NCBI RefSeq assembly: GCF_900103175.1 | Contig: NZ_FNLF01000002.1 | Location: forward strand, 2,990,136-3,054,135 | DNA: 64,000 nucleotides | DNA from: Tsukamurella pulmonis | GTDB lineage: Bacteria; Actinomycetota; Actinomycetes; Mycobacteriales; Mycobacteriaceae | Reading direction: 5' to 3' | Position numbers and translations under genes: made by a program | Shown: in pieces, positions 1 through 64,000 of the stretch | Layout: each line of letters starts with the position of its first letter | How positions within the stretch are numbered: the stretch's first letter is position 1 | Notes under the pieces: generated by a model | The model's database searches: none | What the model saw: only the letters and a program-made list of their open reading frames with translations | What the model was told of the DNA's origin: nothing

Positions 1-437
1 ACAGCGGGCCGCAGGTACAGGGCGAGGATGAAGGCGAGCACGCCGAGGCTGACGTAGATCAGCTGGCTGATGAACTTGTCGTACGGCGAGCCGGTGGCGC
101 TGATGTCCTCCACCGACGACGCCGAGAGCACCATGATCAGGCCCATCACGGTGAGCACCGCGGTGAGGCCGAGGATCAGGTGGAAGGAGGCCAGCGGCCG
201 GCGCAGCGCCGTCGCCAGCCCCACGACGGCCCCGCGCAGCAGGGAGGCGCCGCCGCGCGCGACGTCCGCACCCGAGCGCGCCGCGGACGCGGCCGCCGCG
301 CCGCGGGCACCCGTGCTCGACGCGCCCGTCTCCTGGGGCTGCGCGTCGAACTCGGCGCTCTCGGGCGCGTTGATGCCGCCGGGCGCGAGATCGGTATCGG
401 TGTCGGAGTCGGTGGCGGCCTTGCCGGCGCGGCTCAC
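1..437 (-). CDS. ftsW: FtsW, cell-division lipid II polymerase/flippase-family protein (5' part, truncated by window edge)
   Basis: Member of the SEDS family that polymerises septal peptidoglycan together with the class B PBP FtsI. Only the first ~145 residues are present. They comprise a long Ala/Gly/Asp-rich cytoplasmic N-terminus (~75 residues), then the first membrane segment (FHLILGLTAVLTVMGLIMVL) followed by the SASSVE motif typical of FtsW, and the start of a second segment (LIYVSLGVLAFILALYL). The chosen GTG at 437 overlaps the murD stop as GTGA, matching the coupling used throughout this operon. Last visible gene of the dcw operon; murG and ftsQ/ftsZ would be expected beyond the left edge. 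Confidence 0.93.
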   Translation of the reverse strand, partial: MSRAGKAATDSDTDTDLAPGGINAPESAEFDAQPQETGASSTGARGAAAASAARSGADVARGGASLLRGAVVGLATALRRPLASFHLILGLTAVLTVMGLIMVLSASSVEDISATGSPYDKFISQLIYVSLGVLAFILALYLRPA

Positions 438-1939
438 GATGCGGCTCCGAGCGCGCGGGCGGACGCGGCGAAGGCGTCGCCGCGGTGCCCGTACGAGGTG
501 AACATGTCGAGCGACGCCGCCGCGGGGGCGAGCAGCACGACGGGAGCCGGGAGCGCAGCGAGCGGGCCCGATGCACCGGAGGGGGCGGCGGCACTGTCGT
601 TCAGTGCGGCTTCGGCGATCCGGGCGGCCTCGACCACGACCGCGGCCATCACCGCATCCGCATCGCCGGACACTCGCACATCGGCTGCACCAGACGTCCC
701 TACAGAACGGCTTGCATCATTAGTCACAGGAGACACAGGAACATCGTCGCCCGAAGACACCCGAACCACGGGGACATCCGGCGCGTGTCGCGCCAATGCG
801 GCGGCGATCTCCTCCCGATCGAGCCCCAACAGGACCGCGCCGGCGAGCCGCGGGGCGACGCGGGCGATCAGCGGGCCCACATCGGCGCCCTTGAGCTGCC
901 CGCCCGCGACCCAGACCACCCGCTCGTGCGCCTCGATCGAGTTCAGTGCCGCGTGCGGGTTGGTGGCCTTGGAGTCGTCGATGTAGGTCACGCCGCGGAC
1001 CGTCGCGACCGGTTCCGCGCGGTGTGCGCCCACCCGGAACGCGCCGAGCGCCTCGCCCGCCTGCGCCGCGCTCACGCCCACGGCCTGCGCGAGCGCGGTC
1101 GCCGCGAGGGCGTCCGCGATGCCGGCGGGCCCGGGCGGCGACACCCGGTCGGCGGGCAGCACCGGATCGCCGGCACCGTCGACGAGCACGCCGTCGCGCA
1201 CCCCGTACTCCCCCGGGCCCGGCTCGCCGGTGGTGAAGCCGACGGTGACCTCCCCGCGCAGGCCCGAGGCGACGGGGTCGTCGAGGCCGATGACGGCCAG
1301 GTCCCCGGCGAGCGCCCGCGCCTTGTCCGCGGTGTACGCGGCCATCGAGCCGTGCCAGTCGAGATGGTCCTCGGCGACGTTGAGCACGACGCCCGCGCGC
1401 GGGCGCACCGACGGGGCCCAGTGCAGCTGGAACGACGAGAGCTCGACCGCGAGGACCCGCGGGTCGGCGGCGTCGCCGATCGCGTCGATCACGGGGCGGC
1501 CGATGTTGCCGCAGGCCACGGCGCGCAGGCCCGCGTGCAGCAGAACGCCCTCGAGCATCTGCGTGGTGGTGGTCTTGCCGTTCGTCCCGGTCACCACGAG
1601 CCAATCGCGGGGCGCACCGAAGACGCCGGCGCGGTCGATCCGCCACGCCAGCTCCACGTCGCCGATCACCTCGACGCCCGCGGCCTCGGCGGCCACGACG
1701 ACGGGGGCGGTGGGCCGGAAGCCGGGCGCGACGACGACCAGCGCGTACCCGGACGGGTCGTGCCCGTCGAGGTCCGCGACGGTGATGCCCGGCACCTCCG
1801 CGGCGATCTTCTCCCGCGCCGCGGGCTTGCCGTCGGCGACGGTGACCGTGGCCCCGAGCCGCAGCAGGGCCCGCGCGACCGCGGGACCCGTCACGCCGCC
1901 ACCGGCGACCAGGACGGCGGTACCGGGGCCGGGGAGCAT
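434..1939 (-). CDS. murD: UDP-N-acetylmuramoyl-L-alanine--D-glutamate ligase MurD
   Basis: Cytoplasmic Mur ligase adding D-Glu to UDP-MurNAc-L-Ala. The 501-residue product shows an N-terminal Rossmann-like segment (VLVAGGGVTGPAVARAL), the ATP loop VVTGTNGKTTTTQML, the central-domain NVAEDHLDWHGS motif and the C-terminal DDSKATNPHA and LLAPAAASLDMF motifs. The ATG at 1939 shares one base with the mraY stop (TGATG). One oddity: around residues 394-422, between the conserved PDVPVVRV and GDADAVM stretches, there are ~28 extra codons with unusually many A/T-ending triplets. This makes the protein longer than typical MurD (~440-490). Confidence 0.96.
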   Translation of the reverse strand: MLPGPGTAVLVAGGGVTGPAVARALLRLGATVTVADGKPAAREKIAAEVPGITVADLDGHDPSGYALVVVAPGFRPTAPVVVAAEAAGVEVIGDVELAWRIDRAGVFGAPRDWLVVTGTNGKTTTTQMLEGVLLHAGLRAVACGNIGRPVIDAIGDAADPRVLAVELSSFQLHWAPSVRPRAGVVLNVAEDHLDWHGSMAAYTADKARALAGDLAVIGLDDPVASGLRGEVTVGFTTGEPGPGEYGVRDGVLVDGAGDPVLPADRVSPPGPAGIADALAATALAQAVGVSAAQAGEALGAFRVGAHRAEPVATVRGVTYIDDSKATNPHAALNSIEAHERVVWVAGGQLKGADVGPLIARVAPRLAGAVLLGLDREEIAAALARHAPDVPVVRVSSGDDVPVSPVTNDASRSVGTSGAADVRVSGDADAVMAAVVVEAARIAEAALNDSAAAPSGASGPLAALPAPVVLLAPAAASLDMFTSYGHRGDAFAASARALGAAS

Positions 1940-3018
1940 CAGCCGACCGCGCCGGAGCCGAGGAACTCGGCGTAGAACAGCACCAGGCCCAGGCCGCAGG
2001 CGATCGCGGTGAGCAGCCAGAACCGGATGATCACCGTGGTTTCGGCCCACCCGGAGAGCTCGAAGTGGTGATGGAAGGGCGCCATGCGGAAGACGCGGCG
2101 GCCCGTCGAGCGGAAGACCGCGATCTGGATGACGACCGAGACCATCTCGGCGACGAACAGTGCGCCGAGCACGACGGCGAGCAGCTCGGTGCGGGTGGTG
2201 ATGGACAGCCCGGCGAGCAGGCCGCCGAGCATGAGCGAGCCGGTATCGCCCATGAAGATCTTGGCGGGCGCCGCGTTCCACCACAGGAAGCCGAGGCAGG
2301 CGCCGCCCGCGGCCACCGCGATGAGCGCGAGGTCGAGCGGGTCGCGCACGTCGTAGCAGCCGGCGACCTGCTTGGTCTCGCAGGCGTAGCGGAACTGCCA
2401 GAAGCTGATGAGCACGTAGCTGCCCAGCACCATCGCCATCGAGCCGGCGGCGAGGCCGTCGAGGCCGTCGGTGAAGTTCACCGCGTTCGACCAGGCCGAG
2501 ACGACGAACCAGCAGAAGATGACGAAGACGATCGCGCCCATCGAGATGGTGTTGATGTCGCGCGTGTAGCTGAGGAACTCGCTGGCCGGTCGCACGCCGT
2601 TCGCGTTGGGGAACTGCAGCGCCAGCACGCCGAAGATCAGCGCGGCCACGGTCTGGCCCACGGTCTTGGCGGTCTTGTTCAGGCCGAGGTTGCGCTGCTT
2701 GCGGACCTTGATGAAGTCGTCGAGGAAGCCGACGATCGCGAGCGAGGTCGCCAGGCCGAGCACCAGCAGGCCGGAGGCGCTGGGGCCGGGGCCGGAGTTC
2801 CAGCCGAGCAGGTGCGCACCGAGGTAGCCGGCCCACAGGGCGACGATGATCGCGACGCCGCCCATCGACGGGGTGCCGCGCTTCTTCTGGTGGCTCTGCG
2901 GCCCTTCGACGCGGATCTCCTGACCGAAGCCCTGCCGGGAGAAGACCCGGATCAGGACGGGTGTGAGCAGGATCGCCACGGCCAGCGAGATGCCGCCCGC
3001 GAACAGGATCTGGATCAC
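1939..3018 (-). CDS. mraY: Phospho-N-acetylmuramoyl-pentapeptide transferase MraY
   Basis: Integral membrane enzyme transferring phospho-MurNAc-pentapeptide from UDP to undecaprenyl phosphate, forming lipid I. The 359-residue product is of normal length with about ten hydrophobic segments. Diagnostic motifs are present: PSMGGVAI near the N-terminus, the FLDDFIKV aspartate motif, [18 protein letters not shown] and the histidine-rich APFHHHFE loop. It starts with GTG at 3018, overlapping the murF stop as GTGA, and runs into murD with a 1-nt overlap, so translation is probably coupled along murF-mraY-murD. Confidence 0.97.
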
Positions 3019-4541
3019 TTCGGTGACTCCCCGTTCTCGTTATCGGTACGCGGGCCGACCGTGCCCAGGTGCTCGGCGACCTCCCACATCTTCTCGGACT
3101 TGGACGCCTTGACCAAAACGAGGTCGCCCGGGGCCAGCTCGTCGCGCAGCCGCTGCACGGCCTCCTCGCGGGTGTCGACGCGCACCGCCTCGCTGCCCCA
3201 CGACCCCTCCATCACGGCGCCCTGCCACAGCGCGTGCACCGCGCGGGAAGTGCCGACGCAGATCGTGGAGGTGATGTCGAGCCGCACCAGGAACCGTCCG
3301 AGCCGGTCGTGTTCGAGGATCGAGTCCTCGCCGAGCTCGCCCATCTCGCCGAGCACCGCGAAGGTGCGGCGTCGTTCCCGGCGGGGCAGCCGCTCCCCCG
3401 CCTCGTCGTGCTCGGACATGAGCACGAGGCTGCGGAGCGCGGCCCGCATCGCGTCGGGGTTGGCGTTGTAGGTGTCGTTGACCACGGTGACGCCCTCGTC
3501 GGTGGTGAAGACGTCCATCCGGCGCGGCGAGGCCGCTCCCGCGCCCGAAAGCGCGTCCGCGACCTGCTCGACGCTCGCGCCGCACTCGAGGCCGACGGCC
3601 GCAGCGGCCAATGCGTTGTGCACCTGGTGTTCGCCGTGCACCTTGAGCGCGACCGGGGCCGAGCCCGCCGGGCTGCGCAGGGTGAACGCGGCGCGGGCCC
3701 GCGCGTCGATGCGCACGTCCGTCGCGGCGATCTCCGCCTCACCGGTCCCGTAGAAGACCACGCGGGCGCCGGTCCGCGACGCCATCGCCGCGACCGCGGC
3801 GTCGTCGGCGTTGAGCACGGCGACGCCGTCCGCGGGCAGCGCCTCGACGAGCTCGCCCTTGGCCCGGGCGATCGCCTCGCGCGAGCCGAACTCGCCCAGG
3901 TGCGCGGTGCCCACGTTGAGCTCGACGCCGATCCGCGGCGGAGCCACCTTCGCCAGCGCGGCGATGTGCCCCTCGCCGCGGGCCGACATCTCCAGCACCA
4001 GGAACTTCGTGGACGCGGTGGCGCGCAGCGCCGTCCAGGGGTGGCCGATCTCGTTGTTGAAGGAGCCCGGCGGCGCGACGGTCTCGCCGAGCGGCCGCAG
4101 CACCGCCGCGATGAGGTCCTTGGTCGACGTCTTGCCCGCGGAACCGGTCACGCCGACGACGGTCAGCCCGTCGGCGGCGAGGGCCTTCGTGCAGTGCGCG
4201 GCCAGCTCGCCCAGGGCCCGCAGCACCGCGGCGCCGGCGCCGTCGGAGTCGTTCTCCAACGCCATCACGCGGTTGTCGGTCTCGCCCGAGACGGGCACCA
4301 CGATCGCCGGGACACCGACGGGGCGGGCGCCGAGCACGGCGACCGCGCCCTTCTCGATCGCCGTGGCGGCGAAGTCGTGGCCGTCGACGCGCGCGCCGGG
4401 CAGCGCCAGGAACAGGCCGCCGGGGCCGATCTCGCGCGAATCGAATTCGACGGTGCCGGTGACCCGCGCCTCGGGGTCGGGCACGTCGTGCAGTGTGCCG
4501 CCGACGATCTCGGCGACCTCGCGCAGGGTGAGCTCGATCAT
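3015..4541 (-). CDS. murF: UDP-N-acetylmuramoyl-tripeptide--D-alanyl-D-alanine ligase MurF
   Basis: Cytoplasmic ligase adding D-Ala-D-Ala to UDP-MurNAc-tripeptide. The 508-residue product begins [15 protein letters not shown] and has the Mur ligase P-loop [15 protein letters not shown], the central FNNEIGHP and [12 protein letters not shown] motifs, and the C-terminal [11 protein letters not shown] motif that marks MurF. The ATG at 4541 overlaps the murE stop (ATGA). The reading frame stays open far upstream through murE, but that extension is Arg/Gly-rich shadow sequence, so the ATG is the sensible start. Confidence 0.97.
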
Positions 4542-6094
4542 GCGCCGGCCTCCCCTGCGGCGCGCGCCTCGAGCGCCGCCGCGACCTCGTCGCGGTCGTC
4601 GAAGGGGTGCTTGACGCCGTGGATCTCCTGGCCGGCCTCGTGGCCCTTGCCCGCGACGAGCACGACGTCGCCGGTGCGGGCCCAGTCGATCGCCTCGGCG
4701 ATCGCGGCGCGGCGGTCGCCGACCTCCCGGATCTCGCCGCCGCCCGCGACGGCGCGGGCGCCCGCGACCACGGCGGCGCGGATCGCGGCCGGGTCCTCGG
4801 TACGCGGGTTGTCGTCGGTGACGATGACGAGCTCGGCGGCGCGCGCCGCGGCCTCGCCCATGAGCGGGCGCTTGCCGCGGTCGCGGTCGCCGCCCGCGCC
4901 CACGACGACGGCGATGCGGCCGGCCGTCTGGCCGCGCAGCGTCGCGATCACCGCGTCCAGCGCGGCGGGCTTGTGCGCGTAGTCCACGACGGCGAGGAAG
5001 TCCTGACCGCGGTCGATCCGCTGCACCCGGCCGGGCACCGCGACGGCGCCGATACCGCGCGCGGCGTCGGCGAGCGGGACGCCCGCCTCGTGCGCGATGA
5101 CCAGGGCCAGCGCGGCGTTGGCGACGTTGTAGGCGCCGGGCAGGCCGACCACGGCGGAGAAGGTCTGCCCGTCCGGGCCGCTCAGCGTGAACCGCTGGGT
5201 GCCGTCCGAATGCGCGGCGACCTCGCCGGCGGTCCAGTCGGCGGGACCGGCGGTGGCGACGGTGACCAGCGGCAGCTCGGCCGCGCGGCGCAGCTCCGCC
5301 ATGCGCTGGCCCCACTCGTCGTCGACGCAGATCACTGCGCGGTCGCACGCCTCGGGACCGATGAAGAGCAGCGACTTCGCGGCGAAGTAGTCCTCCATCG
5401 TGGGGTGGTAGTCGAGGTGGTCCTGGCTCAGGTTGGTGAAGCCGCCGACCGCGAACCGGCTGCCGCCCGTCCGGTTCTGGTCCAGGGCGTGCGAGCTCAC
5501 CTCCATCACGGCGGCGGTGACGCCGCGCTCGACCATGGACGCGAACAGGCCCTGCAGGGCGGTGCCCTCGGGGGTGGTGAGCGTGGTCGGGACGTCGACC
5601 CCGGCGATGCGGGTGCCGACGGTGCCGATCAGGCCCGTCGGGTTGCCGCCCGCGGCGAGCGCCGCCTCGACCAGGTAACTGGTGGTGGTCTTGCCCGAGG
5701 TGCCGGTGATGCCGACGAGCGTCATCCGGCTCGACGGTGCGCCGTACACGACGGCCGCGACGGGGCCCAGCACCGAGCGCGGGTCGCCGTGCAGCAGGAC
5801 GGGCACGTCGAGGCCGTCCTCGGCGAGGAGGGCGGCACCGTCGGCGTCGGTGAGGACCGCGACGGCCCCCGCCTCGATCGCCCCGGCGGCGAAGCGCGCG
5901 CCGTGGGTGGCGGTGCCGGGCACGGCGCAGAACAGGTCGCCGGCGCGCGCCTCCTGGGCGCGCACGGTGGCACCGGTCAGCCGCAGCTCGCCGGCGTCGG
6001 CACCGGCGAGGGTGACGCCCGCGACCTGCGCCACGACCTCGGCCGGTGTCGCTCCGCGGGGGTGGGCGGGACGTGTGAGAGTCGATTCGGGCAC
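4538..6094 (-). CDS. murE: UDP-N-acetylmuramoyl-L-alanyl-D-glutamate--2,6-diaminopimelate ligase MurE
   Basis: Cytoplasmic ligase adding the third stem-peptide residue. The 518-residue product has the P-loop GITGTSGKTTTSYLV, a NLSQDHLDYHPTMEDYF motif and the C-terminal TDDNPRTEDP. The DNPR tetrad marks meso-diaminopimelate rather than L-lysine specificity, as expected for the Mycobacteriales. It starts at GTG 6094, 24 nt after ftsI; this is the only sizeable gap inside the mur part of the operon. Confidence 0.97.
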   Translation of the reverse strand: MPESTLTRPAHPRGATPAEVVAQVAGVTLAGADAGELRLTGATVRAQEARAGDLFCAVPGTATHGARFAAGAIEAGAVAVLTDADGAALLAEDGLDVPVLLHGDPRSVLGPVAAVVYGAPSSRMTLVGITGTSGKTTTSYLVEAALAAGGNPTGLIGTVGTRIAGVDVPTTLTTPEGTALQGLFASMVERGVTAAVMEVSSHALDQNRTGGSRFAVGGFTNLSQDHLDYHPTMEDYFAAKSLLFIGPEACDRAVICVDDEWGQRMAELRRAAELPLVTVATAGPADWTAGEVAAHSDGTQRFTLSGPDGQTFSAVVGLPGAYNVANAALALVIAHEAGVPLADAARGIGAVAVPGRVQRIDRGQDFLAVVDYAHKPAALDAVIATLRGQTAGRIAVVVGAGGDRDRGKRPLMGEAAARAAELVIVTDDNPRTEDPAAIRAAVVAGARAVAGGGEIREVGDRRAAIAEAIDWARTGDVVLVAGKGHEAGQEIHGVKHPFDDRDEVAAALEARAAGEAGA

Positions 6095-6118
6095 CGGTAG
6101 ATCCTACCCGTCGGTTAA

Positions 6119-8083
6119 CTACTTCCCGGCCACCAGCGTCAACGGCCTCGACGGCGGCGAGAGCGGGACGCCGTACTTCTGCAGGAGGAAGGACGCGATG
6201 TCGTGGAACAGGGGTGCCGCGGACTGCCCGCCCGTGCCGTCGGAGCTGCGGGTGGGGGCGTCCATCATCAGGCCGATGACGAACCGCGGATCGTTCGTGG
6301 GCGCGACGCCCGCGAAGGTGATGTTGTACTGCGAGTTCGAGTAGGCCTTGGTCACCGGGTCCACCTGCTGCGCAGTGCCGGTCTTGCCGCTGATCTGGTA
6401 GCCCTCGACGGCGCCGGGCGCACCGGTGCCCTGCTGGTAGCCCATCGGATCGCGCTGCAGGGCCGCACGGAACATGTCGAGCACGGTGCGGGCGGTCTCG
6501 GGGCTCATCACGCGGACGGGCTCGGCGCCGGACGCGGGGTTGGCGGCGCCGTCGACCTCCTTGATGATGCGCGGGGGGATCCGGACCCCGTCGTTGGCGA
6601 GCGCCTGGTACATGCCGGCCATCTGCAGCACCGTCATCGACAGGCCCTGGCCGATCGGCAGGTTGGCGAAGGTGCCGCCGGACCACTGGTTGCGCGGGGG
6701 GACGTTGCCGCCGGACTCGCCCGGCAGGCCCACGGCGGTGGCCTTGCCGAGGCCGAAGCGGTCGACGTAATCGGCGAAGGCGTCCTCGCCGACGCGCTGC
6801 GCGAGCATCAGCGTGCCCACGTTGGAGGACTTACCGAAGACGCCGGTGGTGGTGTACGGCTCGGTGCCGTGCGCCCACGCGTCCTTGACGGTGACGCCGG
6901 ACATGCGGATCTGGCCCGGGACCTGCAGCACCTCATCGGGCTTGGTCTTGCCCTCGTCGATCGCGGCCACGGCCGTGATGAGCTTGTTCACCGAGCCGGG
7001 CTCGAAGGGCGTGGTGACCGCGAGGTTGCCGGTGCGCGCAGAGTCCGGCTGGTTGTTCATGCCGAGCGACGGGTTGAAGGTGTTGTCGACGCCCATCGCC
7101 ATCACCTGGCCGGTCTTCGCGTCGAGGACCACGGCCTGCACGCTCTTGGCGCCGGACTTGGCCTTCGCCTGCGCGACGGCCTGCTGGACGAAGAACTGCA
7201 CGTCGTTGTCGAGAGTGAGCACCACCCGCGCGCCGTCGGCGGCGGGATGGATGTCGCGGGTGCTGCCGGGGATGATCGCACCGTCGGAGCCGCGGTCGTA
7301 GGTGCGCGAGCCGTCGCTACCGGCCAGGATCGAGTCGAGCGAGGACTCGAGTCCGATCAGGCCCTGCCCCTCGAATCCGGTGGTGCCCACGATGTTCGCG
7401 GCGAGCGATCCGCCGGGGTAGTTGCGGATCGACTGCCGCTCGGCGCCGACCTCGTCGTACTCGTCGGTGATCGCCGACGCCTTGGCCGGGTCGACGCCGC
7501 GGGCCAGGTAGACGAAGGTGTCGTTGCTGCGCATCTGCTCGAGCAGCTTGTCCTCGCTGACGGAGTCGCCGAGGACCGAGACGATCTTCTTGGCGATCTC
7601 CTGCAGCCGGTCGTCGACGCCGACGGGCTCGACTCCCTTCGCGGCGTCGCCGCCCTCCTTGACGAGTTCGACGTCCTTGTCGTACTTCTCCTGGATCTGC
7701 TTACGCACCGCGACGGGCTGCAGGGTCAGCGACTTGGCCTCCATCGTGAAGGCGATCGGCTGCCCGGCGCGGTCGGTGATCGAGCCGCGGACCGCCGGCA
7801 GTACTTCCTTGACCTGGCGCTGGCTCTCGGCCTTCGCGGAGAGGGAGGGCGCCTGCACGAACTGGACCACGCCGAGCCACACGGCGATGACGGCGAAGAC
7901 CGCCACGATCACCCAGCCGCCGACGCGGGCACGACCGTTGAAGGCGGCGGACGCCTCGGGGGCGCGACCGCCCTTGACCCGGGCGCGCGCGGACTGGGGC
8001 CCGGGCTTGGGAGCGGGCGTGCGCGGTGCGCCGGAGCGGGCGGTGGGCCGGGTCTTCGTCGGCGGGCGCTGGGCGCGGGTCAC
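6119..8083 (-). CDS. ftsI: Division-specific class B penicillin-binding protein FtsI/PBP2B
   Basis: Septal DD-transpeptidase crosslinking peptidoglycan with FtsW. The 654-residue product has a Pro/Arg-rich cytoplasmic tail (~50 residues), one membrane anchor (WVIVAVFAVIAVWLGVVQFV), a pedestal domain beginning with the conserved RGSITDRAGQPIA box, and the transpeptidase domain. All three active-site motifs are visible: PGSVNK (SxxK nucleophile), KSSN (SxN) and GKTGTA (KTG). Start GTG 8083 overlaps the preceding ftsL-like stop (GTGA). It is the counterpart of M. tuberculosis pbpB. Confidence 0.96.
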   Translation of the reverse strand: MTRAQRPPTKTRPTARSGAPRTPAPKPGPQSARARVKGGRAPEASAAFNGRARVGGWVIVAVFAVIAVWLGVVQFVQAPSLSAKAESQRQVKEVLPAVRGSITDRAGQPIAFTMEAKSLTLQPVAVRKQIQEKYDKDVELVKEGGDAAKGVEPVGVDDRLQEIAKKIVSVLGDSVSEDKLLEQMRSNDTFVYLARGVDPAKASAITDEYDEVGAERQSIRNYPGGSLAANIVGTTGFEGQGLIGLESSLDSILAGSDGSRTYDRGSDGAIIPGSTRDIHPAADGARVVLTLDNDVQFFVQQAVAQAKAKSGAKSVQAVVLDAKTGQVMAMGVDNTFNPSLGMNNQPDSARTGNLAVTTPFEPGSVNKLITAVAAIDEGKTKPDEVLQVPGQIRMSGVTVKDAWAHGTEPYTTTGVFGKSSNVGTLMLAQRVGEDAFADYVDRFGLGKATAVGLPGESGGNVPPRNQWSGGTFANLPIGQGLSMTVLQMAGMYQALANDGVRIPPRIIKEVDGAANPASGAEPVRVMSPETARTVLDMFRAALQRDPMGYQQGTGAPGAVEGYQISGKTGTAQQVDPVTKAYSNSQYNITFAGVAPTNDPRFVIGLMMDAPTRSSDGTGGQSAAPLFHDIASFLLQKYGVPLSPPSRPLTLVAGK

Positions 8084-8910
8084 CGGGGCGTCCCCTGGGC
8101 CGGCGTCTGGGGCGCCGGGCTCGGAGCGGGACTCTGCGCGGCCGGCGACGGTGCGGTCGTCGGCGCGTTCACGACGGTCGGGCTGCCGGGGTTCATGGTG
8201 ACCAATTGTTCCCCGCCCGCAGGCGCGGGCCCGGAATTCCCGGCGACCGGCGTGCCGGATCCGTTGGAGGTGGCGCCGCTCGGATCGCCCGTGCGCGGCG
8301 CCGGCGGGTTCAGCGCGGGCTTGGCGGCCCCGGTCGCGGGCTCGGGCTTACCGACGACGACGACCTTGCCGCCCTCCTTGCCGACGAGGACCGGGACGGT
8401 GCCGGCGGGGATCATGCCGAGAGCGGTCGCCCGCTCGGCGAGGCCGGGGGCGCTCTCCCCCGACTTCACGTCGCGCTCGAGCGCCGCCTTCTTCTCCGCG
8501 AGCGCGGTGTTGGCGGCCTCGCGGCGGGTCAACTCGTAGGAGTTCTCGGCGCTGCCCGTCGACAACCACAGCGTCATGCCCAGCCCGGCGCACACCAGGG
8601 CGATCAGGGTCAGCACGAACGGGACCCGGCGCACCACGGCGCGCGGGCGCGGCAGCCGCGCCATGAGCCCGGCGGACTCGGCGCCGTCGCGGTGCCGGCG
8701 CAGGGCGCGCTCGGCCGGGGTCTCGCGCAGGGTGCCGCCGGAGGCGAGCACGGCCCGCTGCTGCTCGAGCCGCTTCTGGCGGCGGTCGAGGGCCCGCTGG
8801 GCGGAGCTCGACCGGGGCCGGGAGGTGTCGCGGTCGTCGCGGCGCGCGGGAGCCCGCCGGGTCCGGGTGTCCGGGTTCGACGGTGCCTGGGTCGCGTTCG
8901 GTGCGGTCAT
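8080..8910 (-). CDS. FtsL-like divisome membrane protein
   Basis: Occupies the ftsL position between rsmH and ftsI, as in M. tuberculosis Rv2164c. The 276-residue product has an Arg/Pro-rich cytoplasmic N-terminus (~95 residues), a single membrane helix ([21 protein letters not shown]), then a predicted coiled coil ([21 protein letters not shown]) typical of FtsL/DivIC proteins. A ~120-residue Gly/Pro/Ala-rich low-complexity C-terminal tail follows and is longer than in most FtsL. ATG 8910 overlaps the rsmH stop (ATGA). FtsL sequences diverge strongly, so the assignment rests on topology, coiled coil and operon position. Confidence 0.8.
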
Positions 8911-9914
8911 CGCGCGCTCCTCGTGCTGCGGGTCCGGTCGGTGGGGGTCTCGAGGCGGCGGGCCGCGCGCATCCGCACGGGCGCCGCACGCTGGTTCTCG
9001 GCGATCTCGTCGTCGGTGGCGCGCTCGGCGCCGCGGGTGAGCAGTTCGAAGGTCGCGCCGGTGCCGGGCAGGTCGACGGGGAGCCCGGCGGGGGTGCTCG
9101 AGCGCGTGCGCTCTGCGAGCGCGGCCTTGACGATCCGGTCCTCGAGCGATTGGTAGCTCAGGAAGACGATGCGTCCGTCCGGGGCGAGCGCGTCGAGGCC
9201 CTGCGGAACCGCGGCCTCCAGCGAGGCGAGCTCGGCGTTGACCTCGATGCGCAGGGCCTGGAAGGTCCTCTTGGCCGGATGCCCGCCGGTGCGGCGCGCG
9301 GGCGCGGGGATCGTGGCGTAGAGCAGCTCCACGAGGCGGCCGCTGGTGGTGAACGGCTCCTTCTCGCGCTCCTTGAGCACCGCGGAGGCGATCTTGCCCG
9401 CGAACCGCTCGTCGCCGTAGCGCTGCAGGATCCGCGCGAGCTCGCCGTGCGAGTAGGTGTTGAGCACGTCGGCCGCGGTGAGCGGGTCCTCCGCGTTCAT
9501 GCGCATGTCGAGCGGGGCGTCGACGGAGTAGGCGAAGCCCCGTTCGGGGCGGTCGAGCTGCATCGACGACACCCCGAGGTCGAACAGGATCGCGTCCACG
9601 CCGGGTCCGCCGGAGGACAGCGAGAGCCCCAGATCGTCGAGGGCGTCGGCCATCCCGTCGTAGCGGGTGTGTACCGGGATGAAGCGATCGCCGAAGCGGG
9701 CCAGCCGCTCCCCCGCGATCGCATGGGCGTCGGTGTCGCGGTCGAGGCCGACGACGCGTGCCTGCGGGAAGGATTCGAGGATGAGCTCGGAGTGTCCGCC
9801 GGCGCCGAGCGTCGCGTCCACGTAGACGGCACCGTCGTGCTGCAGGGCCGGGGCGAGGAGCTCACGCACGCGGGTCGCGAGGACCGGCACGTGGCCGAAG
9901 AACTCGTCGGACAT
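8907..9914 (-). CDS. rsmH: 16S rRNA (cytosine(1402)-N(4))-methyltransferase RsmH
   Basis: SAM-dependent enzyme methylating N4 of C1402 in the ribosomal P site. The 335-residue product begins [16 protein letters not shown] and carries the SAM-binding [11 protein letters not shown] loop, the [11 protein letters not shown] motif and a conserved C-terminal [13 protein letters not shown] chose ATG 9914 because GGAGGA precedes it by a few bases; an in-frame GTG at 9932 lacks this signal. First enzyme gene after mraZ in the dcw operon. Confidence 0.96.
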
Positions 9915-10070
9915 GACTCCTCCAGGGCACACGGTGACGTTGAAGATGGATTCGTGGCGGATGGAGCGGGGTCCCCGCCCGAGCCGTACCTGGCGTTGGG
10001 GAAGTACGTCAGGGCCGGTTCGGGCGCAGGCCTCGGTCCACCTCGACCGGGCCGCGCGCGAGCGCGGTTG

Positions 10071-10502
10071 TCAGAAGATCGCCTTGAGCGATTCGGACTG
10101 CGGCTGTGCGTAGTCGTCTTCGTGCTGTGCCTGGTAGTGCTCCCACGCCTCCGCGTCCCAGATCTCCAGGAACCTCCGCGATCCGACCACCACGCATTCC
10201 TTGGTCAGGCCTGCGTAGCGGCGGTGATCGGCCGAGAGCGAGATCCGACCCTGGGAGTCGGGACGCTGGTCGTCCGAGCTGGCGAAGAAGTTGCGGTAGA
10301 AGGCGCGCCCCGCCGGGTCGGTCCATTCAATGGCATCCGCCTTCTCGGCGATGCGCTCGAACTCCGCCTTCGGGTACACCGTGAGGCTTCGATCCTGTCC
10401 TTTCGTGATCGTCAGCCCTCCCGCCAGTTCCTCGCGGTACTTCGCGGGGAGGGTGAGCCGTCCCTTGTCATCGAGTTTCGGCGTGTAGGTACCCGTGAAC
10501 AT
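10071..10502 (-). CDS. mraZ: Transcriptional regulator MraZ
   Basis: Ring-forming AbrB-fold repressor/regulator of the division and cell-wall operon it heads. The 143-residue product has the canonical start [19 protein letters not shown] and the two tandem MraZ half-domains; a second loop reads [13 protein letters not shown]. The ATG at 10502 is preceded by GGGAGGTGA at good spacing; an upstream in-frame start at 10538 would add 12 unrelated residues. A ~155-nt gap separates it from rsmH. Probably autoregulated through the repeat array at 10581-10614. Confidence 0.96.
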
Positions 10503-10552
10503 CACGGTCACCTCCCGCCTACCCCGAGGGGTTGTCACTGGATCGAGACTTC

Positions 10553-10614
10553 AGACTAGCGCGTCTTTCTCCAGTGCGCCCCACATTACCCCACCATTCA
10601 CCACTTTCAACCAC
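10553..10614 (-). promoter_or_regulatory. mraZ promoter with four-repeat MraZ operator
   Basis: Read on the minus strand, four GTGG boxes (CCAC on the plus strand at 10581, 10591, 10601 and 10611) repeat with an exact 10-bp period and 5-bp spacers. MraZ proteins are known to bind such direct repeats (GTGGG/TGGG boxes spaced by 5 bp) upstream of mraZ. A -10-like TAGTCT lies at 10558-10553, ~50 bp before the ATG, placing the repeats across and upstream of the -35 position. The repeats are visible; binding is inferred from the family. Confidence 0.85.
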
Positions 10615-10788
10615 ATCGTCGCGCGTTTCGCGGCGAATTCTCAGAGTCAAAGCAGGTCAGATGCGTGGCGTGAAGTGGGGGACGCGGCGCGCCCCGGCGT
10701 GGCGGACTTCGTCACACCTGCGCGATCACGCGGTACCGCCGCGACGCCTGAGATTTCTGAGACGTTCTGGACGCTGAGATGGCCGCCT

Positions 10789-10826
10789 GTGGGGAGAAGT
10801 GGGGAATCGCGGTGGGGCGATGTGGG
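10789..10826 (+). promoter_or_regulatory. Second MraZ-like GTGGG array, opposite orientation
   Basis: GTGGG boxes start at 10789, 10799, 10812 and 10822. They form two pairs, each with the 10-bp period used at the mraZ operator, separated by 13 bp. They lie on the plus strand, ~290 bp upstream of mraZ, with no plus-strand gene nearby. Either an auxiliary MraZ site or a chance G-rich tract. Confidence 0.45.
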
Positions 10827-11027
10827 GAACGGACAACGGGACGGTCCGGCACAGCCCGTTCCGGCGAATCCGCGACTCAGAAGCACAGGAGACCGAATCC
10901 GGCCCTCCGTCGAGCCGAGCCGTGCCTTCACAGCGGGGGCGTAGCGACGGGGTCGGCTGTGCAACTGGAGGTGCGGCGCAATGGGCGACGCACGACGCCA
11001 GCTCTCCCCCGTCGGATCGCACGCATC

Positions 11028-11100
11028 CGCTCCCGCGAACGTTTCCGCCTCGTCATTGCGTTGCAACGGCATGACGAGGCGGAAACGCCCGCGGGAGTGC
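11028..11100. repeat. Large near-perfect palindrome
   Basis: Positions 11041-11056 (GTTTCCGCCTCGTCAT) pair perfectly with 11071-11086. The centre CGTTGCAACG (11059-11068) is itself a perfect palindrome. Pairing resumes outside with CGCTCCCG (11028-11037 region) against 11090-11099. The ~73-nt element would form a long hairpin in RNA or a cruciform in DNA. It lacks a flanking T-run, so it does not look like a simple terminator. Possible small palindromic repeat or MITE remnant. Confidence 0.75.
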
Positions 11101-11215
11101 CGGACGTCAAGGAGCCGGCAACCACGACGGAGCGCACACGACGCAACCGGTCCGCGGCGACGCCGAGGGCTCGCTGCGCACCGCGACGGCCCGTTGATTT
11201 CGCTCACAGCGCAAC

Positions 11216-11248
11216 GAAAAGAGCCGCCGACCATCAGGTCGGCGGCTC
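11216..11248 (-). terminator. Intrinsic terminator after the DUF3040 gene
   Basis: A perfect 12-bp stem (GAGCCGCCGACC, 11221-11232, with 11237-11248) closes an ATCA-type 4-nt loop. On the minus strand it is followed directly by TTTT, 17 nt after the stop codon at 11265. Confidence 0.85.
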
Positions 11249-11264
11249 TGTCAGGCGCTACGGA

Positions 11265-11684
11265 TCAGGGGAAGCGGCGGCGGAAGCGCTCTTCCATGCG
11301 GTGCACGAACGACTGCCCGGAGGCGCGTGCGCTCCCGGCGGAGCGTCCGCGGCCAGATCGGTTGCGCACCGATCCGTCCTCCTCGACGGTGCCGCGCGGG
11401 CCCTTGGCGGACGGGCCCGACCACAGCGCGTAGACCACGGAGCCGAACATCAGCAGGAAGCCGATGAGCCCCACGATCACGGTGTATTCAACCCTGGGCA
11501 GCAGCATTCCGGCGATGAGCAGCATCAATCCGACCGCGAAGCCGATCGCGGCGATGACGCGGCGCTTGCCCGACGCGCCGGCGAACCGGCCGCCGCGCAC
11601 GTTCGACGCGAACTTGGGATCCTCGGCGTAGAGCGCGCTCTCGATCTGGTCGAGCATGCGCTGCTCGTGCTCGGAGAGTGGCAC
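11265..11684 (-). CDS. DUF3040 membrane protein
   Basis: The 139-residue protein starts PLSEHEQRMLDQIESALYAED, the signature of the actinobacterial DUF3040 family (Rv2169c-like). Two adjacent hydrophobic helices follow (VIAAIGFAVGLMLLIAGMLL and YTVIVGLIGFLLMFGSVVYAL), then a polar Arg/Ser-rich tail. Function unknown. GTG 11684 is preceded by GAAGGAGG five bases upstream; an in-frame start at 11702 lies upstream of this ribosome site and is rejected. The position next to mraZ is conserved in mycobacteria. Confidence 0.88.
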   Translation of the reverse strand: MPLSEHEQRMLDQIESALYAEDPKFASNVRGGRFAGASGKRRVIAAIGFAVGLMLLIAGMLLPRVEYTVIVGLIGFLLMFGSVVYALWSGPSAKGPRGTVEEDGSVRNRSGRGRSAGSARASGQSFVHRMEERFRRRFP

Positions 11685-11790
11685 GTTCCCCTCCTTCAGC
11701 ACTCATGGGGTCCAACTCCTCCTCTCATGATACGAGGCTTGCGACCCCGCGACCACCATCCGTCGAACATTCAGCACTTGCTGTGAGAAA

Positions 11791-12204
11791 TCACGCGGCG
11801 CGGCTCAGGTCCGACTCGACGGAATTGAGGAAGGTCTGCACGCGACCGTGCAGAACGGCGACCTCCTCGGCGCTCACGGAGCGCGCCGTGGTCTCGAGCG
11901 CCGCGACCACACCCGAGACCGCGGTGAAGTAGGCGACCCACTCCGCGTACCCCGGCGCCGCCTTGGCGAGCCGCAGCCAGGCGTTGCGCGTGGGGCGGCG
12001 CACACCGGTCTCCCGCTCGGCCAGGAGAGCGGCCGCACCGCGCAGCGCCGCGTGATAGATCTCGCGGTACTGATCGGCCGGGGCCGGCGACCCGCCGGCA
12101 CGGGCGAGGAACTGATCCGCACGATCGAGGATGCGTGCGGCACCCGACTCGCCCATGCGACGACGGGAACCGACGTGATCGATCCGCGTCTTCGATTCGA
12201 CCAT
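11791..12204 (-). CDS. SAV_6107-family HEPN-like protein
   Basis: Small 137-residue, mostly helical protein (MVESKTRIDHVGSRRRMG...) resembling the actinobacterial SAV_6107 HEPN family. Helical segments contain AARILDRADQFLARA and YHAALRGAAALLAERE. No RxxxxH ribonuclease motif typical of toxin HEPNs is visible, so nuclease activity is not assumed. ATG 12204 follows GGAGGAAGG; the frame extends to 12354 without a better ribosome site. Divergent from the GNAT gene across a ~230-bp region. Confidence 0.7.
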   Translation of the reverse strand: MVESKTRIDHVGSRRRMGESGAARILDRADQFLARAGGSPAPADQYREIYHAALRGAAALLAERETGVRRPTRNAWLRLAKAAPGYAEWVAYFTAVSGVVAALETTARSVSAEEVAVLHGRVQTFLNSVESDLSRAA

Positions 12205-12365
12205 GACCTTCCTCCTGCTCCGTGGAACTTCTCCGCTGTTACTGCGTGTTGTACCGGACGGGACTGACACGTAACGCTTCCCTCGTTCCGCGCCAGTCCC
12301 GCCGGACGGACCGGGATCGACGCGCCGCCCCGGCGCCAGAACATGTGCGCCCATCCGATGGTCCG

Positions 12366-12397
12366 TGATCGAACAATCATTCGATCACTTCTAATAT
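12366..12397 (+). promoter_or_regulatory. Operator-like inverted repeat and -10 for the GNAT gene
   Basis: TGATCGAA (12366-12373) and TTCGATCA (12380-12387) form a perfect 8-bp inverted repeat with a 6-bp spacer. It ends 4 bp before TAATAT (12392-12397), a good -10 box, ~37 nt before the GNAT start. The position overlaps the -35 region, which suggests repression by a dimeric regulator. Confidence 0.6.
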
Positions 12398-12433
12398 AGC
12401 GTGAGTGTCCGACACGTCAAGGGAAGGAAGTCC

Positions 12434-13048
12434 GTGACCGCAGTGCCGACGCAGCAACCACGGATCCACGCCCTGTCGCCGCAGGACGCCACCCTGTGGC
12501 TGCCCGCCGCCCTGCAGATCTACGTGGCGGCGATGGACTATCCCGCCGGCACCGAATCGCACCGGCTGCCGATGTGGCGCGAACACCTGAACCGGCCCGG
12601 CTACGCGGCGTTCGGTGCGGTACAGGCGCTGCCCACCGAGGACGGGCGCATGGTCGATCACCTGGTGGGCATCGCCTACGGCTACAGCGGCGCGGGCGAT
12701 CAGTGGTGGAACCGACAGCTCCGCATCGGGCTGGGCCGTCGCGGGCTCTCCCCCTCGGAGGTCGAGGCCGTCGCCGCGGACTACTTCGAGCTCACCGAGC
12801 TGCACGTGCACCCCGCCGCGCAGGGCCACGGCGTCGGCTCCGCGCTCCTGCACGCCCTGCTCACGGACCGCCCCGAACCGCGCGTGCTGCTCTCGACCCC
12901 CGAGGTCGCCGCCGAACAGAACCGGGCCTGGCGGCTCTACCGCCGCACCGGCTTCTACGACGTGCTGCGCGAGTTCCGCTTCTCGGGCGATCCGCGCCCG
13001 TTCGCCGTCCTGGGCCACGACCTGCCCTTCGTCGCGCCCGCGCGGTGA
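12434..13048 (+). CDS. GNAT-family N-acetyltransferase
   Basis: A 204-residue acetyltransferase corresponding in position to Rv2170. The acetyl-CoA-binding region is visible: LTELHVHPAAQGHGVGSALLHALL (Q/RxxGxG/A type). A downstream segment, NRAWRLYRRTGFYDVLREFRF, is also typical of the fold. GTG 12434 has GGAAGGAAG just upstream; an in-frame GTG at 12401 would lie almost on the -10 box. The substrate is not deducible. It may be co-transcribed with the oxidoreductase 13 nt downstream. Confidence 0.88.
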   Translation: MTAVPTQQPRIHALSPQDATLWLPAALQIYVAAMDYPAGTESHRLPMWREHLNRPGYAAFGAVQALPTEDGRMVDHLVGIAYGYSGAGDQWWNRQLRIGLGRRGLSPSEVEAVAADYFELTELHVHPAAQGHGVGSALLHALLTDRPEPRVLLSTPEVAAEQNRAWRLYRRTGFYDVLREFRFSGDPRPFAVLGHDLPFVAPAR

Positions 13049-13061
13049 ACGGGGCCGCGCG

Positions 13062-14657
13062 ATGAGCACCGAGGTCGACGTCGCCGTCGTCGGGTCCGGT
13101 CACAACGCCCTGGTCGGTGCTGCGTACCTGGCAGCGCAGGGCCACTCGGTGACGGTCTTCGAGGCCGACACCGTGCCGGGCGGCGCGGTGAGCACCGTCG
13201 AACGGTTCCCGGGCTACCGCGTGGACCGCGGCTCGTCGGCGCACCTGATGTTCCGGCACACGGGCATCGCGGAGGAGCTCGACCTCGCGGCACACGGGCT
13301 GCGTTACCTGGACTGCGACCCGTGGGCCTTCGCCCCCACCCCGCCGGGCACCACCGCCCCGCCGATCGTCTTCCGTACGGACCTCGACGCCACCGTCGCG
13401 TCGATCGGCGCCGCCTGCGGCCCCCGGGAGGCCGCGGCGTACCGCCGGTTCGTCGCGGAGTGGACGCCGCGCGCGAAGGCGACCATGGCCGCCTTCGGCT
13501 CCTCCCCCAGCGCGCCACGGCTCGGCCGCGCCTTCTGGCCCACGAAGGGCCGCGCGAGCCTGACACGGATGTCGCGCACCTATCTCGCCTCGGGCGATCA
13601 GCTGCTCGACGAGTACTTCGACGACGAGCGGCTCAAGGCCGCCCTCGCCTGGTTCGGCGCGCAGTCCGGCCCCGCGATGAGCGAGCCCGGCACCGCGCCC
13701 ATGATCGGCTTCGCCGCCCTCATGCACACCCTCCCGCCCGGCCGGGCCGTCGGCGGCAGCGGGGCGCTCACGGCCGCCCTCCTCTCCCGCCTCACCGCCG
13801 ACGGCGGCACCGTCGCCCTCGGGACGCCCGTCACGGCGCTGCACCCGCCCGGCGGGCGTGGCACGGACCGGGCGTGGAAGGTCACCGTCGCCACGCCCGA
13901 CGGTGCGCGCACCGTCCGGGCCCGCACCGTGCTCGCCGGCTGCCACGTGCTCACCACCCTGGACCTGCTGGAGCGCGGCGGCTACGACGCCGCCCGCCTC
14001 CCCGGCTGGCGGCGCGGTATCCAGGTGGGCCCCGGCGTCGGGATGGTGCTGCGGCTGGGCACCACCGCACCGCCCGCCTTCGACGGGGTGCCGCTCGCGG
14101 ACCAGGCGGGCCTGGGCCTGCTCGTGGCCGATCGCGGCCACCTGGCCCGGGCCCGCGGCGACATGCTCGCAGGAGACGCGCCCCGTCGGCCCGCGGTGCT
14201 GGCGATGACCTTCTCCGGCCTGGACCCGTCCATCGCACCCGAGGGCCGGCACAACACCACCCTGTGGGCGCAGTGGTACCCGTACGCCGTGAACGGCCCC
14301 GGCGACTGGGCCGCGGTGGCGGAGGCGGAGGCCGACCGGATCGTCGCCGAGACGCAGCGGTGGGCACCGGGTTTCGGCGCGACGATCGAGCACCGCTTCG
14401 TGCAGACCCCGTCGAGCCTGGAGTCCGAGCTCGGTCTCCTGGGCGGGAACGTGATGCACGTGGAGATGGCGCTGCACAACATGCTGCTGTTCCGCCCGAT
14501 ACCGGAACTGGCCGGCGGCCGCGTCCCCGGCGCGCCCGGGCTGGCGCTCGCGGGAGCCTCGATGCACCCGGGTGGCGGGGTGAACGGATCGAGCGGGCGG
14601 ATCGCGGCGCGGCTGCTCGCCCGCGACCTGGGGCACCTGGCACGATGGCGTCCGTGA
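13062..14657 (+). CDS. FAD-dependent oxidoreductase, phytoene desaturase-like
   Basis: The 531-residue flavoprotein opens with a dinucleotide-binding fold (VAVVGSGHNALVGAAYLAAQG, then VFEAD and PGGAVST) like carotene desaturases and PYROXD2-type proteins. The C-terminus carries a second FAD motif (LALAGASMHPGGGVNGSSG). No other carotenoid gene is nearby, so an actual role in carotenoid synthesis is doubtful. ATG 13062 follows the GNAT stop by 13 nt; the end overlaps lppM by 13 nt. Confidence 0.88.
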   Translation: MSTEVDVAVVGSGHNALVGAAYLAAQGHSVTVFEADTVPGGAVSTVERFPGYRVDRGSSAHLMFRHTGIAEELDLAAHGLRYLDCDPWAFAPTPPGTTAPPIVFRTDLDATVASIGAACGPREAAAYRRFVAEWTPRAKATMAAFGSSPSAPRLGRAFWPTKGRASLTRMSRTYLASGDQLLDEYFDDERLKAALAWFGAQSGPAMSEPGTAPMIGFAALMHTLPPGRAVGGSGALTAALLSRLTADGGTVALGTPVTALHPPGGRGTDRAWKVTVATPDGARTVRARTVLAGCHVLTTLDLLERGGYDAARLPGWRRGIQVGPGVGMVLRLGTTAPPAFDGVPLADQAGLGLLVADRGHLARARGDMLAGDAPRRPAVLAMTFSGLDPSIAPEGRHNTTLWAQWYPYAVNGPGDWAAVAEAEADRIVAETQRWAPGFGATIEHRFVQTPSSLESELGLLGGNVMHVEMALHNMLLFRPIPELAGGRVPGAPGLALAGASMHPGGGVNGSSGRIAARLLARDLGHLARWRP

Positions 14658-15364
14658 CTCTGAGAAGGATGTTCGCGGCGTTGGCGGTCCTGCTGTTGGT
14701 GGCCGCCCCCGCGGCGTGCTCGAGCCCCGGCCCCGGCGATCGCATGTCCGGCAAGATCGTCGCCGCGCAGACCCCGGCGTCGAACCCGCAGGGACCGCAG
14801 ATCGCGGCGCCGGGCGAGCTCAAGGGCCTCGCGGAGGTCAAGGCGTACGACTCGAACGGCAAGGTCGGGACGCAGATGATCTTCCAGGAGATCACCTTCG
14901 GCCAGTTCAACCAGGTCGGCGACGTGGTCTCGCAGGCCTTCGACACCTCCGCGGCGTCGATCAAGATGCGCGTGCAGCGCACCGGCGGCACGGTGATCCT
15001 CTCCGGCACCGCCGACCTGTCCTCGCTGGCACCGAACTCCGCGGTCATCGTCGTCTCGCTGCAGTTCCCCGGGCCGGTCACCGCCACCAACGGCCAGCAG
15101 GAGGCCGACGACCTGGTGACCTGGACGCTCAACGCGGGCACCTCCGCGGCGCTGACCGCCGAGGCCGACTACGCGGACCCGTCGATCGCCTCGTTCACGA
15201 CGTGGGCGTGGATCACGGCCCTGGTCTCGTTCCTCGCCGCGGCGATCGTCGCCGCGATCGCCTACGTGCGCCGCGACCGCAGCCCCAAGCCCGGCCAGGA
15301 GTCCGACGAGCCGCAGTCGCTCGTCGAGCTGCCGCAGTGGCTGCGGGAGAAGCTGAACCGCTAG
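14645..15364 (+). CDS. lppM: LppM-family lipoprotein
   Basis: The 239-residue precursor has a signal peptide (MFAALAVLLLVAAPAAC) with lipobox APAAC. A β-rich exported domain with hydrophobic VIVVSLQFPGPV-type strands follows, then a C-terminal membrane helix (WAWITALVSFLAAAIVAAIAYV) and a charged tail. This matches the LppM family (Rv2171), and neighbours are conserved. Possible starts are ATG 14645 or GTG 14654, both in frame and overlapping the preceding gene. Its stop overlaps that of convergent metF by 4 nt. Confidence 0.85.
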   Translation: MASVTLRRMFAALAVLLLVAAPAACSSPGPGDRMSGKIVAAQTPASNPQGPQIAAPGELKGLAEVKAYDSNGKVGTQMIFQEITFGQFNQVGDVVSQAFDTSAASIKMRVQRTGGTVILSGTADLSSLAPNSAVIVVSLQFPGPVTATNGQQEADDLVTWTLNAGTSAALTAEADYADPSIASFTTWAWITALVSFLAAAIVAAIAYVRRDRSPKPGQESDEPQSLVELPQWLREKLNR

Positions 15365-16293
15365 ACGCCGACCGGCATCATGCCGAGGTTCTCGAGCACC
15401 TCGGAGGTCGCCTTGGCGAAGTTCAGGGTGCAGAAGTGCAGCGCCGGGGCGCCCTCGGCGATGAGCCGCTCCCCCATCCGGGTGGCGATCTCGATGCCGA
15501 CGGCGCGCACGGCGGCGCGGTTCTCCTCCGGGCCGTCGCCCGCGGCGGCACGCAGTTCGGCGCGCATCGCGTCGGGGATCTTCGCGTTGGACAGTTCCGC
15601 CATCCGCGAGACCGACTTCAGCGAGGTGATCGGCATGATCCCCGGGATCAGCGGCTTGGCGCCCTGCTCCGGGTCGAAGGCCGCGACCTCGTCCCGCAAG
15701 CGCAGGTAGTCGTCGACGTCGAAGAACATCTGCGTGATGGAGTAGTCGGCGCCGGCCCGCAGCTTGTTCGCGAAGTAGCGGACGTCGGACTCGCGGTTCG
15801 GCGAACGGTGGTGCCCCTCCGGGAACGCGGCGACGCCCACGTGGAAGTCGCCCAGTTCGCGGACCAGCTCGACGACCTCGCTGGCGTACTTGAGCCCCTG
15901 CGGATGGCGCACCCACTTGCCCAGCGGGTCCCCGGGCGGATCGCCGCGCAGCACGAGCACGTTGCGCACGTCCTGATCGGCGTAGGAGCCCATGAGGGCG
16001 CGCAGCTCCGCGATGCTGTGGTTCACGGCCGTCAGGTGCGCCACCGGCAGCAGTGTGGTCGACGCGGCGATCTCGCCCGTGACGCGGACCGTGCGGTCGC
16101 GGGTCGATCCGCCCGCACCGTAGGTCATGGACACGAACGCGGGATCCATCCGCTCGAAGGTGCGCACGGCGCGCCAGAGCCGCGCCTCGCCCTCCTCGTC
16201 ACGCGGCGGCATGAACTCCACCGAGAACGGCATTCGGCCGCTCGCGCGCACGGCGTCGAGGCGGTCGAGTACGGTCCGGCTTTGTTCGGTCAC
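15361..16293 (-). CDS. metF: Methylenetetrahydrofolate reductase family protein
   Basis: Flavoprotein reducing 5,10-methylene-THF to 5-methyl-THF in one-carbon metabolism. The 310-residue TIM-barrel shows FSVEFMPPRDEEGEARL near the N-terminus, SMTYGAGGSTRDRT, NVLVLRGDPPGDP and the ITQMFFDVDDY motif. Counterpart of Rv2172c. It starts with GTG 16293 and is divergent from the prenyl synthase with a 23-bp gap. This leaves little room for two separate promoters. Confidence 0.93.
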   Translation of the reverse strand: MTEQSRTVLDRLDAVRASGRMPFSVEFMPPRDEEGEARLWRAVRTFERMDPAFVSMTYGAGGSTRDRTVRVTGEIAASTTLLPVAHLTAVNHSIAELRALMGSYADQDVRNVLVLRGDPPGDPLGKWVRHPQGLKYASEVVELVRELGDFHVGVAAFPEGHHRSPNRESDVRYFANKLRAGADYSITQMFFDVDDYLRLRDEVAAFDPEQGAKPLIPGIMPITSLKSVSRMAELSNAKIPDAMRAELRAAAGDGPEENRAAVRAVGIEIATRMGERLIAEGAPALHFCTLNFAKATSEVLENLGMMPVGV

Positions 16294-16316
16294 GCTTTCA
16301 GAATAGGTTTGCCGGT

Positions 16317-17405
16317 ATGACGCTGCCCGTCGCCCCGCCCCAGACCTCCCTGACGGACATCGCAGCGGCGGTGCAGCCGACCCTCGAGAAGTTCCTCGAC
16401 GAGCGCCGTGACCTGGTCGAACCTGTCGGTCCGGTGTTCACCGAGGCCACCGCGGGGCTCGAGCGATTCATTTTGCGCGGCGGTAAGCGTATTCGCCCCG
16501 CCTTCGCCTGGACGGGCTGGCTGGCGGGCGGCGGCGCGGCCGACGGAGACGTCGCGCGGGCCGCGCTGCGGGCCTGCGCCTCGCTCGAGTTCGTCCAGGC
16601 GTGCGCGCTGATCCACGACGACATCATCGACGCCTCGCTGACGCGCCGCGGCTTCCCGACCACGCACCGCGAGTTCGCGCAGCTGCACGCCGAGCGCGGC
16701 TGGTCGGGGTCGCCGGAGAAGTTCGGCGAGGCGACGGCCATCCTGCTCGGCGATCTCGCGCTCGCATGGGCCGACGACATGTTCCTCGGTGCCGGGCTCG
16801 AGCCCGAGCGGTACCTGCGCGCCGCCCGCGCCTGGGCCGCGATGCGTACCGAGGTGCTCGGCGGACAGCTCCTCGACATCGTCAGCGAGGCCTCGCGCGA
16901 CGAGTCGGAGGCGGCGGCGGAGCGGGTCGTGCGGTTCAAGACCGCGGGTTACACCGTGGAGCGGCCACTGCACGTGGGCGCCGCGCTCGCCGGCGCCTCC
17001 GACGAGGCGATCACGGCGCTGCGCTCGATCGGCGTCGACATCGGCGTCGCCTTCCAATTGCGCGACGACCTGCTGGGCGCGTTCGGCGATCCCGCGGTCA
17101 CCGGCAAGCCGTCGGGCGACGACCTCCGCTCCGGCAAGCACACCCCCATGCTCGCGCACGCCCTCGCGGCGGGCGGCGACGCCGCGGCGGAGCTGCGCGC
17201 ACTCGTCGGCACCGACCTCGACGACGCGGGCGTCGAGCGGGCCCGCGCCGCACTGCGGGAGACAGGGGCGCCGGCGGCGATGCAGTCCCGCGTCGAGGAG
17301 CTCACCGCGCGGGCCACCTCCGCGATCGCGGTGGCCCCGATCGCCGACGGTGCGCGGCCCGTCCTGGCCCGGCTCGCGGCCGTCCTCGTCGACCGCGCGG
17401 CGTGA
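16317..17405 (+). CDS. idsA2: Polyprenyl diphosphate synthase (IdsA2/GrcC-like)
   Basis: Trans-isoprenyl diphosphate synthase elongating allylic diphosphates with IPP. The 362-residue product has GGKRIRP, the first aspartate-rich motif DDIID and the second motif DDLLG. The first motif is the shortened DDxxD form typical of long-chain and GGPP enzymes. The product chain length cannot be read reliably. Orthologue by position of Rv2173, which is why I use that symbol. ATG 16317. Confidence 0.9.
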   Translation: MTLPVAPPQTSLTDIAAAVQPTLEKFLDERRDLVEPVGPVFTEATAGLERFILRGGKRIRPAFAWTGWLAGGGAADGDVARAALRACASLEFVQACALIHDDIIDASLTRRGFPTTHREFAQLHAERGWSGSPEKFGEATAILLGDLALAWADDMFLGAGLEPERYLRAARAWAAMRTEVLGGQLLDIVSEASRDESEAAAERVVRFKTAGYTVERPLHVGAALAGASDEAITALRSIGVDIGVAFQLRDDLLGAFGDPAVTGKPSGDDLRSGKHTPMLAHALAAGGDAAAELRALVGTDLDDAGVERARAALRETGAPAAMQSRVEELTARATSAIAVAPIADGARPVLARLAAVLVDRAA

Positions 17406-17420
17406 TCGCGATCGCCCGAG

Positions 17421-17466
17421 TTAGGCAAACCTAGCCACCCCTCGGTATGGTTCCGTTTACCTAAGC
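17421..17466 (+). promoter_or_regulatory. Iron-box-like sites before the siderophore importer
   Basis: TTAGGCAAACCTAGCC (17421-17436) and GTTTACCTAAGCC (17454-17466) resemble half- and full-site elements of the DtxR/IdeR box (consensus TTAGGTTAGGCTAACCTAA). They lie 60-105 bp before the substrate-binding-protein start. An iron-dependent repressor would turn the operon off in iron-replete cells; this is inferred from sequence likeness. Confidence 0.7.
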
Positions 17467-17526
17467 CCTTTACCGACGGCTTACGGTGCCCGTCTTGAAG
17501 CAAGAACGAGAATGGAGTCACCCCGC

Positions 17527-18519
17527 ATGTTCACCCGCTTCCGCAAGGCCACGCCCGTGGCGGCCGCGCTGTTGGCGACCGGCCTCGTCTTCGCCGGCTG
17601 CTCGACCACCAGCGCCGACGAGGACAAGCCCGCCTCCGGTGAGAAGATCACCGTCACCACCAACAAGGGCGAGGTGCAGGTCCCCAAGAACCCGAAGCGG
17701 GTCGTGGTCCTCGACAACACCAGCGCCGAGACCGTCAAGGCGATGGGCATCACGCCCGTGGCGATCCCGAAGGGCCTGTTCGCCAAGAGCGTCCTGGGCG
17801 ACTGGATCGACAACGCCGAGATCAAGGACACGGGCACGCACGCCGAGCCCAAGTTCGACGTGATCGAGGACGTCAAGCCCGACCTCATCATCGGCGGCTA
17901 CCGCTTCGCCAAGTCCGAGGGCGACATCAAGAAGATCGCCGAGAAGACCGGCGCCGCCTTCATCGACATCGCCGCCGAGGACGGCGCGCCCAAGGGCCGC
18001 GTCGAGACCATGCGCGATTCGACCGTCACCCTGGGCAAGATCTTCGGCAAGGACGATCAGGCCAAGCAGATCGTCGCCGACTTCGACAAGAGCCTCGACG
18101 CGGCGAAGGCGCAGGCCACCGGCCAGAGCGTCTTCCTGTCCATCGTCAACGGCGGCAAGATCGACAACGGCGCCAAGCGCATGCAGCCCTTCGTCGCGCC
18201 GCTGAACCTCAAGGACGTCTTCGCCGGCCAGGCCGGCGATCACCACCAGAACTCGGGCCTGACCCCCGAGGCCATCGCCCAGGCGAACCCGCAGTGGGTC
18301 ATCGTCATGGACCGCGACGCCGCCGTCCCACCGACCGACGGCAGCACGCCGCAGACCGCCGCGCAGACCTTCAAGGCGCAGCAGGCCTTCGCCAATGTCG
18401 AGTTCCAGCAGAAGGACCGGATCTTCTACCTGGACAACGACTTCTACCTCCGCGAGGGCATCCAGGACTACGGGCAGAACTACGCCGCTCTGGCCGAGGC
18501 CATCGCCGCCAAGAAGTGA
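17527..18519 (+). CDS. Siderophore ABC transporter, substrate-binding lipoprotein
   Basis: Iron-siderophore receptor on the outer face of the membrane. The 330-residue precursor has a signal peptide with lipobox VFAGC and the PNPKR-type segment typical of class III binding proteins (PKNPKRVVVLDNTSAETVKAMG). Two lobes follow, linked by a helix (DVIEDVKPDLIIGG). It resembles CeuA/YclQ/FatB-type catecholate or petrobactin receptors. ATG 17527 has GGAG ten bases upstream. First of four genes joined by short overlaps. Confidence 0.93.
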   Translation: MFTRFRKATPVAAALLATGLVFAGCSTTSADEDKPASGEKITVTTNKGEVQVPKNPKRVVVLDNTSAETVKAMGITPVAIPKGLFAKSVLGDWIDNAEIKDTGTHAEPKFDVIEDVKPDLIIGGYRFAKSEGDIKKIAEKTGAAFIDIAAEDGAPKGRVETMRDSTVTLGKIFGKDDQAKQIVADFDKSLDAAKAQATGQSVFLSIVNGGKIDNGAKRMQPFVAPLNLKDVFAGQAGDHHQNSGLTPEAIAQANPQWVIVMDRDAAVPPTDGSTPQTAAQTFKAQQAFANVEFQQKDRIFYLDNDFYLREGIQDYGQNYAALAEAIAAKK

Positions 18520-19538
18520 CGACGACCGACACCGTCGCGCCGCCCCAGGCGGGTCCCCGGAAGGGGGCCCGCCTGGGGCGCGTCGCGCTCCCCCTGCTCG
18601 CGCTCGCCTGCGTCGCGCTGCTGTTCGCCTCGCTGATGACCGGCGAGTACCACATCACCCTCGCCGGGCTCCTCGCCGGCGACGACGAGATGTGGCGCAT
18701 GTTCTTCATCTCCCGCGTTCCACGCACCGCCGCCCTGGTCTTCGCGGGCCTGGCGATGAGCTTCTCCGGCGTCATCATGCAGCGGCTGACCCAGAACCGG
18801 TTCGTCGAGCCGACGACCGCCGGCACCGCCGAATGGGCCGGACTGGGCGTCCTGCTGTGCATGCTCTACCTCCCGGGCGCGTCGCCGATGGTGCGCATGG
18901 TCTTCGCCACCGCGACCGCCTTCATCGGAACCATGATCTTCCTCGGCTTCGTCTCCCGTATCCGCGCGCGGCGCTCGGCCATCGTGCCGCTGGTGGGCCT
19001 GATGCTGGGCGCCGTCGTCAGCGCCATCACCACCTACCTGGCGATCGGCGCCAACCTGCTACAGGCCGTGACCAGTTGGCGCTCCGGCGGTTTCGCGCAC
19101 ATCGTGCGCGGCTACTACGAGCCGATGTGGGCGATCGCGTTCATCGCGGTGGCGACCTACCTCCTGGCGAACTACTTCACCATCGCCGGGCTCGGCAAGG
19201 ACGTCGCGACCTCGCTCGGCCTGCGTTACGGCCTCACCATGGGCATCGGCGTCACGATGGTGGCGCTGGCCTCCGGCGTCACCAGCGTCGTCGTCGGCTT
19301 CATCCCCTTCCTCGGACTGGTAGTGCCGAACCTGATCAGCGCGCTGCGCGGCGACGACGTGCGCAGTGGCCTGCCGTGGGTCGCCGTGCTCGCCACCGTC
19401 CTCATCATCGGCTGCGACCTGATCGGCCGGATCGTGGTGCGCCCGATGGAGATCCCTGTTTCCGTCATCATGGGTGTGATCGGCTCGGTCACGTTCCTGA
19501 CGATCGTGTTGTCGAGGAGGAATCGTGTCGCTCTCTGA
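18516..19538 (+). CDS. Siderophore ABC transporter permease (FecCD family, first)
   Basis: A 340-residue integral membrane subunit with about nine hydrophobic helices and the FecCD coupling-region motif VVGFIPFLGLVVPNLI. It carries the conserved RVPRTAALVFAGLAMSFSG segment. GTG 18516 overlaps the binding-protein stop (GTGA). It would pair with the next permease to form the translocation path. Confidence 0.93.
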   Translation: MTTTDTVAPPQAGPRKGARLGRVALPLLALACVALLFASLMTGEYHITLAGLLAGDDEMWRMFFISRVPRTAALVFAGLAMSFSGVIMQRLTQNRFVEPTTAGTAEWAGLGVLLCMLYLPGASPMVRMVFATATAFIGTMIFLGFVSRIRARRSAIVPLVGLMLGAVVSAITTYLAIGANLLQAVTSWRSGGFAHIVRGYYEPMWAIAFIAVATYLLANYFTIAGLGKDVATSLGLRYGLTMGIGVTMVALASGVTSVVVGFIPFLGLVVPNLISALRGDDVRSGLPWVAVLATVLIIGCDLIGRIVVRPMEIPVSVIMGVIGSVTFLTIVLSRRNRVAL

Positions 19539-20549
19539 CATGGCATCGGCACCGGCGATCGACGGCCGCACGACCCGCGTGGGCTGGCGCGCCCGACTCG
19601 CGATCGCAGCGACCCTCGCGGTGCTGAGCCTCGCCCTGTACCTGCTCATGCGCACCGGCGCGGACGACGTGCTGCGCTGGGACTTCCAGTTCGGGCTGTC
19701 CTTCGAGCGACGGATGCGCACCGCCACCGCGATCCTCATCGCGGCCTTCGCCGGGGCGATCTCGACGGTGCTCTTCCACACCGTGACGCACAACCGGATC
19801 CTGACGCCGCAGATCATCGGCCTGGATTGGTTGTACGTGCTGATCCAGACCGTCGGCGTGTACGTGGCGGGCAGCCGGTTCGTCGACAACGGCGATTCGG
19901 TGCCGCAGTTCCTGGCCCAGACCGCCACTATGGTGCTCTTCGCGGCCGTGCTCTACGGCTGGCTGTTCTCCGGCCGGTTCGCGAGTATGTTCCTACTCCT
20001 GCTCGCCGGCGTCGTGCTGGGACTGGCCTTCCGGTCGATCTCGGAGTTCCTGCAGCGACTGCTCTCCCCCACCGACTTCGACGCGCTCTCCATCAAGCTC
20101 TACGGCCGGCTCACGGCGGTCAACGCCGACCTGCTGCCCATCGCCGGCGCCGCGTGCCTGATCGTGGGCGTCATCGTCTGGCAGCGCCGGCGTGTTCTCG
20201 ACGTCCTCCTGCTGGGACGCGATCCGGCCGTGGCCCTGGGCCTGCGGCACCGGTACGAACTGACGCTGGCGCTGGTCCTCATCGCCGTGCTCGTCTCGGT
20301 GAGCACCGCACTGGTCGGGCCGATGATGTTCTTCGGCTTCATCATCGCCACGCTCGCGTACCAACTCGCCGGCGACTGGCGGCACCGCGCGACACTGCCG
20401 ATGGCCTTCCTGATCGGCGTGATCATGCTCGCCGGCGGGCAGTTCATCCTGCACAACATCTTCTACGCCAACGGGATGCTCACGGTGATCATCGAGTTCG
20501 TCGGCGGAATCCTGTTCCTCGCCATGCTGTTCCGCCGAAGGGGGACGAT

Positions 20550-20553
<4 letters not shown>
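19525..20553 (+). CDS. Siderophore ABC transporter permease (FecCD family, second)
   Basis: A 342-residue membrane subunit with about nine helices. The second-subunit coupling motif reads STALVGPMMFFGFIIATLAYQL, and TVLFHTVTHNRILTPQIIGLDWLY resembles YclO-type permeases. GTG 19525 is preceded by GAGGAGGAA and overlaps the first permease by 14 nt. An ATG at 19540 is possible but has a weaker ribosome signal. Confidence 0.93.
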
Positions 20554-21362
<809 letters not shown>

Positions 21363-21419
21363 CCGCGGCACGCGACCGAAGCGCGGAGGGCGCCGGTGGC
21401 CTTCACTAGACTGGCGGGG

Positions 21420-22940
21420 ATGTCCGGATCAGTTCAGTCCGCGCTGCGCGGCTACAGCACGTTCCTGCGGTCCGCCCCGCATGTCCCCGAGGGCCGCGCG
21501 GCACTTCTCGGGCTGCTCGGCGCCGTCCTGACGACCCTGGGCAGCTTCGGCGCGGGCGCGATCCGCGTGCACGACACCACGCTCGAGGCGGCGCACCTGT
21601 CGTGGCTGCGGTTCGGGCACGGGCTGGTGCTCAGCTCGATCCTGTTCTGGACCGGCATCGCCGTCCTGGTGATCGCGTGGATCCGGCTCGGGCGCGGAGC
21701 ACTGGCCGGGCGACTGGAGGTCTCACAGGTGGCCGGGACCGTCGCCCTGTGGATCGTGCCCCTGCTGGTGGCCGTTCCCCTGTACTCGCGCGACGCGTAC
21801 TCCTACCTCGCGCAGGGCGCGCTGCTGCGCGACGGCTTCGACCCCTACGTCGACGGCCCCGTCGTGAACCCCAACGGCCTGCTCGACGACGTGAGCGGCA
21901 TCTGGACCACGACCACGGCGCCGTACGGGCCGCTGTTCATCCTCATCGCGAAGTGGATCACACAGCTGTGCGGCGACGACGTACTCGCCGGCGTGATCGC
22001 GCTGCGCCTGGTGATGCTGCCCGGCATCGCGCTGTCCGTGTGGGGCGTGACGAAGCTGGCCCGGCACTTCGGCGCGAAGCCGGCGGTGTCGCTGTGGTTC
22101 GCGGTGCTCAACCCGCTGGTGATCGTGCACCTCGTCGGAGGCGTACACAACGAGGCGCTCATGGTCGGCCTCATGGTCGCGGGCATCGCCCTCGTGCTCG
22201 ATCGTCGCCACCTGTTCGGGGTCGCGGTGATCGTCACGGCCGTGGCCGTGAAGGGCACCGCGGCGATCGCACTGCCCTTCGTGGTGTGGATCTGGTTCCA
22301 CCACCGGCGCGAGGCGGACCCGCAGGAGTCCGTCGCGAAGGCCTTCGGCACGGCCCTCGCCGCGTCGATCGGCGTCTTCGTCGCGCTGTTCGCGGCGTTC
22401 TCCTTCATCGCGGGCGTGGGCCTGGGGTGGACCACGGCGCTGGCAGGGTCGATCAAGATCATCAACTACATCACGCTGCCGACCGCGATCGCGCAGATCA
22501 CGGCCTTCGTGGCGGCGCCGTTCACGGACCTGCACCTCGCGCCGATCCTGGTGGTGACACGGGCCCTGGGCGTCGCCCTGCTGGCGATCACCCTGGTCGT
22601 GCTGTGGTGGCGGTTCCGGCAGAACGAGCGGCGCAACGTGATGGGCATCCTGCTGGGTCTGCTCGCCGTGTGCGTGCTCTCCCCCGCATCACTGCCCTGG
22701 TACTACACCTGGCCCCTGGCCGTGGCGGGCGCGTTCGTCTGGTCCCGGCGCACCCTGGCGATCATCGCCGGCCTGTCCGTGTGGCTCATGGTCGTCTTCA
22801 TGCCCACGGGCTCCATCGGCCTGTACTCGTTGTGGAACGTGGCCCTCGCCGCCGCCCTGGGCGCGCTGGCCGGCTGGTCGCTGCTGACGGCGGACCCGCT
22901 CAAGGTGCGGCCGAGGCTCGGGCTGGCCCCCGCGGTGTAG
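21420..22940 (+). CDS. mptA: Alpha-(1->6)-mannopyranosyltransferase MptA
   Basis: GT-C family membrane enzyme using polyprenyl-phosphomannose to extend the α-1,6-mannan core of lipomannan/lipoarabinomannan on the outer membrane face. The 506-residue product has about a dozen hydrophobic segments and the first-loop motif SRDAYSYLAQGALLRDGFDPY, with acidic residues expected for GT-C catalysis. Orthologue of Rv2174. ATG 21420; an upstream in-frame start at 21396 would add eight unremarkable residues. A TAGACT box ~11 nt upstream suggests a short or absent leader. Confidence 0.92.
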   Translation: MSGSVQSALRGYSTFLRSAPHVPEGRAALLGLLGAVLTTLGSFGAGAIRVHDTTLEAAHLSWLRFGHGLVLSSILFWTGIAVLVIAWIRLGRGALAGRLEVSQVAGTVALWIVPLLVAVPLYSRDAYSYLAQGALLRDGFDPYVDGPVVNPNGLLDDVSGIWTTTTAPYGPLFILIAKWITQLCGDDVLAGVIALRLVMLPGIALSVWGVTKLARHFGAKPAVSLWFAVLNPLVIVHLVGGVHNEALMVGLMVAGIALVLDRRHLFGVAVIVTAVAVKGTAAIALPFVVWIWFHHRREADPQESVAKAFGTALAASIGVFVALFAAFSFIAGVGLGWTTALAGSIKIINYITLPTAIAQITAFVAAPFTDLHLAPILVVTRALGVALLAITLVVLWWRFRQNERRNVMGILLGLLAVCVLSPASLPWYYTWPLAVAGAFVWSRRTLAIIAGLSVWLMVVFMPTGSIGLYSLWNVALAAALGALAGWSLLTADPLKVRPRLGLAPAV

Positions 22941-23078
22941 GCGCGACTTCCCAGAGAGCGCCTGGCGGCTGGGGAACGGACCTCCCCGCCGGGACGCGTG
23001 ACGTGTCGCGTCGAAAAGGTCATGCACTGTCGGCATACCATGAATGCCCAGGTCAGACGGCCGAAACCACAAACGGTC

Positions 23079-23093
23079 ATGCGGATTCCGCAT
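23079..23093. promoter_or_regulatory. 15-bp palindrome upstream of the orphan gene
   Basis: ATGCGGATTCCGCAT is a perfect odd-centred palindrome (arms ATGCGGA/TCCGCAT). It lies ~130 bp upstream of the small gene at 23226 and resembles the site at 23607-23623 downstream of that gene. Confidence 0.5.
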
Positions 23094-23225
23094 AGTCCCG
23101 CGTCGCTCTGGGCTCCAGGCGCGGCACCGTCTCTCAGTACCGCGTACGCCGGGCGCCGAACGCCCCGCTCCCGCCCGCCATGTCCGTTGCCCCGACCTGT
23201 CGGTGCCCGGAGCTACCGTCCGGAC

Positions 23226-23537
23226 ATGTCGGATATCGAGCGGTTCCGGGGGCGCGACGCTGGCCCGCACGCGCAGCATGAACATGGCAGCACGCGCGCA
23301 CGGGATCGGTGGAACCGGGAGCACGAGTTGCAGATCCAGCAGGTCGTCGTCGACGACCCGGTCGCGACGCTGCGCTGCGGCGAGTCCGATCTCGCCGTCG
23401 CCCTGGTGACCGGCCCGAGCCCGGAGGAGTTCGAGGCGGTTCCCGTGCGAGTGTGGTCGCGGGGCCGGCGGGTCGAGTTCCTGAACCGGCCGGATCTGCG
23501 GTCGCAGGCCCGCGCGGTCGTCGACCACCTGTCGTGA
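23226..23537 (+). CDS. Small hypothetical protein
   Basis: Unrecognised 103-residue ORF, beginning MSDIERFRGRDAG, with normal high-GC third positions. After a charged, His-rich N-terminus the C-terminal half (QQVVVDDPVATLRCGESDLA... VWSRGRRVEFLNRPDL) alternates hydrophobic residues and looks like a small β-rich domain. ATG 23226 is chosen because upstream codons are Arg/Pro-rich noise. It is absent at this position in M. tuberculosis. No function assigned. Confidence 0.6.
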   Translation: MSDIERFRGRDAGPHAQHEHGSTRARDRWNREHELQIQQVVVDDPVATLRCGESDLAVALVTGPSPEEFEAVPVRVWSRGRRVEFLNRPDLRSQARAVVDHLS

Positions 23538-23606
23538 GGTGCGGGGCTATGCCGGAACGACATACCCCACACCGCGCAAAGGCATCCTGAGCTGCACGTA
23601 TTCAGC

Positions 23607-23623
23607 TATGCGATATCCGCATA
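23607..23623. promoter_or_regulatory. 17-bp palindrome downstream of the orphan gene
   Basis: TATGCGATATCCGCATA has TATGCG/CGCATA arms around ATATC. It shares the ATGCG-N5-CGCAT layout with the 23079 site. It sits ~70 bp after the orphan gene and ~80 bp beyond the 3' end of the convergent Rv2175c-like gene. Confidence 0.45.
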
Positions 23624-23704
23624 CCCTGCGCGGCAGAACCACACCGCGTCGCCGCGCGCACCCAGTGGGCTCGCCGACCGCGTATCGCGCCCTTCGGATC
23701 CGGG

Positions 23705-24091
23705 CTAGAACGCCATCGACTGCGCGCGGCGGATGATCTCGCGGGCGGAGTCCGTGTGCAGCAGCTCGGCCGGGCAGTCGCCCAGATCCTCCTGCGGCTC
23801 GAACAGCCAGCGCAGGATCTCGTCGTCGTGGAAACCGCCGTCGTGGAGCACCACGAGCAGACCGGTGAAGTGCTTGGCGATGGCGAAGCGCCCGTCGACC
23901 TCGCCGAAGAACAGCCGCGGGATGTGCAGTTCGCCGCCGCGACGCACGGCGAGCAACTGGCGATCGCGCAGCAACTGCAGGACCTTCGACTGCGACACGC
24001 CGAGCCCCTTGGACACGGTCGAGAGGTTGTAGGTAGCGGTGCCCTCGGGCAGCAGATCGTCGCTGAGATGCGGGACGGAGCTCACCGTCAC
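23705..24091 (-). CDS. Rv2175c-family DNA-binding protein
   Basis: A 128-residue protein with an N-terminal winged helix-turn-helix (TYNLSTVSKGLGVSQSKVLQLL), a short wing (VRRGGELHIPRLFF) and a helical C-terminal part ending DSAREIIRRAQSMAF. Rv2175c of M. tuberculosis is a DNA-binding substrate of the adjacent kinase PknL, and the divergent arrangement is conserved here. Start is uncertain: GTG 24091 or GTG 24085, both within a divergent 91-bp promoter region. Confidence 0.88.
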   Translation of the reverse strand: MTVSSVPHLSDDLLPEGTATYNLSTVSKGLGVSQSKVLQLLRDRQLLAVRRGGELHIPRLFFGEVDGRFAIAKHFTGLLVVLHDGGFHDDEILRWLFEPQEDLGDCPAELLHTDSAREIIRRAQSMAF

Positions 24092-24182
24092 ACTGTACCC
24101 AGCGAGTGGATTCGGCCCTTCCACCCCTCGGGTCGCTAGGCTGAACTGTCGACACCGCCCACATCGAGAGGAACCGGAGAAG

Positions 24183-26363
24183 GTGAACACGCCGCGCGAC
24201 CGCCTGATCGGCGCCCGCATCGAGGGCCGCTACCGCATCGATGCGGTGATCGCGCGTGGCGGCATGTCCACCGTCTACATGGGGCTCGACCTGCGGCTCG
24301 ACCGGCCGATCGCGATCAAGGTGATGGACCCGAAGTACGCGGCCGACGCGCAGTTCGTCTCGCGCTTCGAGTTCGAAGCGCGCGCCGTCGCCAAGCTCAA
24401 GGACCCCGGGCTGGTCGCCGTGTACGACCAGGGCGTCGACGGTGAGCTGGCCTTCCTGGTGATGGAGCTGGTCACGGGCGGCACGCTGCGCGAGCTCCTC
24501 GGCGAGCGCGGCCCCATGCCGCCGCACGCCGTCGCCGCCGTGATGGGCCCGGTGCTCACCGCGCTGGGCACCGCCCACCGCGCCGGCCTGGTGCATCGCG
24601 ACGTGAAGCCGGAGAACGTCCTCATCTCCGACGGCGGTGAGGTCAAGGTCGCCGATTTCGGTCTCGTCCGCGCGATCGCGGCGGCATCGGTGACCAGTTC
24701 GTCGGTGATCCTCGGCACAGCCGCCTACCTCTCGCCGGAGCAGGTCGAGTCCGGCAACGCCGACCCGCGCTCCGACGTCTACTCCAGCGGCATCCTCGTC
24801 TACGAGCTGCTCACCGGGCAGGTGCCGTTCACCGGCGACACCGCCATCTCGCTGGCCTATCAGCGCCTGCACAACGACGTCCCGCCGCCGAGCGCCGCGA
24901 TCGCCGGCGTGCCCGAGGAGTTCGACGAGTTCGTCGCCCGGGCCACGCACCGCGATCCCGCGCAGCGCTACGCCGACGGTTTCGCCATGGCGGAGGCGCT
25001 CAGCACGATGGCCGACGAGCTCGATCTGCCGCCGTTCACCGTGCCCGCCCCTCAGTCCAGCGCCGAACAGCGCGCCGCCGCGGCCATGTACGCGCAGCGC
25101 GGTGAGCCGCTGATCCCCGCCGCCGCGGAACCCACGGGCGCCCTCATGCCGGGCCAGCCGATGCCGGGCGTCCCGCCCGTGGCGCCGCCGCGCACCCTGG
25201 CGCAGCCCGCCGCGCCCGCTGCGGCGATGCAGCACACCCGCGCCGAGACGATGCATGAGTCGTTGCCCGCCGAGACGGCGCCGCCGCAGTGGGTGCCCCC
25301 GCGCAAGAGCCGGGCCAAGTCCTGGATCATCGTCGCGATCATCGCGGTGATCTCGATGCTGCTGGCCTTCGGCGGTTGGTGGTTCGCGTCCGGCCAGTTC
25401 ACCTCGGTGCCGAACGTGGCGGGCATGGACCGCGCGGCCGCCGAGAAGACGATCAAGGACGCGGGCCTCGACGTCGAGCTCGCCGGCAGCTTCAGCAACG
25501 ACATCACCGAGAACACCGTCACCGGCCTCGATCCGTCGGCCGGGAGCCGCATCAGCCGCTTCGGCACCGTCACGATCCAGTACTCGCGCGGCCGGCCGAC
25601 GGTGCCCCAGTTCCGCCCCGGCGACAGCCCCGAGAACGTCGAGAAGCTGCTGCGCGAGAACGGCCTCGAGTCCAAGCGCGGGCCGGCGCAGTTCAGCCGC
25701 GACATCGCGCAGGGCGGCGTCATCGGCCTCTCGCCGACGCCGGGCACCCGCGTATCCGTCGGCTCGACGGTGACGGTCGTCGCCTCCGCGGGCAACGAGC
25801 CCGTCGACATCCCCGACGTGCGCGGCAAGTCCCCCGACGAGGCCACGGCGCTGCTGCGCTCGGCGGGCCTGTCGGTCAAGGAGAACAAGCAGCAGTTCGA
25901 CGCCGGGACCGAGGCCGGCAAGGTCTTCGGCACCGACCCGTCCGGTCAGGTGAACAAGGGCGGCAGCGTGACCCTGCTCGTCTCCAACGCGCTGACGGTG
26001 CCCGACGTGATCGGCAAGACCTCCGCCGAGGCGACCCAGATGCTCCAGCGCGCGGGTCTCGTCGCCGAGCTCACCGGCGAGACCGGCTCGGGTTCGGTGG
26101 TCACCTCGACCAGCCCCAGCGCGGGCGGCCGCGTGGACCCGTCGAACAAGCGGGTGACGGTCACGATGGCCTCCCGCGTGACCGTCCCGTCGGTGACGGG
26201 GATGAACGTGGGCCAGGCCCGTTCGGTGCTCCGCGACGCCGGCCTGCAGGTCAAGGTGAACGGCATCTTCGCCTCGGACAAGTCCCAGGTCATCTGGCAG
26301 GACCCGGGCGGCGGCTCGCGCGTGCAGGCCGGATCGACGGTGACCGTCACGGCCCTGCCGTGA
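24183..26363 (+). CDS. pknL: Serine/threonine protein kinase PknL with five PASTA repeats
   Basis: Transmembrane kinase sensing cell-wall fragments. The 726-residue product has a kinase domain (~17-280) with a glycine loop ARGGMSTVY, Lys46, catalytic HRDVKPEN and DFGLVRA. A Pro/Ala-rich juxtamembrane region precedes one helix near 380-402 (SWIIVAIIAVISMLLAFGGWW). Five PASTA repeats follow outside the cell, each starting with a V/DxPxF/V motif (SVPNVAG, TVPQFRP, DIPDVRG, TVPDVIG, TVPSVTG). GTG 24183 has GGAGAAG upstream and a -10-like TAGGCT at 24137. M. tuberculosis PknL is short and lacks the repeats. Confidence 0.95.
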   Translation: MNTPRDRLIGARIEGRYRIDAVIARGGMSTVYMGLDLRLDRPIAIKVMDPKYAADAQFVSRFEFEARAVAKLKDPGLVAVYDQGVDGELAFLVMELVTGGTLRELLGERGPMPPHAVAAVMGPVLTALGTAHRAGLVHRDVKPENVLISDGGEVKVADFGLVRAIAAASVTSSSVILGTAAYLSPEQVESGNADPRSDVYSSGILVYELLTGQVPFTGDTAISLAYQRLHNDVPPPSAAIAGVPEEFDEFVARATHRDPAQRYADGFAMAEALSTMADELDLPPFTVPAPQSSAEQRAAAAMYAQRGEPLIPAAAEPTGALMPGQPMPGVPPVAPPRTLAQPAAPAAAMQHTRAETMHESLPAETAPPQWVPPRKSRAKSWIIVAIIAVISMLLAFGGWWFASGQFTSVPNVAGMDRAAAEKTIKDAGLDVELAGSFSNDITENTVTGLDPSAGSRISRFGTVTIQYSRGRPTVPQFRPGDSPENVEKLLRENGLESKRGPAQFSRDIAQGGVIGLSPTPGTRVSVGSTVTVVASAGNEPVDIPDVRGKSPDEATALLRSAGLSVKENKQQFDAGTEAGKVFGTDPSGQVNKGGSVTLLVSNALTVPDVIGKTSAEATQMLQRAGLVAELTGETGSGSVVTSTSPSAGGRVDPSNKRVTVTMASRVTVPSVTGMNVGQARSVLRDAGLQVKVNGIFASDKSQVIWQDPGGGSRVQAGSTVTVTALP

Positions 26364-27112
26364 ACGAGCCCGCCTTCGTCCCCGACGCCGCGACGCTGGC
26401 GCAGGCGCGTCGCATGCGCGACGAGCTGACCCGCTTCCTGATGGAGTACCAGTTCGCGGTCAAGGAGGTGCTCACCAAGGTCACCATCCTCCGCGAGGAG
26501 TTCCTGCAGCTGCACCGCTACAACCCGATCGAGCACGTCACCTCGCGGATCAAGAAGCCCGAGAGCATCGTCAAAAAGGTGGCCCGCCGCGGCATCGCGC
26601 CGGAGCTGCCGCTGATCCGCGAGGCGATCACCGACATCGCGGGCATCCGGATCACATGCAGCTTCATCGCCGACACCTACCGGATCCTCGAGACCATCAC
26701 CGCGCAGGACGACGTGCGCGTCGTCGTGGTCAAGGACTACATCGCCGCCCCGAAGCCCAACGGCTACAAGAGCCTGCACGCCATCATCGAGATCCCCGTC
26801 TTCCTCTCGACCGGCCCCGTGCACGTGCCCGTCGAGCTGCAGATCCGCACCATCGCGATGGACTTCTGGGCCAGCCTCGAGCACAAGATCTTCTACAAGT
26901 TCGACGGTGCCGTCCCCGACCGGCTCCGGGACGAGCTCTCGGCGGCCGCGACGGTCGCCGAACAGCTGGACCGGCGGATGGAGCAGCTGCACGCCCAGGT
27001 GCACGGCGAGCACGACGCCGAGCTCACCCGCGACCGCGACGCCGCGGAGACGGAGCTCGCCGGCGACGAGCTGCTCGGCCGCCTGCTCAAGCTCGCCCAG
27101 CGCGCGGGCTGA
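26360..27112 (+). CDS. Small alarmone synthetase-type GTP pyrophosphokinase
   Basis: RelA/SpoT synthetase-domain protein of 250 residues, predicted to transfer pyrophosphate from ATP to GTP/GDP. It has ITDIAGIRITCSFI, the substrate loop PKPNGYKSLHAII and ELQIRTIAMDFWASLEHKI, and no HD hydrolase or TGS domains, as in RelP/RelQ-type enzymes. GTG 26360 overlaps the pknL stop (GTGA), so kinase and alarmone synthetase should be made together. Confidence 0.9.
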   Translation: MNEPAFVPDAATLAQARRMRDELTRFLMEYQFAVKEVLTKVTILREEFLQLHRYNPIEHVTSRIKKPESIVKKVARRGIAPELPLIREAITDIAGIRITCSFIADTYRILETITAQDDVRVVVVKDYIAAPKPNGYKSLHAIIEIPVFLSTGPVHVPVELQIRTIAMDFWASLEHKIFYKFDGAVPDRLRDELSAAATVAEQLDRRMEQLHAQVHGEHDAELTRDRDAAETELAGDELLGRLLKLAQRAG

Positions 27113-27153
27113 TCCCCCGGCGCGGGCCCGGCGCACCGGATAGCCTGTGCCCC

Positions 27154-28263
27154 ATGAACCGGACCTCCGTTCTCACCCGTGCGGTCGCCCTGGCCGCGAT
27201 CGGCGCGATCGCCCTCGCCGGCTGCACCGACCCGTCCGACGACGGCGCCGCACCCCCGAGCCCGGCGTCCTCGTCCGCGGCGGCCCGCGGCGTCGCCGGC
27301 CAGGTCGCGACGCTGCTCGCGGAGGCCAAGGAGGCCTTCGACTCCCCCACCCGCACCTCCACCGCCGGCAACACCGACAAGACCGTGGACAACATGGCGG
27401 TCGTCGAGCAGAAACTGCTGGAGGCGTCCGCGCTCGCCCCCTACCGGGCCGATCTCCTGTTCAGCGCGGCGTCGGCGCGCATCGCGCAGAAGAACGTGCC
27501 CGGCGCGCTCGAGCTGTACCGCAAGGTCCTGTCCTTCGCGCCGGACGACGACGATGCGCACACCTACCTCGCGGTGTGGAACCGCTTCCTCGGCGACGCC
27601 GCGGGTTCGGCGGCCGAGGTGGAGCAGCTGCGGCGCGTCGCGCCCGACCGGGTGCCGCAGGTCGAGGCCCTGTTCGCCGCGATCGACGGTGCCGTGCGCA
27701 CCCCGATCACCGAGCGCGCGCCGGAGAGCGCGGCACCGAACACCGGCATCGTCGTGCTCGGCTACGCGCTCAAGAACGACGGCACCATGGACGCGCCGCT
27801 CGTGCAGCGCCTCGAGAAGACGCTCGAGGTCGCACGGGCCCTGCCCGCAGCGCCGATCGTGGTGACCGGCGGCGTCGAGAAGTCCGGCAACACCGAGGGC
27901 GCGCTGATGAAGAACTGGCTCGTCGAACGCGGCGTCGACGCGGCGCGGATCACCGACGAGAACTTCGCCCGCACCACCGTCGAGAACGCGCTCTACAGCT
28001 CCTACGTCCTCGCGACGCAGCGGGTGGACCACGCGATCCTGATCAGCTCCGCGAGCCACGTGCGGCGCGGCACCGTCGACCTGCTGCTCGCCGCGCGGGA
28101 GAACCTCCCGGCCACCTTCACGGTGAGTTCGGTGGCGGCGGTGGACAAGCCGCTCGCCGACCTGTCCACGCCGTCGGCCGACGAGCTGCGCAGCATCCAC
28201 CGCGACGCGCTGAGCACCATCGGGCTGTGGAGCTACCGCAGCGCGCCGCTGCTGCAGCGCTAG
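27154..28263 (+). CDS. YdcF/SanA-family lipoprotein with TPR-like region
   Basis: A 369-residue exported lipoprotein with signal peptide ending in lipobox IALAGC. A helical TPR-like middle (ASARIAQKNVPGALELYRKVL) precedes a C-terminal DUF218 domain with GIVVLGYALKNDG, IVVTGGVEKSGNTEG and an HAILISSASHVRR motif. DUF218 proteins such as SanA/ElyC are tied to envelope or peptidoglycan precursor maintenance; the precise activity is unknown. ATG 27154 follows a TAGCCT box by seven nucleotides. Its stop overlaps the convergent acyl-CoA synthetase stop. Confidence 0.85.
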   Translation: MNRTSVLTRAVALAAIGAIALAGCTDPSDDGAAPPSPASSSAAARGVAGQVATLLAEAKEAFDSPTRTSTAGNTDKTVDNMAVVEQKLLEASALAPYRADLLFSAASARIAQKNVPGALELYRKVLSFAPDDDDAHTYLAVWNRFLGDAAGSAAEVEQLRRVAPDRVPQVEALFAAIDGAVRTPITERAPESAAPNTGIVVLGYALKNDGTMDAPLVQRLEKTLEVARALPAAPIVVTGGVEKSGNTEGALMKNWLVERGVDAARITDENFARTTVENALYSSYVLATQRVDHAILISSASHVRRGTVDLLLAARENLPATFTVSSVAAVDKPLADLSTPSADELRSIHRDALSTIGLWSYRSAPLLQR

Positions 28264-30134
28264 CCGCGGAGCACCCCGCGCAGGTCGTCGAGGACGGCCG
28301 GGTTCTCGATGGTCGACGGGACCGCCTCGTCCCGCCCCTCGGCGATGGCGCGCATGCTGCGCCGCAGGATCTTCCCGGAGCGGGTCTTCGGCAGCGCCGC
28401 GACGATCGCGACCTCCTTGAGGGCGGCGACGGCGCCGATCCGATCGCGCACCTGCTGCACGATCTCGGCGCGCACCGCGTCGTGGTCCCAGTCGCCACCG
28501 GCCTTGAGCGCCACCAGCGCCCGCGGCAGCTGGCCCTTGAGCTGGTCCGCCACGCCGATCACGGCGCACTCCGCGACCGCCGGGTGTCCGGCGATCGCGG
28601 CCTCCAGTGCGCCGGTCGAGAGCCGGTGGCCGGCGACGTTGATCACGTCGTCGGTGCGGCCCATGACGAACAGGTAGCCGTCGGCGTCGAGGTAGCCGCC
28701 GTCGCCGGTGAGGTAGTTGCCCGGGTACGTGGTCAGGTACGAGTCGACGTACCGCTGGTCGGCGCCCCACAGCGTGGGCAGCGTGCCGGGCGGGAGCGGC
28801 AACGAGATGACCACCGCGCCTTCGGCTCCCGCGAGCACGTCCCGACCGGCATCGTCGACGATCCGCACGCCGAACCCGGGCACCGGGACGGTGGCGCTGC
28901 CGGGCTTGACCGGCATCGGCTCCACCCCGCGCAGGTTGGCGGCGATGGGCCAGCCCGTCTCCGTCTGCCACCAGTGGTCGATCACCGGCACGCCGAGCTT
29001 CGCGGACGCCCACTCGTAGGTGTCGGGGTCGAGCCGCTCCCCCGCCATGAACAGCGTTCGCAGGCCGGAGACGTCGGAGCGCGTGAGGAATTCGGCGTCC
29101 GGGTCCTCCTTGCGGATCGCGCGCAGCGCCGTCGGCGCGGTGAACAGGTTGCGCACGCCGTGCCGCTCGATCACCCGCCAGAAGGCGCCCGCGTCCGGGG
29201 TACCGACGGGCTTGCCCTCGTACACCACGGTCGTCGCGCCGATGAGCAGCGGCGCGTAGACGATGTAGCTGTGACCGACGACCCAGCCCACGTCCGAGGC
29301 CGTCCACCACACCTCGCCCGGGTGCGCGTCGTAGATCGCGCGCATCGAATACGCCAGCGCCACCGCGTGTCCGCCGTTGTCGCGCACCACGCCCTTCGGC
29401 TTGCCGGTGGTCCCCGAGGTGTAGAGCACGTACAGCGGGTCCGTGGCCTTCACCGCGACCGGGCCGGCGGGCTGCGCCGCCGCCTCCGCCGCGGCCCAAT
29501 CGTGATCGCGCGGGCCCAGTTCCGCCGTCAACTGCGGGCGCTGCCACACCACCACTGCGTCGGGCTTCGCCGACGCCGCATCGATCGCCGCGTGCACGAT
29601 CGGCAGGTACGGCAGCACCTTGGAGCCCTCGAGCCCGCACGACGCGGTGACGATCGCCTTCGGCCGGGCGTCGTCCAGGCGCGCCGCCAGCTCCGGCGCC
29701 GCGAAACCGCCGAAGACCACCGAGTGCACCGCGCCGATCCGCGCGCAGGCCAGCATCGCGACCACGGCCTCGGTGATCATCGGCAGGTAGATCACCACCC
29801 TGTCACCCTTGGTGACGCCGAGGCCGGCGAGCACGCCCGCGAACTTCGCGACCCGCTCCAGCAGCTCCGCGTACGTGAGGGTCTGCACCTCGCCCGTGAT
29901 CGCCGAATCGTGGATCACCGCGGGCTGATCGCCGCGCCCCGCGGCGACGTGCCGGTCCACCGCGTTCACGCACGTGTTCAGCTCCGCGTCCGGGAACCAC
30001 CGGTACAGCGGGGCGTCCGCATCGTCGAGCACCCGAGACGGCGGGACGATCCAGTCGATCGCGGCGGCCTGCTCGGCCCAGAACCCCTCGGGATCGGTCA
30101 TGCTGCGGCGGTACTCGTCGGCGTAGGCACCCAT
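28260..30134 (-). CDS. prpE: Propionyl-CoA synthetase (PrpE-like acyl-CoA ligase)
   Basis: AMP-forming ligase activating short-chain acids, probably propionate. The 624-residue product has the AMP-binding motif YTSGTTGKPKG, WWQTETGWP, GDGGYLDADGY and GRTDDVINVAGHRLSTG. The VAGHRLSTG form is closer to PrpE than to Acs (VSGHRLGT). Near the end, PKTRSGKILRRSMR includes the regulatory lysine acetylated in this family. ATG 30134. Acetate as substrate remains possible. Confidence 0.88.
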   Translation of the reverse strand: MGAYADEYRRSMTDPEGFWAEQAAAIDWIVPPSRVLDDADAPLYRWFPDAELNTCVNAVDRHVAAGRGDQPAVIHDSAITGEVQTLTYAELLERVAKFAGVLAGLGVTKGDRVVIYLPMITEAVVAMLACARIGAVHSVVFGGFAAPELAARLDDARPKAIVTASCGLEGSKVLPYLPIVHAAIDAASAKPDAVVVWQRPQLTAELGPRDHDWAAAEAAAQPAGPVAVKATDPLYVLYTSGTTGKPKGVVRDNGGHAVALAYSMRAIYDAHPGEVWWTASDVGWVVGHSYIVYAPLLIGATTVVYEGKPVGTPDAGAFWRVIERHGVRNLFTAPTALRAIRKEDPDAEFLTRSDVSGLRTLFMAGERLDPDTYEWASAKLGVPVIDHWWQTETGWPIAANLRGVEPMPVKPGSATVPVPGFGVRIVDDAGRDVLAGAEGAVVISLPLPPGTLPTLWGADQRYVDSYLTTYPGNYLTGDGGYLDADGYLFVMGRTDDVINVAGHRLSTGALEAAIAGHPAVAECAVIGVADQLKGQLPRALVALKAGGDWDHDAVRAEIVQQVRDRIGAVAALKEVAIVAALPKTRSGKILRRSMRAIAEGRDEAVPSTIENPAVLDDLRGVLRG

Positions 30135-30272
30135 GGGGGCATGGTCCCAGGGCGCCGGGGGCGCGGCAGGTGATTGAGGCGATTGTGGCCCGCGTCATCG
30201 GCAAGCCGGGCGCCCGGGGCGCGGCCTTGTTAGCCTCCGGGCACACGGGCCGGTACAGCGGACGGAGTCGCG

Positions 30273-31537
<1,265 letters not shown>

Positions 31538-33343
31538 TTGGGAAAAATTCGCGTCCATGAGCTAGCGAAAGAGCTAGGAACCACATCGAAGCAAATTCTA
31601 GTGCGCTTACGCCAGCAAGGAGAGTTCGTCCGTAGCGCATCGTCCGCAGTCGAAGCTCCGGCTGCCAGGCGCGTCCGCGAGTCATTTGGGATCAAGATCA
31701 CGCCATCCGCGATTCAGTACGACCCTCCAGACAATTCCGATAGGGAATCGACTACCACTCTCACCTTTGACCCGAGTACACCCTCCGCGCGCCAATATGG
31801 TTGGCGCGCAGGCGCAGTTGCGCAACCTCAACACCCAGATCTTCTCGCAAACATTGATCGCGTCCGCAGGAAATACCCCGTACTCGGGGAGCATGTCGAA
31901 GCGCTCCGTAGGCTGGGCTCCCAGGTAGTCTACGCCGGATTTTGCCGCCAAGAAGGCTTCAACAGCGCAGCGGTCGTTCACGTTCGATTTAGCGGCGCCA
32001 TCGAGGCCGGGTTTGGCTTCACACGCGAAGTAATGATCTTCTACAGCCCCCACGACGACCTTCAAGGCAGAACATTCAAGGCCGCCGTACGCGAGCTGCA
32101 AGAAACCTACCGGTCGGTCACCCCTGACACATTTTTCCTGTGGTCACCCGATCCGCGATTACGCACCAAACTCTACGACTGGTCGCGGCCTTCCAATCTT
32201 GCAATCCCGCTGCTGATCGACGAGGACGACGATCTTTCACTGATTACAATTCTGAGGGACCACATATATGCTCGGGACCTCTTCTATGTCACCACCCCCG
32301 TGTCTGGCGCCAGCTTCTTCGGCAGAAGAACGCTCCTACAATCCATGCGAGACGACGTGTTCAAACAACGAGTCACAGGGATATTCGGGCTCCGCAAGTC
32401 AGGCAAAACCAGCATCTTAACTCAACTTAGCGAAGAACTAAAATTTGACAATGTCGTTACTATTCTAATGGATCTAGAAGCTTTCCCTTCACCTCCGATC
32501 GATCCAACTGACGACATCCTATCGGAGTTGCGGCGCCGACTTATCGAAGAGCTGACAGCCCGAGGACTACGAGCAGTGGAACTTCAGAAACTGAATCCTC
32601 AACCTTCAATCCTTGAGCTTAAAAACGCATTACAGACTCTTCTGAAACGACTGCATGCAAACGACACTCGGATTCTGCTACTACTCGATGAAATCGAGTA
32701 CCTAACGCCAGCTGACAAAATCGATATCGCCGAGGGCGATATGCCACGCATCGCCCAAATGCTGTCGGCGTTTCGGAGCATAGTCCAAGAATCCGACAAT
32801 TTCACCTTCACAATTTCGGGATTGACAAGCGCGATCGTCGAGGGTGGTCGTTTATACGGAAGGCCAAATCCACTATTCTCTTGGGCACGAGCCGTATACG
32901 TTACCCCTCTTGACCGAGACGAGGCCGACGACCTAGCAAGTACAGTCGGCGGCAAGATGGGCATCGAAATCACTTCAGGCGCTTTGGAAGCGCTACACGA
33001 GGCCTCTGGCGGCCACGCATTTCTCTACCGAAGTCTAAGCTCCGCCGTCGTCGGTCATCTTCCTGCCGACGACTTTAAGAGAACAATGTCTCGGTCGGCC
33101 GTTCTCAGGGAGATCAACGACTGGAAAAGCCGGATACAAGGCAACGTCGATGAGATGGTTCAGCACGTTAAGCGATATTATCCCAACGAGTCCGTTATGC
33201 TGGAGATCTTGATGGAAAGCGCTGACGATTTTAGAGAATTGGCGCCCTCTGAACACGTCGCCGTCAGGCGCCTAAAGGACCTAGGCCTAATAGTTGAAGT
33301 TGACGGCCAATTTGAGGCGAGTGTCATTCTGGAACTCACATGA
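31538..33343 (+). CDS. P-loop ATPase with an IF-2 N-terminal-like domain
   Basis: The 601-residue protein opens [13 protein letters not shown], continues with [10 protein letters not shown] and [14 protein letters not shown], and over ~54 residues closely resembles the N-terminal domain of actinobacterial initiation factor IF-2. A ~45-residue linker and an unrecognised α/β domain (~99-235) follow. Then comes an AAA/STAND-like ATPase: Walker [10 protein letters not shown] (284-292), Walker [12 protein letters not shown] (D384, E385) and a sensor-like FTISGL. The C-terminus (~520-601) looks like a winged helix. I chose TTG 31538 because GGAGG lies nine bases upstream and the domain begins exactly there; ATG 31493 is in frame but unsupported. 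The next gene overlaps by ATGA. A conflict or defence role is inferred. Confidence 0.88.
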
Positions 33344-34440
33344 GCGCAACGGACTATTCTCAGTGGGTAGGAGAAATACACGCAAAAGTCAAGATATTTC
33401 GTCTCGTCTTCCTTCAGATAGGTGCGAGCAACGAGCCTGCACGCCGCGCCCTTCTCGGGTCCAACTCCAAATTGTTAACCATACAGAGTTATTTGGAAGG
33501 TGGAGCAGGAATCGATTGTGGGACACTGATTCTCGATCAATTTGAGTCCCTTACGGGGAGGAATGAGTCAGCCCATATGGGCCAACTAAGAGAGAAACTT
33601 TTCCTAGACCTCAAAGCTAACATTGGAGTGATCCTCCTATCCCGCGCTCCACGCGTCGCCTTCCCTGCTGTCGTCGGAAGCTCACTACTCGATGACGCAA
33701 GTTTCGCACGTGCGCCTGCTCAGAGATTTAATGGCGTCGACGAGTGGCCGACTTGCTCTGAGGATGGCCTAGGCCCCGAAGAAGTGCTGCACAGATCATT
33801 GGTAGAACTGGGTCCAGAAGTATGCGCTTCCTTGGACCGCGTTGTCTACGAGGCACAGCTTACTGACCAAGAAGCGCTTAACCTCCTGAGCGCCAGAGAA
33901 CTAGAGGCCCTAGACGGAGCTGGCCTGACCTCGCCAGAATCTGGTGCTCGACTTTGGAATATCCCCTGGCACCTCTCTCCACTCAAGATGGCACTTGACA
34001 CCACGATAGCGAGTACAACTGACGCTCAACATCGCCTTGCCAATATTAGTGATGCAATGTGGAAGATCGAACGGTTAATTCGCCGCGAGGTTCGGAGAAT
34101 GGCGGTCGATTCATGGCCCAGAAACTGGAGAACACAGTGTTTGAACGAGGATCTCAAGAGAAAGGTTCTTGAGCGGGCAACCGAGTCTGCGTATATCGCA
34201 GCAACCACAATCAAACAAGTGCGCGATCCATTGGAGTGGCTATCGCTCGGAGAGCTTCTTCAGCTGACTGAAAACCCGAAGATCGGGCGTCTCGGCCTCG
34301 AGCCGCCGCAGTGGCGACAATTTCGCGATCAAGTCATGCCAATCCGGAACCGCCTCGCTCACATGCGTACTCTTCATCCAGAGGACGAAGCAAATGCAGT
34401 CAAGTGGCGACGAGTCCTCGAGGCGAGACTGCCGAATTAG
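33340..34440 (+). CDS. HEPN-domain protein, predicted ribonuclease effector
   Basis: A 366-residue protein, translationally coupled (ATGA) to the ATPase. The C-terminal ~120 residues form a helical bundle ending in [15 protein letters not shown], with the RNxxxH motif (R336, H341) of HEPN ribonucleases and a Swt1-like layout. The N-terminal half is unrecognised. It has a Walker-B-like strand ([11 protein letters not shown]) and a sensor-like strand ([11 protein letters not shown]) but no Walker A, so it may be a degenerate P-loop module able to pair with the neighbouring ATPase. RNA cleavage is inferred from the motif; the target is unknown. Confidence 0.8.
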
Positions 34441-34590
34441 ATAAATACCCGTTGTCGCAGGCGAACCATTCAGGACAAGATTCGTCCATTCTAACACGAC
34501 GAGCATGCTCTGGAACCGCCAATAGTCCTAGTGAGCGAATCCCTCAAATACCGTCCAGGCCCGCTCCTAGACTGTCCCGACTGCTTGTTC

Positions 34591-35865
34591 TTACAGCCAC
34601 TCAGGTCGATACTCGTTCCATCCTGGCCTAGGAGGTACCGACAAAGCTCCAAGATTTCCCAACCAGCGCGGCCCGAAGTACCTGTTTAACAATCGAAGTA
34701 GACGGTCGCCTTCGACGAAGGAAACTCGATCATCCTTCTCAGCAAACTCCCTAAACCCACGTGTGCATCTACCCGTTGTCACTAGCACACCACCACTGGC
34801 TTTCTCACTCGACACCACACCAAGTAGCGCTCGCGCGTGGCTAACCCCAACCTTTACTTTGCGATAACGCTTACATTCGATCACGAACCGAGACCGCTCT
34901 CCGGAATTGGCGCGATACACAATGAGATCACGACCGCCGTCAGGACCATCCGGCGTAATGTAGACACCCCACCCCATGGCGAGAAATAGTCGTGCAGTTA
35001 AATACTCGAATTCCCGTGGCGACAACCTATTCAGCACATCGCGCCAAGTTTCGTCCTCTCGGTAGATGTAATACGAATTGATCACGCTCATCGCGTCCGA
35101 CAACCCATCTAGTCGCCCTTGTGGCAACGTTGTTGCGTGCGCACGCTGGTATGCGTTGATCACCGTTATCGCAGCCGATGGAGACTGGTCGACAAGATCG
35201 AGCACCCACCTAACGCCAGGATGGGCAGCGCAATCCGTCAATTTTGAGTTCGCCAGACGACCTAGATATTCAGACGACGGGCCTAGTGAAGCGCCGACAA
35301 CATCTTCCAACTCGGTTGCGTCATCGAATACGAACGTTTGATTCTCAAAGAGAAGTTCGCGCAGCAGCCCGCGAACTTCTTCCGGCGGTTTTTGATGCAC
35401 AGTCGAAAGGTACTCATCCAACAATCGCAATGTCGGGAAGGACCAAGACTGCACCAAGGCGGTCTCATCAACAAGATTGGAGTTTCCCTTTGCCAACACA
35501 GAGGCAGTCCATTCGATCAACCTACCATCCCAGTAGTGCCCCACCTTCGGCCGTCGATTCGTTGTCAATTGACTGACCAATTCCTGCGACGGTGGACGAA
35601 CGCGTCTATTGGCGAACGAATTCAGCGCACGACGAATAGGCCATTCATGCGACGGCGTCGGACGGTCGTTCTCGAAAAAGATCTGATATGACTCGTCTTC
35701 GCCGCAGTCCGAACATATGTACTGGTCTTCTGTCTCTACCCCGCGAACGTGCGAGAGCGCCGGAGGCGATATCGAATCAAGCAGACATCTCGGACATGTC
35801 CAACTTCGATACGCACTACTTCGATCGATCGCATCCGAGAACTCTTTCACGCGCGGATCGGACAC
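34591..35865 (-). CDS. Mrr-type restriction endonuclease with zinc ribbon
   Basis: The 424-residue protein carries near its N-terminus two CxxC pairs (CPRC, CSDC), a zinc ribbon, then a long helical middle of unknown role. The C-terminal Mrr domain starts LSPREFEYLTARLF and has the PD-(D/E)xK residues in GGRD (D313) and IECK (E330, K332). Mrr proteins act as modification-dependent or stress-activated DNA nucleases. The start is uncertain: GTG 35865 or GTG 35850, both lacking a clear ribosome site. GTG 35865 lies five bases after the aroG stop on the same strand, so expression from the aroG transcript is likely. Convergent with the HEPN gene across 150 bp. Confidence 0.85.
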   Translation of the reverse strand: MSDPRVKEFSDAIDRSSAYRSWTCPRCLLDSISPPALSHVRGVETEDQYICSDCGEDESYQIFFENDRPTPSHEWPIRRALNSFANRRVRPPSQELVSQLTTNRRPKVGHYWDGRLIEWTASVLAKGNSNLVDETALVQSWSFPTLRLLDEYLSTVHQKPPEEVRGLLRELLFENQTFVFDDATELEDVVGASLGPSSEYLGRLANSKLTDCAAHPGVRWVLDLVDQSPSAAITVINAYQRAHATTLPQGRLDGLSDAMSVINSYYIYREDETWRDVLNRLSPREFEYLTARLFLAMGWGVYITPDGPDGGRDLIVYRANSGERSRFVIECKRYRKVKVGVSHARALLGVVSSEKASGGVLVTTGRCTRGFREFAEKDDRVSFVEGDRLLRLLNRYFGPRWLGNLGALSVPPRPGWNEYRPEWL

Positions 35866-35870
35866 TATAG

Positions 35871-37761
<1,891 letters not shown>

Positions 37762-37772
37762 GGGGGACGAGG

Positions 37773-38483
37773 CTACGCTGCGCCGGCCTCGCGCTCCTCG
37801 CCCGGGACGACCACGCCGTCCTTGACGTCCTGCGCGTAGACGTCCACGTACGCCTGGCCGGAGAGCTTCATCAGCTCGTACATCACCTCGTCGGTGATGG
37901 CGCGCTCGATGAACCGGTTGCCGAACATGCCCTCGAACCGGGAGAAGTCGAGCGGCTTCCCGATCCGGATCTGCACCTTCGTCGGGTGCGGCAGGGTGGA
38001 GCCGGGCGGATTGAACTTCTCGGTGTCGACCATTGCGACGGGGATGATCGGGGCACCCGTCTCGAGGGCCATGCGGGCCATGCCCGTCTTGCCCTTGTAG
38101 AGACGGCCGTCGGGGCTGCGGGTGCCCTCCGGGTACAGGCCGAGGAGCTGGCCGTCGCGCAGTGCGCCCACGCCGGCGTTGAGTGCGTCCTGCGCGGCGT
38201 TCGCGCTGCCGCGGACGATCGGGATGCACCCGACGGACGAGAAGAACCACTTCTTGAAGGCGCCCTTGAGCCCCTTACCGGTGAAGTACTCGCTCTTGGC
38301 CAGGAACTTGATCCGCCGCGGCACCATGAGCGGCAGGAAGAACGAGTCCATGACCGCCAGGTGATTACTGGCCAGGATCGCCGGGCCGTCCTTGGGCAGG
38401 TTCTCGAGTCCGACCACGCGCGGGCGCCCCAGCAGGCGCAGCGCCGGCCCGATCAGGATCCACTTGAAGACCATCCACCACAT
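37773..38483 (-). CDS. 1-acylglycerol-3-phosphate O-acyltransferase (PlsC family)
   Basis: Membrane-associated acyltransferase of phospholipid synthesis, orthologue of Rv2182c. The 236-residue product has the catalytic HxxxxD motif in NHLAVMD, the acyl-acceptor motif YPEGTRS, and VPIIP-like block IV as APIIPVAMV. The first ~20 residues form a hydrophobic anchor. ATG 38483. It precedes the RNase AS gene by 11 nt. Confidence 0.92.
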   Translation of the reverse strand: MWWMVFKWILIGPALRLLGRPRVVGLENLPKDGPAILASNHLAVMDSFFLPLMVPRRIKFLAKSEYFTGKGLKGAFKKWFFSSVGCIPIVRGSANAAQDALNAGVGALRDGQLLGLYPEGTRSPDGRLYKGKTGMARMALETGAPIIPVAMVDTEKFNPPGSTLPHPTKVQIRIGKPLDFSRFEGMFGNRFIERAITDEVMYELMKLSGQAYVDVYAQDVKDGVVVPGEEREAGAA

Positions 38484-38567
38484 GTCGCCCAGCTCTCCAT
38501 CTACCGCCCGTCGTGCTGCTCCTCACTCTACCGAGGAGGGCCGCGCACCGCGCCCCGATGCGCGGGG

Positions 38568-39353
38568 TCAGAGCACCTGGGAGAGGAAGGCGCGCAGGCG
38601 CTCGCTCTCGGCGTCCTCGAACAGCTTGTCCGGCGTGCCGGCCTCCACCACCTTCCCGGCGTCCATGAAGACGACGTTGTCGGAGACGGTGCGGGCGTAC
38701 CCCATCTCGTGGGTCACCACCACCATCGTCATGCCCTCGGCCGAGCACTCGGTCATCAGCGCCAGGATGCCTTTGACCAGCTCCGGATCCAGGGCGGAGG
38801 TGGCCTCGTCGAAGAACATCACCTGCGGCCGCATCGCCAGGGCGCGCGCGATCGCCACGCGCTGCTGCTGGCCGCCGGACAGGCTGGCCGGACGCTGATC
38901 CGCCTTCGCCCGCAGGCCGACGACCTCGAGTTCGGCGAGGGCCAGCTCGCGAGCCTCCTCGGCGCTCAGGCCGCGGAGCTTGCGCGGCCCCAGCGCCACG
39001 TTGTCCACGACGGACTTGTGCGGGAACAGGTTGAACTGCTGGAAGACCATGCCGATGCGGCGACGCAGCTCGTCCGGATCGTCCTTGAGGACGGAGCGGC
39101 CGTCGAGCAGGATGTCGCCCGACTGGGGCTCGTGCAGCCGGTTGAGCACCCGCAGCAGCGTCGACTTGCCGGAGCCGGACGGTCCGATCACCGTCGTGGT
39201 GGTGCCGGCCGGCACGTCGATGTCCACGCCGCGCAACACGTGGTTCGCGCCGAACGCGAGGTGCAGGCCCCGGCCCTCGAGGGAGACGGGCACGATGGGC
39301 GTCTTGCCGGGCACCGACGGGGTGGTCGGTGCGGCGCTCTGGTTCTCGGTCAC
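38568..39353 (-). CDS. Amino-acid ABC transporter ATP-binding protein
   Basis: A 261-residue GlnQ/HisP-type ATPase. Walker A is GPSGSGKST, the Q-loop FQQFNLFPHKSVVDNV is typical of polar amino-acid importers, the signature is LSGGQQQR and Walker B VMFFDEATSALDPE. GTG 39353 lies five bases after the preceding permease gene. Partner of the fused binding protein-permease. Confidence 0.94.
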   Translation of the reverse strand: MTENQSAAPTTPSVPGKTPIVPVSLEGRGLHLAFGANHVLRGVDIDVPAGTTTTVIGPSGSGKSTLLRVLNRLHEPQSGDILLDGRSVLKDDPDELRRRIGMVFQQFNLFPHKSVVDNVALGPRKLRGLSAEEARELALAELEVVGLRAKADQRPASLSGGQQQRVAIARALAMRPQVMFFDEATSALDPELVKGILALMTECSAEGMTMVVVTHEMGYARTVSDNVVFMDAGKVVEAGTPDKLFEDAESERLRAFLSQVL

Positions 39354-39358
39354 GGCGG

Positions 39359-41155
39359 TCAGCCCTTCTCCGCGGCGAGGTCGAGCTCGACGGGGGTCTG
39401 CTCCCGCTTGCCCGAGCGCAGCCGCGCGTCGATGTAGTTCACCAGGTGGGTCAGCGGCACCGTCAGGACCAGGTAGAACAGGCCCGCGGCGACGAGCGGC
39501 GACAGGTTGCCGGTGTTGGCGTTGAGGTCACGGCCGACGGCGAACAGCTCGCGCTGCGAGGCCAGCAGGCCGAGGAAGTAGATCAGCGAGCTGTCCTTGA
39601 TCAGCGCGATGAACTGGTTCATCAGCGCCGGGAGCACGCGCCGCACGCCCTGCGGAATGATCACCAGCGACATGGACTGCCGGTAGCTGAAGCCGATGGC
39701 CCGCGAGGCCTCCATCTGCCCCGCCTCCACCGATTGGATGCCGGAGCGGAAGATCTCGCCGATGTACGCGGCGGCCAGCAGGCCGAGCGCGATCGCGCCG
39801 AGCCAGTAGGGGTTGTTGCCGGTCATGTCCTTGACGATCGGCCCGATGCCCAATCCGAAGAGCAGGATCACCACGACCGCGGGCAGGCCGCGGAAGACGT
39901 CGGTGTACACCCGCGCGGGCCAGCGCAGCCAGCGCGTGCGGGAGATGCCGGCCACCGCCAGGAGCAGCCCGATGACGGTGCCGATCAGGCCGGAGACCAG
40001 CGCCAGGATCAGCGTGTTCGGCAGGCCGGTCTTGAGCAGGTACGGGAAGGCCTCGCGGTACAGACTCCAATTGAAGAAGGTGTCGCCCAGCTGCGCGAGG
40101 GTGCCCTTCTGCTCGGCGGCGCCCGGCGCGGGCGCGTCCTTCGCGTTCGCCTTGGCGATCGCCGCGAAGTCGGGCAGCTGCGGCGCGGGCGCGGCCTTCG
40201 ATCCCGGCTTCCAGCCCTGCGGCATCTCGCGCGGCGCCCAGTCCGAGTAGAGCCGGGAGTAGGTGCCGTCGGCGATGATCGCGTCGAGTCCGGAGTTCAA
40301 GGCGTCGACCAGCGGCTGGTTGCCCTTCGCCACGGCCCAGCCCACGAAGTTGTTGACCGAGAAGGTGTTCTCGACGATGGCGGTGCCGTCGCTGGGCTTG
40401 ACCTGTCCCTCGGCCTGCGCCGACGGTGCGATCCACGCATCGATCTGCCCCGAGCGCAGGTTCGCGTACGCGGTCGCGTAGTCGGGGTACTTCACCGGCT
40501 CGAGCCCCAGCACGTTCTTGACGTACTCGTCCTGGACCGTGCCCTGCACGACGCCGATCCGGTTGCCCGCGCCGAGCTTGTCGAAGCCCGTCAGCGGCGA
40601 GCCCGCCTTCACCACGAGGGAGAAGTAGCCGAAGTCGTAGCCGTTGGTGAACGCCACCGTCTGGCGGCGCGCGTCCGTCGTGGTGATCGACGACGAGCCC
40701 ACGTCGTAGCGCTTGGTGGCCACGGCCGAGAGCAGGCCCGAGAACTCGGTGCCGGAGAACTCGATCTGCAGGCCCAGCTTCGCCGCAATGGCGGCGAGCA
40801 ACTCGTTGTCGAAGCCCGTGTACGTGCCGGTGGCCTGGTTCAGGCAGATGCTCGGCGGCGCGTCGCCGAGGGTGCCGACGGTGATCGTGCCCGGCTTGAT
40901 CAGCCCCAGCGCATTGCGGTCGATCGACTCCAGCGGGACCACGCCGGGCGTCGTGTACTTGTCGACGTCCTGGTCGCCCGCGGCGGCGAGGTTGAGCGGC
41001 GCGGCCGACGCGGACGCCTCGCCGGGCGGGACGCACTTACCGGGATCGGGCGCGGCGCCCGCGATGCCCAGCGGCGACACCAGCGCGAGGAGGAGGCCGA
41101 GCAGCGGAATCACGGCGAGAAGCCGGAGACCCCGGGCGGTTCTGTGTGCGATCAC
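39359..41155 (-). CDS. Fused amino-acid ABC binding protein and permease
   Basis: A 598-residue fusion. After a signal peptide, residues ~85-310 form a family-3 solute-binding domain (ITVGTLGDAPPSICLNQ, GTYTGFDNELLAAIAAKLG, RYDVGSSSITTT). A ~50-residue linker leads to a HisM/GlnP-type permease with five helices and the EAA loop (QMEASRAIGFSYRQSMSLVI). Fusing receptor and channel is known in glutamine/polar amino-acid importers. GTG 41155. The specific amino acid cannot be read. Confidence 0.93.
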   Translation of the reverse strand: MIAHRTARGLRLLAVIPLLGLLLALVSPLGIAGAAPDPGKCVPPGEASASAAPLNLAAAGDQDVDKYTTPGVVPLESIDRNALGLIKPGTITVGTLGDAPPSICLNQATGTYTGFDNELLAAIAAKLGLQIEFSGTEFSGLLSAVATKRYDVGSSSITTTDARRQTVAFTNGYDFGYFSLVVKAGSPLTGFDKLGAGNRIGVVQGTVQDEYVKNVLGLEPVKYPDYATAYANLRSGQIDAWIAPSAQAEGQVKPSDGTAIVENTFSVNNFVGWAVAKGNQPLVDALNSGLDAIIADGTYSRLYSDWAPREMPQGWKPGSKAAPAPQLPDFAAIAKANAKDAPAPGAAEQKGTLAQLGDTFFNWSLYREAFPYLLKTGLPNTLILALVSGLIGTVIGLLLAVAGISRTRWLRWPARVYTDVFRGLPAVVVILLFGLGIGPIVKDMTGNNPYWLGAIALGLLAAAYIGEIFRSGIQSVEAGQMEASRAIGFSYRQSMSLVIIPQGVRRVLPALMNQFIALIKDSSLIYFLGLLASQRELFAVGRDLNANTGNLSPLVAAGLFYLVLTVPLTHLVNYIDARLRSGKREQTPVELDLAAEKG

Positions 41156-41226
41156 GCGTGAACCTTACGGTGTGGCGGGGCGCTGGACGAGAGATGGGAT
41201 CACCGGAGATCGCACACCGCGGTTGT

Positions 41227-42177
41227 TCAGGCGAGGACGGCGTCCCGGGCCAGGGCGGCGGCACCGAGCATGCCGGCGCGTTCGCCGAGCTCCGTCGCGC
41301 GGATCCTGGCCTTGCGCCGGTACTTGCCGCCGGTGACCTGCCGGGCGTAGTGCTCGCGGGCGTCGTCGAGGAACAGGCGCGAGGACGCGCCCACGCCGCC
41401 GGAGAGCACGATGAGGTCCGGGTCGTAGACGTCGCTCACGATCGCCAGGCCGATGCCGAGCCAGCGGGCCAGCTCGCCCACCGCCTCCTGCGCCACCGGG
41501 TCGCCCGCCTCGGCGGCCGCCGCGACCTTGCGCCCGGTCAGCGAGCCCGGGTCGTCGGCGAGCTCGCGCGCGAGCAGCACGCCGCGCGAGCCCTTCGGAC
41601 CCATCAGGTCGATCGCGGTCTCCACCAGCGCGGTCCCGCTGCAGTAGCGCTCCCAGCACCCGGATTTGCCGCAGTCGCACGGCCGACCGTCGGGCACCAC
41701 CTGCAGGTGCCCGAGCTCGGGAGCGACCCCGAACGCCCCGCGGTAGAGCTCACCGTCGATGAGCAGGCCCGCGCCGATTCCGGTGCCGAGGGCCACGACG
41801 CAGGTCACCTGCGACTGCCGGGCGGGGCCGTGCACGTACTCGGCCCACGCGGCGGCGTTCGCGTCGTGCTCCATGATCACGGGCAGGCCGATCCGGGCGG
41901 ACATCTCGGCGGGCACCGCAGCCTCGCGCCAGGGCAGGTGCGGCGCGAAGGCGACCCGTTGCCGCGCGGGATCGAGGAAGCCGGCGACGGCCAGGCCCAC
42001 GGCCCGCACGTCGTGCTCCACGCACAGCTCCTGCACCACACGATCGAGGCAGTTCTCCAGCGCCGCTGCGCTGCGCGGGGTCTCGGCCCGCACCGTGTCG
42101 ATGACGGTGCCGTCGTCCGTCACGACGCCGGCCCGGACGGAGGTGCCGCCGATGTCGATGCCGATCGTCAGCGTCAT
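41227..42177 (-). CDS. ROK-family glucokinase
   Basis: A 316-residue sugar kinase with the ATP motif GIDIGGTSVRAGVV, sugar-binding EHDANAAAW and ALGTGIGAGLLIDG. The ROK zinc site is CDCGKSGCWERYCSG. The full length and lack of a DNA-binding domain make a kinase rather than a regulator likely. ATG 42177 overlaps the upstream gene (ATGA). Confidence 0.92.
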   Translation of the reverse strand: MTLTIGIDIGGTSVRAGVVTDDGTVIDTVRAETPRSAAALENCLDRVVQELCVEHDVRAVGLAVAGFLDPARQRVAFAPHLPWREAAVPAEMSARIGLPVIMEHDANAAAWAEYVHGPARQSQVTCVVALGTGIGAGLLIDGELYRGAFGVAPELGHLQVVPDGRPCDCGKSGCWERYCSGTALVETAIDLMGPKGSRGVLLARELADDPGSLTGRKVAAAAEAGDPVAQEAVGELARWLGIGLAIVSDVYDPDLIVLSGGVGASSRLFLDDAREHYARQVTGGKYRRKARIRATELGERAGMLGAAALARDAVLA

Positions 42178-42620
42178 GCGGGCGGGTCCTCCTCGGAGCC
42201 GGTCAGCCGGATGTCGATGCGCTCGTAGCCGCCCGCCTGCGACGACGGTGCGGGCGGCGCGGGGTCCGGTGCTTCCTGGGCCTCCTCCGCGGGCGTCGCA
42301 CCGACCGTGGAGAGGTAGTCGGCGGCGACGGCGGCAGCGGTGATCCGGGCGCTGCCCAGCAGCTCCTCGGCGAGGCGCAGCAGGTCGGCGAGCACCTCGT
42401 CGGCGAAGTGCCCGAAGGACTTCGAGGCCTCCGCGGCGAAGGGCTCGATGTGCCGGGCCACGACGCCCCCGAGCGCGCAGAGGCGGCACGCGCCGGGATC
42501 TCCCTCCGGGTGGGCGGAGTGCTCGGCGAGCGCGGCCGCGATCCAGGGCCGGACCGTCTCGAACAGGCGGGCCGCGGAGGAGAGGAACTCCTCGGACGGG
42601 TCGGGGGTGGGATCAACCAC
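42174..42620 (-). CDS. Rv2183c-like hypothetical protein
   Basis: A 148-residue mostly helical protein starting MVDPTPDPSEEFLSSAARLFE, with an isolated CRLC pair (ACRLCALGGVVARH) and a Pro/Ala-rich acidic C-terminal tail. No recognised domain or function. It overlaps the ArsA-like gene by 8 nt and the glucokinase by 4 nt. This places it firmly in one operon with the START-like genes. Confidence 0.75.
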   Translation of the reverse strand: MVDPTPDPSEEFLSSAARLFETVRPWIAAALAEHSAHPEGDPGACRLCALGGVVARHIEPFAAEASKSFGHFADEVLADLLRLAEELLGSARITAAAVAADYLSTVGATPAEEAQEAPDPAPPAPSSQAGGYERIDIRLTGSEEDPPA

Positions 42621-43839
42621 GGGGCCACACCTCCGGATCGGGGACGAAGCTCACGCGCAACTCCCCTTCCTCGTAGGTCGCACCGGCGACGACGCAGCGA
42701 CGCAGCACCGACGGTAGCCGCATCCGGCGCCGCACACCCTGCGCTTCGACGACGACGTCCTCCTCGACCCGGCCCAGCCCGATCGTGGTGGGGTCCACCA
42801 GCGGCAGCGCGATCGACCACTCGTAGCGGGCGTCGAGTCCCGCGCCGCCGACGGCGCGCACCACGGGCTCGGGCACCACCGCGGGCGCGGCGTCCAGGAT
42901 CGCCGCGACGTCCCAGGTCAGGGCTGCCGCCGCGGCTGCGGTCAGCAGCGGCTCCGTCGCCTCGGCCGCCTCGATGACGGGGCGCTCGAGCACCGTCGCC
43001 ACCGCGGCGAGCGCCTCCCGCGCATCGTCCTGCGCGGCGACCCGCGCGCCCACGAGCCGGACCGCCGGGTGGGGCAGGTCCAGCGCGAACCGGTCGTCGA
43101 CCTCGATGAGGCGGTTGAGCACGAGCGCCACGGGCCGCAGGCCCAGCACCTCGAGCGCCGCGAGCTCGGCGCGCGCGAGGGCGGGACGGCCGCCGTCGCC
43201 GGTCACGACGTGCACCAGTTCGAGCGCCGCGCGGTCGGCGACGAACGCCGCCAGCTGATCGGCGAGGCCGGCCAGCGGTTCGGCGAGCAGGAGCGCGGCC
43301 AGCGAACCGGCGGCGGGCCCGGACGCGGGGCCCGAGAGCCGGACGTGCCGCGGCCAGACCCGTTCGAGGTACGCGGCCAGCGACGCGGGTGCCGTGAGCA
43401 GGGAGACCAGGCCGTCGAACGCGGGGCCGTCGACGACGACGGTGCGGTACTCCCCCGCGTCCACGTGCCCGCGCACGGCGCGCAGCACGAGGAGGTGCTC
43501 GGCGTCCGCGAGGCCCGTCAGCTCGGGCGGTTCGAGGGCGAAAGGATCGAAGCCGCCTGCGGGATCGCTGTTCCCGCCCGCGATTCCGCGGCCCGCGCGG
43601 ACCGTCGTGGACAGCCCGTCCCACCACTGCGCCAGCAGTTCGACGGGGTTGAGGTGCACGTGATCGAAGGGCCCGGCACCGTCGGCGAGGAGCGGATCGA
43701 CCGTCCGTCCGATGGTGACCAGCAGGGTGCGCCCGCGCGCCGCGGCCGACGCGGCGAGCGCGGTCGCCACGGTGGTGCGGCCCGCTCCCCCGGCACCGGA
43801 CACCAGCAGCAGGCGGGTCGCGGAACCCTCCCCGGACAT
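42613..43839 (-). CDS. ArsA/GET3-like ATPase with altered P-loop
   Basis: A 408-residue protein, orthologue by position of Rv2184c. The N-terminus has a deviant P-loop GAGGAGRTTVATA in which the usual Walker A lysine of GKTT is arginine. A later VVVDGPAFDGL strand fits Walker B, and the C-terminal ArsA/HSP20-like β-domain reads ARYEWSIALPLVDP. The canonical ArsA signature lysine is also absent, so ATP hydrolysis may be weak. Start ATG 43839 shares one base with the upstream stop. Confidence 0.82.
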   Translation of the reverse strand: MSGEGSATRLLLVSGAGGAGRTTVATALAASAAARGRTLLVTIGRTVDPLLADGAGPFDHVHLNPVELLAQWWDGLSTTVRAGRGIAGGNSDPAGGFDPFALEPPELTGLADAEHLLVLRAVRGHVDAGEYRTVVVDGPAFDGLVSLLTAPASLAAYLERVWPRHVRLSGPASGPAAGSLAALLLAEPLAGLADQLAAFVADRAALELVHVVTGDGGRPALARAELAALEVLGLRPVALVLNRLIEVDDRFALDLPHPAVRLVGARVAAQDDAREALAAVATVLERPVIEAAEATEPLLTAAAAAALTWDVAAILDAAPAVVPEPVVRAVGGAGLDARYEWSIALPLVDPTTIGLGRVEEDVVVEAQGVRRRMRLPSVLRRCVVAGATYEEGELRVSFVPDPEVWPRG

Positions 43840-44303
43840 CAGGATTGCGCCGCCGACTCGCCCTCGACGTGGCGCTTGAGCTCCTTGAGGGCGGTGTCCG
43901 TGATGGCCTTCTCGGCCTTGCGCCGGAGCATCCCGAGCATCGGGATCTGCAGGGTGACCTCGAGCGTGTAGGTGACCGTGGTGCCCGCGCCGTCGGCGGT
44001 GGGCGTCAGGTCGTAGCGGCCGTGCTGGGTGCTCTGCAGCGTGCTCGCCGCGAGGTCCCACTCGACCGACCGGCCGCCGGGGGCCCAGCGGTACTCGAGC
44101 TCGTAGGTGTCGCGCAGGAAACCCTCCTCCAGCACGAACCGCACGCGCCGCGGCCGGCCGTCGGCCGTGGTCTCCAGGACCGTCACCTCGCGGGCCGCGG
44201 AGACCCATTCGGGGTAGCGGTCGAACGCGGAGATCGCGGCCATGATCGATTCGGGCGGCGCCGCGATGACGATGGACTCACGGGTGCGCTCCGCGTCAGA
44301 CAC
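43839..44303 (-). CDS. SRPBCC (START-like) protein, Rv2185c type
   Basis: A 154-residue lipid/polyketide-binding fold protein. It begins with ESIVIAAPPESIMAAISAFDRYPEWV, the typical helix-grip start, and ends with an amphipathic helix (EKAITDTALKELKRHVEGE). Likely binds a hydrophobic ligand; which one is unknown. GTG 44303 overlaps the upstream related gene by 8 nt. Confidence 0.87.
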   Translation of the reverse strand: MSDAERTRESIVIAAPPESIMAAISAFDRYPEWVSAAREVTVLETTADGRPRRVRFVLEEGFLRDTYELEYRWAPGGRSVEWDLAASTLQSTQHGRYDLTPTADGAGTTVTYTLEVTLQIPMLGMLRRKAEKAITDTALKELKRHVEGESAAQS

Positions 44304-44697
44304 CGTTCACCTCCCCGACGGCGGGCGCTGCCGGGCCGCCGAGTACCCGGTCGGCCTCGGCGGTGAATTTCACGTCGAACATCACGTCGTGCCCGCGAAC
44401 CCGGCGCTCGCGCACGTCGGCGACGATCCGCTCGGGCGACATCGGCGAGGCCGGCTCGGCGTGCAGGAAGTAGTGCAGCAGACTCCCGTCCAGGTGCGGC
44501 TCGATCCAGAACTCCGAGGTCCCGGTGACGGCACCGTCGACCTTCCACCGGATGCCGAGCTCGCCCCGGTCCTCGGTGACGGTCAGGCGCAGGTCGGGGA
44601 ACCAACCGCGCCACCGCTGCGCGCCCGCCATCGCGGCGGCCACGGCACTCGGGTGGGCGGCGACGAACGCGACGTCGGCCACTTGGATGGTGCTCAC
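44296..44697 (-). CDS. SRPBCC-like protein, Rv2186c type
   Basis: A 133-residue START-like protein (ADVAFVAAHPSAVAAAM, RWRGWFPDLRL, FWIEPHLDGSLLHYFLH). Together with the previous gene it makes a tandem pair conserved in mycobacteria. Start oddity: AGGAGG directly abuts the annotated GTG 44697, leaving no spacer. An ATC four codons in would be better spaced, and GTG 44682 is further away. Leaderless or non-canonical initiation is possible. Confidence 0.78.
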   Translation of the reverse strand: MSTIQVADVAFVAAHPSAVAAAMAGAQRWRGWFPDLRLTVTEDRGELGIRWKVDGAVTGTSEFWIEPHLDGSLLHYFLHAEPASPMSPERIVADVRERRVRGHDVMFDVKFTAEADRVLGGPAAPAVGEVNGV

Positions 44698-44819
44698 CTC
44701 CTAAGCTTCACACATCCGCCTCCGGGGCGGACGGTGCCGGGTCGGTTCGGGCCCGGAAGGCGTGACGAACCGCGGTGTAAGGTTCACCACAACACCACCG
44801 TTTGCGACCCGGAGGATTC

Positions 44820-46622
44820 GTGCGCGAGATAAGCGTTCCCGCCAACTACACCATCGACCCCGCGGCGACCACGGTCGACGTCGTCTTCGAGGCGGCCCGC
44901 ACCGACCCGGACGGCGTCCGGGTCAAGCGCCTCGTCGCGGGCACCTGGGAGCCGGTGACGTGCAAGCAGTACGAGCAGGAGATCCTCGGCGTCGCCAAGG
45001 GCCTCGTCGCGCAGGGAGTCAAGCCTGGCGACCGCGTCGCCCTCGTCTGCTCCACCCGGTACGAGTGGCCGCTGATGGACTTCGCGATCTGGGCGATCGG
45101 CGCGGTGACGGTGCCCGTGTACGAGACCAGCTCGTCGGGCCAGATCGACTGGATCCTCGAGGATTCCGATGCGACGCTCCTCATCATCGAGGGAGAGAAG
45201 CAGGCCGCCGAGGTCGCCGAGCTCACGAACCTGCACAAGGTGCAGCGGGTGCTGCAAATCGAGCCGAAGGACGGTGAGAAGGGTGCCGTCGAGACCCTCA
45301 CCGCCGAGGGTGAGGGCGTCACCGACGAGCAGGTCCACGCCGGTCGCGCGGGCGTCAAGGCGGACGACCTCGCGACGCTGATCTACACCTCGGGGACCAC
45401 GGGCCGGCCCAAGGGCTGCGAGCTCATGCACTCGAACCTGATGAGCGAGTCCGACGCGATCCTGGCCTCGCCCTTCGGCAACGCCATCCGCGGCGGTTCC
45501 AACGTGATGTTCCTGCCGCTGGCGCACGTGCTGGCGCGGGCCGTGAACATCGCCTGCTTCAAGGGCGGCGCGGTCGTCGGCCACTTCAACGACACCAAGA
45601 ACCTGGTGCCGCAGTTCTCGATCTTCCAGCCCACGCTCATCCTCTCGGTGCCGCGCGTCTTCGAGAAGGTCTACGCCTCGGCGCAGCAGAGCGCCGTCGA
45701 CGGTGGCAAGGGCAAGATCTTCGAGGCCGCCGCGCAGACCGCCATCGAGTACAGCCAGGCGCAGGACGAGGGCGGCGCCGGCCTGCTGCTCAAGGCCAAG
45801 CACGCCCTGTTCGACAAGCTGGTCTACGGCAAGCTCAAGGCCGCGCTCGGCGGCAACTGCAAGGTCGCGATCTCCGGTGGCGCTCCCCTGGGCGCCCGCC
45901 TCGGCCACTTCTTCCGCGGCATCGGAGTCACGGTGATGGAGGGCTACGGCCTCACCGAGACCACCGCGGCGATCACCGTCAACGTCGAGGGCGCGCAGAA
46001 GATCGGCACCGTCGGGCGACCGCTCGCCGGGCAGGCCGCGAAGATCGCCGAGGACGGCGAGATCCTGCTCAAGGGCTCCGTCGTCTTCCGCGGCTACTGG
46101 CGCAACGAGGAGGCCACCAAGGCCGCGATCGAGGACGGCTGGTTCCACACGGGCGATCTCGGCTCGATCGACGACGACGGCTACCTCTCGATCACGGGCC
46201 GCAAGAAGGAACTGATCGTCACCGCGGGCGGCAAGAACGTCTCCCCCGCCGGCCTCGAGGACGCCCTGCGCAGCAACCCGCTGATCTCGCAGGCGATGGT
46301 CGTCGGCGATGCGCAGCCCTTCATCGCCGCACTGGTGACCATCGACCCGGAGGCCTTCCCGCAGTGGAAGTCCGCCAACGGCAAGCCCGAGTCGGCCACC
46401 GTCGCCGACCTGCGCAACGATCCCGACCTGGTCGCCGCGATCGACAAGGCCGTCGCCGTCGCCAACGACACGGTCTCCAAGGCCGAGGCCATCAAGAAGG
46501 TGCGCATCCTGCCCGAGGACTTCTCCGAGGAGACCGGTGAGATGACGCCCACCATGAAGGTCAAGCGGAACGTCGTCTCGCAGAAGTACGCCGACGACAT
46601 CGCCGAGATCTACGCGAAGTAG
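44820..46622 (+). CDS. fadD15: Long-chain fatty acid--CoA ligase FadD15
   Basis: AMP-forming acyl-CoA synthetase of 600 residues. It shows the P-loop-like YTSGTTGRPKGCELMH, the EGYGLTETTAA motif, the FHTGDLGSIDDDGYLSITGRKKE block and the C-terminal PTMKVKR with catalytic lysine. Orthologue of Rv2187. GTG 44820 follows CGGAGGATT; an in-frame start at 44802 lies before this ribosome site. Confidence 0.94.
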   Translation: MREISVPANYTIDPAATTVDVVFEAARTDPDGVRVKRLVAGTWEPVTCKQYEQEILGVAKGLVAQGVKPGDRVALVCSTRYEWPLMDFAIWAIGAVTVPVYETSSSGQIDWILEDSDATLLIIEGEKQAAEVAELTNLHKVQRVLQIEPKDGEKGAVETLTAEGEGVTDEQVHAGRAGVKADDLATLIYTSGTTGRPKGCELMHSNLMSESDAILASPFGNAIRGGSNVMFLPLAHVLARAVNIACFKGGAVVGHFNDTKNLVPQFSIFQPTLILSVPRVFEKVYASAQQSAVDGGKGKIFEAAAQTAIEYSQAQDEGGAGLLLKAKHALFDKLVYGKLKAALGGNCKVAISGGAPLGARLGHFFRGIGVTVMEGYGLTETTAAITVNVEGAQKIGTVGRPLAGQAAKIAEDGEILLKGSVVFRGYWRNEEATKAAIEDGWFHTGDLGSIDDDGYLSITGRKKELIVTAGGKNVSPAGLEDALRSNPLISQAMVVGDAQPFIAALVTIDPEAFPQWKSANGKPESATVADLRNDPDLVAAIDKAVAVANDTVSKAEAIKKVRILPEDFSEETGEMTPTMKVKRNVVSQKYADDIAEIYAK

Positions 46623-46636
46623 TCACCGAACGTCGA

Positions 46637-46666
46637 ACCGCCGCACCGGACTTCCGGTGCGGCGGT
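46637..46666 (+). terminator. Terminator after fadD15
   Basis: A 13-bp perfect stem (ACCGCCGCACCGG, 46637-46649, with 46654-46666) and ACTT loop, 15 nt after the stop codon, followed by GTCGTTTCT. Confidence 0.85.
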
Positions 46667-46707
46667 GTCGTTTCTCCTGCCCGACGGTGCCCGCCCGGAG
46701 CCCGGTC

Positions 46708-46762
46708 TTCGGTGCGTTCCGTCGGCGACACGCCGGGGAGCGACCGACGGAACGCACCGAGG
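46708..46762 (-). terminator. Second inverted repeat, probable terminator of pimB
   Basis: CGGTGCGTTCCGTCGG (46710-46725) pairs perfectly with 46744-46759 around an 18-nt loop, 31 bp beyond the pimB stop on the minus strand. It lacks a T-run, as is common for actinobacterial terminators. Confidence 0.6.
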
Positions 46763-46792
46763 ATCGCCCGGCGGTGCGGATCAGCCCACGGA

Positions 46793-47923
46793 TCAGTACG
46801 GGTTGAGGAGGGTCTGGAGGCGGTGGCCGAGGCGGCGCCAGTCGAAGTGCTCGGCGACGAGCTCGCGCCCGCGGGCGCCCATCTTCGCGGCGCGCTCGGG
46901 GTCGGCGAGCACGCCGGCGACGGCGTCGGCGATCGCCTCGACGTCGCGCCCGGGCACCACGTGGCCGGACTCGCCCTCCCACACGGTCTCGGGGGCGCCG
47001 CCGGAGTCGCCTGCCACGACGGGCTTGCCGGTCGCGGAGGCCTCCAGGAAGACGATGCCGAGCCCTTCCACGTCCAGGCCCGCGCCGCGGGTGCGGCAGG
47101 GCATGGCGAAGACGTCGCCGAGGTTGTGGTGCGCGGCGAGCTCGTCGAACGGGACCGTGCCGGTGAAGATCACCTGCTCCTCGACGCCCACCTGCCGCAC
47201 CAGCTTGTGCAGCGTCTCGGCGTAGGGCCCGCCGCCGACGATCACGAGCTTCGCGCCGGGCACCTGCGCGCGGATGCGCGGGAGCGCCCGGATCAGCATG
47301 TCCTGGCCCTTGCGGGGAACGAGCCGCGACAGGCACAGCACGACGGGCTCGTCGTCCCCCAGCCCGTACCGGGCGCGCAGGCTCGCGCGGGCGGCGTCGT
47401 CGGGCTTGAAGACGTCCGTGTCCACGCCGGGCGGCAGGTGCTCCAGCGCGGCCCGCGGGCCGAACGCGGCGGCGAACCGGCCGCGGGTGTACTTGCTGAC
47501 GTACGTGATCACGTCGGTGGTGTCGCCGATCCGGCGCAGGCAGGCGCGCGAGGGCGGCAGCATCGACCAGCCGACCTCATGGCCGTGCGTGGAGGCGACG
47601 GTGCGCAGCGCACCCGCGTCCTTGAGTGGAGCACCGAGCAGGGCCAGCGGCGCGGCGGCGCCGAACCAGACGGTCTCGATGTCGCGGGAGCGCACCAGGT
47701 CCCGGGCGCGGGAAAGAGCATCGGGCGTGGGCAACAGCAGCGTCGTGGGGTGGCGCACCACCTCGAAGGGCTGCGCGGCGTCGTACTCCTCGCTGTCGCG
47801 CCACCGCGAGGCGTAGACGACGAGCTCATCGGCGGGCAACTGCCGGACGAAGGCCTGGAGGTAGGTCTGGATGCCTCCGGGGCGGGGCGGGAAGTCGTTG
47901 GTGACCAGCAGCGTGCGCGGCAT
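46793..47923 (-). CDS. pimB: GDP-mannose-dependent PIM mannosyltransferase PimB'
   Basis: GT4 glycosyltransferase adding the second mannose to phosphatidylinositol mannoside at the inner membrane face. The 376-residue product has VTNDFPPRPGGIQTYL, VLCLSRLVPRKGQD and the EGLGIVFLEASATGKPVV (E-x7-E) motif. Orthologue of Rv2188c. ATG 47923; TAGGCT 11 nt upstream hints at leaderless initiation. With mptA it belongs to the lipomannan pathway. Confidence 0.93.
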   Translation of the reverse strand: MPRTLLVTNDFPPRPGGIQTYLQAFVRQLPADELVVYASRWRDSEEYDAAQPFEVVRHPTTLLLPTPDALSRARDLVRSRDIETVWFGAAAPLALLGAPLKDAGALRTVASTHGHEVGWSMLPPSRACLRRIGDTTDVITYVSKYTRGRFAAAFGPRAALEHLPPGVDTDVFKPDDAARASLRARYGLGDDEPVVLCLSRLVPRKGQDMLIRALPRIRAQVPGAKLVIVGGGPYAETLHKLVRQVGVEEQVIFTGTVPFDELAAHHNLGDVFAMPCRTRGAGLDVEGLGIVFLEASATGKPVVAGDSGGAPETVWEGESGHVVPGRDVEAIADAVAGVLADPERAAKMGARGRELVAEHFDWRRLGHRLQTLLNPY

Positions 47924-47938
47924 GGTGCCCAAGCCTAG

Positions 47939-48982
47939 CTAGAAGCGCACCGCCGAGTTGTACGGCCCCGCGGCGTCGATCGGCACGACCTGCACCGGGA
48001 CGCCGAACGTGGAGGCGTGCACGACCTTTCCGTCGCCGACGTACATGCCGACATGCGTGGCGGCCGAGTAGTAGACGATGATGTCGCCCGGCTGCAGCTC
48101 GCCGCGGGAGACGGGGCGGCCGCCGCTCAGCTGCGCCTGCGAGGTGCGCGGCAGCGACTTGCCGGACTGCTGGTAGGCCCACACCATCAGGCCCGAGCAG
48201 TCGAACTGGCCGGGGCCCGTGCCGCCCCAGGCGTAGGGCATGCCGACGCGGGTCAGCGCGGCGCGCACGGCCGCGAGCTCCGACGTGCTCCCCGGCGGCA
48301 CCTTGCTGGGATCGAACGGCGTGGGCGGCCCGATCAGCGACTGGCGCTGCGCGCCGGTCAGCCGGTCGTAGATGGCCTTGATGCGCGCGACCTCCTGCGC
48401 GAGGCGCGACTTCTTCTGCTTGAGGTCCGTCGCCTTGCGCTCGGCGTCGGTGCGCGTGTTCTCCGCCGCGGTCGCGGCCTCGGCGGCGCGGGTGGCGGCG
48501 GAATCGGCCGCGGCCTTCGACTTCTTGTAGGCGTCGACGGTGGCCACGACGTCACGGTTGATGAAGTCGAGCGTCGACATCTGATCGAGCATCTGCTGCG
48601 GCGAGTCGCTGACGAGCAGCGCGTACGTGCGGTTGGTGCGCGAGCCCTTGTAGTTGGCCACCACCACGGCGTCGATCTGCGGCTGCAACGCCGCCTGCCG
48701 TGCCTTCACCGCGGCGACCTCACGCTTCGCGGCGACCAGCGTGGCATCGGCCGCGCGCTTGGCGGCGGTGGCCTTCTCGGCCTCCTCCTGCGCCGCCTTG
48801 GCCGCCTCGTTCGTGCCCGAAGCCTGCTCGGAGAGCTTCTCGTACTGCTTGAGCGCGGCGTCGGCCGTGTCGGGATCCGCGGTGGCGCTGCCGACCACGG
48901 TCAGCCCGGCCACGAGGGCGAGCGCCGCGGACGCGGCGGAGCCGCGCAGCGCCAGGGAGCGGGTGTGGGAGGTCGATGACAC
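47939..48982 (-). CDS. NlpC/P60 peptidoglycan endopeptidase with coiled-coil domain
   Basis: A 347-residue exported hydrolase like Rv2190c. After the signal peptide (AASAALALVAGLTVVGSATA), residues ~35-200 form a long coiled coil (for example LKQYEKLSEQASGTNEAAKA) as in RipA-type enzymes. The C-terminal NlpC/P60 domain has the catalytic Cys in FDCSGLMVWAY and His in THVGMYVGDGKVVH. GTG 48982 chosen; the frame extends to 49027. It cleaves stem peptides of the wall, and is probably co-transcribed from the riboswitch promoter upstream. Confidence 0.9.
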   Translation of the reverse strand: MSSTSHTRSLALRGSAASAALALVAGLTVVGSATADPDTADAALKQYEKLSEQASGTNEAAKAAQEEAEKATAAKRAADATLVAAKREVAAVKARQAALQPQIDAVVVANYKGSRTNRTYALLVSDSPQQMLDQMSTLDFINRDVVATVDAYKKSKAAADSAATRAAEAATAAENTRTDAERKATDLKQKKSRLAQEVARIKAIYDRLTGAQRQSLIGPPTPFDPSKVPPGSTSELAAVRAALTRVGMPYAWGGTGPGQFDCSGLMVWAYQQSGKSLPRTSQAQLSGGRPVSRGELQPGDIIVYYSAATHVGMYVGDGKVVHASTFGVPVQVVPIDAAGPYNSAVRF

Positions 48983-49043
48983 GGCCGAGCAGGTCCTTCC
49001 AGAGCTGGAGCACGATTGCGAAAGCAACCGTTGCCAGGTTACG

Positions 49044-49724
49044 TCAGTAACGACGGGCGGAGTAGACCGACATCTCGTTGAGCGGGCTCACCTTGACCGG
49101 GATGCCGTAGTTCACCGAGTGGACGACCTTGCCGTTACCGATGTACAGCGCGGCGTGGCTGCCGCCGTTGTAGATCACGATGTCGCCGGCCTGCAGGTCG
49201 GAGATCGGAATCGAGCGACCGCCGCCGAGCTGGCCGTAGCTGTCGCGGGGAACGGTGATGCCGGCCTGCTTCATGGACCAGTAGACCAGGCCCGAGCAGT
49301 CGAACGAATTGGGGCCGGCGGAGCCGTACGAGTAGGGCAGGCCGGTGCGCGACAGCGCGGCCTGCACGACCTTCGCCTTCGCACCGCCGGGGCGCGCACC
49401 CGCAACCGTGGTGACGCCGGGCTTGGGGGCGACGGCCACACCACTGACGACGCCGGGGCGCGCGGAGGTGTTGTGCGTCGCGACGGTCTGCGCGGGCTTG
49501 GCGGCCGGCTTCGCCGCGGGCTTCGCCTTCGCCGCGGGCTTCGCGGCCGGCGCGGGGGCGGGCTTCGCCTTCGGTGCGACGGGGGCCGGCGCCGCGGGGG
49601 CGGGCGCTGCGAACGCGGCGGCCGGAGCCGCGAGGGTACCGATGGTCACGGCGCCTGCTGCGAAGGCACCGCGAGCGGCGGTGGCACCTCGGCTGGGCTG
49701 CGGCTGAAGTCGGTGTTTCGCCAC
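49044..49724 (-). CDS. NlpC/P60 endopeptidase with Ala/Pro/Lys-rich linker
   Basis: A 226-residue exported protein: signal peptide (GAVTIGTLAAPAAAFA), a ~65-residue Ala/Pro/Lys repeat linker, and a C-terminal NlpC/P60 domain with FDCSGLVYW and SHAALYIGNGKVVHS. It likely remodels peptidoglycan and the basic linker could bind wall polymers. GTG 49724 (AGGAG ~12 nt upstream). It lies just behind a ydaO-type riboswitch and 61 nt before the next NlpC/P60 start. Confidence 0.9.
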   Translation of the reverse strand: MAKHRLQPQPSRGATAARGAFAAGAVTIGTLAAPAAAFAAPAPAAPAPVAPKAKPAPAPAAKPAAKAKPAAKPAAKPAQTVATHNTSARPGVVSGVAVAPKPGVTTVAGARPGGAKAKVVQAALSRTGLPYSYGSAGPNSFDCSGLVYWSMKQAGITVPRDSYGQLGGGRSIPISDLQAGDIVIYNGGSHAALYIGNGKVVHSVNYGIPVKVSPLNEMSVYSARRY

Positions 49725-49749
49725 GAAGCGATTCTCCTAAGTTTCTTCC

Positions 49750-49905
49750 CGACCGCCGACCGAGTTAGCTGACGGGTTCGGGCGAGGAAGATGCCCTACC
49801 CCGGAGGCGTGAGCCTCCGGCGATTCACCCCGGATAACGTGTGTGGGTCCCCGGCGAAGCACTGGGGCTTCTTAGGCGGTGACCTCGGGAGACGGGGCGG
49901 CTTTC
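49750..49905 (-). ncRNA. ydaO-type (cyclic di-AMP) riboswitch
   Basis: Read on the minus strand, the leader holds the conserved actinobacterial ydaO core. This includes a GGGGTGAATCGCCGGAGG stem, its partner CCTCCGGGGTAGGGC, then CCCGAACCCGTCAGCTAAC and a GGTCGGCGGTCGGGAAG end segment. This class senses c-di-AMP and commonly precedes wall hydrolase genes, which fits the two NlpC/P60 genes downstream. A -10-like TAATCT occurs at 49940-49935. Boundaries are approximate. Confidence 0.9.
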
Positions 49906-50009
49906 GCCCCGGGCACCTCCGCAAGGTCTCAGAAAGATTACGAAACGGAAACGCACCTGTCTAGCCGGACGCGCCGGTGTGGGCAGAAACGCACAACCCA
50001 CGGTGCATC

Positions 50010-50222
50010 TCAGCCCGCGCGTTTGGCCTGGTCAGGCACGACGCGCAGGCGCGGCAGCATTCCCTCGCCGGCGAACGCGGCGATTGCGTCACTCAGGTCC
50101 GGATCCGCCGTGACCGTGGGGTCCGCGGGCACCTCCAGCGGCCCGAGGAGGAAGCCCACCGAGCAGTCGCCACACGCACGGGGCTTGGCGGGGCAGGTGG
50201 AGCAGTCGATGTGCAGCGCCAT
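50010..50222 (-). CDS. Small double-CxxC protein
   Basis: A 70-residue protein starting MALHIDCSTCPAKPRACGDC, with four cysteines as CxxC/CxxC suggesting zinc binding. A GEGMLPRLRVV end follows. Such short proteins occur widely in actinobacteria without a known role. It is divergent from the exonuclease gene. Confidence 0.7.
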   Translation of the reverse strand: MALHIDCSTCPAKPRACGDCSVGFLLGPLEVPADPTVTADPDLSDAIAAFAGEGMLPRLRVVPDQAKRAG

Positions 50223-50340
50223 GGCGGCGTCCCTTCGTCGTCGGTCTCGATGCCGGCGACGCTAGGCGCGGCGGCTGACAAGTTTCGTGCGCCCGTTCGG
50301 TCCGCGAGAACCTGTCGGTGGGGTGTTCTACGGTCGCGCC

Positions 50341-52170
50341 ATGCAGCTGAGCCTGGACGACTGCGAGTCGGGCGTCGTCGACCCGCCCCTGCGGGAGGTG
50401 ACCTTCGTCGTGGTCGATCTGGAGACCACCGGCGGATCACCCCGCGGCGGCGATGCGATCACCGAGATCGGCGCGGTCAAGGTGCGCGGCGGCGAGGTCC
50501 TGGGAGAGTTCGCCACACTGGTCGATCCGGGCTGCGGGATCTCCCCGCACATCACCCACCTCACCGGGATCACCACCGCGATGGTCACCGGCGCGCCCCG
50601 GATCGATTCCGTCCTCCCGTCCTTCCTCGAGTTCGCGCACGGCGCCGTCCTGGTTGCCCACAACGCCCGGTTCGACCTCGGCTTCCTCAAAGCCGCCGCG
50701 GCCGCCACCGGCACCCCCTGGCCGAAGCCCGCCTCCCTGTGCACCGTGCAGCTGGCCCGGCGCGTGCTGACGCGGGACGAGGCGCCGTCGGTCAAGCTCA
50801 GCGAACTCGCCCGCCTGTTCCGCACCGAGACCACGCCGAACCACCGCGCGCTCGACGACGCGCGGGCCACCGTCGAGGTGCTGCACGGGCTGATCGGACG
50901 GGTGGGCAACCTCGGCATCCACACGCTCGGGGAGCTGCGCGGGCACCTCCCGTCCGTCACGCCGCAACAGCGCGCCAAGCGCCACCTCGCCGACCCGCTA
51001 CCGGAGCGCCCCGGCGTGTACCTGTTCCGCGGTCCGGGGAACGAGGTGCTCTACGTGGGCACGTCGGGCAATCTGCGGCGCCGGGTGCGCAGCTACTTCA
51101 CCTCCGGGGAGACGCGCGGCCGGATCAAGGAGATGGTGGGCCTCGCGGAGCGGGTGGATCACGTGGAGTGCGCGCACGCGCTCGAGGCGGCGGCGCGGGA
51201 GCTGCGGCTGATCGCCGCGCACACTCCCCCGTACAACCGGCGGTCGAAGTACCCCAAACGCGGGTGGTGGATCTGCCTCACCGCGGAGGCCTTCCCCCGC
51301 CTCGCCGTGAAGCGCTCCGCGCCGGCGGGCGCCGCGTGCATCGGCCCCGTCCGTTCGCGCACGGACGCCGCCGACCTGGCTGAGCTGCTCGCCGAGGCCT
51401 GCGGCCTGCGCACCTGCACCACCCGGCTGCGGGCCGGGGCACTCCACGCGTGCGCACTGGGGCCCGACGGTGCGCGCCCCCTCGGCGGGTGCCAGGCCGC
51501 CGTCGCGACCCCCGAACCCGCGGCGCTCTACCGCCCGCGGGCGGACCTCGCGGCGGCCGCGCTCACCGGCCGCTCGTCCGATGTCTTCGACGCGCTGGAG
51601 GAACGCCTGGCGGTGCTCGCCGAGAAGGAGTTCTTCGAGTCGGCGGCGCGGCTGCGCGACCGCACCGCCCGGCTGGTGGAAGCGGTGGCGCGCGCCCACG
51701 CCCTCGCCGGCTTCGCGGACGTGCCGGAGCTGTCGATCGCGCACCCGGACGGCAGCGGCGGCTGGGAGCTGTCGATCGTCCGCCACGGCCGACTCGCGGC
51801 GGCCGGCGTCGCGCCGCGCGGGGTGCCACCGATGCCGGTGTTCGAGCGGCTGCGCGCCGGAGCGGAATCGGTGTACGAAGCGGGCGGCGATCCCCTGGCC
51901 GCGCCGGACGTGCCGGACGCCCTCTTCCCCGCGGACGTCCTGCACGGCGCCAGCCCCGAGGAGGCGTTGCTCCTGCGCCGCTGGGCGCTGCGGCCCGGGA
52001 CCCGCATCGTCGATGTCCAGGGTGCCTGGGGCGAACCGCTCCACGGCGCGGGCCGGTGGATCGAGTGGGCGGCCCGGGCGTCGGAGGCGGGCCGTGACGC
52101 CCGTGCGGCGGCGGCGCATCCGCGCGGTGCCGCCAGGCAATACAGTGAGGAGGCCACGCATGCCGCGTGA
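50341..52170 (+). CDS. DEDD 3'-5' exonuclease fused to GIY-YIG (UvrC-like) nuclease
   Basis: A 609-residue repair-type nuclease like Rv2191. Residues ~15-190 are a DnaQ-like exonuclease (VVDLETTGGSP, HNARFDLGFL, HRALDDARAT). Residues ~215-300 carry a GIY-YIG domain (PGVYLFRGPGNEVLYVGTSGNLRRRV) similar to UvrC/Cho. The remaining C-terminus includes a UvrB/C-like segment (LAEKEFFESAARLRDR). ATG 50341 chosen; an upstream in-frame start at 50287 lacks support. Confidence 0.92.
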   Translation: MQLSLDDCESGVVDPPLREVTFVVVDLETTGGSPRGGDAITEIGAVKVRGGEVLGEFATLVDPGCGISPHITHLTGITTAMVTGAPRIDSVLPSFLEFAHGAVLVAHNARFDLGFLKAAAAATGTPWPKPASLCTVQLARRVLTRDEAPSVKLSELARLFRTETTPNHRALDDARATVEVLHGLIGRVGNLGIHTLGELRGHLPSVTPQQRAKRHLADPLPERPGVYLFRGPGNEVLYVGTSGNLRRRVRSYFTSGETRGRIKEMVGLAERVDHVECAHALEAAARELRLIAAHTPPYNRRSKYPKRGWWICLTAEAFPRLAVKRSAPAGAACIGPVRSRTDAADLAELLAEACGLRTCTTRLRAGALHACALGPDGARPLGGCQAAVATPEPAALYRPRADLAAAALTGRSSDVFDALEERLAVLAEKEFFESAARLRDRTARLVEAVARAHALAGFADVPELSIAHPDGSGGWELSIVRHGRLAAAGVAPRGVPPMPVFERLRAGAESVYEAGGDPLAAPDVPDALFPADVLHGASPEEALLLRRWALRPGTRIVDVQGAWGEPLHGAGRWIEWAARASEAGRDARAAAAHPRGAARQYSEEATHAA

Positions 52171-52203
52171 GCGCCAGCGCCAGATCGACCGGAAGGCCCC
52201 GCA

Positions 52204-52479
52204 GTGATCACCGCGATCGTCCTCATCAACGCCGACGTGCACCGCATCCCCGAGACCGCGCAGGCCGTCGCGAACATCGATGGCGTGACCGAGGTGTACT
52301 CCTGCGCCGGCGACATCGACCTCGTCGCCAAGGTGCGGGTGCGCGAGCACGATCAGATCGCCGAGGTCGTCACGGAGAAGATCAACCGGATCGACGGCGT
52401 CGCGAGCACCTCCACCCACATCGCCTTCCGCGAGTACGCCTCGGCGGACGTCGACGCCGGTTTCGACATCGGGAACTGA
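52204..52479 (+). CDS. Stand-alone AsnC/Lrp ligand-binding (RAM) domain protein
   Basis: A 91-residue αβ-sandwich of the Lrp/AsnC effector domain (AIVLINADVHRIPETAQAV, GDIDLVAKVRVREHDQIAEVV) without a helix-turn-helix. Such proteins may bind amino acids and modulate partner regulators. GTG 52204 follows GGAAGG at 8 nt. Confidence 0.88.
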   Translation: MITAIVLINADVHRIPETAQAVANIDGVTEVYSCAGDIDLVAKVRVREHDQIAEVVTEKINRIDGVASTSTHIAFREYASADVDAGFDIGN

Positions 52480-52485
52480 CCTCGG

Positions 52486-53337
52486 TCAGTAGCCGCTGTG
52501 GCTGACCTCCGCGGCCTCGACGTCGATGCCGAAGTCGACGGCCTGCTGCACGATCTTCTGCGCACGGGCGAGGCGCGGCAGGTCGGAGCCGTCGGTGATC
52601 TTGCCGCCCGACTTCTCGAAGGCGTCGATGAACCCGTGCGCCCACGCCACCTCGGACTCGCTCGGGCTCAGGCCCGCGTTGATCACGGCGGCGTGCTCCG
52701 GCGTGAGGCACAACTTGCCGGACATGCCCATCTCCTTCGCCAATGACGTCCCGGTGGGCAGGTGCGCGATGTTCAGCGTCGGTCCGTCGATCGGCGCGGG
52801 CAGGCGCGCGGCCCGCGAGGCGATGACCAGCTGCGAGCGCGCGTAGGCGAGGGCGATGGGGTCCTCGCCGACGGCGGTGTCGCGCTTGAAATCACCGGTG
52901 CCGAAGGCGATCCGGAAGGTGGACGGCGCGGAGGCGATCCGCTCGACGTTCTGCATCCCGCGAGCCGTCTCGACGAGCGCGAGGATGCGCGTACCGTCGG
53001 GCAACCGGTCGGCGGTGTCGTCGAGGTGGCTCGACCCCTCGGACTTCGCCAGCATCACGCCCTCGAGGCCCTCGCACTGCTTGAGCGCGGCGCAGTCGGC
53101 GCTCCAGTACTCGCTCGCCGCGTCGTTGATGCGTACCCACGCGCGGTGCCCGGTCGACAGCCATTCGACGGTGTCCGCCCGCGCCTGATCCTTGTCCTTC
53201 GCGGCGACGGCGTCCTCGAGGTCGATGATCACGGCGTCGGCCTCGCTGTCCTGCGCGACGGCGAACGACTCGGGATGGGAGGCCGGCACGAGCAGCCAGG
53301 AACGGGCGATCTGTGGGGAGACGGTGCGCTTACTCAC
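52486..53337 (-). CDS. CoA ester lyase, HpcH/HpaI (CitE-like) family
   Basis: A 283-residue TIM-barrel lyase. It has RSWLLVPASHPESF, the acidic VIIDLEDAVAAKDK and the metal-site segment LALVETARGMQNVE with the following FGTGDFKRD. Relatives cleave malyl-, citramalyl- or related CoA esters; citrate lyase partners are absent, so a stand-alone activity is expected. GTG 53337. Confidence 0.9.
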   Translation of the reverse strand: MSKRTVSPQIARSWLLVPASHPESFAVAQDSEADAVIIDLEDAVAAKDKDQARADTVEWLSTGHRAWVRINDAASEYWSADCAALKQCEGLEGVMLAKSEGSSHLDDTADRLPDGTRILALVETARGMQNVERIASAPSTFRIAFGTGDFKRDTAVGEDPIALAYARSQLVIASRAARLPAPIDGPTLNIAHLPTGTSLAKEMGMSGKLCLTPEHAAVINAGLSPSESEVAWAHGFIDAFEKSGGKITDGSDLPRLARAQKIVQQAVDFGIDVEAAEVSHSGY

Positions 53338-53408
53338 ACCACCAAGGTTAGGCGCGTGGAACGCCCGATTCCGCGGAATGGAATTTTGTGCGTTGTGTTC
53401 GCGCGTGC

Positions 53409-53876
53409 CTACTCGGAGATGTCGGCGACGATCGCGCCGTACGCGGCGATGAGCGCATCCGCGTCGACCAGCGCACTGTGGCCGTGCGCGCCCGCACCGA
53501 GCGCCACCTCGACTCCGCCGATCCGCTCGTCGACGTAGACCGGCCAGTCCCCGCGGGCGCCGATCGGCGTGATCGTGCCGCGCTCGTACCCGGTGGCTTC
53601 CAGGGCCTCGTCGGCGGGCGGCATCGCGAGCCGGTTCACGCCCACGACCGCACGCAGCTTCGGCCAGGCGATCGACCGGTCACCGGGAACCAGCGCGAAC
53701 AGGTAGTCGCCCTCACCGCGCCGCACGACCAGCGACTTCACCAACTGGGACGGCGGCAGGTCCATCAGCGCGGCCGCCTCCTCCAGGCTCCGCGCCGCCG
53801 GGCGCTCGCGGACGGTCACCGTCAGGCCCCGCGCGGCGGCGTCGGCGCGCATCCGGTCCAGCCCCGACTCGCTCAC
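53409..53876 (-). CDS. YbaK/EbsC-family aminoacyl-tRNA deacylase
   Basis: A 155-residue proofreading protein hydrolysing mischarged tRNAs. It has the DLPPSQLVKSLVVRRGEG start region with the conserved lysine, and later ALVPGDRSIAW and RGTITPIGARG segments. Start GTG 53876 overlaps the trpD stop (GTGA). The amino-acid specificity is not readable. Confidence 0.9.
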   Translation of the reverse strand: MSESGLDRMRADAAARGLTVTVRERPAARSLEEAAALMDLPPSQLVKSLVVRRGEGDYLFALVPGDRSIAWPKLRAVVGVNRLAMPPADEALEATGYERGTITPIGARGDWPVYVDERIGGVEVALGAGAHGHSALVDADALIAAYGAIVADISE

Positions 53877-54919
53877 GAGCCCGCGATCTCCTGCGACAGC
53901 GCGACCCAGCGGTCGAGCAGCGCGGCCGCGGCGCCCGAATCCACGGCCTCGGCAACCCTGGGCAGGTGCGCGGCGAGCGCGTCCTGCACGGTCTCCCCCG
54001 CCGTCAGGCCCTCGTAGGCGGCGACCGCGCCGGCCGAGTTGAGGAGCACGGCGTCGCGCACCGGGCCGGTCTCGCCGCCGAGGAAGGCCCGCGCGATGGC
54101 GGCGTTGGCCGTCGCGTCGCCGCCCCGCAGATCCTCGATCGCCACGCGCGGCAGGCCGAGCTCGCGGGGATCGACGGATTCGACGCCCACCCCTCCCTCC
54201 TGCACCCGCCAGACCGTCGAGGTCGAGGTCGTGGTCAGCTCGTCGAGGCCGTCGTCGCCGCGGACGACGATGACGTGGTCCTCGCCGCCGCGGTCGGCGA
54301 AGGCCTGCGCCACGACGGGCGCGAGGTCGGCGAACGCGCAACCGATGAGGCCGGCCGAGGGCCGACCGGGGTTGGTCAGCGGGCCGAGCACGTTGAACAC
54401 GGTCGGGATGCCGATCTCCTTGCGCGTGGCTCCGGCGAACCGCAGGCCCGAGTGGAAGACGGAGGCGAGGCAGAAGCCGATGCCGAGCTCGGTGGTCGTG
54501 CGCGCGACCCCGTCGGCGTCGAGTCCGATCGCCACGCCGAGCGCCTCCAGGCAGTCCGCGCCGCCCGACTTCGACGACGCCGCCCGGTTGCCGTGCTTGA
54601 GCACGGGCACGCCCGCCGCGGCCACCACGATCGAACTCATCGTGGAGATGTTCACCGAGTGCGACCGGTCGCCGCCGGTACCGACGATGTCGACGGCGCG
54701 ATCCGCGAAGGGAACGGCCGTGGTGAGCGAGAGCATCACGTCGGCCAGGGCGCGCACCTCGACGGGCGACGGCCCCTTCATCTTCATGGCCACGCCGAAC
54801 GCGGAGATCTGCGACGGGGTCGCCCCGTCGCTCATGATCTCGGACATCGCCCACCGCGCCTGCTCCGCGCTCAGATCGCGCTGTGAGGTGAGCTCGGTGA
54901 GAACCGTCGGCCAATCCAT
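53873..54919 (-). CDS. trpD: Anthranilate phosphoribosyltransferase TrpD
   Basis: Second step of tryptophan synthesis. The 348-residue product has the PRPP loop DIVGTGGDRSHSVNIST, the anthranilate segment KHGNRAASSKSGGAD and NVLGPLTNPGRP. It follows the uncharacterised upstream gene by 23 nt; ATG 54919 chosen, with a GTG nine bases upstream as alternative. Orthologue of Rv2192c. Confidence 0.95.
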   Translation of the reverse strand: MDWPTVLTELTSQRDLSAEQARWAMSEIMSDGATPSQISAFGVAMKMKGPSPVEVRALADVMLSLTTAVPFADRAVDIVGTGGDRSHSVNISTMSSIVVAAAGVPVLKHGNRAASSKSGGADCLEALGVAIGLDADGVARTTTELGIGFCLASVFHSGLRFAGATRKEIGIPTVFNVLGPLTNPGRPSAGLIGCAFADLAPVVAQAFADRGGEDHVIVVRGDDGLDELTTTSTSTVWRVQEGGVGVESVDPRELGLPRVAIEDLRGGDATANAAIARAFLGGETGPVRDAVLLNSAGAVAAYEGLTAGETVQDALAAHLPRVAEAVDSGAAAALLDRWVALSQEIAGS

Positions 54920-54942
54920 GGCCGCCACTGTAATCGGGGCGG

Positions 54943-55389
54943 TCAAGCGGGTATCTGCAGCACCTGCCACAGGACGGCCCGCCCGCCGTGCCGTGCGGTG
55001 ACCCCCGCCATCCGCGAGCGTTCCTGCGAGACGTGCAGCGCATCGACCCTCTGCACCCGCGCCACCGCCACCGTCTCCAGTCCGTCGCCCGCGGGCGCAC
55101 CGTCGGGCATCCGCTCGTACCGGTCCTGCGCGACGAGCCGCAGCACCTCGTCGACCGCGGCGGGAGGCAGCTCGAGGACGTGCAGCAGCACGCTCTGCGC
55201 CTCCGGATCGAAGCCCTCGGCGGCGTCGAGGACCGCCGAGGAGGCGGCGGCGTCGTCGTCCGATTGCGCCACGGGAACCAAACCGGGGTGCCCGGGCGTT
55301 AACTCTTCGACGGTGCGCGTGGAGAGGTGGCTCAGCAGACGGCCCAGCCGGGTGCGCTGCTCGGGTCTGCCGTTGAGGTCGTAGGGCAA
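54943..55389 (-). CDS. Hypothetical protein upstream of trpD
   Basis: A 148-residue unrecognised protein. The region SVLLHVLELPPAAVDEVLRLVAQDR is helical, and a C-terminal strand-rich part reads ETVAVARVQRVDALHVSQERSRMAGV. I place the start at TTG 55389, with AAGG nine bases upstream; the frame continues to 55509 with Arg-rich noise. Codon use fits the genome. Confidence 0.6.
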   Translation of the reverse strand: MPYDLNGRPEQRTRLGRLLSHLSTRTVEELTPGHPGLVPVAQSDDDAAASSAVLDAAEGFDPEAQSVLLHVLELPPAAVDEVLRLVAQDRYERMPDGAPAGDGLETVAVARVQRVDALHVSQERSRMAGVTARHGGRAVLWQVLQIPA

Positions 55390-55538
55390 GGTCTGCCTTA
55401 TCTTCCGATGTCGAGAAGGCCGTTGACGTGGTGTTTCGAGTATAGGGACGGAAGGCTCTCCGCCTGCCCGTGAGATTCGACGCGCCCAATCTGCGACCCG
55501 GGTAGGCATTCGATACTACGACCGGTCATACTTGCGAG

Positions 55539-56153
55539 GTGACTAGCGCCGCACCGACCTCAGCTACAGCCATCACCCAGCGCGTGCACTCACTCAACCG
55601 GCCCAACATGGTCAGCGTCGGGACCATCGTCTGGCTGTCGAGCGAGCTCATGTTCTTCGCCGGGCTCTTCGCCATGTACTTCGTGGCGCGAGCCGGTGCT
55701 GGGGAGAACGGATGGCCCCCCGTCGACACGAACGTCAGCCTGTGGGCGGCCCTCCCGCCGACCATCGTGCTGATCGCATCGTCGGTCACCTGCCAGCTGG
55801 GCGTCTTCGCCGCGGAGAAGGGCGACGTCTTCAAGTTCCGCATCTGGTACTTCATCTCGTTCCTCATGGGCGCCGCGTTCATCGCGGGTCAGCTCAACGA
55901 GTACAAGACCCTGATCGGTGAGGGCCTCACGCTCAGCTCGTCGGTGTACGGCTCGGTCTTCTACATGGCCACCGGCTTCCACGGCCTGCACGTGATGGGC
56001 GGCCTCGTGGCGTTCATCTTCATCCTGGCCCGCAGCCGCGCCTCCAAGTTCACGCCCGCCCAGGCGACCTCGGCGATCGTCGTCAGCTACTACTGGCACT
56101 TCGTCGACGTGGTGTGGATCGGCCTCTTCGCCGTCATTTACATCATTCGCTAA
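55539..56153 (+). CDS. ctaE: Cytochrome c oxidase subunit III CtaE
   Basis: Membrane subunit of aa3 oxidase, 204 residues and five helices. It carries the [15 protein letters not shown] start and the conserved [12 protein letters not shown] and [12 protein letters not shown] motifs. GTG 55539 follows a CATACT -10-like box (55527-55532) by six nucleotides and lacks a good ribosome site, so initiation is probably leaderless. First gene of the ctaE-qcrCAB operon. Confidence 0.95.
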
Positions 56154-56191
56154 AGACGTTTATCTCAGTCGCCATCACAGAGGGATAGCAG

Positions 56192-57112
56192 ATGAGTTCA
56201 GCCAACTTTGAGCCCGCCGGCGAGGGAGGCGAGCCCGACGGTGCCGGGCGCGCCCCCGTCGCCTCGGCACAGAAGGCCCGGAAGCAGCGCAAGCTCCGCC
56301 GCAAGTTCGCGAGCGCCGCACTGCTCGTCGGTGGTCTCCTCGCCGCCGGCGGTGTCGCCACGATCGCCAGCCCCACCCCGCAGGTCGCGATCGCCGATGA
56401 CTTCGACGCCGCGCAGGTGGAGACCGGCAAGCGCCTGTACGAGACCTCGTGCATCAGCTGCCACGGCGCCAGCCTCGAGGGCGTGAAGGACCGCGGTCCG
56501 AGCCTCGTCGGCGTCGGCGATTCGGCCGTGTACTTCCAGGTGCACTCGGGCCGCATGCCCGCGACGATCAACTCGTCGCAGATCGTGCGCAAGCCCGCCA
56601 AGTTCGACGCCAAGCAGATCGACGCCATGGGTGCCTACATCCAGTCGATCGGCGGCGGACCGTCGATCGTGTGGGAGTACAACCCCGACGGCTCGATCAA
56701 GCGCGACGAGAACGGCAACCGCGTCATCGCGCAGGAGTCGCTGCGCGGCAAGAACCTCGGCGCCGGCGCCGAGCTCTTCCGCCTCAACTGCGCCTCGTGC
56801 CACAACTTCACCGGTCGGGGCGGCGCCCTGTCCGGTGGCAAGTTCGCGCCGCCGCTGGATCCCGCCAACGAGCAGGAGATCTACGCCGCGATGCTGACCG
56901 GCCCGCAGAACATGCCCAAGTTCTCGGACCGTGCACTGTCGCCTGAAGAGAAGAAGAACATCATCGGCTTCATCAAGAACGTCGGCGAGACCCAGTCCCC
57001 CGGCGGCCACGGCCTCGGCGGTTTCGGTACCGCGTCCGAGGGCATGGTGATGTGGGTGACCGGGATGATCGCCGTCGTCGGCGCCGCGATGTGGGTTGGG
57101 AGCAGGAATTGA
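56192..57112 (+). CDS. qcrC: Diheme cytochrome c QcrC
   Basis: Cytochrome cc subunit of the bcc-aa3 supercomplex that carries electrons directly to the oxidase. The 306-residue product has an N-terminal membrane helix, two heme-c sites (CISCH and CASCH), and a C-terminal helix ([19 protein letters not shown]). ATG 56192. It overlaps qcrA at its stop. Confidence 0.95.
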
Positions 57113-58290
57113 CCGCCAAGCCGTTGAACAACGTCCCGTCGGACGACGAACTGGACAACCTGTCCCACGATGAGCTGGTGAAGCTCGGTACCAACCTCGA
57201 CGGTGTCGAGCTGGTCTACCGCGAGCCGCGGTGGCCCGTCCCCGGCACCCGCGCCGAGAAGCGCGCCGAGCGCACCGTCGCCATGTGGTTCGCGCTGGCC
57301 GGCGTCTTCGGCGCCGCGCTCCTGGGCGTGTTCCTGTTCTGGCCGTGGAAGTACCAGGGCATCGACGACGACCACTACTGGTGGTACACGCTCTACACCC
57401 CGATGCTCGGCATCACCTTCGGCCTGTCGCTGCTCTGCGTCTTCGCGGGCACCGTGCAGTTCACGAAGAAGTTCATCCCCGAGGAGATCGCGGTCCAGCA
57501 GCGCCACGACGCGGGCGGCTCGTCCAAGGTGGATCGCACCACCACGGCCGCGCTGTTCAAGGACGCGCTGGAGACCTCGACCCTGCCCCGCCGCAAGATG
57601 ATCATGGCCTCGGCCGGGTTCGGCGTCGGCGTGCTCGGCCTCGGCGCCGCTGCCGGCTTCCTCGGCGGCCTGATCAAGAACCCGTGGGCCAAGCGCGAGG
57701 CCTCGCCGCTGTGGCACACCGGCTGGTCGCCGTACTGGAACTCGCTGGAGAACGACTTCTCCAACGACCTCAACCACGAGCCCGTCTTCCTGCGCAACGA
57801 CGTGGGCGACCCGTACAAGGTCAAGCTGGTGCGCGCCGAGGACCTCGACGCCGGCGGCATGATGACGGTCTTCCCGTGGCGCGTCTCGGACGGCTTCGGC
57901 GAGACCGAGGAGTCGCGCCTGAAGCTGCTCCACGGCCTCAAGGGCATCCGTAACCCCGTCATGCTGATCCGCCTGCGTCCCGAGGACGCCGTCCGCGCCG
58001 TCAAGCGGAAGGGCCAGGAGAGCTTCAACTACGGCGACTACTGGGCCTACACCAAGGTCTGCAGCCACTTCGGCTGCCCCACGTCGCTGTACGAGCAGCA
58101 GACCAACCGCATCCTCTGCCCCTGCCACCAGTCGCAGTTCAACGCGCTCGAGTACGGCAAGCCGGTCTTCGGCCCCGCCGCCCGTGCGCTCGCGCAGCTG
58201 CCGATCTCGGTCAACGAGCAGGGCTACATGGTCGCCAACGGCGACTTCATCGAACAGGTCGGACCGGCCTTCTGGGAGGCGACGCACTGA
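57109..58290 (+). CDS. qcrA: Rieske iron-sulfur subunit QcrA
   Basis: A 393-residue actinobacterial Rieske protein with three N-terminal membrane helices and a [2Fe-2S] domain with [12 protein letters not shown] and [11 protein letters not shown] 57109 overlaps the qcrC stop (TTGA) with GGGAGCAGG upstream; GTG 57091 is an alternative. It extracts electrons from menaquinol in the bcc complex. Confidence 0.94.
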
Positions 58291-59915
58291 TGACCACACT
58301 CGGCGATCGCGTCGGGCACCAGGCCAACGAGATGGATCAGCGTTACCATCTCGCCCCCGGTATCCGCCGCCAGATCAACAAGGTCTTCCCCACGCACTGG
58401 TCCTTCATGCTGGGTGAGATCGCGCTCTACAGCTTCGTCATCCTGCTGCTGTCGGGTGTGTACCTCACGCTGTTCTTCGACCCGTCGCTGGCGGAGGTCC
58501 ACTACGAGGGCGCCTACGAGCCCCTCCACGGTGTCGCCATGTCGCGCGCCTACGCCACCACCCTGGACATCTCGTTCGAGGTGCGCGGCGGCCTGTTCGT
58601 GCGCCAGATCCACCACTGGGCCGCGCTGATGTTCGCCGCGTCGATCATCATCCACATGGCCCGCATCTTCTTCACCGGCGCGTTCCGCCGCCCGCGTGAG
58701 GCGAACTGGGTCATCGGTTGCGCACTGCTGCTGCTGGCGATGTTCGAGGGCTTCTTCGGCTACTCGATCCCGGACGACCTGCTCTCGGGCACCGGTGTCC
58801 GCGCCGCCATGTCGGGCATCGTCGTCGGCCTCCCCGTCGTGGGTACCTGGGTCCACTGGGCGCTGTTCGGCGGCGACTTCCCCGGCGAGCTCCTGATCCC
58901 GCGCCTGTACGTGCTGCACATCCTGCTGTTCCCGGGCATCATCCTGGCGCTCATCGCGGGCCACCTCGCGCTCGTCTGGTACCAGAAGCACACCCAGTTC
59001 GCGGGCCCCGGCCGCACCGAGGAGAACGTGGTGGGTGTCCGCATCCTCCCCGTCTTCGCGGTCAAGACCGGCGCGTACTTCGCTGCCACCTTCGGCATCA
59101 TCGCCCTGATGGCGGGCATCTTCACGATCAACCCGGTGTGGACGATCGGCCCCTACGATCCGGCGAAGGTCTCCGCGGGCGTCCAGCCCGACGTCTACAT
59201 GATGTGGACGGACGGCCTGGCCCGTCTGTGGCCGGCGTGGGAGCTCTACATCTGGGGCCACACCGTTCCGGGCGCCGCGTTCGTGGCGATCATCATCGGC
59301 GTGATCGTCGGCCTGATGTTCAGCTACCCGTGGATCGAGAAGAAGCTCACCGGCGACGATGCGCACCACAACATCCTGCAGCGTCCCCGCGACGTGCCGG
59401 TGCGGACCGCGATCGGCGCCATGGCGCTGGCGTTCTACATCGTGCTCACGCTCTCCTGTGTGAACGACGTCATCGCGCTGAAGTTCCACATCTCGCTGAA
59501 CGCGATGACCTGGATCGGCCGTATCGGCCTGGTCGTGCTGCCGCCGGTCGCCTACTGGCTGACCTACCGGTTCTGCATCGGCCTGCAGCGCGCCGACCGC
59601 GCGGTGCTCGAGCACGGCATCGAGACGGGCGTCATCGTCCGCCGCCCGAACGGTGAGTTCATCGAGCTCCACCAGCCGCTCGGACCGGTCGACGAGCACG
59701 GCCACGCCGTGCCGCTCCCCTACGAGGGCGCGGTCGTCCCGACCAAGGCCAACCAGCTCGGTGCCGCCGGCCAGCCCGGCACCGGCTCGTTCCTGCGGGC
59801 CGACCCGGCCGACGAGCAGCGCGAGAACGCCGAGCGGGATCACGCCAACGAGGTCAAGGCGCTCGAGGCGCTCAAGAAGGTCCAGGACAACGGCGGCAAG
59901 CTCGACGTCGACTAG
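58290..59915 (+). CDS. qcrB: Cytochrome b subunit QcrB
   Basis: A 541-residue membrane subunit binding two b-hemes and menaquinol. The hallmarks [22 protein letters not shown] (paired histidines) and [12 protein letters not shown] are present, with a longer charged C-terminal tail typical of actinobacteria. ATG 58290 shares one base with the qcrA stop. Last gene of the operon. Confidence 0.95.
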
Positions 59916-59930
59916 ATCCTTCATCACGCC

Positions 59931-59968
59931 ACTGCGGCCCCTCCCCTACCCCGGGGAGGGGCCGCAGT
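59931..59968 (+). terminator. Terminator after qcrB
   Basis: A 16-bp perfect stem (ACTGCGGCCCCTCCCC, 59931-59946, with 59953-59968) and 6-nt loop, 15 nt past the stop, followed by CGTCTG. Confidence 0.85.
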
Positions 59969-59991
59969 CGTCTGCGCCCGACAATGGACGC

Positions 59992-60555
59992 ATGAGCGCG
60001 TGTGCGATCCCCGTCGTCCCCGAGGTGCATCCCGCCGTCCTGCGGAGGCACAGCCCGATGCTCTTCGACTCCGGCGCGACGATCAGCGACGCGGCCGTCG
60101 ACACCATCCTGGACGCCGGACGGCTGGCACCTTCCGCGGGCAACTCGCAGCCCTGGGCGTTCGTCGTCGGACGCCGCGGTGATGCGGTGCACACCCGGAT
60201 CGTCCGGCATCTGGCGGGCAGCTCCGCCCGATGGGCGCCGGGCGCCTCGATGATCGTCGTGAACCTCGCCCGTGTCCTCCTGGATGACTCGGACGCGATC
60301 TACTCGGACTTCGCGCACTACGACCTGGGGCAGGCAGTCGCGCACATGACCCTGCAGGCACTGTCGATCGGCGTCGACGCGCACCAGTTCCGCGCCTTCG
60401 ACCAGGATGCGGTGGCCGCGGAGTTCGACGTCCCGCGGGAGTGGGAGGTCACGACAATGACCGCGTTCGGGGTGGCCGCCCACTCTCCCGGTGCCGTCGT
60501 GGGGGTCTCCCGGGAGCGTCGCGAACGCGACGAGGTGACCTGGGCGCGAGCCTGA
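59992..60555 (+). CDS. Nitroreductase-family flavoprotein
   Basis: A 187-residue FMN-dependent oxidoreductase. It has AGRLAPSAGNSQPWAFVV, the flavin-binding start typical of nitroreductases, and LGQAVAHMTLQALSIGVDAHQ. The substrate is unknown. ATG 59992; GACAAT seven nucleotides upstream suggests leaderless initiation. Convergent with the next gene, one base between stops. Confidence 0.88.
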   Translation: MSACAIPVVPEVHPAVLRRHSPMLFDSGATISDAAVDTILDAGRLAPSAGNSQPWAFVVGRRGDAVHTRIVRHLAGSSARWAPGASMIVVNLARVLLDDSDAIYSDFAHYDLGQAVAHMTLQALSIGVDAHQFRAFDQDAVAAEFDVPREWEVTTMTAFGVAAHSPGAVVGVSRERRERDEVTWARA

Positions 60556-60556
60556 G

Positions 60557-61279
60557 TCAGGCCAGCCGCAGCCGCATCAGGTAGCTGCTCTGCCCCACCG
60601 GAGCACCCGGCTCGCCGAGGCAGACCTCGTGCCACGCCCCGGGGACCGCGTCCAGGCCGCGCTCGCGCAGTTGCACGTCGAAGGCCTTGGCGGTGGGGGT
60701 CAGCGCGGCGGACCAGCGCCCGTCGACGCGGGTCTGCAGGTACGACGATGCGGGCAGGTCCAGGCAGTGCACGCGCGCCAGGCTCAGCCCCTTGCTGACC
60801 TCGAGCTGCTCGAGGACGTCGCCGACCTCCGCGTCGTCGATCCAGGCCGGCCGGCGCAGCAGGAGCGTCCACCGGGCACCGTCGGTGTCGTGCGCGGTGA
60901 CGTCGCCGCGCAGGCGCTCGAGCGGCGGCATGCTGAAATCGCTGCGGTCCGCGTCGTCGGCGCCCGGCGTGCCGCGGCGGGCGAGGGCCTTGTTGCGCAC
61001 CTTGACGCCGTAGGCGGCCGCGTAGAGGGCCTCTGCGGCCGCGCGGAAGTCCTCGGAGGTGCGGGGGCTGCCGTGCGTGTCGACGGCGAGATAGGCGCGC
61101 TCAGGCGCTGAGACGATCCCGATGTGCCCGACGGTGCCGTAATCACCGTCGCCGTACCCGTCCGGCTCGGCGGCCGTGAAGTCGAACTTGGCCCTCGGCG
61201 CGGCGACGGGGCCGCCCCGCCCTCGCACCTCGTCGGCGGTGAGCTTGCGTACGGACAGCCCCGCTCTGGCCTGCGTCAT
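60557..61279 (-). CDS. GyrI-like (effector-binding) domain protein
   Basis: A 240-residue protein built around a GyrI/SOUL-like fold. It shows AKFDFTAAEPDGYGDGDYGTVG, the YGVKVRNKAL segment and DFSMPPLERLRGD, a motif seen in GyrI-like small-molecule-binding proteins. No DNA-binding region. ATG 61279 or 61291; neither has a clear ribosome site. Confidence 0.8.
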   Translation of the reverse strand: MTQARAGLSVRKLTADEVRGRGGPVAAPRAKFDFTAAEPDGYGDGDYGTVGHIGIVSAPERAYLAVDTHGSPRTSEDFRAAAEALYAAAYGVKVRNKALARRGTPGADDADRSDFSMPPLERLRGDVTAHDTDGARWTLLLRRPAWIDDAEVGDVLEQLEVSKGLSLARVHCLDLPASSYLQTRVDGRWSAALTPTAKAFDVQLRERGLDAVPGAWHEVCLGEPGAPVGQSSYLMRLRLA

Positions 61280-61335
61280 AGGTGCATGCAACCAGGTGGA
61301 GACGTCCGCGGGACGACGGAGCGGTGAACACCGAC

Positions 61336-61380
61336 GAAAAAGCGACGCCCGCCCCGGTGAAATCCGGGACGGGCGTCGCT
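61336..61380 (-). terminator. Terminator after ctaF
   Basis: AGCGACGCCCG (61341-61351) pairs with 61370-61380, with an inner CCGG/CCGG pairing. On the minus strand the hairpin is followed by TTTTT, 11 nt after the ctaF stop. Confidence 0.88.
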
Positions 61381-61390
61381 ACGGGTGTCT

Positions 61391-61822
61391 CTAGTGCTTC
61401 TCGGGTCCCTTGTGGTACTCGAAGACGAGGCCCCACGCGGCGCCCACGACCAGCAGGCCGCCGAAGAACCACAGCCAGTACAGCTGCAGGGCGACGGAGA
61501 TGCCGACGATGGCGACCGAGGCCGAGAGCAGGATCGGCCACCAGGAGTGCGGGCTGAAGAAGCCCAGCTCGCCGGCACCGTCGGACACCTCGGCGTCCTC
61601 GTAGTCCTCGGGGCGGGTGTCGACGCGGTTGGACACGAACCGGAAGTACGTGCCGATGATCAGCGTCAGGCCACCGGTGAGGAACATGCCGGTCACGCCG
61701 ACCCACTCGACGGCGCCGTAGCCGTAGCCCGGGCCCCAGATCGCGGTGACGACGGTGTAGAGGATGCCGGCGAGGAAGAAGAACGCGGTGAGGAACTCGA
61801 AGAGTTTCGCTTCGACCTTCAT
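61391..61822 (-). CDS. ctaF: Cytochrome c oxidase subunit IV CtaF
   Basis: A 143-residue actinobacterial oxidase subunit with four helices ([36 protein letters not shown], two C-terminal). It has the conserved [13 protein letters not shown] motif. ATG 61822. It follows ctaC by 3 nt. Confidence 0.94.
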
Positions 61823-61825
61823 GGC

Positions 61826-62932
61826 TCAGTTCGCTCCTTCTGCGCTGACGGGCGCGGTGCTGTTGCCCGACGCGGTACGACCGGTGCGGCGGGTGTCGAA
61901 CGGGAAGGTGCTCGTGGAGAGGCCCACCTCGCCGATCGACTCGAGCGCGGCGACGTTGTCCATGCCGGACTGCCGGGCCTCGATGTACTTCTTGAAGTTC
62001 TCCGGCGTCACGGCGCGGATCTCGAAGTTCATCATCGAGTGGTAGTCGCCGCACATCTCGGCGCAGCGGCCGACGAACGCGCCGGGGCGATCGATGCTGG
62101 AGACCTGGAACTTGTTCTGCGTGTGGTTCTGCACCGGGTTGGGCATCACGTCGCGCTTGAACGCGAACTGCGGCACGTAGAACGAGTGCACCACGTCGGC
62201 GGACGCGAGATCGAACTGCACGCGGGTGTCCGTCGGGAGCACCAGAACGGGGATCTCGGCCGACGAGCCCTGCACCTCGACGGTGCTGAACTTCAGGTAG
62301 TCGCGGATCTCCTGGAAGCGGCCGTGGTTCGGGCCGCGCTCGGGCTGCGCCTCGACGTGCCCGTGCTCCTTCATCTTCTCGGCTTCTTCGTTGAGCTTCG
62401 CGATGTCGGGCTGCTTGCCGTACGGGTTCTCCCGCTCGAGCTTGATCTTGTTGCCGTCGAGGGTGACCTCGCGGTACGCGAAGCGCCAGTTCCACTGGAA
62501 GGCGGTCACGTCGACCGTCACGCCGGGGTTGTCCTCGATCTTCTCGACCTTGGTCTGCACGACCACGGTGAAGTAGAAGAGCACGGCGATGATGAGGAAC
62601 GGAACCGCCGTGTAGAGCAGCTCCAGCGGCACGTTGTACGCGGTCTGCCGCGGGAAGTCGGGCGAATCCGCCTTCTTCCGGTGCTTGGTGATGGTCCAGA
62701 ACGTGAGGGCCCAGACGAGCACACCCATGATCAGGGCGGCAACGACGGACCAGCTCCACAGCTCAGTCATGTCACGGGCCTCGGGGGTCACACCCTCGGG
62801 CCAACCGAAACGCATCACCTCGTCGACGTCGCAGCCCGCGAGAGCGAACATGCCGACGACGAGCCCGGCGGCCAGAACCAGGCGCTTACGCCAGGACGTG
62901 GCCCCACCGTGGGCGTTACTTCCGGGTGCCAA
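61826..62932 (-). CDS. ctaC: Cytochrome c oxidase subunit II CtaC
   Basis: Lipoprotein oxidase subunit carrying the CuA centre. After lipobox FALAGC, two helices anchor the exported domain. CuA ligands appear in VVHSFYVP and GRCAEMCGDYHSMM. TTG 62932 is preferred for AGGAAGG seven bases upstream; GTG 62956 is in frame without a ribosome site. The 368-residue protein has a ~55-residue charged insert (KLNEEAEKMKEHGHVEAQPE) before the CuA domain. Confidence 0.93.
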   Translation of the reverse strand: MAPGSNAHGGATSWRKRLVLAAGLVVGMFALAGCDVDEVMRFGWPEGVTPEARDMTELWSWSVVAALIMGVLVWALTFWTITKHRKKADSPDFPRQTAYNVPLELLYTAVPFLIIAVLFYFTVVVQTKVEKIEDNPGVTVDVTAFQWNWRFAYREVTLDGNKIKLERENPYGKQPDIAKLNEEAEKMKEHGHVEAQPERGPNHGRFQEIRDYLKFSTVEVQGSSAEIPVLVLPTDTRVQFDLASADVVHSFYVPQFAFKRDVMPNPVQNHTQNKFQVSSIDRPGAFVGRCAEMCGDYHSMMNFEIRAVTPENFKKYIEARQSGMDNVAALESIGEVGLSTSTFPFDTRRTGRTASGNSTAPVSAEGAN

Positions 62933-63034
62933 TGTCGCGCCTTCCTGCTGAAACACGGTCAGTGCTACGGGGCCCGATCCGGACCGATCTCCCAGTCCGG
63001 GAACTCACGGCCGGGGCTGCACGTTCCCCTTGTA

Positions 63035-63047
63035 CTACGCAGCGTAG
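63035..63047. promoter_or_regulatory. Small palindrome in the ctaC-asnB promoter region
   Basis: CTACGCAGCGTAG is a perfect 13-bp palindrome ~100 bp upstream of ctaC. It could be an operator for ctaC or asnB. Confidence 0.4.
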
Positions 63048-63121
63048 ACCAACGGGGCGGCGTACACGCTGCGGGGTCGGCAAATGGCGCGTCGTTTCGC
63101 ATGCCCGGGGCGCGGGCCTGC

Positions 63122-63155
63122 GGCGTTCCGGTCGTCGGAGGCGTTCCGGCATACT
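63122..63155 (+). promoter_or_regulatory. asnB promoter with direct repeats
   Basis: GGCGTTCCGG occurs at 63122 and 63140, an 18-bp spacing, ending directly at CATACT (63150-63155), a -10-like box. The GTG of asnB follows eight bases later, so initiation is likely leaderless. The repeats could bind an activator. Confidence 0.5.
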
Positions 63156-63163
63156 GGTCAACC

Positions 63164-64000
63164 GTGTGTGGCCTCCTGGGATTCCTGTCCGCCGATCGAC
63201 ACGCGGGCGACGTCGTCGACGCGGTGACCGCTGCCGGCCGGTGCATGCGGCACCGCGGCCCGGACGAGTTCGGCGGCTCGTGGCACGACGACGACCTGGC
63301 GCTCAGCTTCAACCGCCTCGCCTTCATCGACATCGAGCACGCCCATCAGCCGCTGCGCTGGGGCCCGCCGGAGAACCCGGATCGGTACGCCCTGACCTTC
63401 AACGGTGAGATCTACAACTACCTCGAGTTGCGGCAGCGGCTGGCCGACGAGTTCGGCGCCGAGTTCCGCACCGAGGGCGACGGCGAGCCGATCGTCGCGG
63501 GCTTCCACCACTGGGGCGTCGAGGGTGTGCTGGCCGAGCTGCGGGGCATGTTCGCCTTCGCGATCTGGGACACCGAGAAGCGGGAGCTGACGCTCGCGCG
63601 CGATCAGTTCGGCATCAAGCCGCTGTACGTGGCGACGGGGTCCCGGGGCACCGTCTTCTCCTCGGAGAAGAAGTCCGTGCTCGCCCTGGCCGACGAGGCG
63701 GGCCTGAAGCCCGGCCTCGACGCCCGCGCCGTGCAGCACTACACCGTCCTGCAGTACGTGCCCGAGCCCGAGTCGCTGCATCTGGGTATCCGGCGCCTCG
63801 AGTCGGGCTGCTACGCGACCCTCTCCCCCGGCGGCGAGGTCGTCGGGAAGCGTTACTTCGAGCCGCGCTTCCCCGTGAAGCCCGTGACCGGCGGGCTGGA
63901 GTCCGCCGAGGCGAAGGCGATCTACCGCGACATCGCCGACGCGCTGCGCGACTCGGTGAAGATGCACATGCGCGCCGACGTGACCGTCGGCTCGTTCCTC
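63164..64000 (+). CDS. asnB: Asparagine synthetase (glutamine-hydrolysing) AsnB, 5' part
   Basis: Amidotransferase transferring glutamine nitrogen to aspartate. The visible ~279 residues contain the processed nucleophile Cys2 (MCGLLGFLS), the glutaminase motifs MRHRGPDEFG, NGEIYNYLELR and ARDQFGIKPLY, and the start of the synthetase domain (VTVGSFL). GTG 63164. The gene continues past the right edge. Orthologue of Rv2201. Confidence 0.94.
   Translation, partial: MCGLLGFLSADRHAGDVVDAVTAAGRCMRHRGPDEFGGSWHDDDLALSFNRLAFIDIEHAHQPLRWGPPENPDRYALTFNGEIYNYLELRQRLADEFGAEFRTEGDGEPIVAGFHHWGVEGVLAELRGMFAFAIWDTEKRELTLARDQFGIKPLYVATGSRGTVFSSEKKSVLALADEAGLKPGLDARAVQHYTVLQYVPEPESLHLGIRRLESGCYATLSPGGEVVGKRYFEPRFPVKPVTGGLESAEAKAIYRDIADALRDSVKMHMRADVTVGSFL

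Follow-up and report, generated by a model that had tools for sequence, protein, structure and literature searches.

A mobile ATPase–effector gene pair of Actinomycetes that carries a host-matched IF2 N-terminal domain and probably serves in defence

A small island at the end of aroG

What lies at this locus? The 64,000-nucleotide stretch of the Tsukamurella pulmonis genome analysed here (the window) contains a 4.5-kb island with a G+C content of approximately 49–58% (in 600-base windows), compared with approximately 72% outside it. The island carries three genes between two direct repeats, as follows.

31246..31326, unstranded: left direct repeat of 81 bp, a copy of the aroG 3′ end, 95% identical to 35873-35953
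31327..35872, unstranded: island with gene 1, gene 2 and an Mrr-type nuclease; low G+C; empty site in seven congeners
31524..31529, plus strand: Shine-Dalgarno sequence GGAGGT, 8 nt 5′ of the TTG start, read from the sequence
31538..33343, plus strand: gene 1, an open frame of 601 aa with IF2_N, a conserved unassigned region and an AAA/STAND-like ATPase
31544..31693, plus strand: IF2_N domain, residues 3-52 (PF04760, E 9.3e-12)
31835..32287, plus strand: region without a Pfam match, residues ~100-250, conserved in 13 loci
32387..32413, plus strand: Walker A, GLRKSGKTS, residues 284-292 (GLRKxGKTS in 13/13 loci)
32678..32698, plus strand: Walker B, LLLDEIE, residues 381-387 (DEIE in 13/13 loci)
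33340..34440, plus strand: gene 2, 366 aa, likely effector, overlapping gene 1 by 4 nt
34069..34083, plus strand: Ex3R motif of gene 2, E244-R248 (Ex3[KR] in 12/12)
34345..34362, plus strand: Rx4H motif of gene 2, RNRLAH, residues 336-341 (RNRx[AS]H in 10/12)
34591..35823, minus strand: Mrr-type restriction endonuclease, start codon uncertain (Mrr_cat E 1.6e-27; mREase_IV E 3.6e-16)
35873..35953, unstranded: right direct repeat, the 3′ end of the intact aroG (35871-37274, minus strand)

The gene at 35871-37274 is, judged by its protein, presumably aroG, encoding a class II DAHP synthase. Sixteen genomes of the genus yielded the aroG end; besides the window's own, 14 of these gave a locus with most of aroG, and one (L119) gave only a weak partial match. 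In seven of the 14 (L105, L106, L107, L109, L111, L112 and L115), a single aroG end directly adjoins the left neighbour gene, that is, the site is empty; in the other seven, the left gene had no match and the site was not judged. No integrase was seen among the larger frames of the island, and promoter-like and terminator-like sites within it showed no clear excess over shuffled sequences. Around the related locus L013, no direct repeats were found.

The Walker motifs of gene 1 that the original prediction had pointed out are present, and the AAA_22 match (residues 277-429, E 1.7e-7) lies above the Pfam cut-off, as does that of IF2_N (45 bits against 25.3). The nSTAND1 profile scored 20.3 bits in the window, 27.9 in L013 and 27.6 in L014, with a cut-off of 27.1. 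STAND NTPases carry a GxP motif after the NTPase core; at this point gene 1 reads GGHAFLYR, that is, GHA and not GHP, and the far relative L080 reads GGHP. The TTG start, named earlier as a possible error, is well supported, because GGAGGT precedes it and the domain-bearing relatives begin near the same residue (with ATG, GTG or TTG), which rules out a wrong start; no GGAGGT-like sequence lies upstream of the in-frame ATG at 31493.

Origin and spread of the IF2_N domain

Where did this domain come from? The original prediction held that the first ~54 residues of gene 1 resemble IF-2 and were captured from the infB gene of the host. Their identity as a true IF2_N domain is borne out: the alignment with host InfB shows 76.6% identity over 47 aligned residues, and in 20,000 letter shuffles of the domain the identity averaged 9% and reached at most 28%, so that, with the Pfam E value of 9.3e-12, a chance helical likeness can be rejected. 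A search of solved structures with the domain returned IF-2 chains. The host genome contains four IF2_N matches, namely gene 1, two within a 953-aa frame (InfB) and one within a 1047-aa frame that we take to be RNase E, and the NCBIfam model of mycobacterial RNase E also matches the IF2_N domain of gene 1. In longer alignments, gene 1 is 50% identical to InfB (residues 2-97) and 35% identical to the RNase E-like frame (3-105), which makes RNase E the less likely source and points to an actinobacterial InfB. The claim of capture thus stands, as judged from the sequence, as far as the kind of source is concerned, but not as a capture made in this genome: a recent origin from the host's own infB is rejected by a DNA identity of 65% and by the presence of the fusion in other orders. 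Because relatives from those orders carry the domain in register with gene 1, and given the same 65%, the capture would be old.

The ATPase family comprises 13 loci, all in Actinomycetes: the window, L013 and L014 from 101 related genomes, and ten from a pattern scan of the genomes of 84,980 species, a kind of scan that misses diverged members. A search for the same fusion, which the original prediction had proposed, found it in ten of the 13 loci, the window included; IF2_N lies above the Pfam cut-off in nine and below it in L013, where it is eroded (20.9 bits), and it is absent in L014, L047 and L050. The ATPase can therefore do without the domain. Among 394 genomes of the class, a close member occurs in two (the window's own and G303, by position the L043 genome) and a far relative in three. 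No match to the ATPase was found in 50,697 phage records at E 1e-5, none of 16 pattern matches in viral contigs was confirmed, and 17 plasmid records match it, all at 22–27% identity and 44–67% coverage. Three far relatives end in other domains: a Schlafen AlbA_2 domain in L079:1363-3501 (E 4.7e-10), a protein kinase domain in L080:1330-3513 (E 1.3e-24) and, by reading of the sequence only, a protein kinase domain in L081:583-3003. These proteins may represent variable effector parts on one switch.

A tree of the 47 aligned columns is poorly resolved and mixes ATPase copies of IF2_N with InfB copies. A single origin of the ten ATPase copies is not rejected (AU p 0.16), a single clade of all 20 fusion copies is rejected (p 0.02), and the L045 copy is placed with its own InfB (88/92).

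We noted that the copies tend to resemble the InfB of their own host, and we compared the two in the eight ATPase loci in which IF2_N lies above the cut-off and host InfB was in hand; L041, for which no InfB was found, was left out, and L013 entered a wider test only. Mean identity to the own-host InfB was 69.7%, against 60.2% over all assignments, and only 2 of 40,320 assignments, including the true one, were as good. With any one of the eight copies left out, p was at most 4e-4, and with one Microbacteriaceae host at a time (half of the eight hosts belong to this family), the true assignment was the single best of 120. The own InfB ranked first for four of the eight copies and second for the other four. 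The wider test covered 14 fusions of several kinds, omitting L041, L034 (of the same genus as L035) and four plasmid proteins without a host genome; it gave 64.7% against 57.5%, with none of 200,000 random assignments as good, and own-InfB ranks that included fifth for L046, seventh for L043 and twelfth for L035. In the wider panel, the window's copy is closest to the InfB of G157 (79%), its own InfB being 77% identical. With ATPase-body distance held fixed, a partial Mantel test gave r 0.57 (p 0.008); for the ATPase body against the host, r was 0.28 (p 0.12). A control that compared the internal with the N-terminal IF2_N of InfB in seven of ten hosts, three hosts with an insertion having been dropped, gave p 0.55 and is weak, the pair being only 16% identical. 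The test was conceived after the sequences had been seen.

One such copy is that of L045, whose IF2_N is 83% identical to that of its own host InfB over 47 residues and shares with it RVHEV, GQF and KGPSSSIEPPVARR, a set that the other InfB sequences compared do not show all together. Nothing was copied recently, because the DNA identity of the ATPase copies to their own infB is only 56–67% in the eight own-host pairs. Six of 15 InfB-invariant positions (R1, V2, H3, E4, A6 and L20) are nevertheless kept in all nine ATPase copies, which indicates that IF2_N is under constraint; S13 and K14 never vary among 17 InfB sequences, yet only three and five of the nine ATPase copies, respectively, retain them. 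This bears on whether the domain is a mere passenger, acquired through recombination, perhaps repeatedly, and of little effect. Its erosion in L013, its absence from three of the 13 loci and the mixing of ATPase and InfB copies in the tree would agree with such an account, but the six positions kept at so low a DNA identity argue against it, and we regard it as very improbable.

Is the ATPase the only mobile protein with this domain? The original prediction held that neither such an ATPase nor a mobile island normally bears it; an ATPase in a mobile island indeed does so here, but genome and plasmid searches showed that IF2_N recurs in unrelated proteins of other mobile elements. In L038:4794-5579 (minus strand), a Swt1-type HEPN domain is fused directly to IF2_N (E 5.1e-15 and 1.1e-8), and the gene sits in a prophage-like region between neighbours that we take, from their translations, to be terminase-like and tail-like genes. 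This fusion is our best hint that HEPN and IF2_N work together. In L092:7876-8616 (plus strand), IF2_N accompanies MerR-type helix-turn-helix domains; the surrounding region contains an Abi_2 gene and an apparent type I restriction operon, as we read it. Further IF2_N proteins were seen in L091 (243 aa), L032 (233 aa) and two species of one genus (L034 and L035, approximately 290 aa). On Mycolicibacterium plasmids, three others (L086:3989-5809, L089:4001-5227 and L090:3698-5008) have long C-terminal parts that match no Pfam family; the IF2_N of L089 is 94% identical to InfB of the window's genome over 47 residues, L086 lies near an annotated Pycsar effector, and L090 adjoins a type I restriction enzyme. 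Two other plasmid hits, H18 and H24, were rejected as fusions, both being infB genes.

This variety could mean that IF2_N serves as a general nucleic-acid-binding module: as a small permuted winged helix, it would deliver nucleases and regulators to RNA or DNA independently of any IF2 partner. The IF2 N-terminal domain has been placed among the permuted winged-helix folds of RNA-linked proteins (in the part of PMC2848206 drawn on here), and the occurrence of the domain on the RNase E-like frame and beside the MerR-type domains of L092 is in keeping with this idea. It leaves the host-matching unexplained, however, and seems to us quite improbable.

The second gene and its defence context

Gene 2, which the original prediction did not mention, bears the likely effector of the operon. 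It adjoins gene 1 in all 12 loci able to show the pair (L044 stops at a contig edge), with an overlap of 1–4 nt in 11 of them; in L045 (Herbiconiux daphne), the frame opens approximately 130 nt later, the usual first part of gene 2 is absent from it (L045:7861-8030), and the gene may be broken or misassembled. HEPN RNases are marked by an Rx4-6H motif with a polar residue after the R and by an upstream Ex3[KR] (features taken from part of PMC3710099). Gene 2 of the window has both, with N after R in RNRLAH and an acidic Ex3[KR] upstream. The PADLOC profile PDC-M34B covers its residues 228-349 and matches six of the eight HEPN-type gene-2 proteins scanned (E 6.1e-5 in the window, 2.7e-6 in L047, 5.9e-4 in L013, 1.3e-3 in L041, 3.2e-3 in L050 and 0.017 in L043), with no match for L046 and L014. 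Pfam HEPN_Swt1 gave weak matches in two of ten gene-2 proteins (E 0.059 and 0.071) and none in eight, and an hhalign comparison with ten Swt1-type HEPNs gave 64% for the C-terminal part (over 28 columns) and 1.7% for the N-terminal part, which served as a control. Mostly because of the motifs, we consider the C-terminal part a likely HEPN domain. In their motifs, the gene-2 proteins resemble HEPN RNases of the Swt1/Abi2 type; they differ in that the profile matches are weak and the N-terminal 225 residues have no recognised fold. Similarly, PDC-M34B lies over the HEPN-like part, as in the PADLOC candidate system PDC-M34, but gene 1 matches none of the M34 partner models in PADLOC (E up to 1).

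Gene 2 has exchanged its end in two relatives, L045 and L048: it has lost the Rx4H motif and gained an additional C-terminal part, the two added parts being 70% identical. That of L048, the one of the two covered by the PADLOC scan, matches LmuA (415-651 of 655, E 1.4e-51) of the Lamassu system, in which an SMC-like LmuB goes with an LmuA effector. Because the putative active site was lost together with the gain of a defence-associated part, we interpret this change as an exchange of effectors. The added part reads GGGRAD...TEVK, a PD-(D/E)XK-like pattern; no profile confirmed a nuclease fold, LmuA being the only match, and the solved structures offered nothing useful for gene 2 or for this part. 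LmuA has its enzymatic domains at the N-terminus, and its C-terminal domains may dock partners (PMC10586767, in part), so the added part could be a docking part. The LmuA-like part is absent from the window, where gene 2 matches no LmuA, and gene 1 of the window and of L043 matches none of the Lmu models (no LmuB or LmuC).

Ten neighbour proteins, hand-picked from six of the 13 loci, were scanned with PADLOC; five matched at E 1e-5 or better and the other five did not. L041 has an Avs1b-like protein and a RecD/PDC-type helicase, L045 has Avs2 (E 3.4e-151) and a PDC-S32 protein with AbiJ_NTD4, and L048 has PDC-S39; the L041 helicase speaks for mobility and not for defence, because it is a TrwC relaxase by Pfam. 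L049 has a MobA-type relaxase, and in the window the Mrr-type nuclease counts as a further defence-like neighbour. By this association with defence genes, the locus is probably an anti-phage defence operon. With the STAND NTPases and Avs proteins, gene 1 shares an AAA/STAND-like P-loop module that starts with FFGR, variable effector parts and defence-island neighbours, but here the effector lies in a second gene, the N-terminus carries IF2_N, and nSTAND1 remains below the cut-off in the window. The one Avs model to match gene 1 of the window was NCBIfam Avs5, at E 0.068 and with 11 bits where the cut-off is 1000, and the PADLOC matches of gene 1 were weak (PDC-S01, E 8.4e-5; mad8, E 1.2e-4). 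We also considered that the two genes might form a regulatory or maintenance pair of the toxin-antitoxin kind, which would ride on a mobile element and act on host translation without a part in phage defence. Two overlapping genes in a small island of scattered occurrence would fit such a pair; on the other side stand the defence-like neighbours and the exchange of effector parts, nor is gene 2 small, and nothing resembling an antitoxin gene was observed in the island, so that this explanation appears highly improbable.

How the host-matched domain might act

Why should an immune ATPase resemble the translation factor of its host? The likeness of the copies in relatives to their own host's IF2 suggests that the gene-expression machinery of the host is what the system targets, or what it uses as bait. 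We favour the first of these and propose, with a probability of roughly 45%, that the locus is a mobile two-gene, abortive-type anti-phage operon in which IF2_N is a host-derived, host-matched targeting module that docks on a partner of IF2. Gene 1 would be the sensor and switch, as a STAND/AAA-like ATPase, and gene 2 a HEPN-type RNase released when the ATPase fires. Through IF2_N, the complex would attach to one of the partners of cellular IF2, the likeliest being the initiating ribosome or NusA together with RNA polymerase; from there it would watch coupled transcription and translation and cut RNA once infection disturbs the coupling. We infer such docking of a HEPN effector from the literature on IF2 (PMC12297416, PMC3334882, PMC2848206). 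In Escherichia coli, the N1 domain of IF2 binds NusA; the evidence is a pull-down, crosslinking at three positions and a model from AlphaFold 3 (PMC12297416). The authors of that paper add that the N-terminus of IF2 and the C-terminus of NusA both lack conservation and that further species have to be studied. Against our proposal we count this lack of conservation in the two termini, the three of 13 loci without IF2_N, the weak HEPN profiles, the frequent loss of S13 and K14, and the post hoc nature of the host-matching test.

Host-matching is equally compatible with bait. IF2_N could be an integrated decoy, such that a phage protein that binds, modifies or cleaves the N-terminus of host IF2 would hit the copy and so trigger the ATPase and its effector. 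A bait needs precisely this resemblance to the host, as in L045 with the features that it shares with its own InfB (83% over 47 residues), and IF2 is a factor in the replication of phage Mu: its isoforms differ in replication restart, and it binds the Mu ends (PMC3334882, in part). Nevertheless, the HEPN-IF2_N fusion of L038 lacks the ATPase sensor part and suits targeting better than bait, and the absence of IF2_N from three of the 13 loci also tells against a decoy. Because IF2_N occurs on the RNase E-like frame and directly on a HEPN domain, we rate docking above the decoy, which we consider rather unlikely.

Plant NLR receptors carry integrated domains as bait. The present case resembles them in that an immune NTPase bears a copied host domain and that this copy is similar to the host's version; no pathogen factor is known here, and the likeness would be one of logic only. 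With gene 1 and InfB, what is shared is the sequence of the IF2 N1 domain (77% over 47 residues), and gene 1 lacks all other parts of InfB. Plant immune receptors are known to have integrated host domains that follow the host; to our knowledge, it would be new to find this in bacteria with a core translation factor. In the open-licence literature, judged by titles, the beginnings of abstracts and a few passages, we found neither such a case nor a paper on an IF2_N fusion of this kind; IF2 is absent from PMC8195603 and appears once in PMC7159879, in the reference list only.

Taken together, the locus is a rare, mobile and probably defensive ATPase–effector pair with a host-matched IF2_N domain. 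The pair itself varies a known kind; what is new is that mobile proteins recurrently use a domain of a host translation factor. It is conceivable, though doubtful, that mobile elements of actinomycetes repeatedly acquired the N-terminal domain of IF2 as an integrated domain matched to the host, either recaptured or selected to track host InfB. If so, immune ATPases and RNases would wear a copy of host IF2 to sense or reach transcription-translation coupling, a bacterial counterpart of the integrated domains of plant NLRs. This raises a testable question: which partner does the IF2 N-terminal domain meet in Actinomycetes, on InfB, on the RNase E-like protein and on these mobile proteins?
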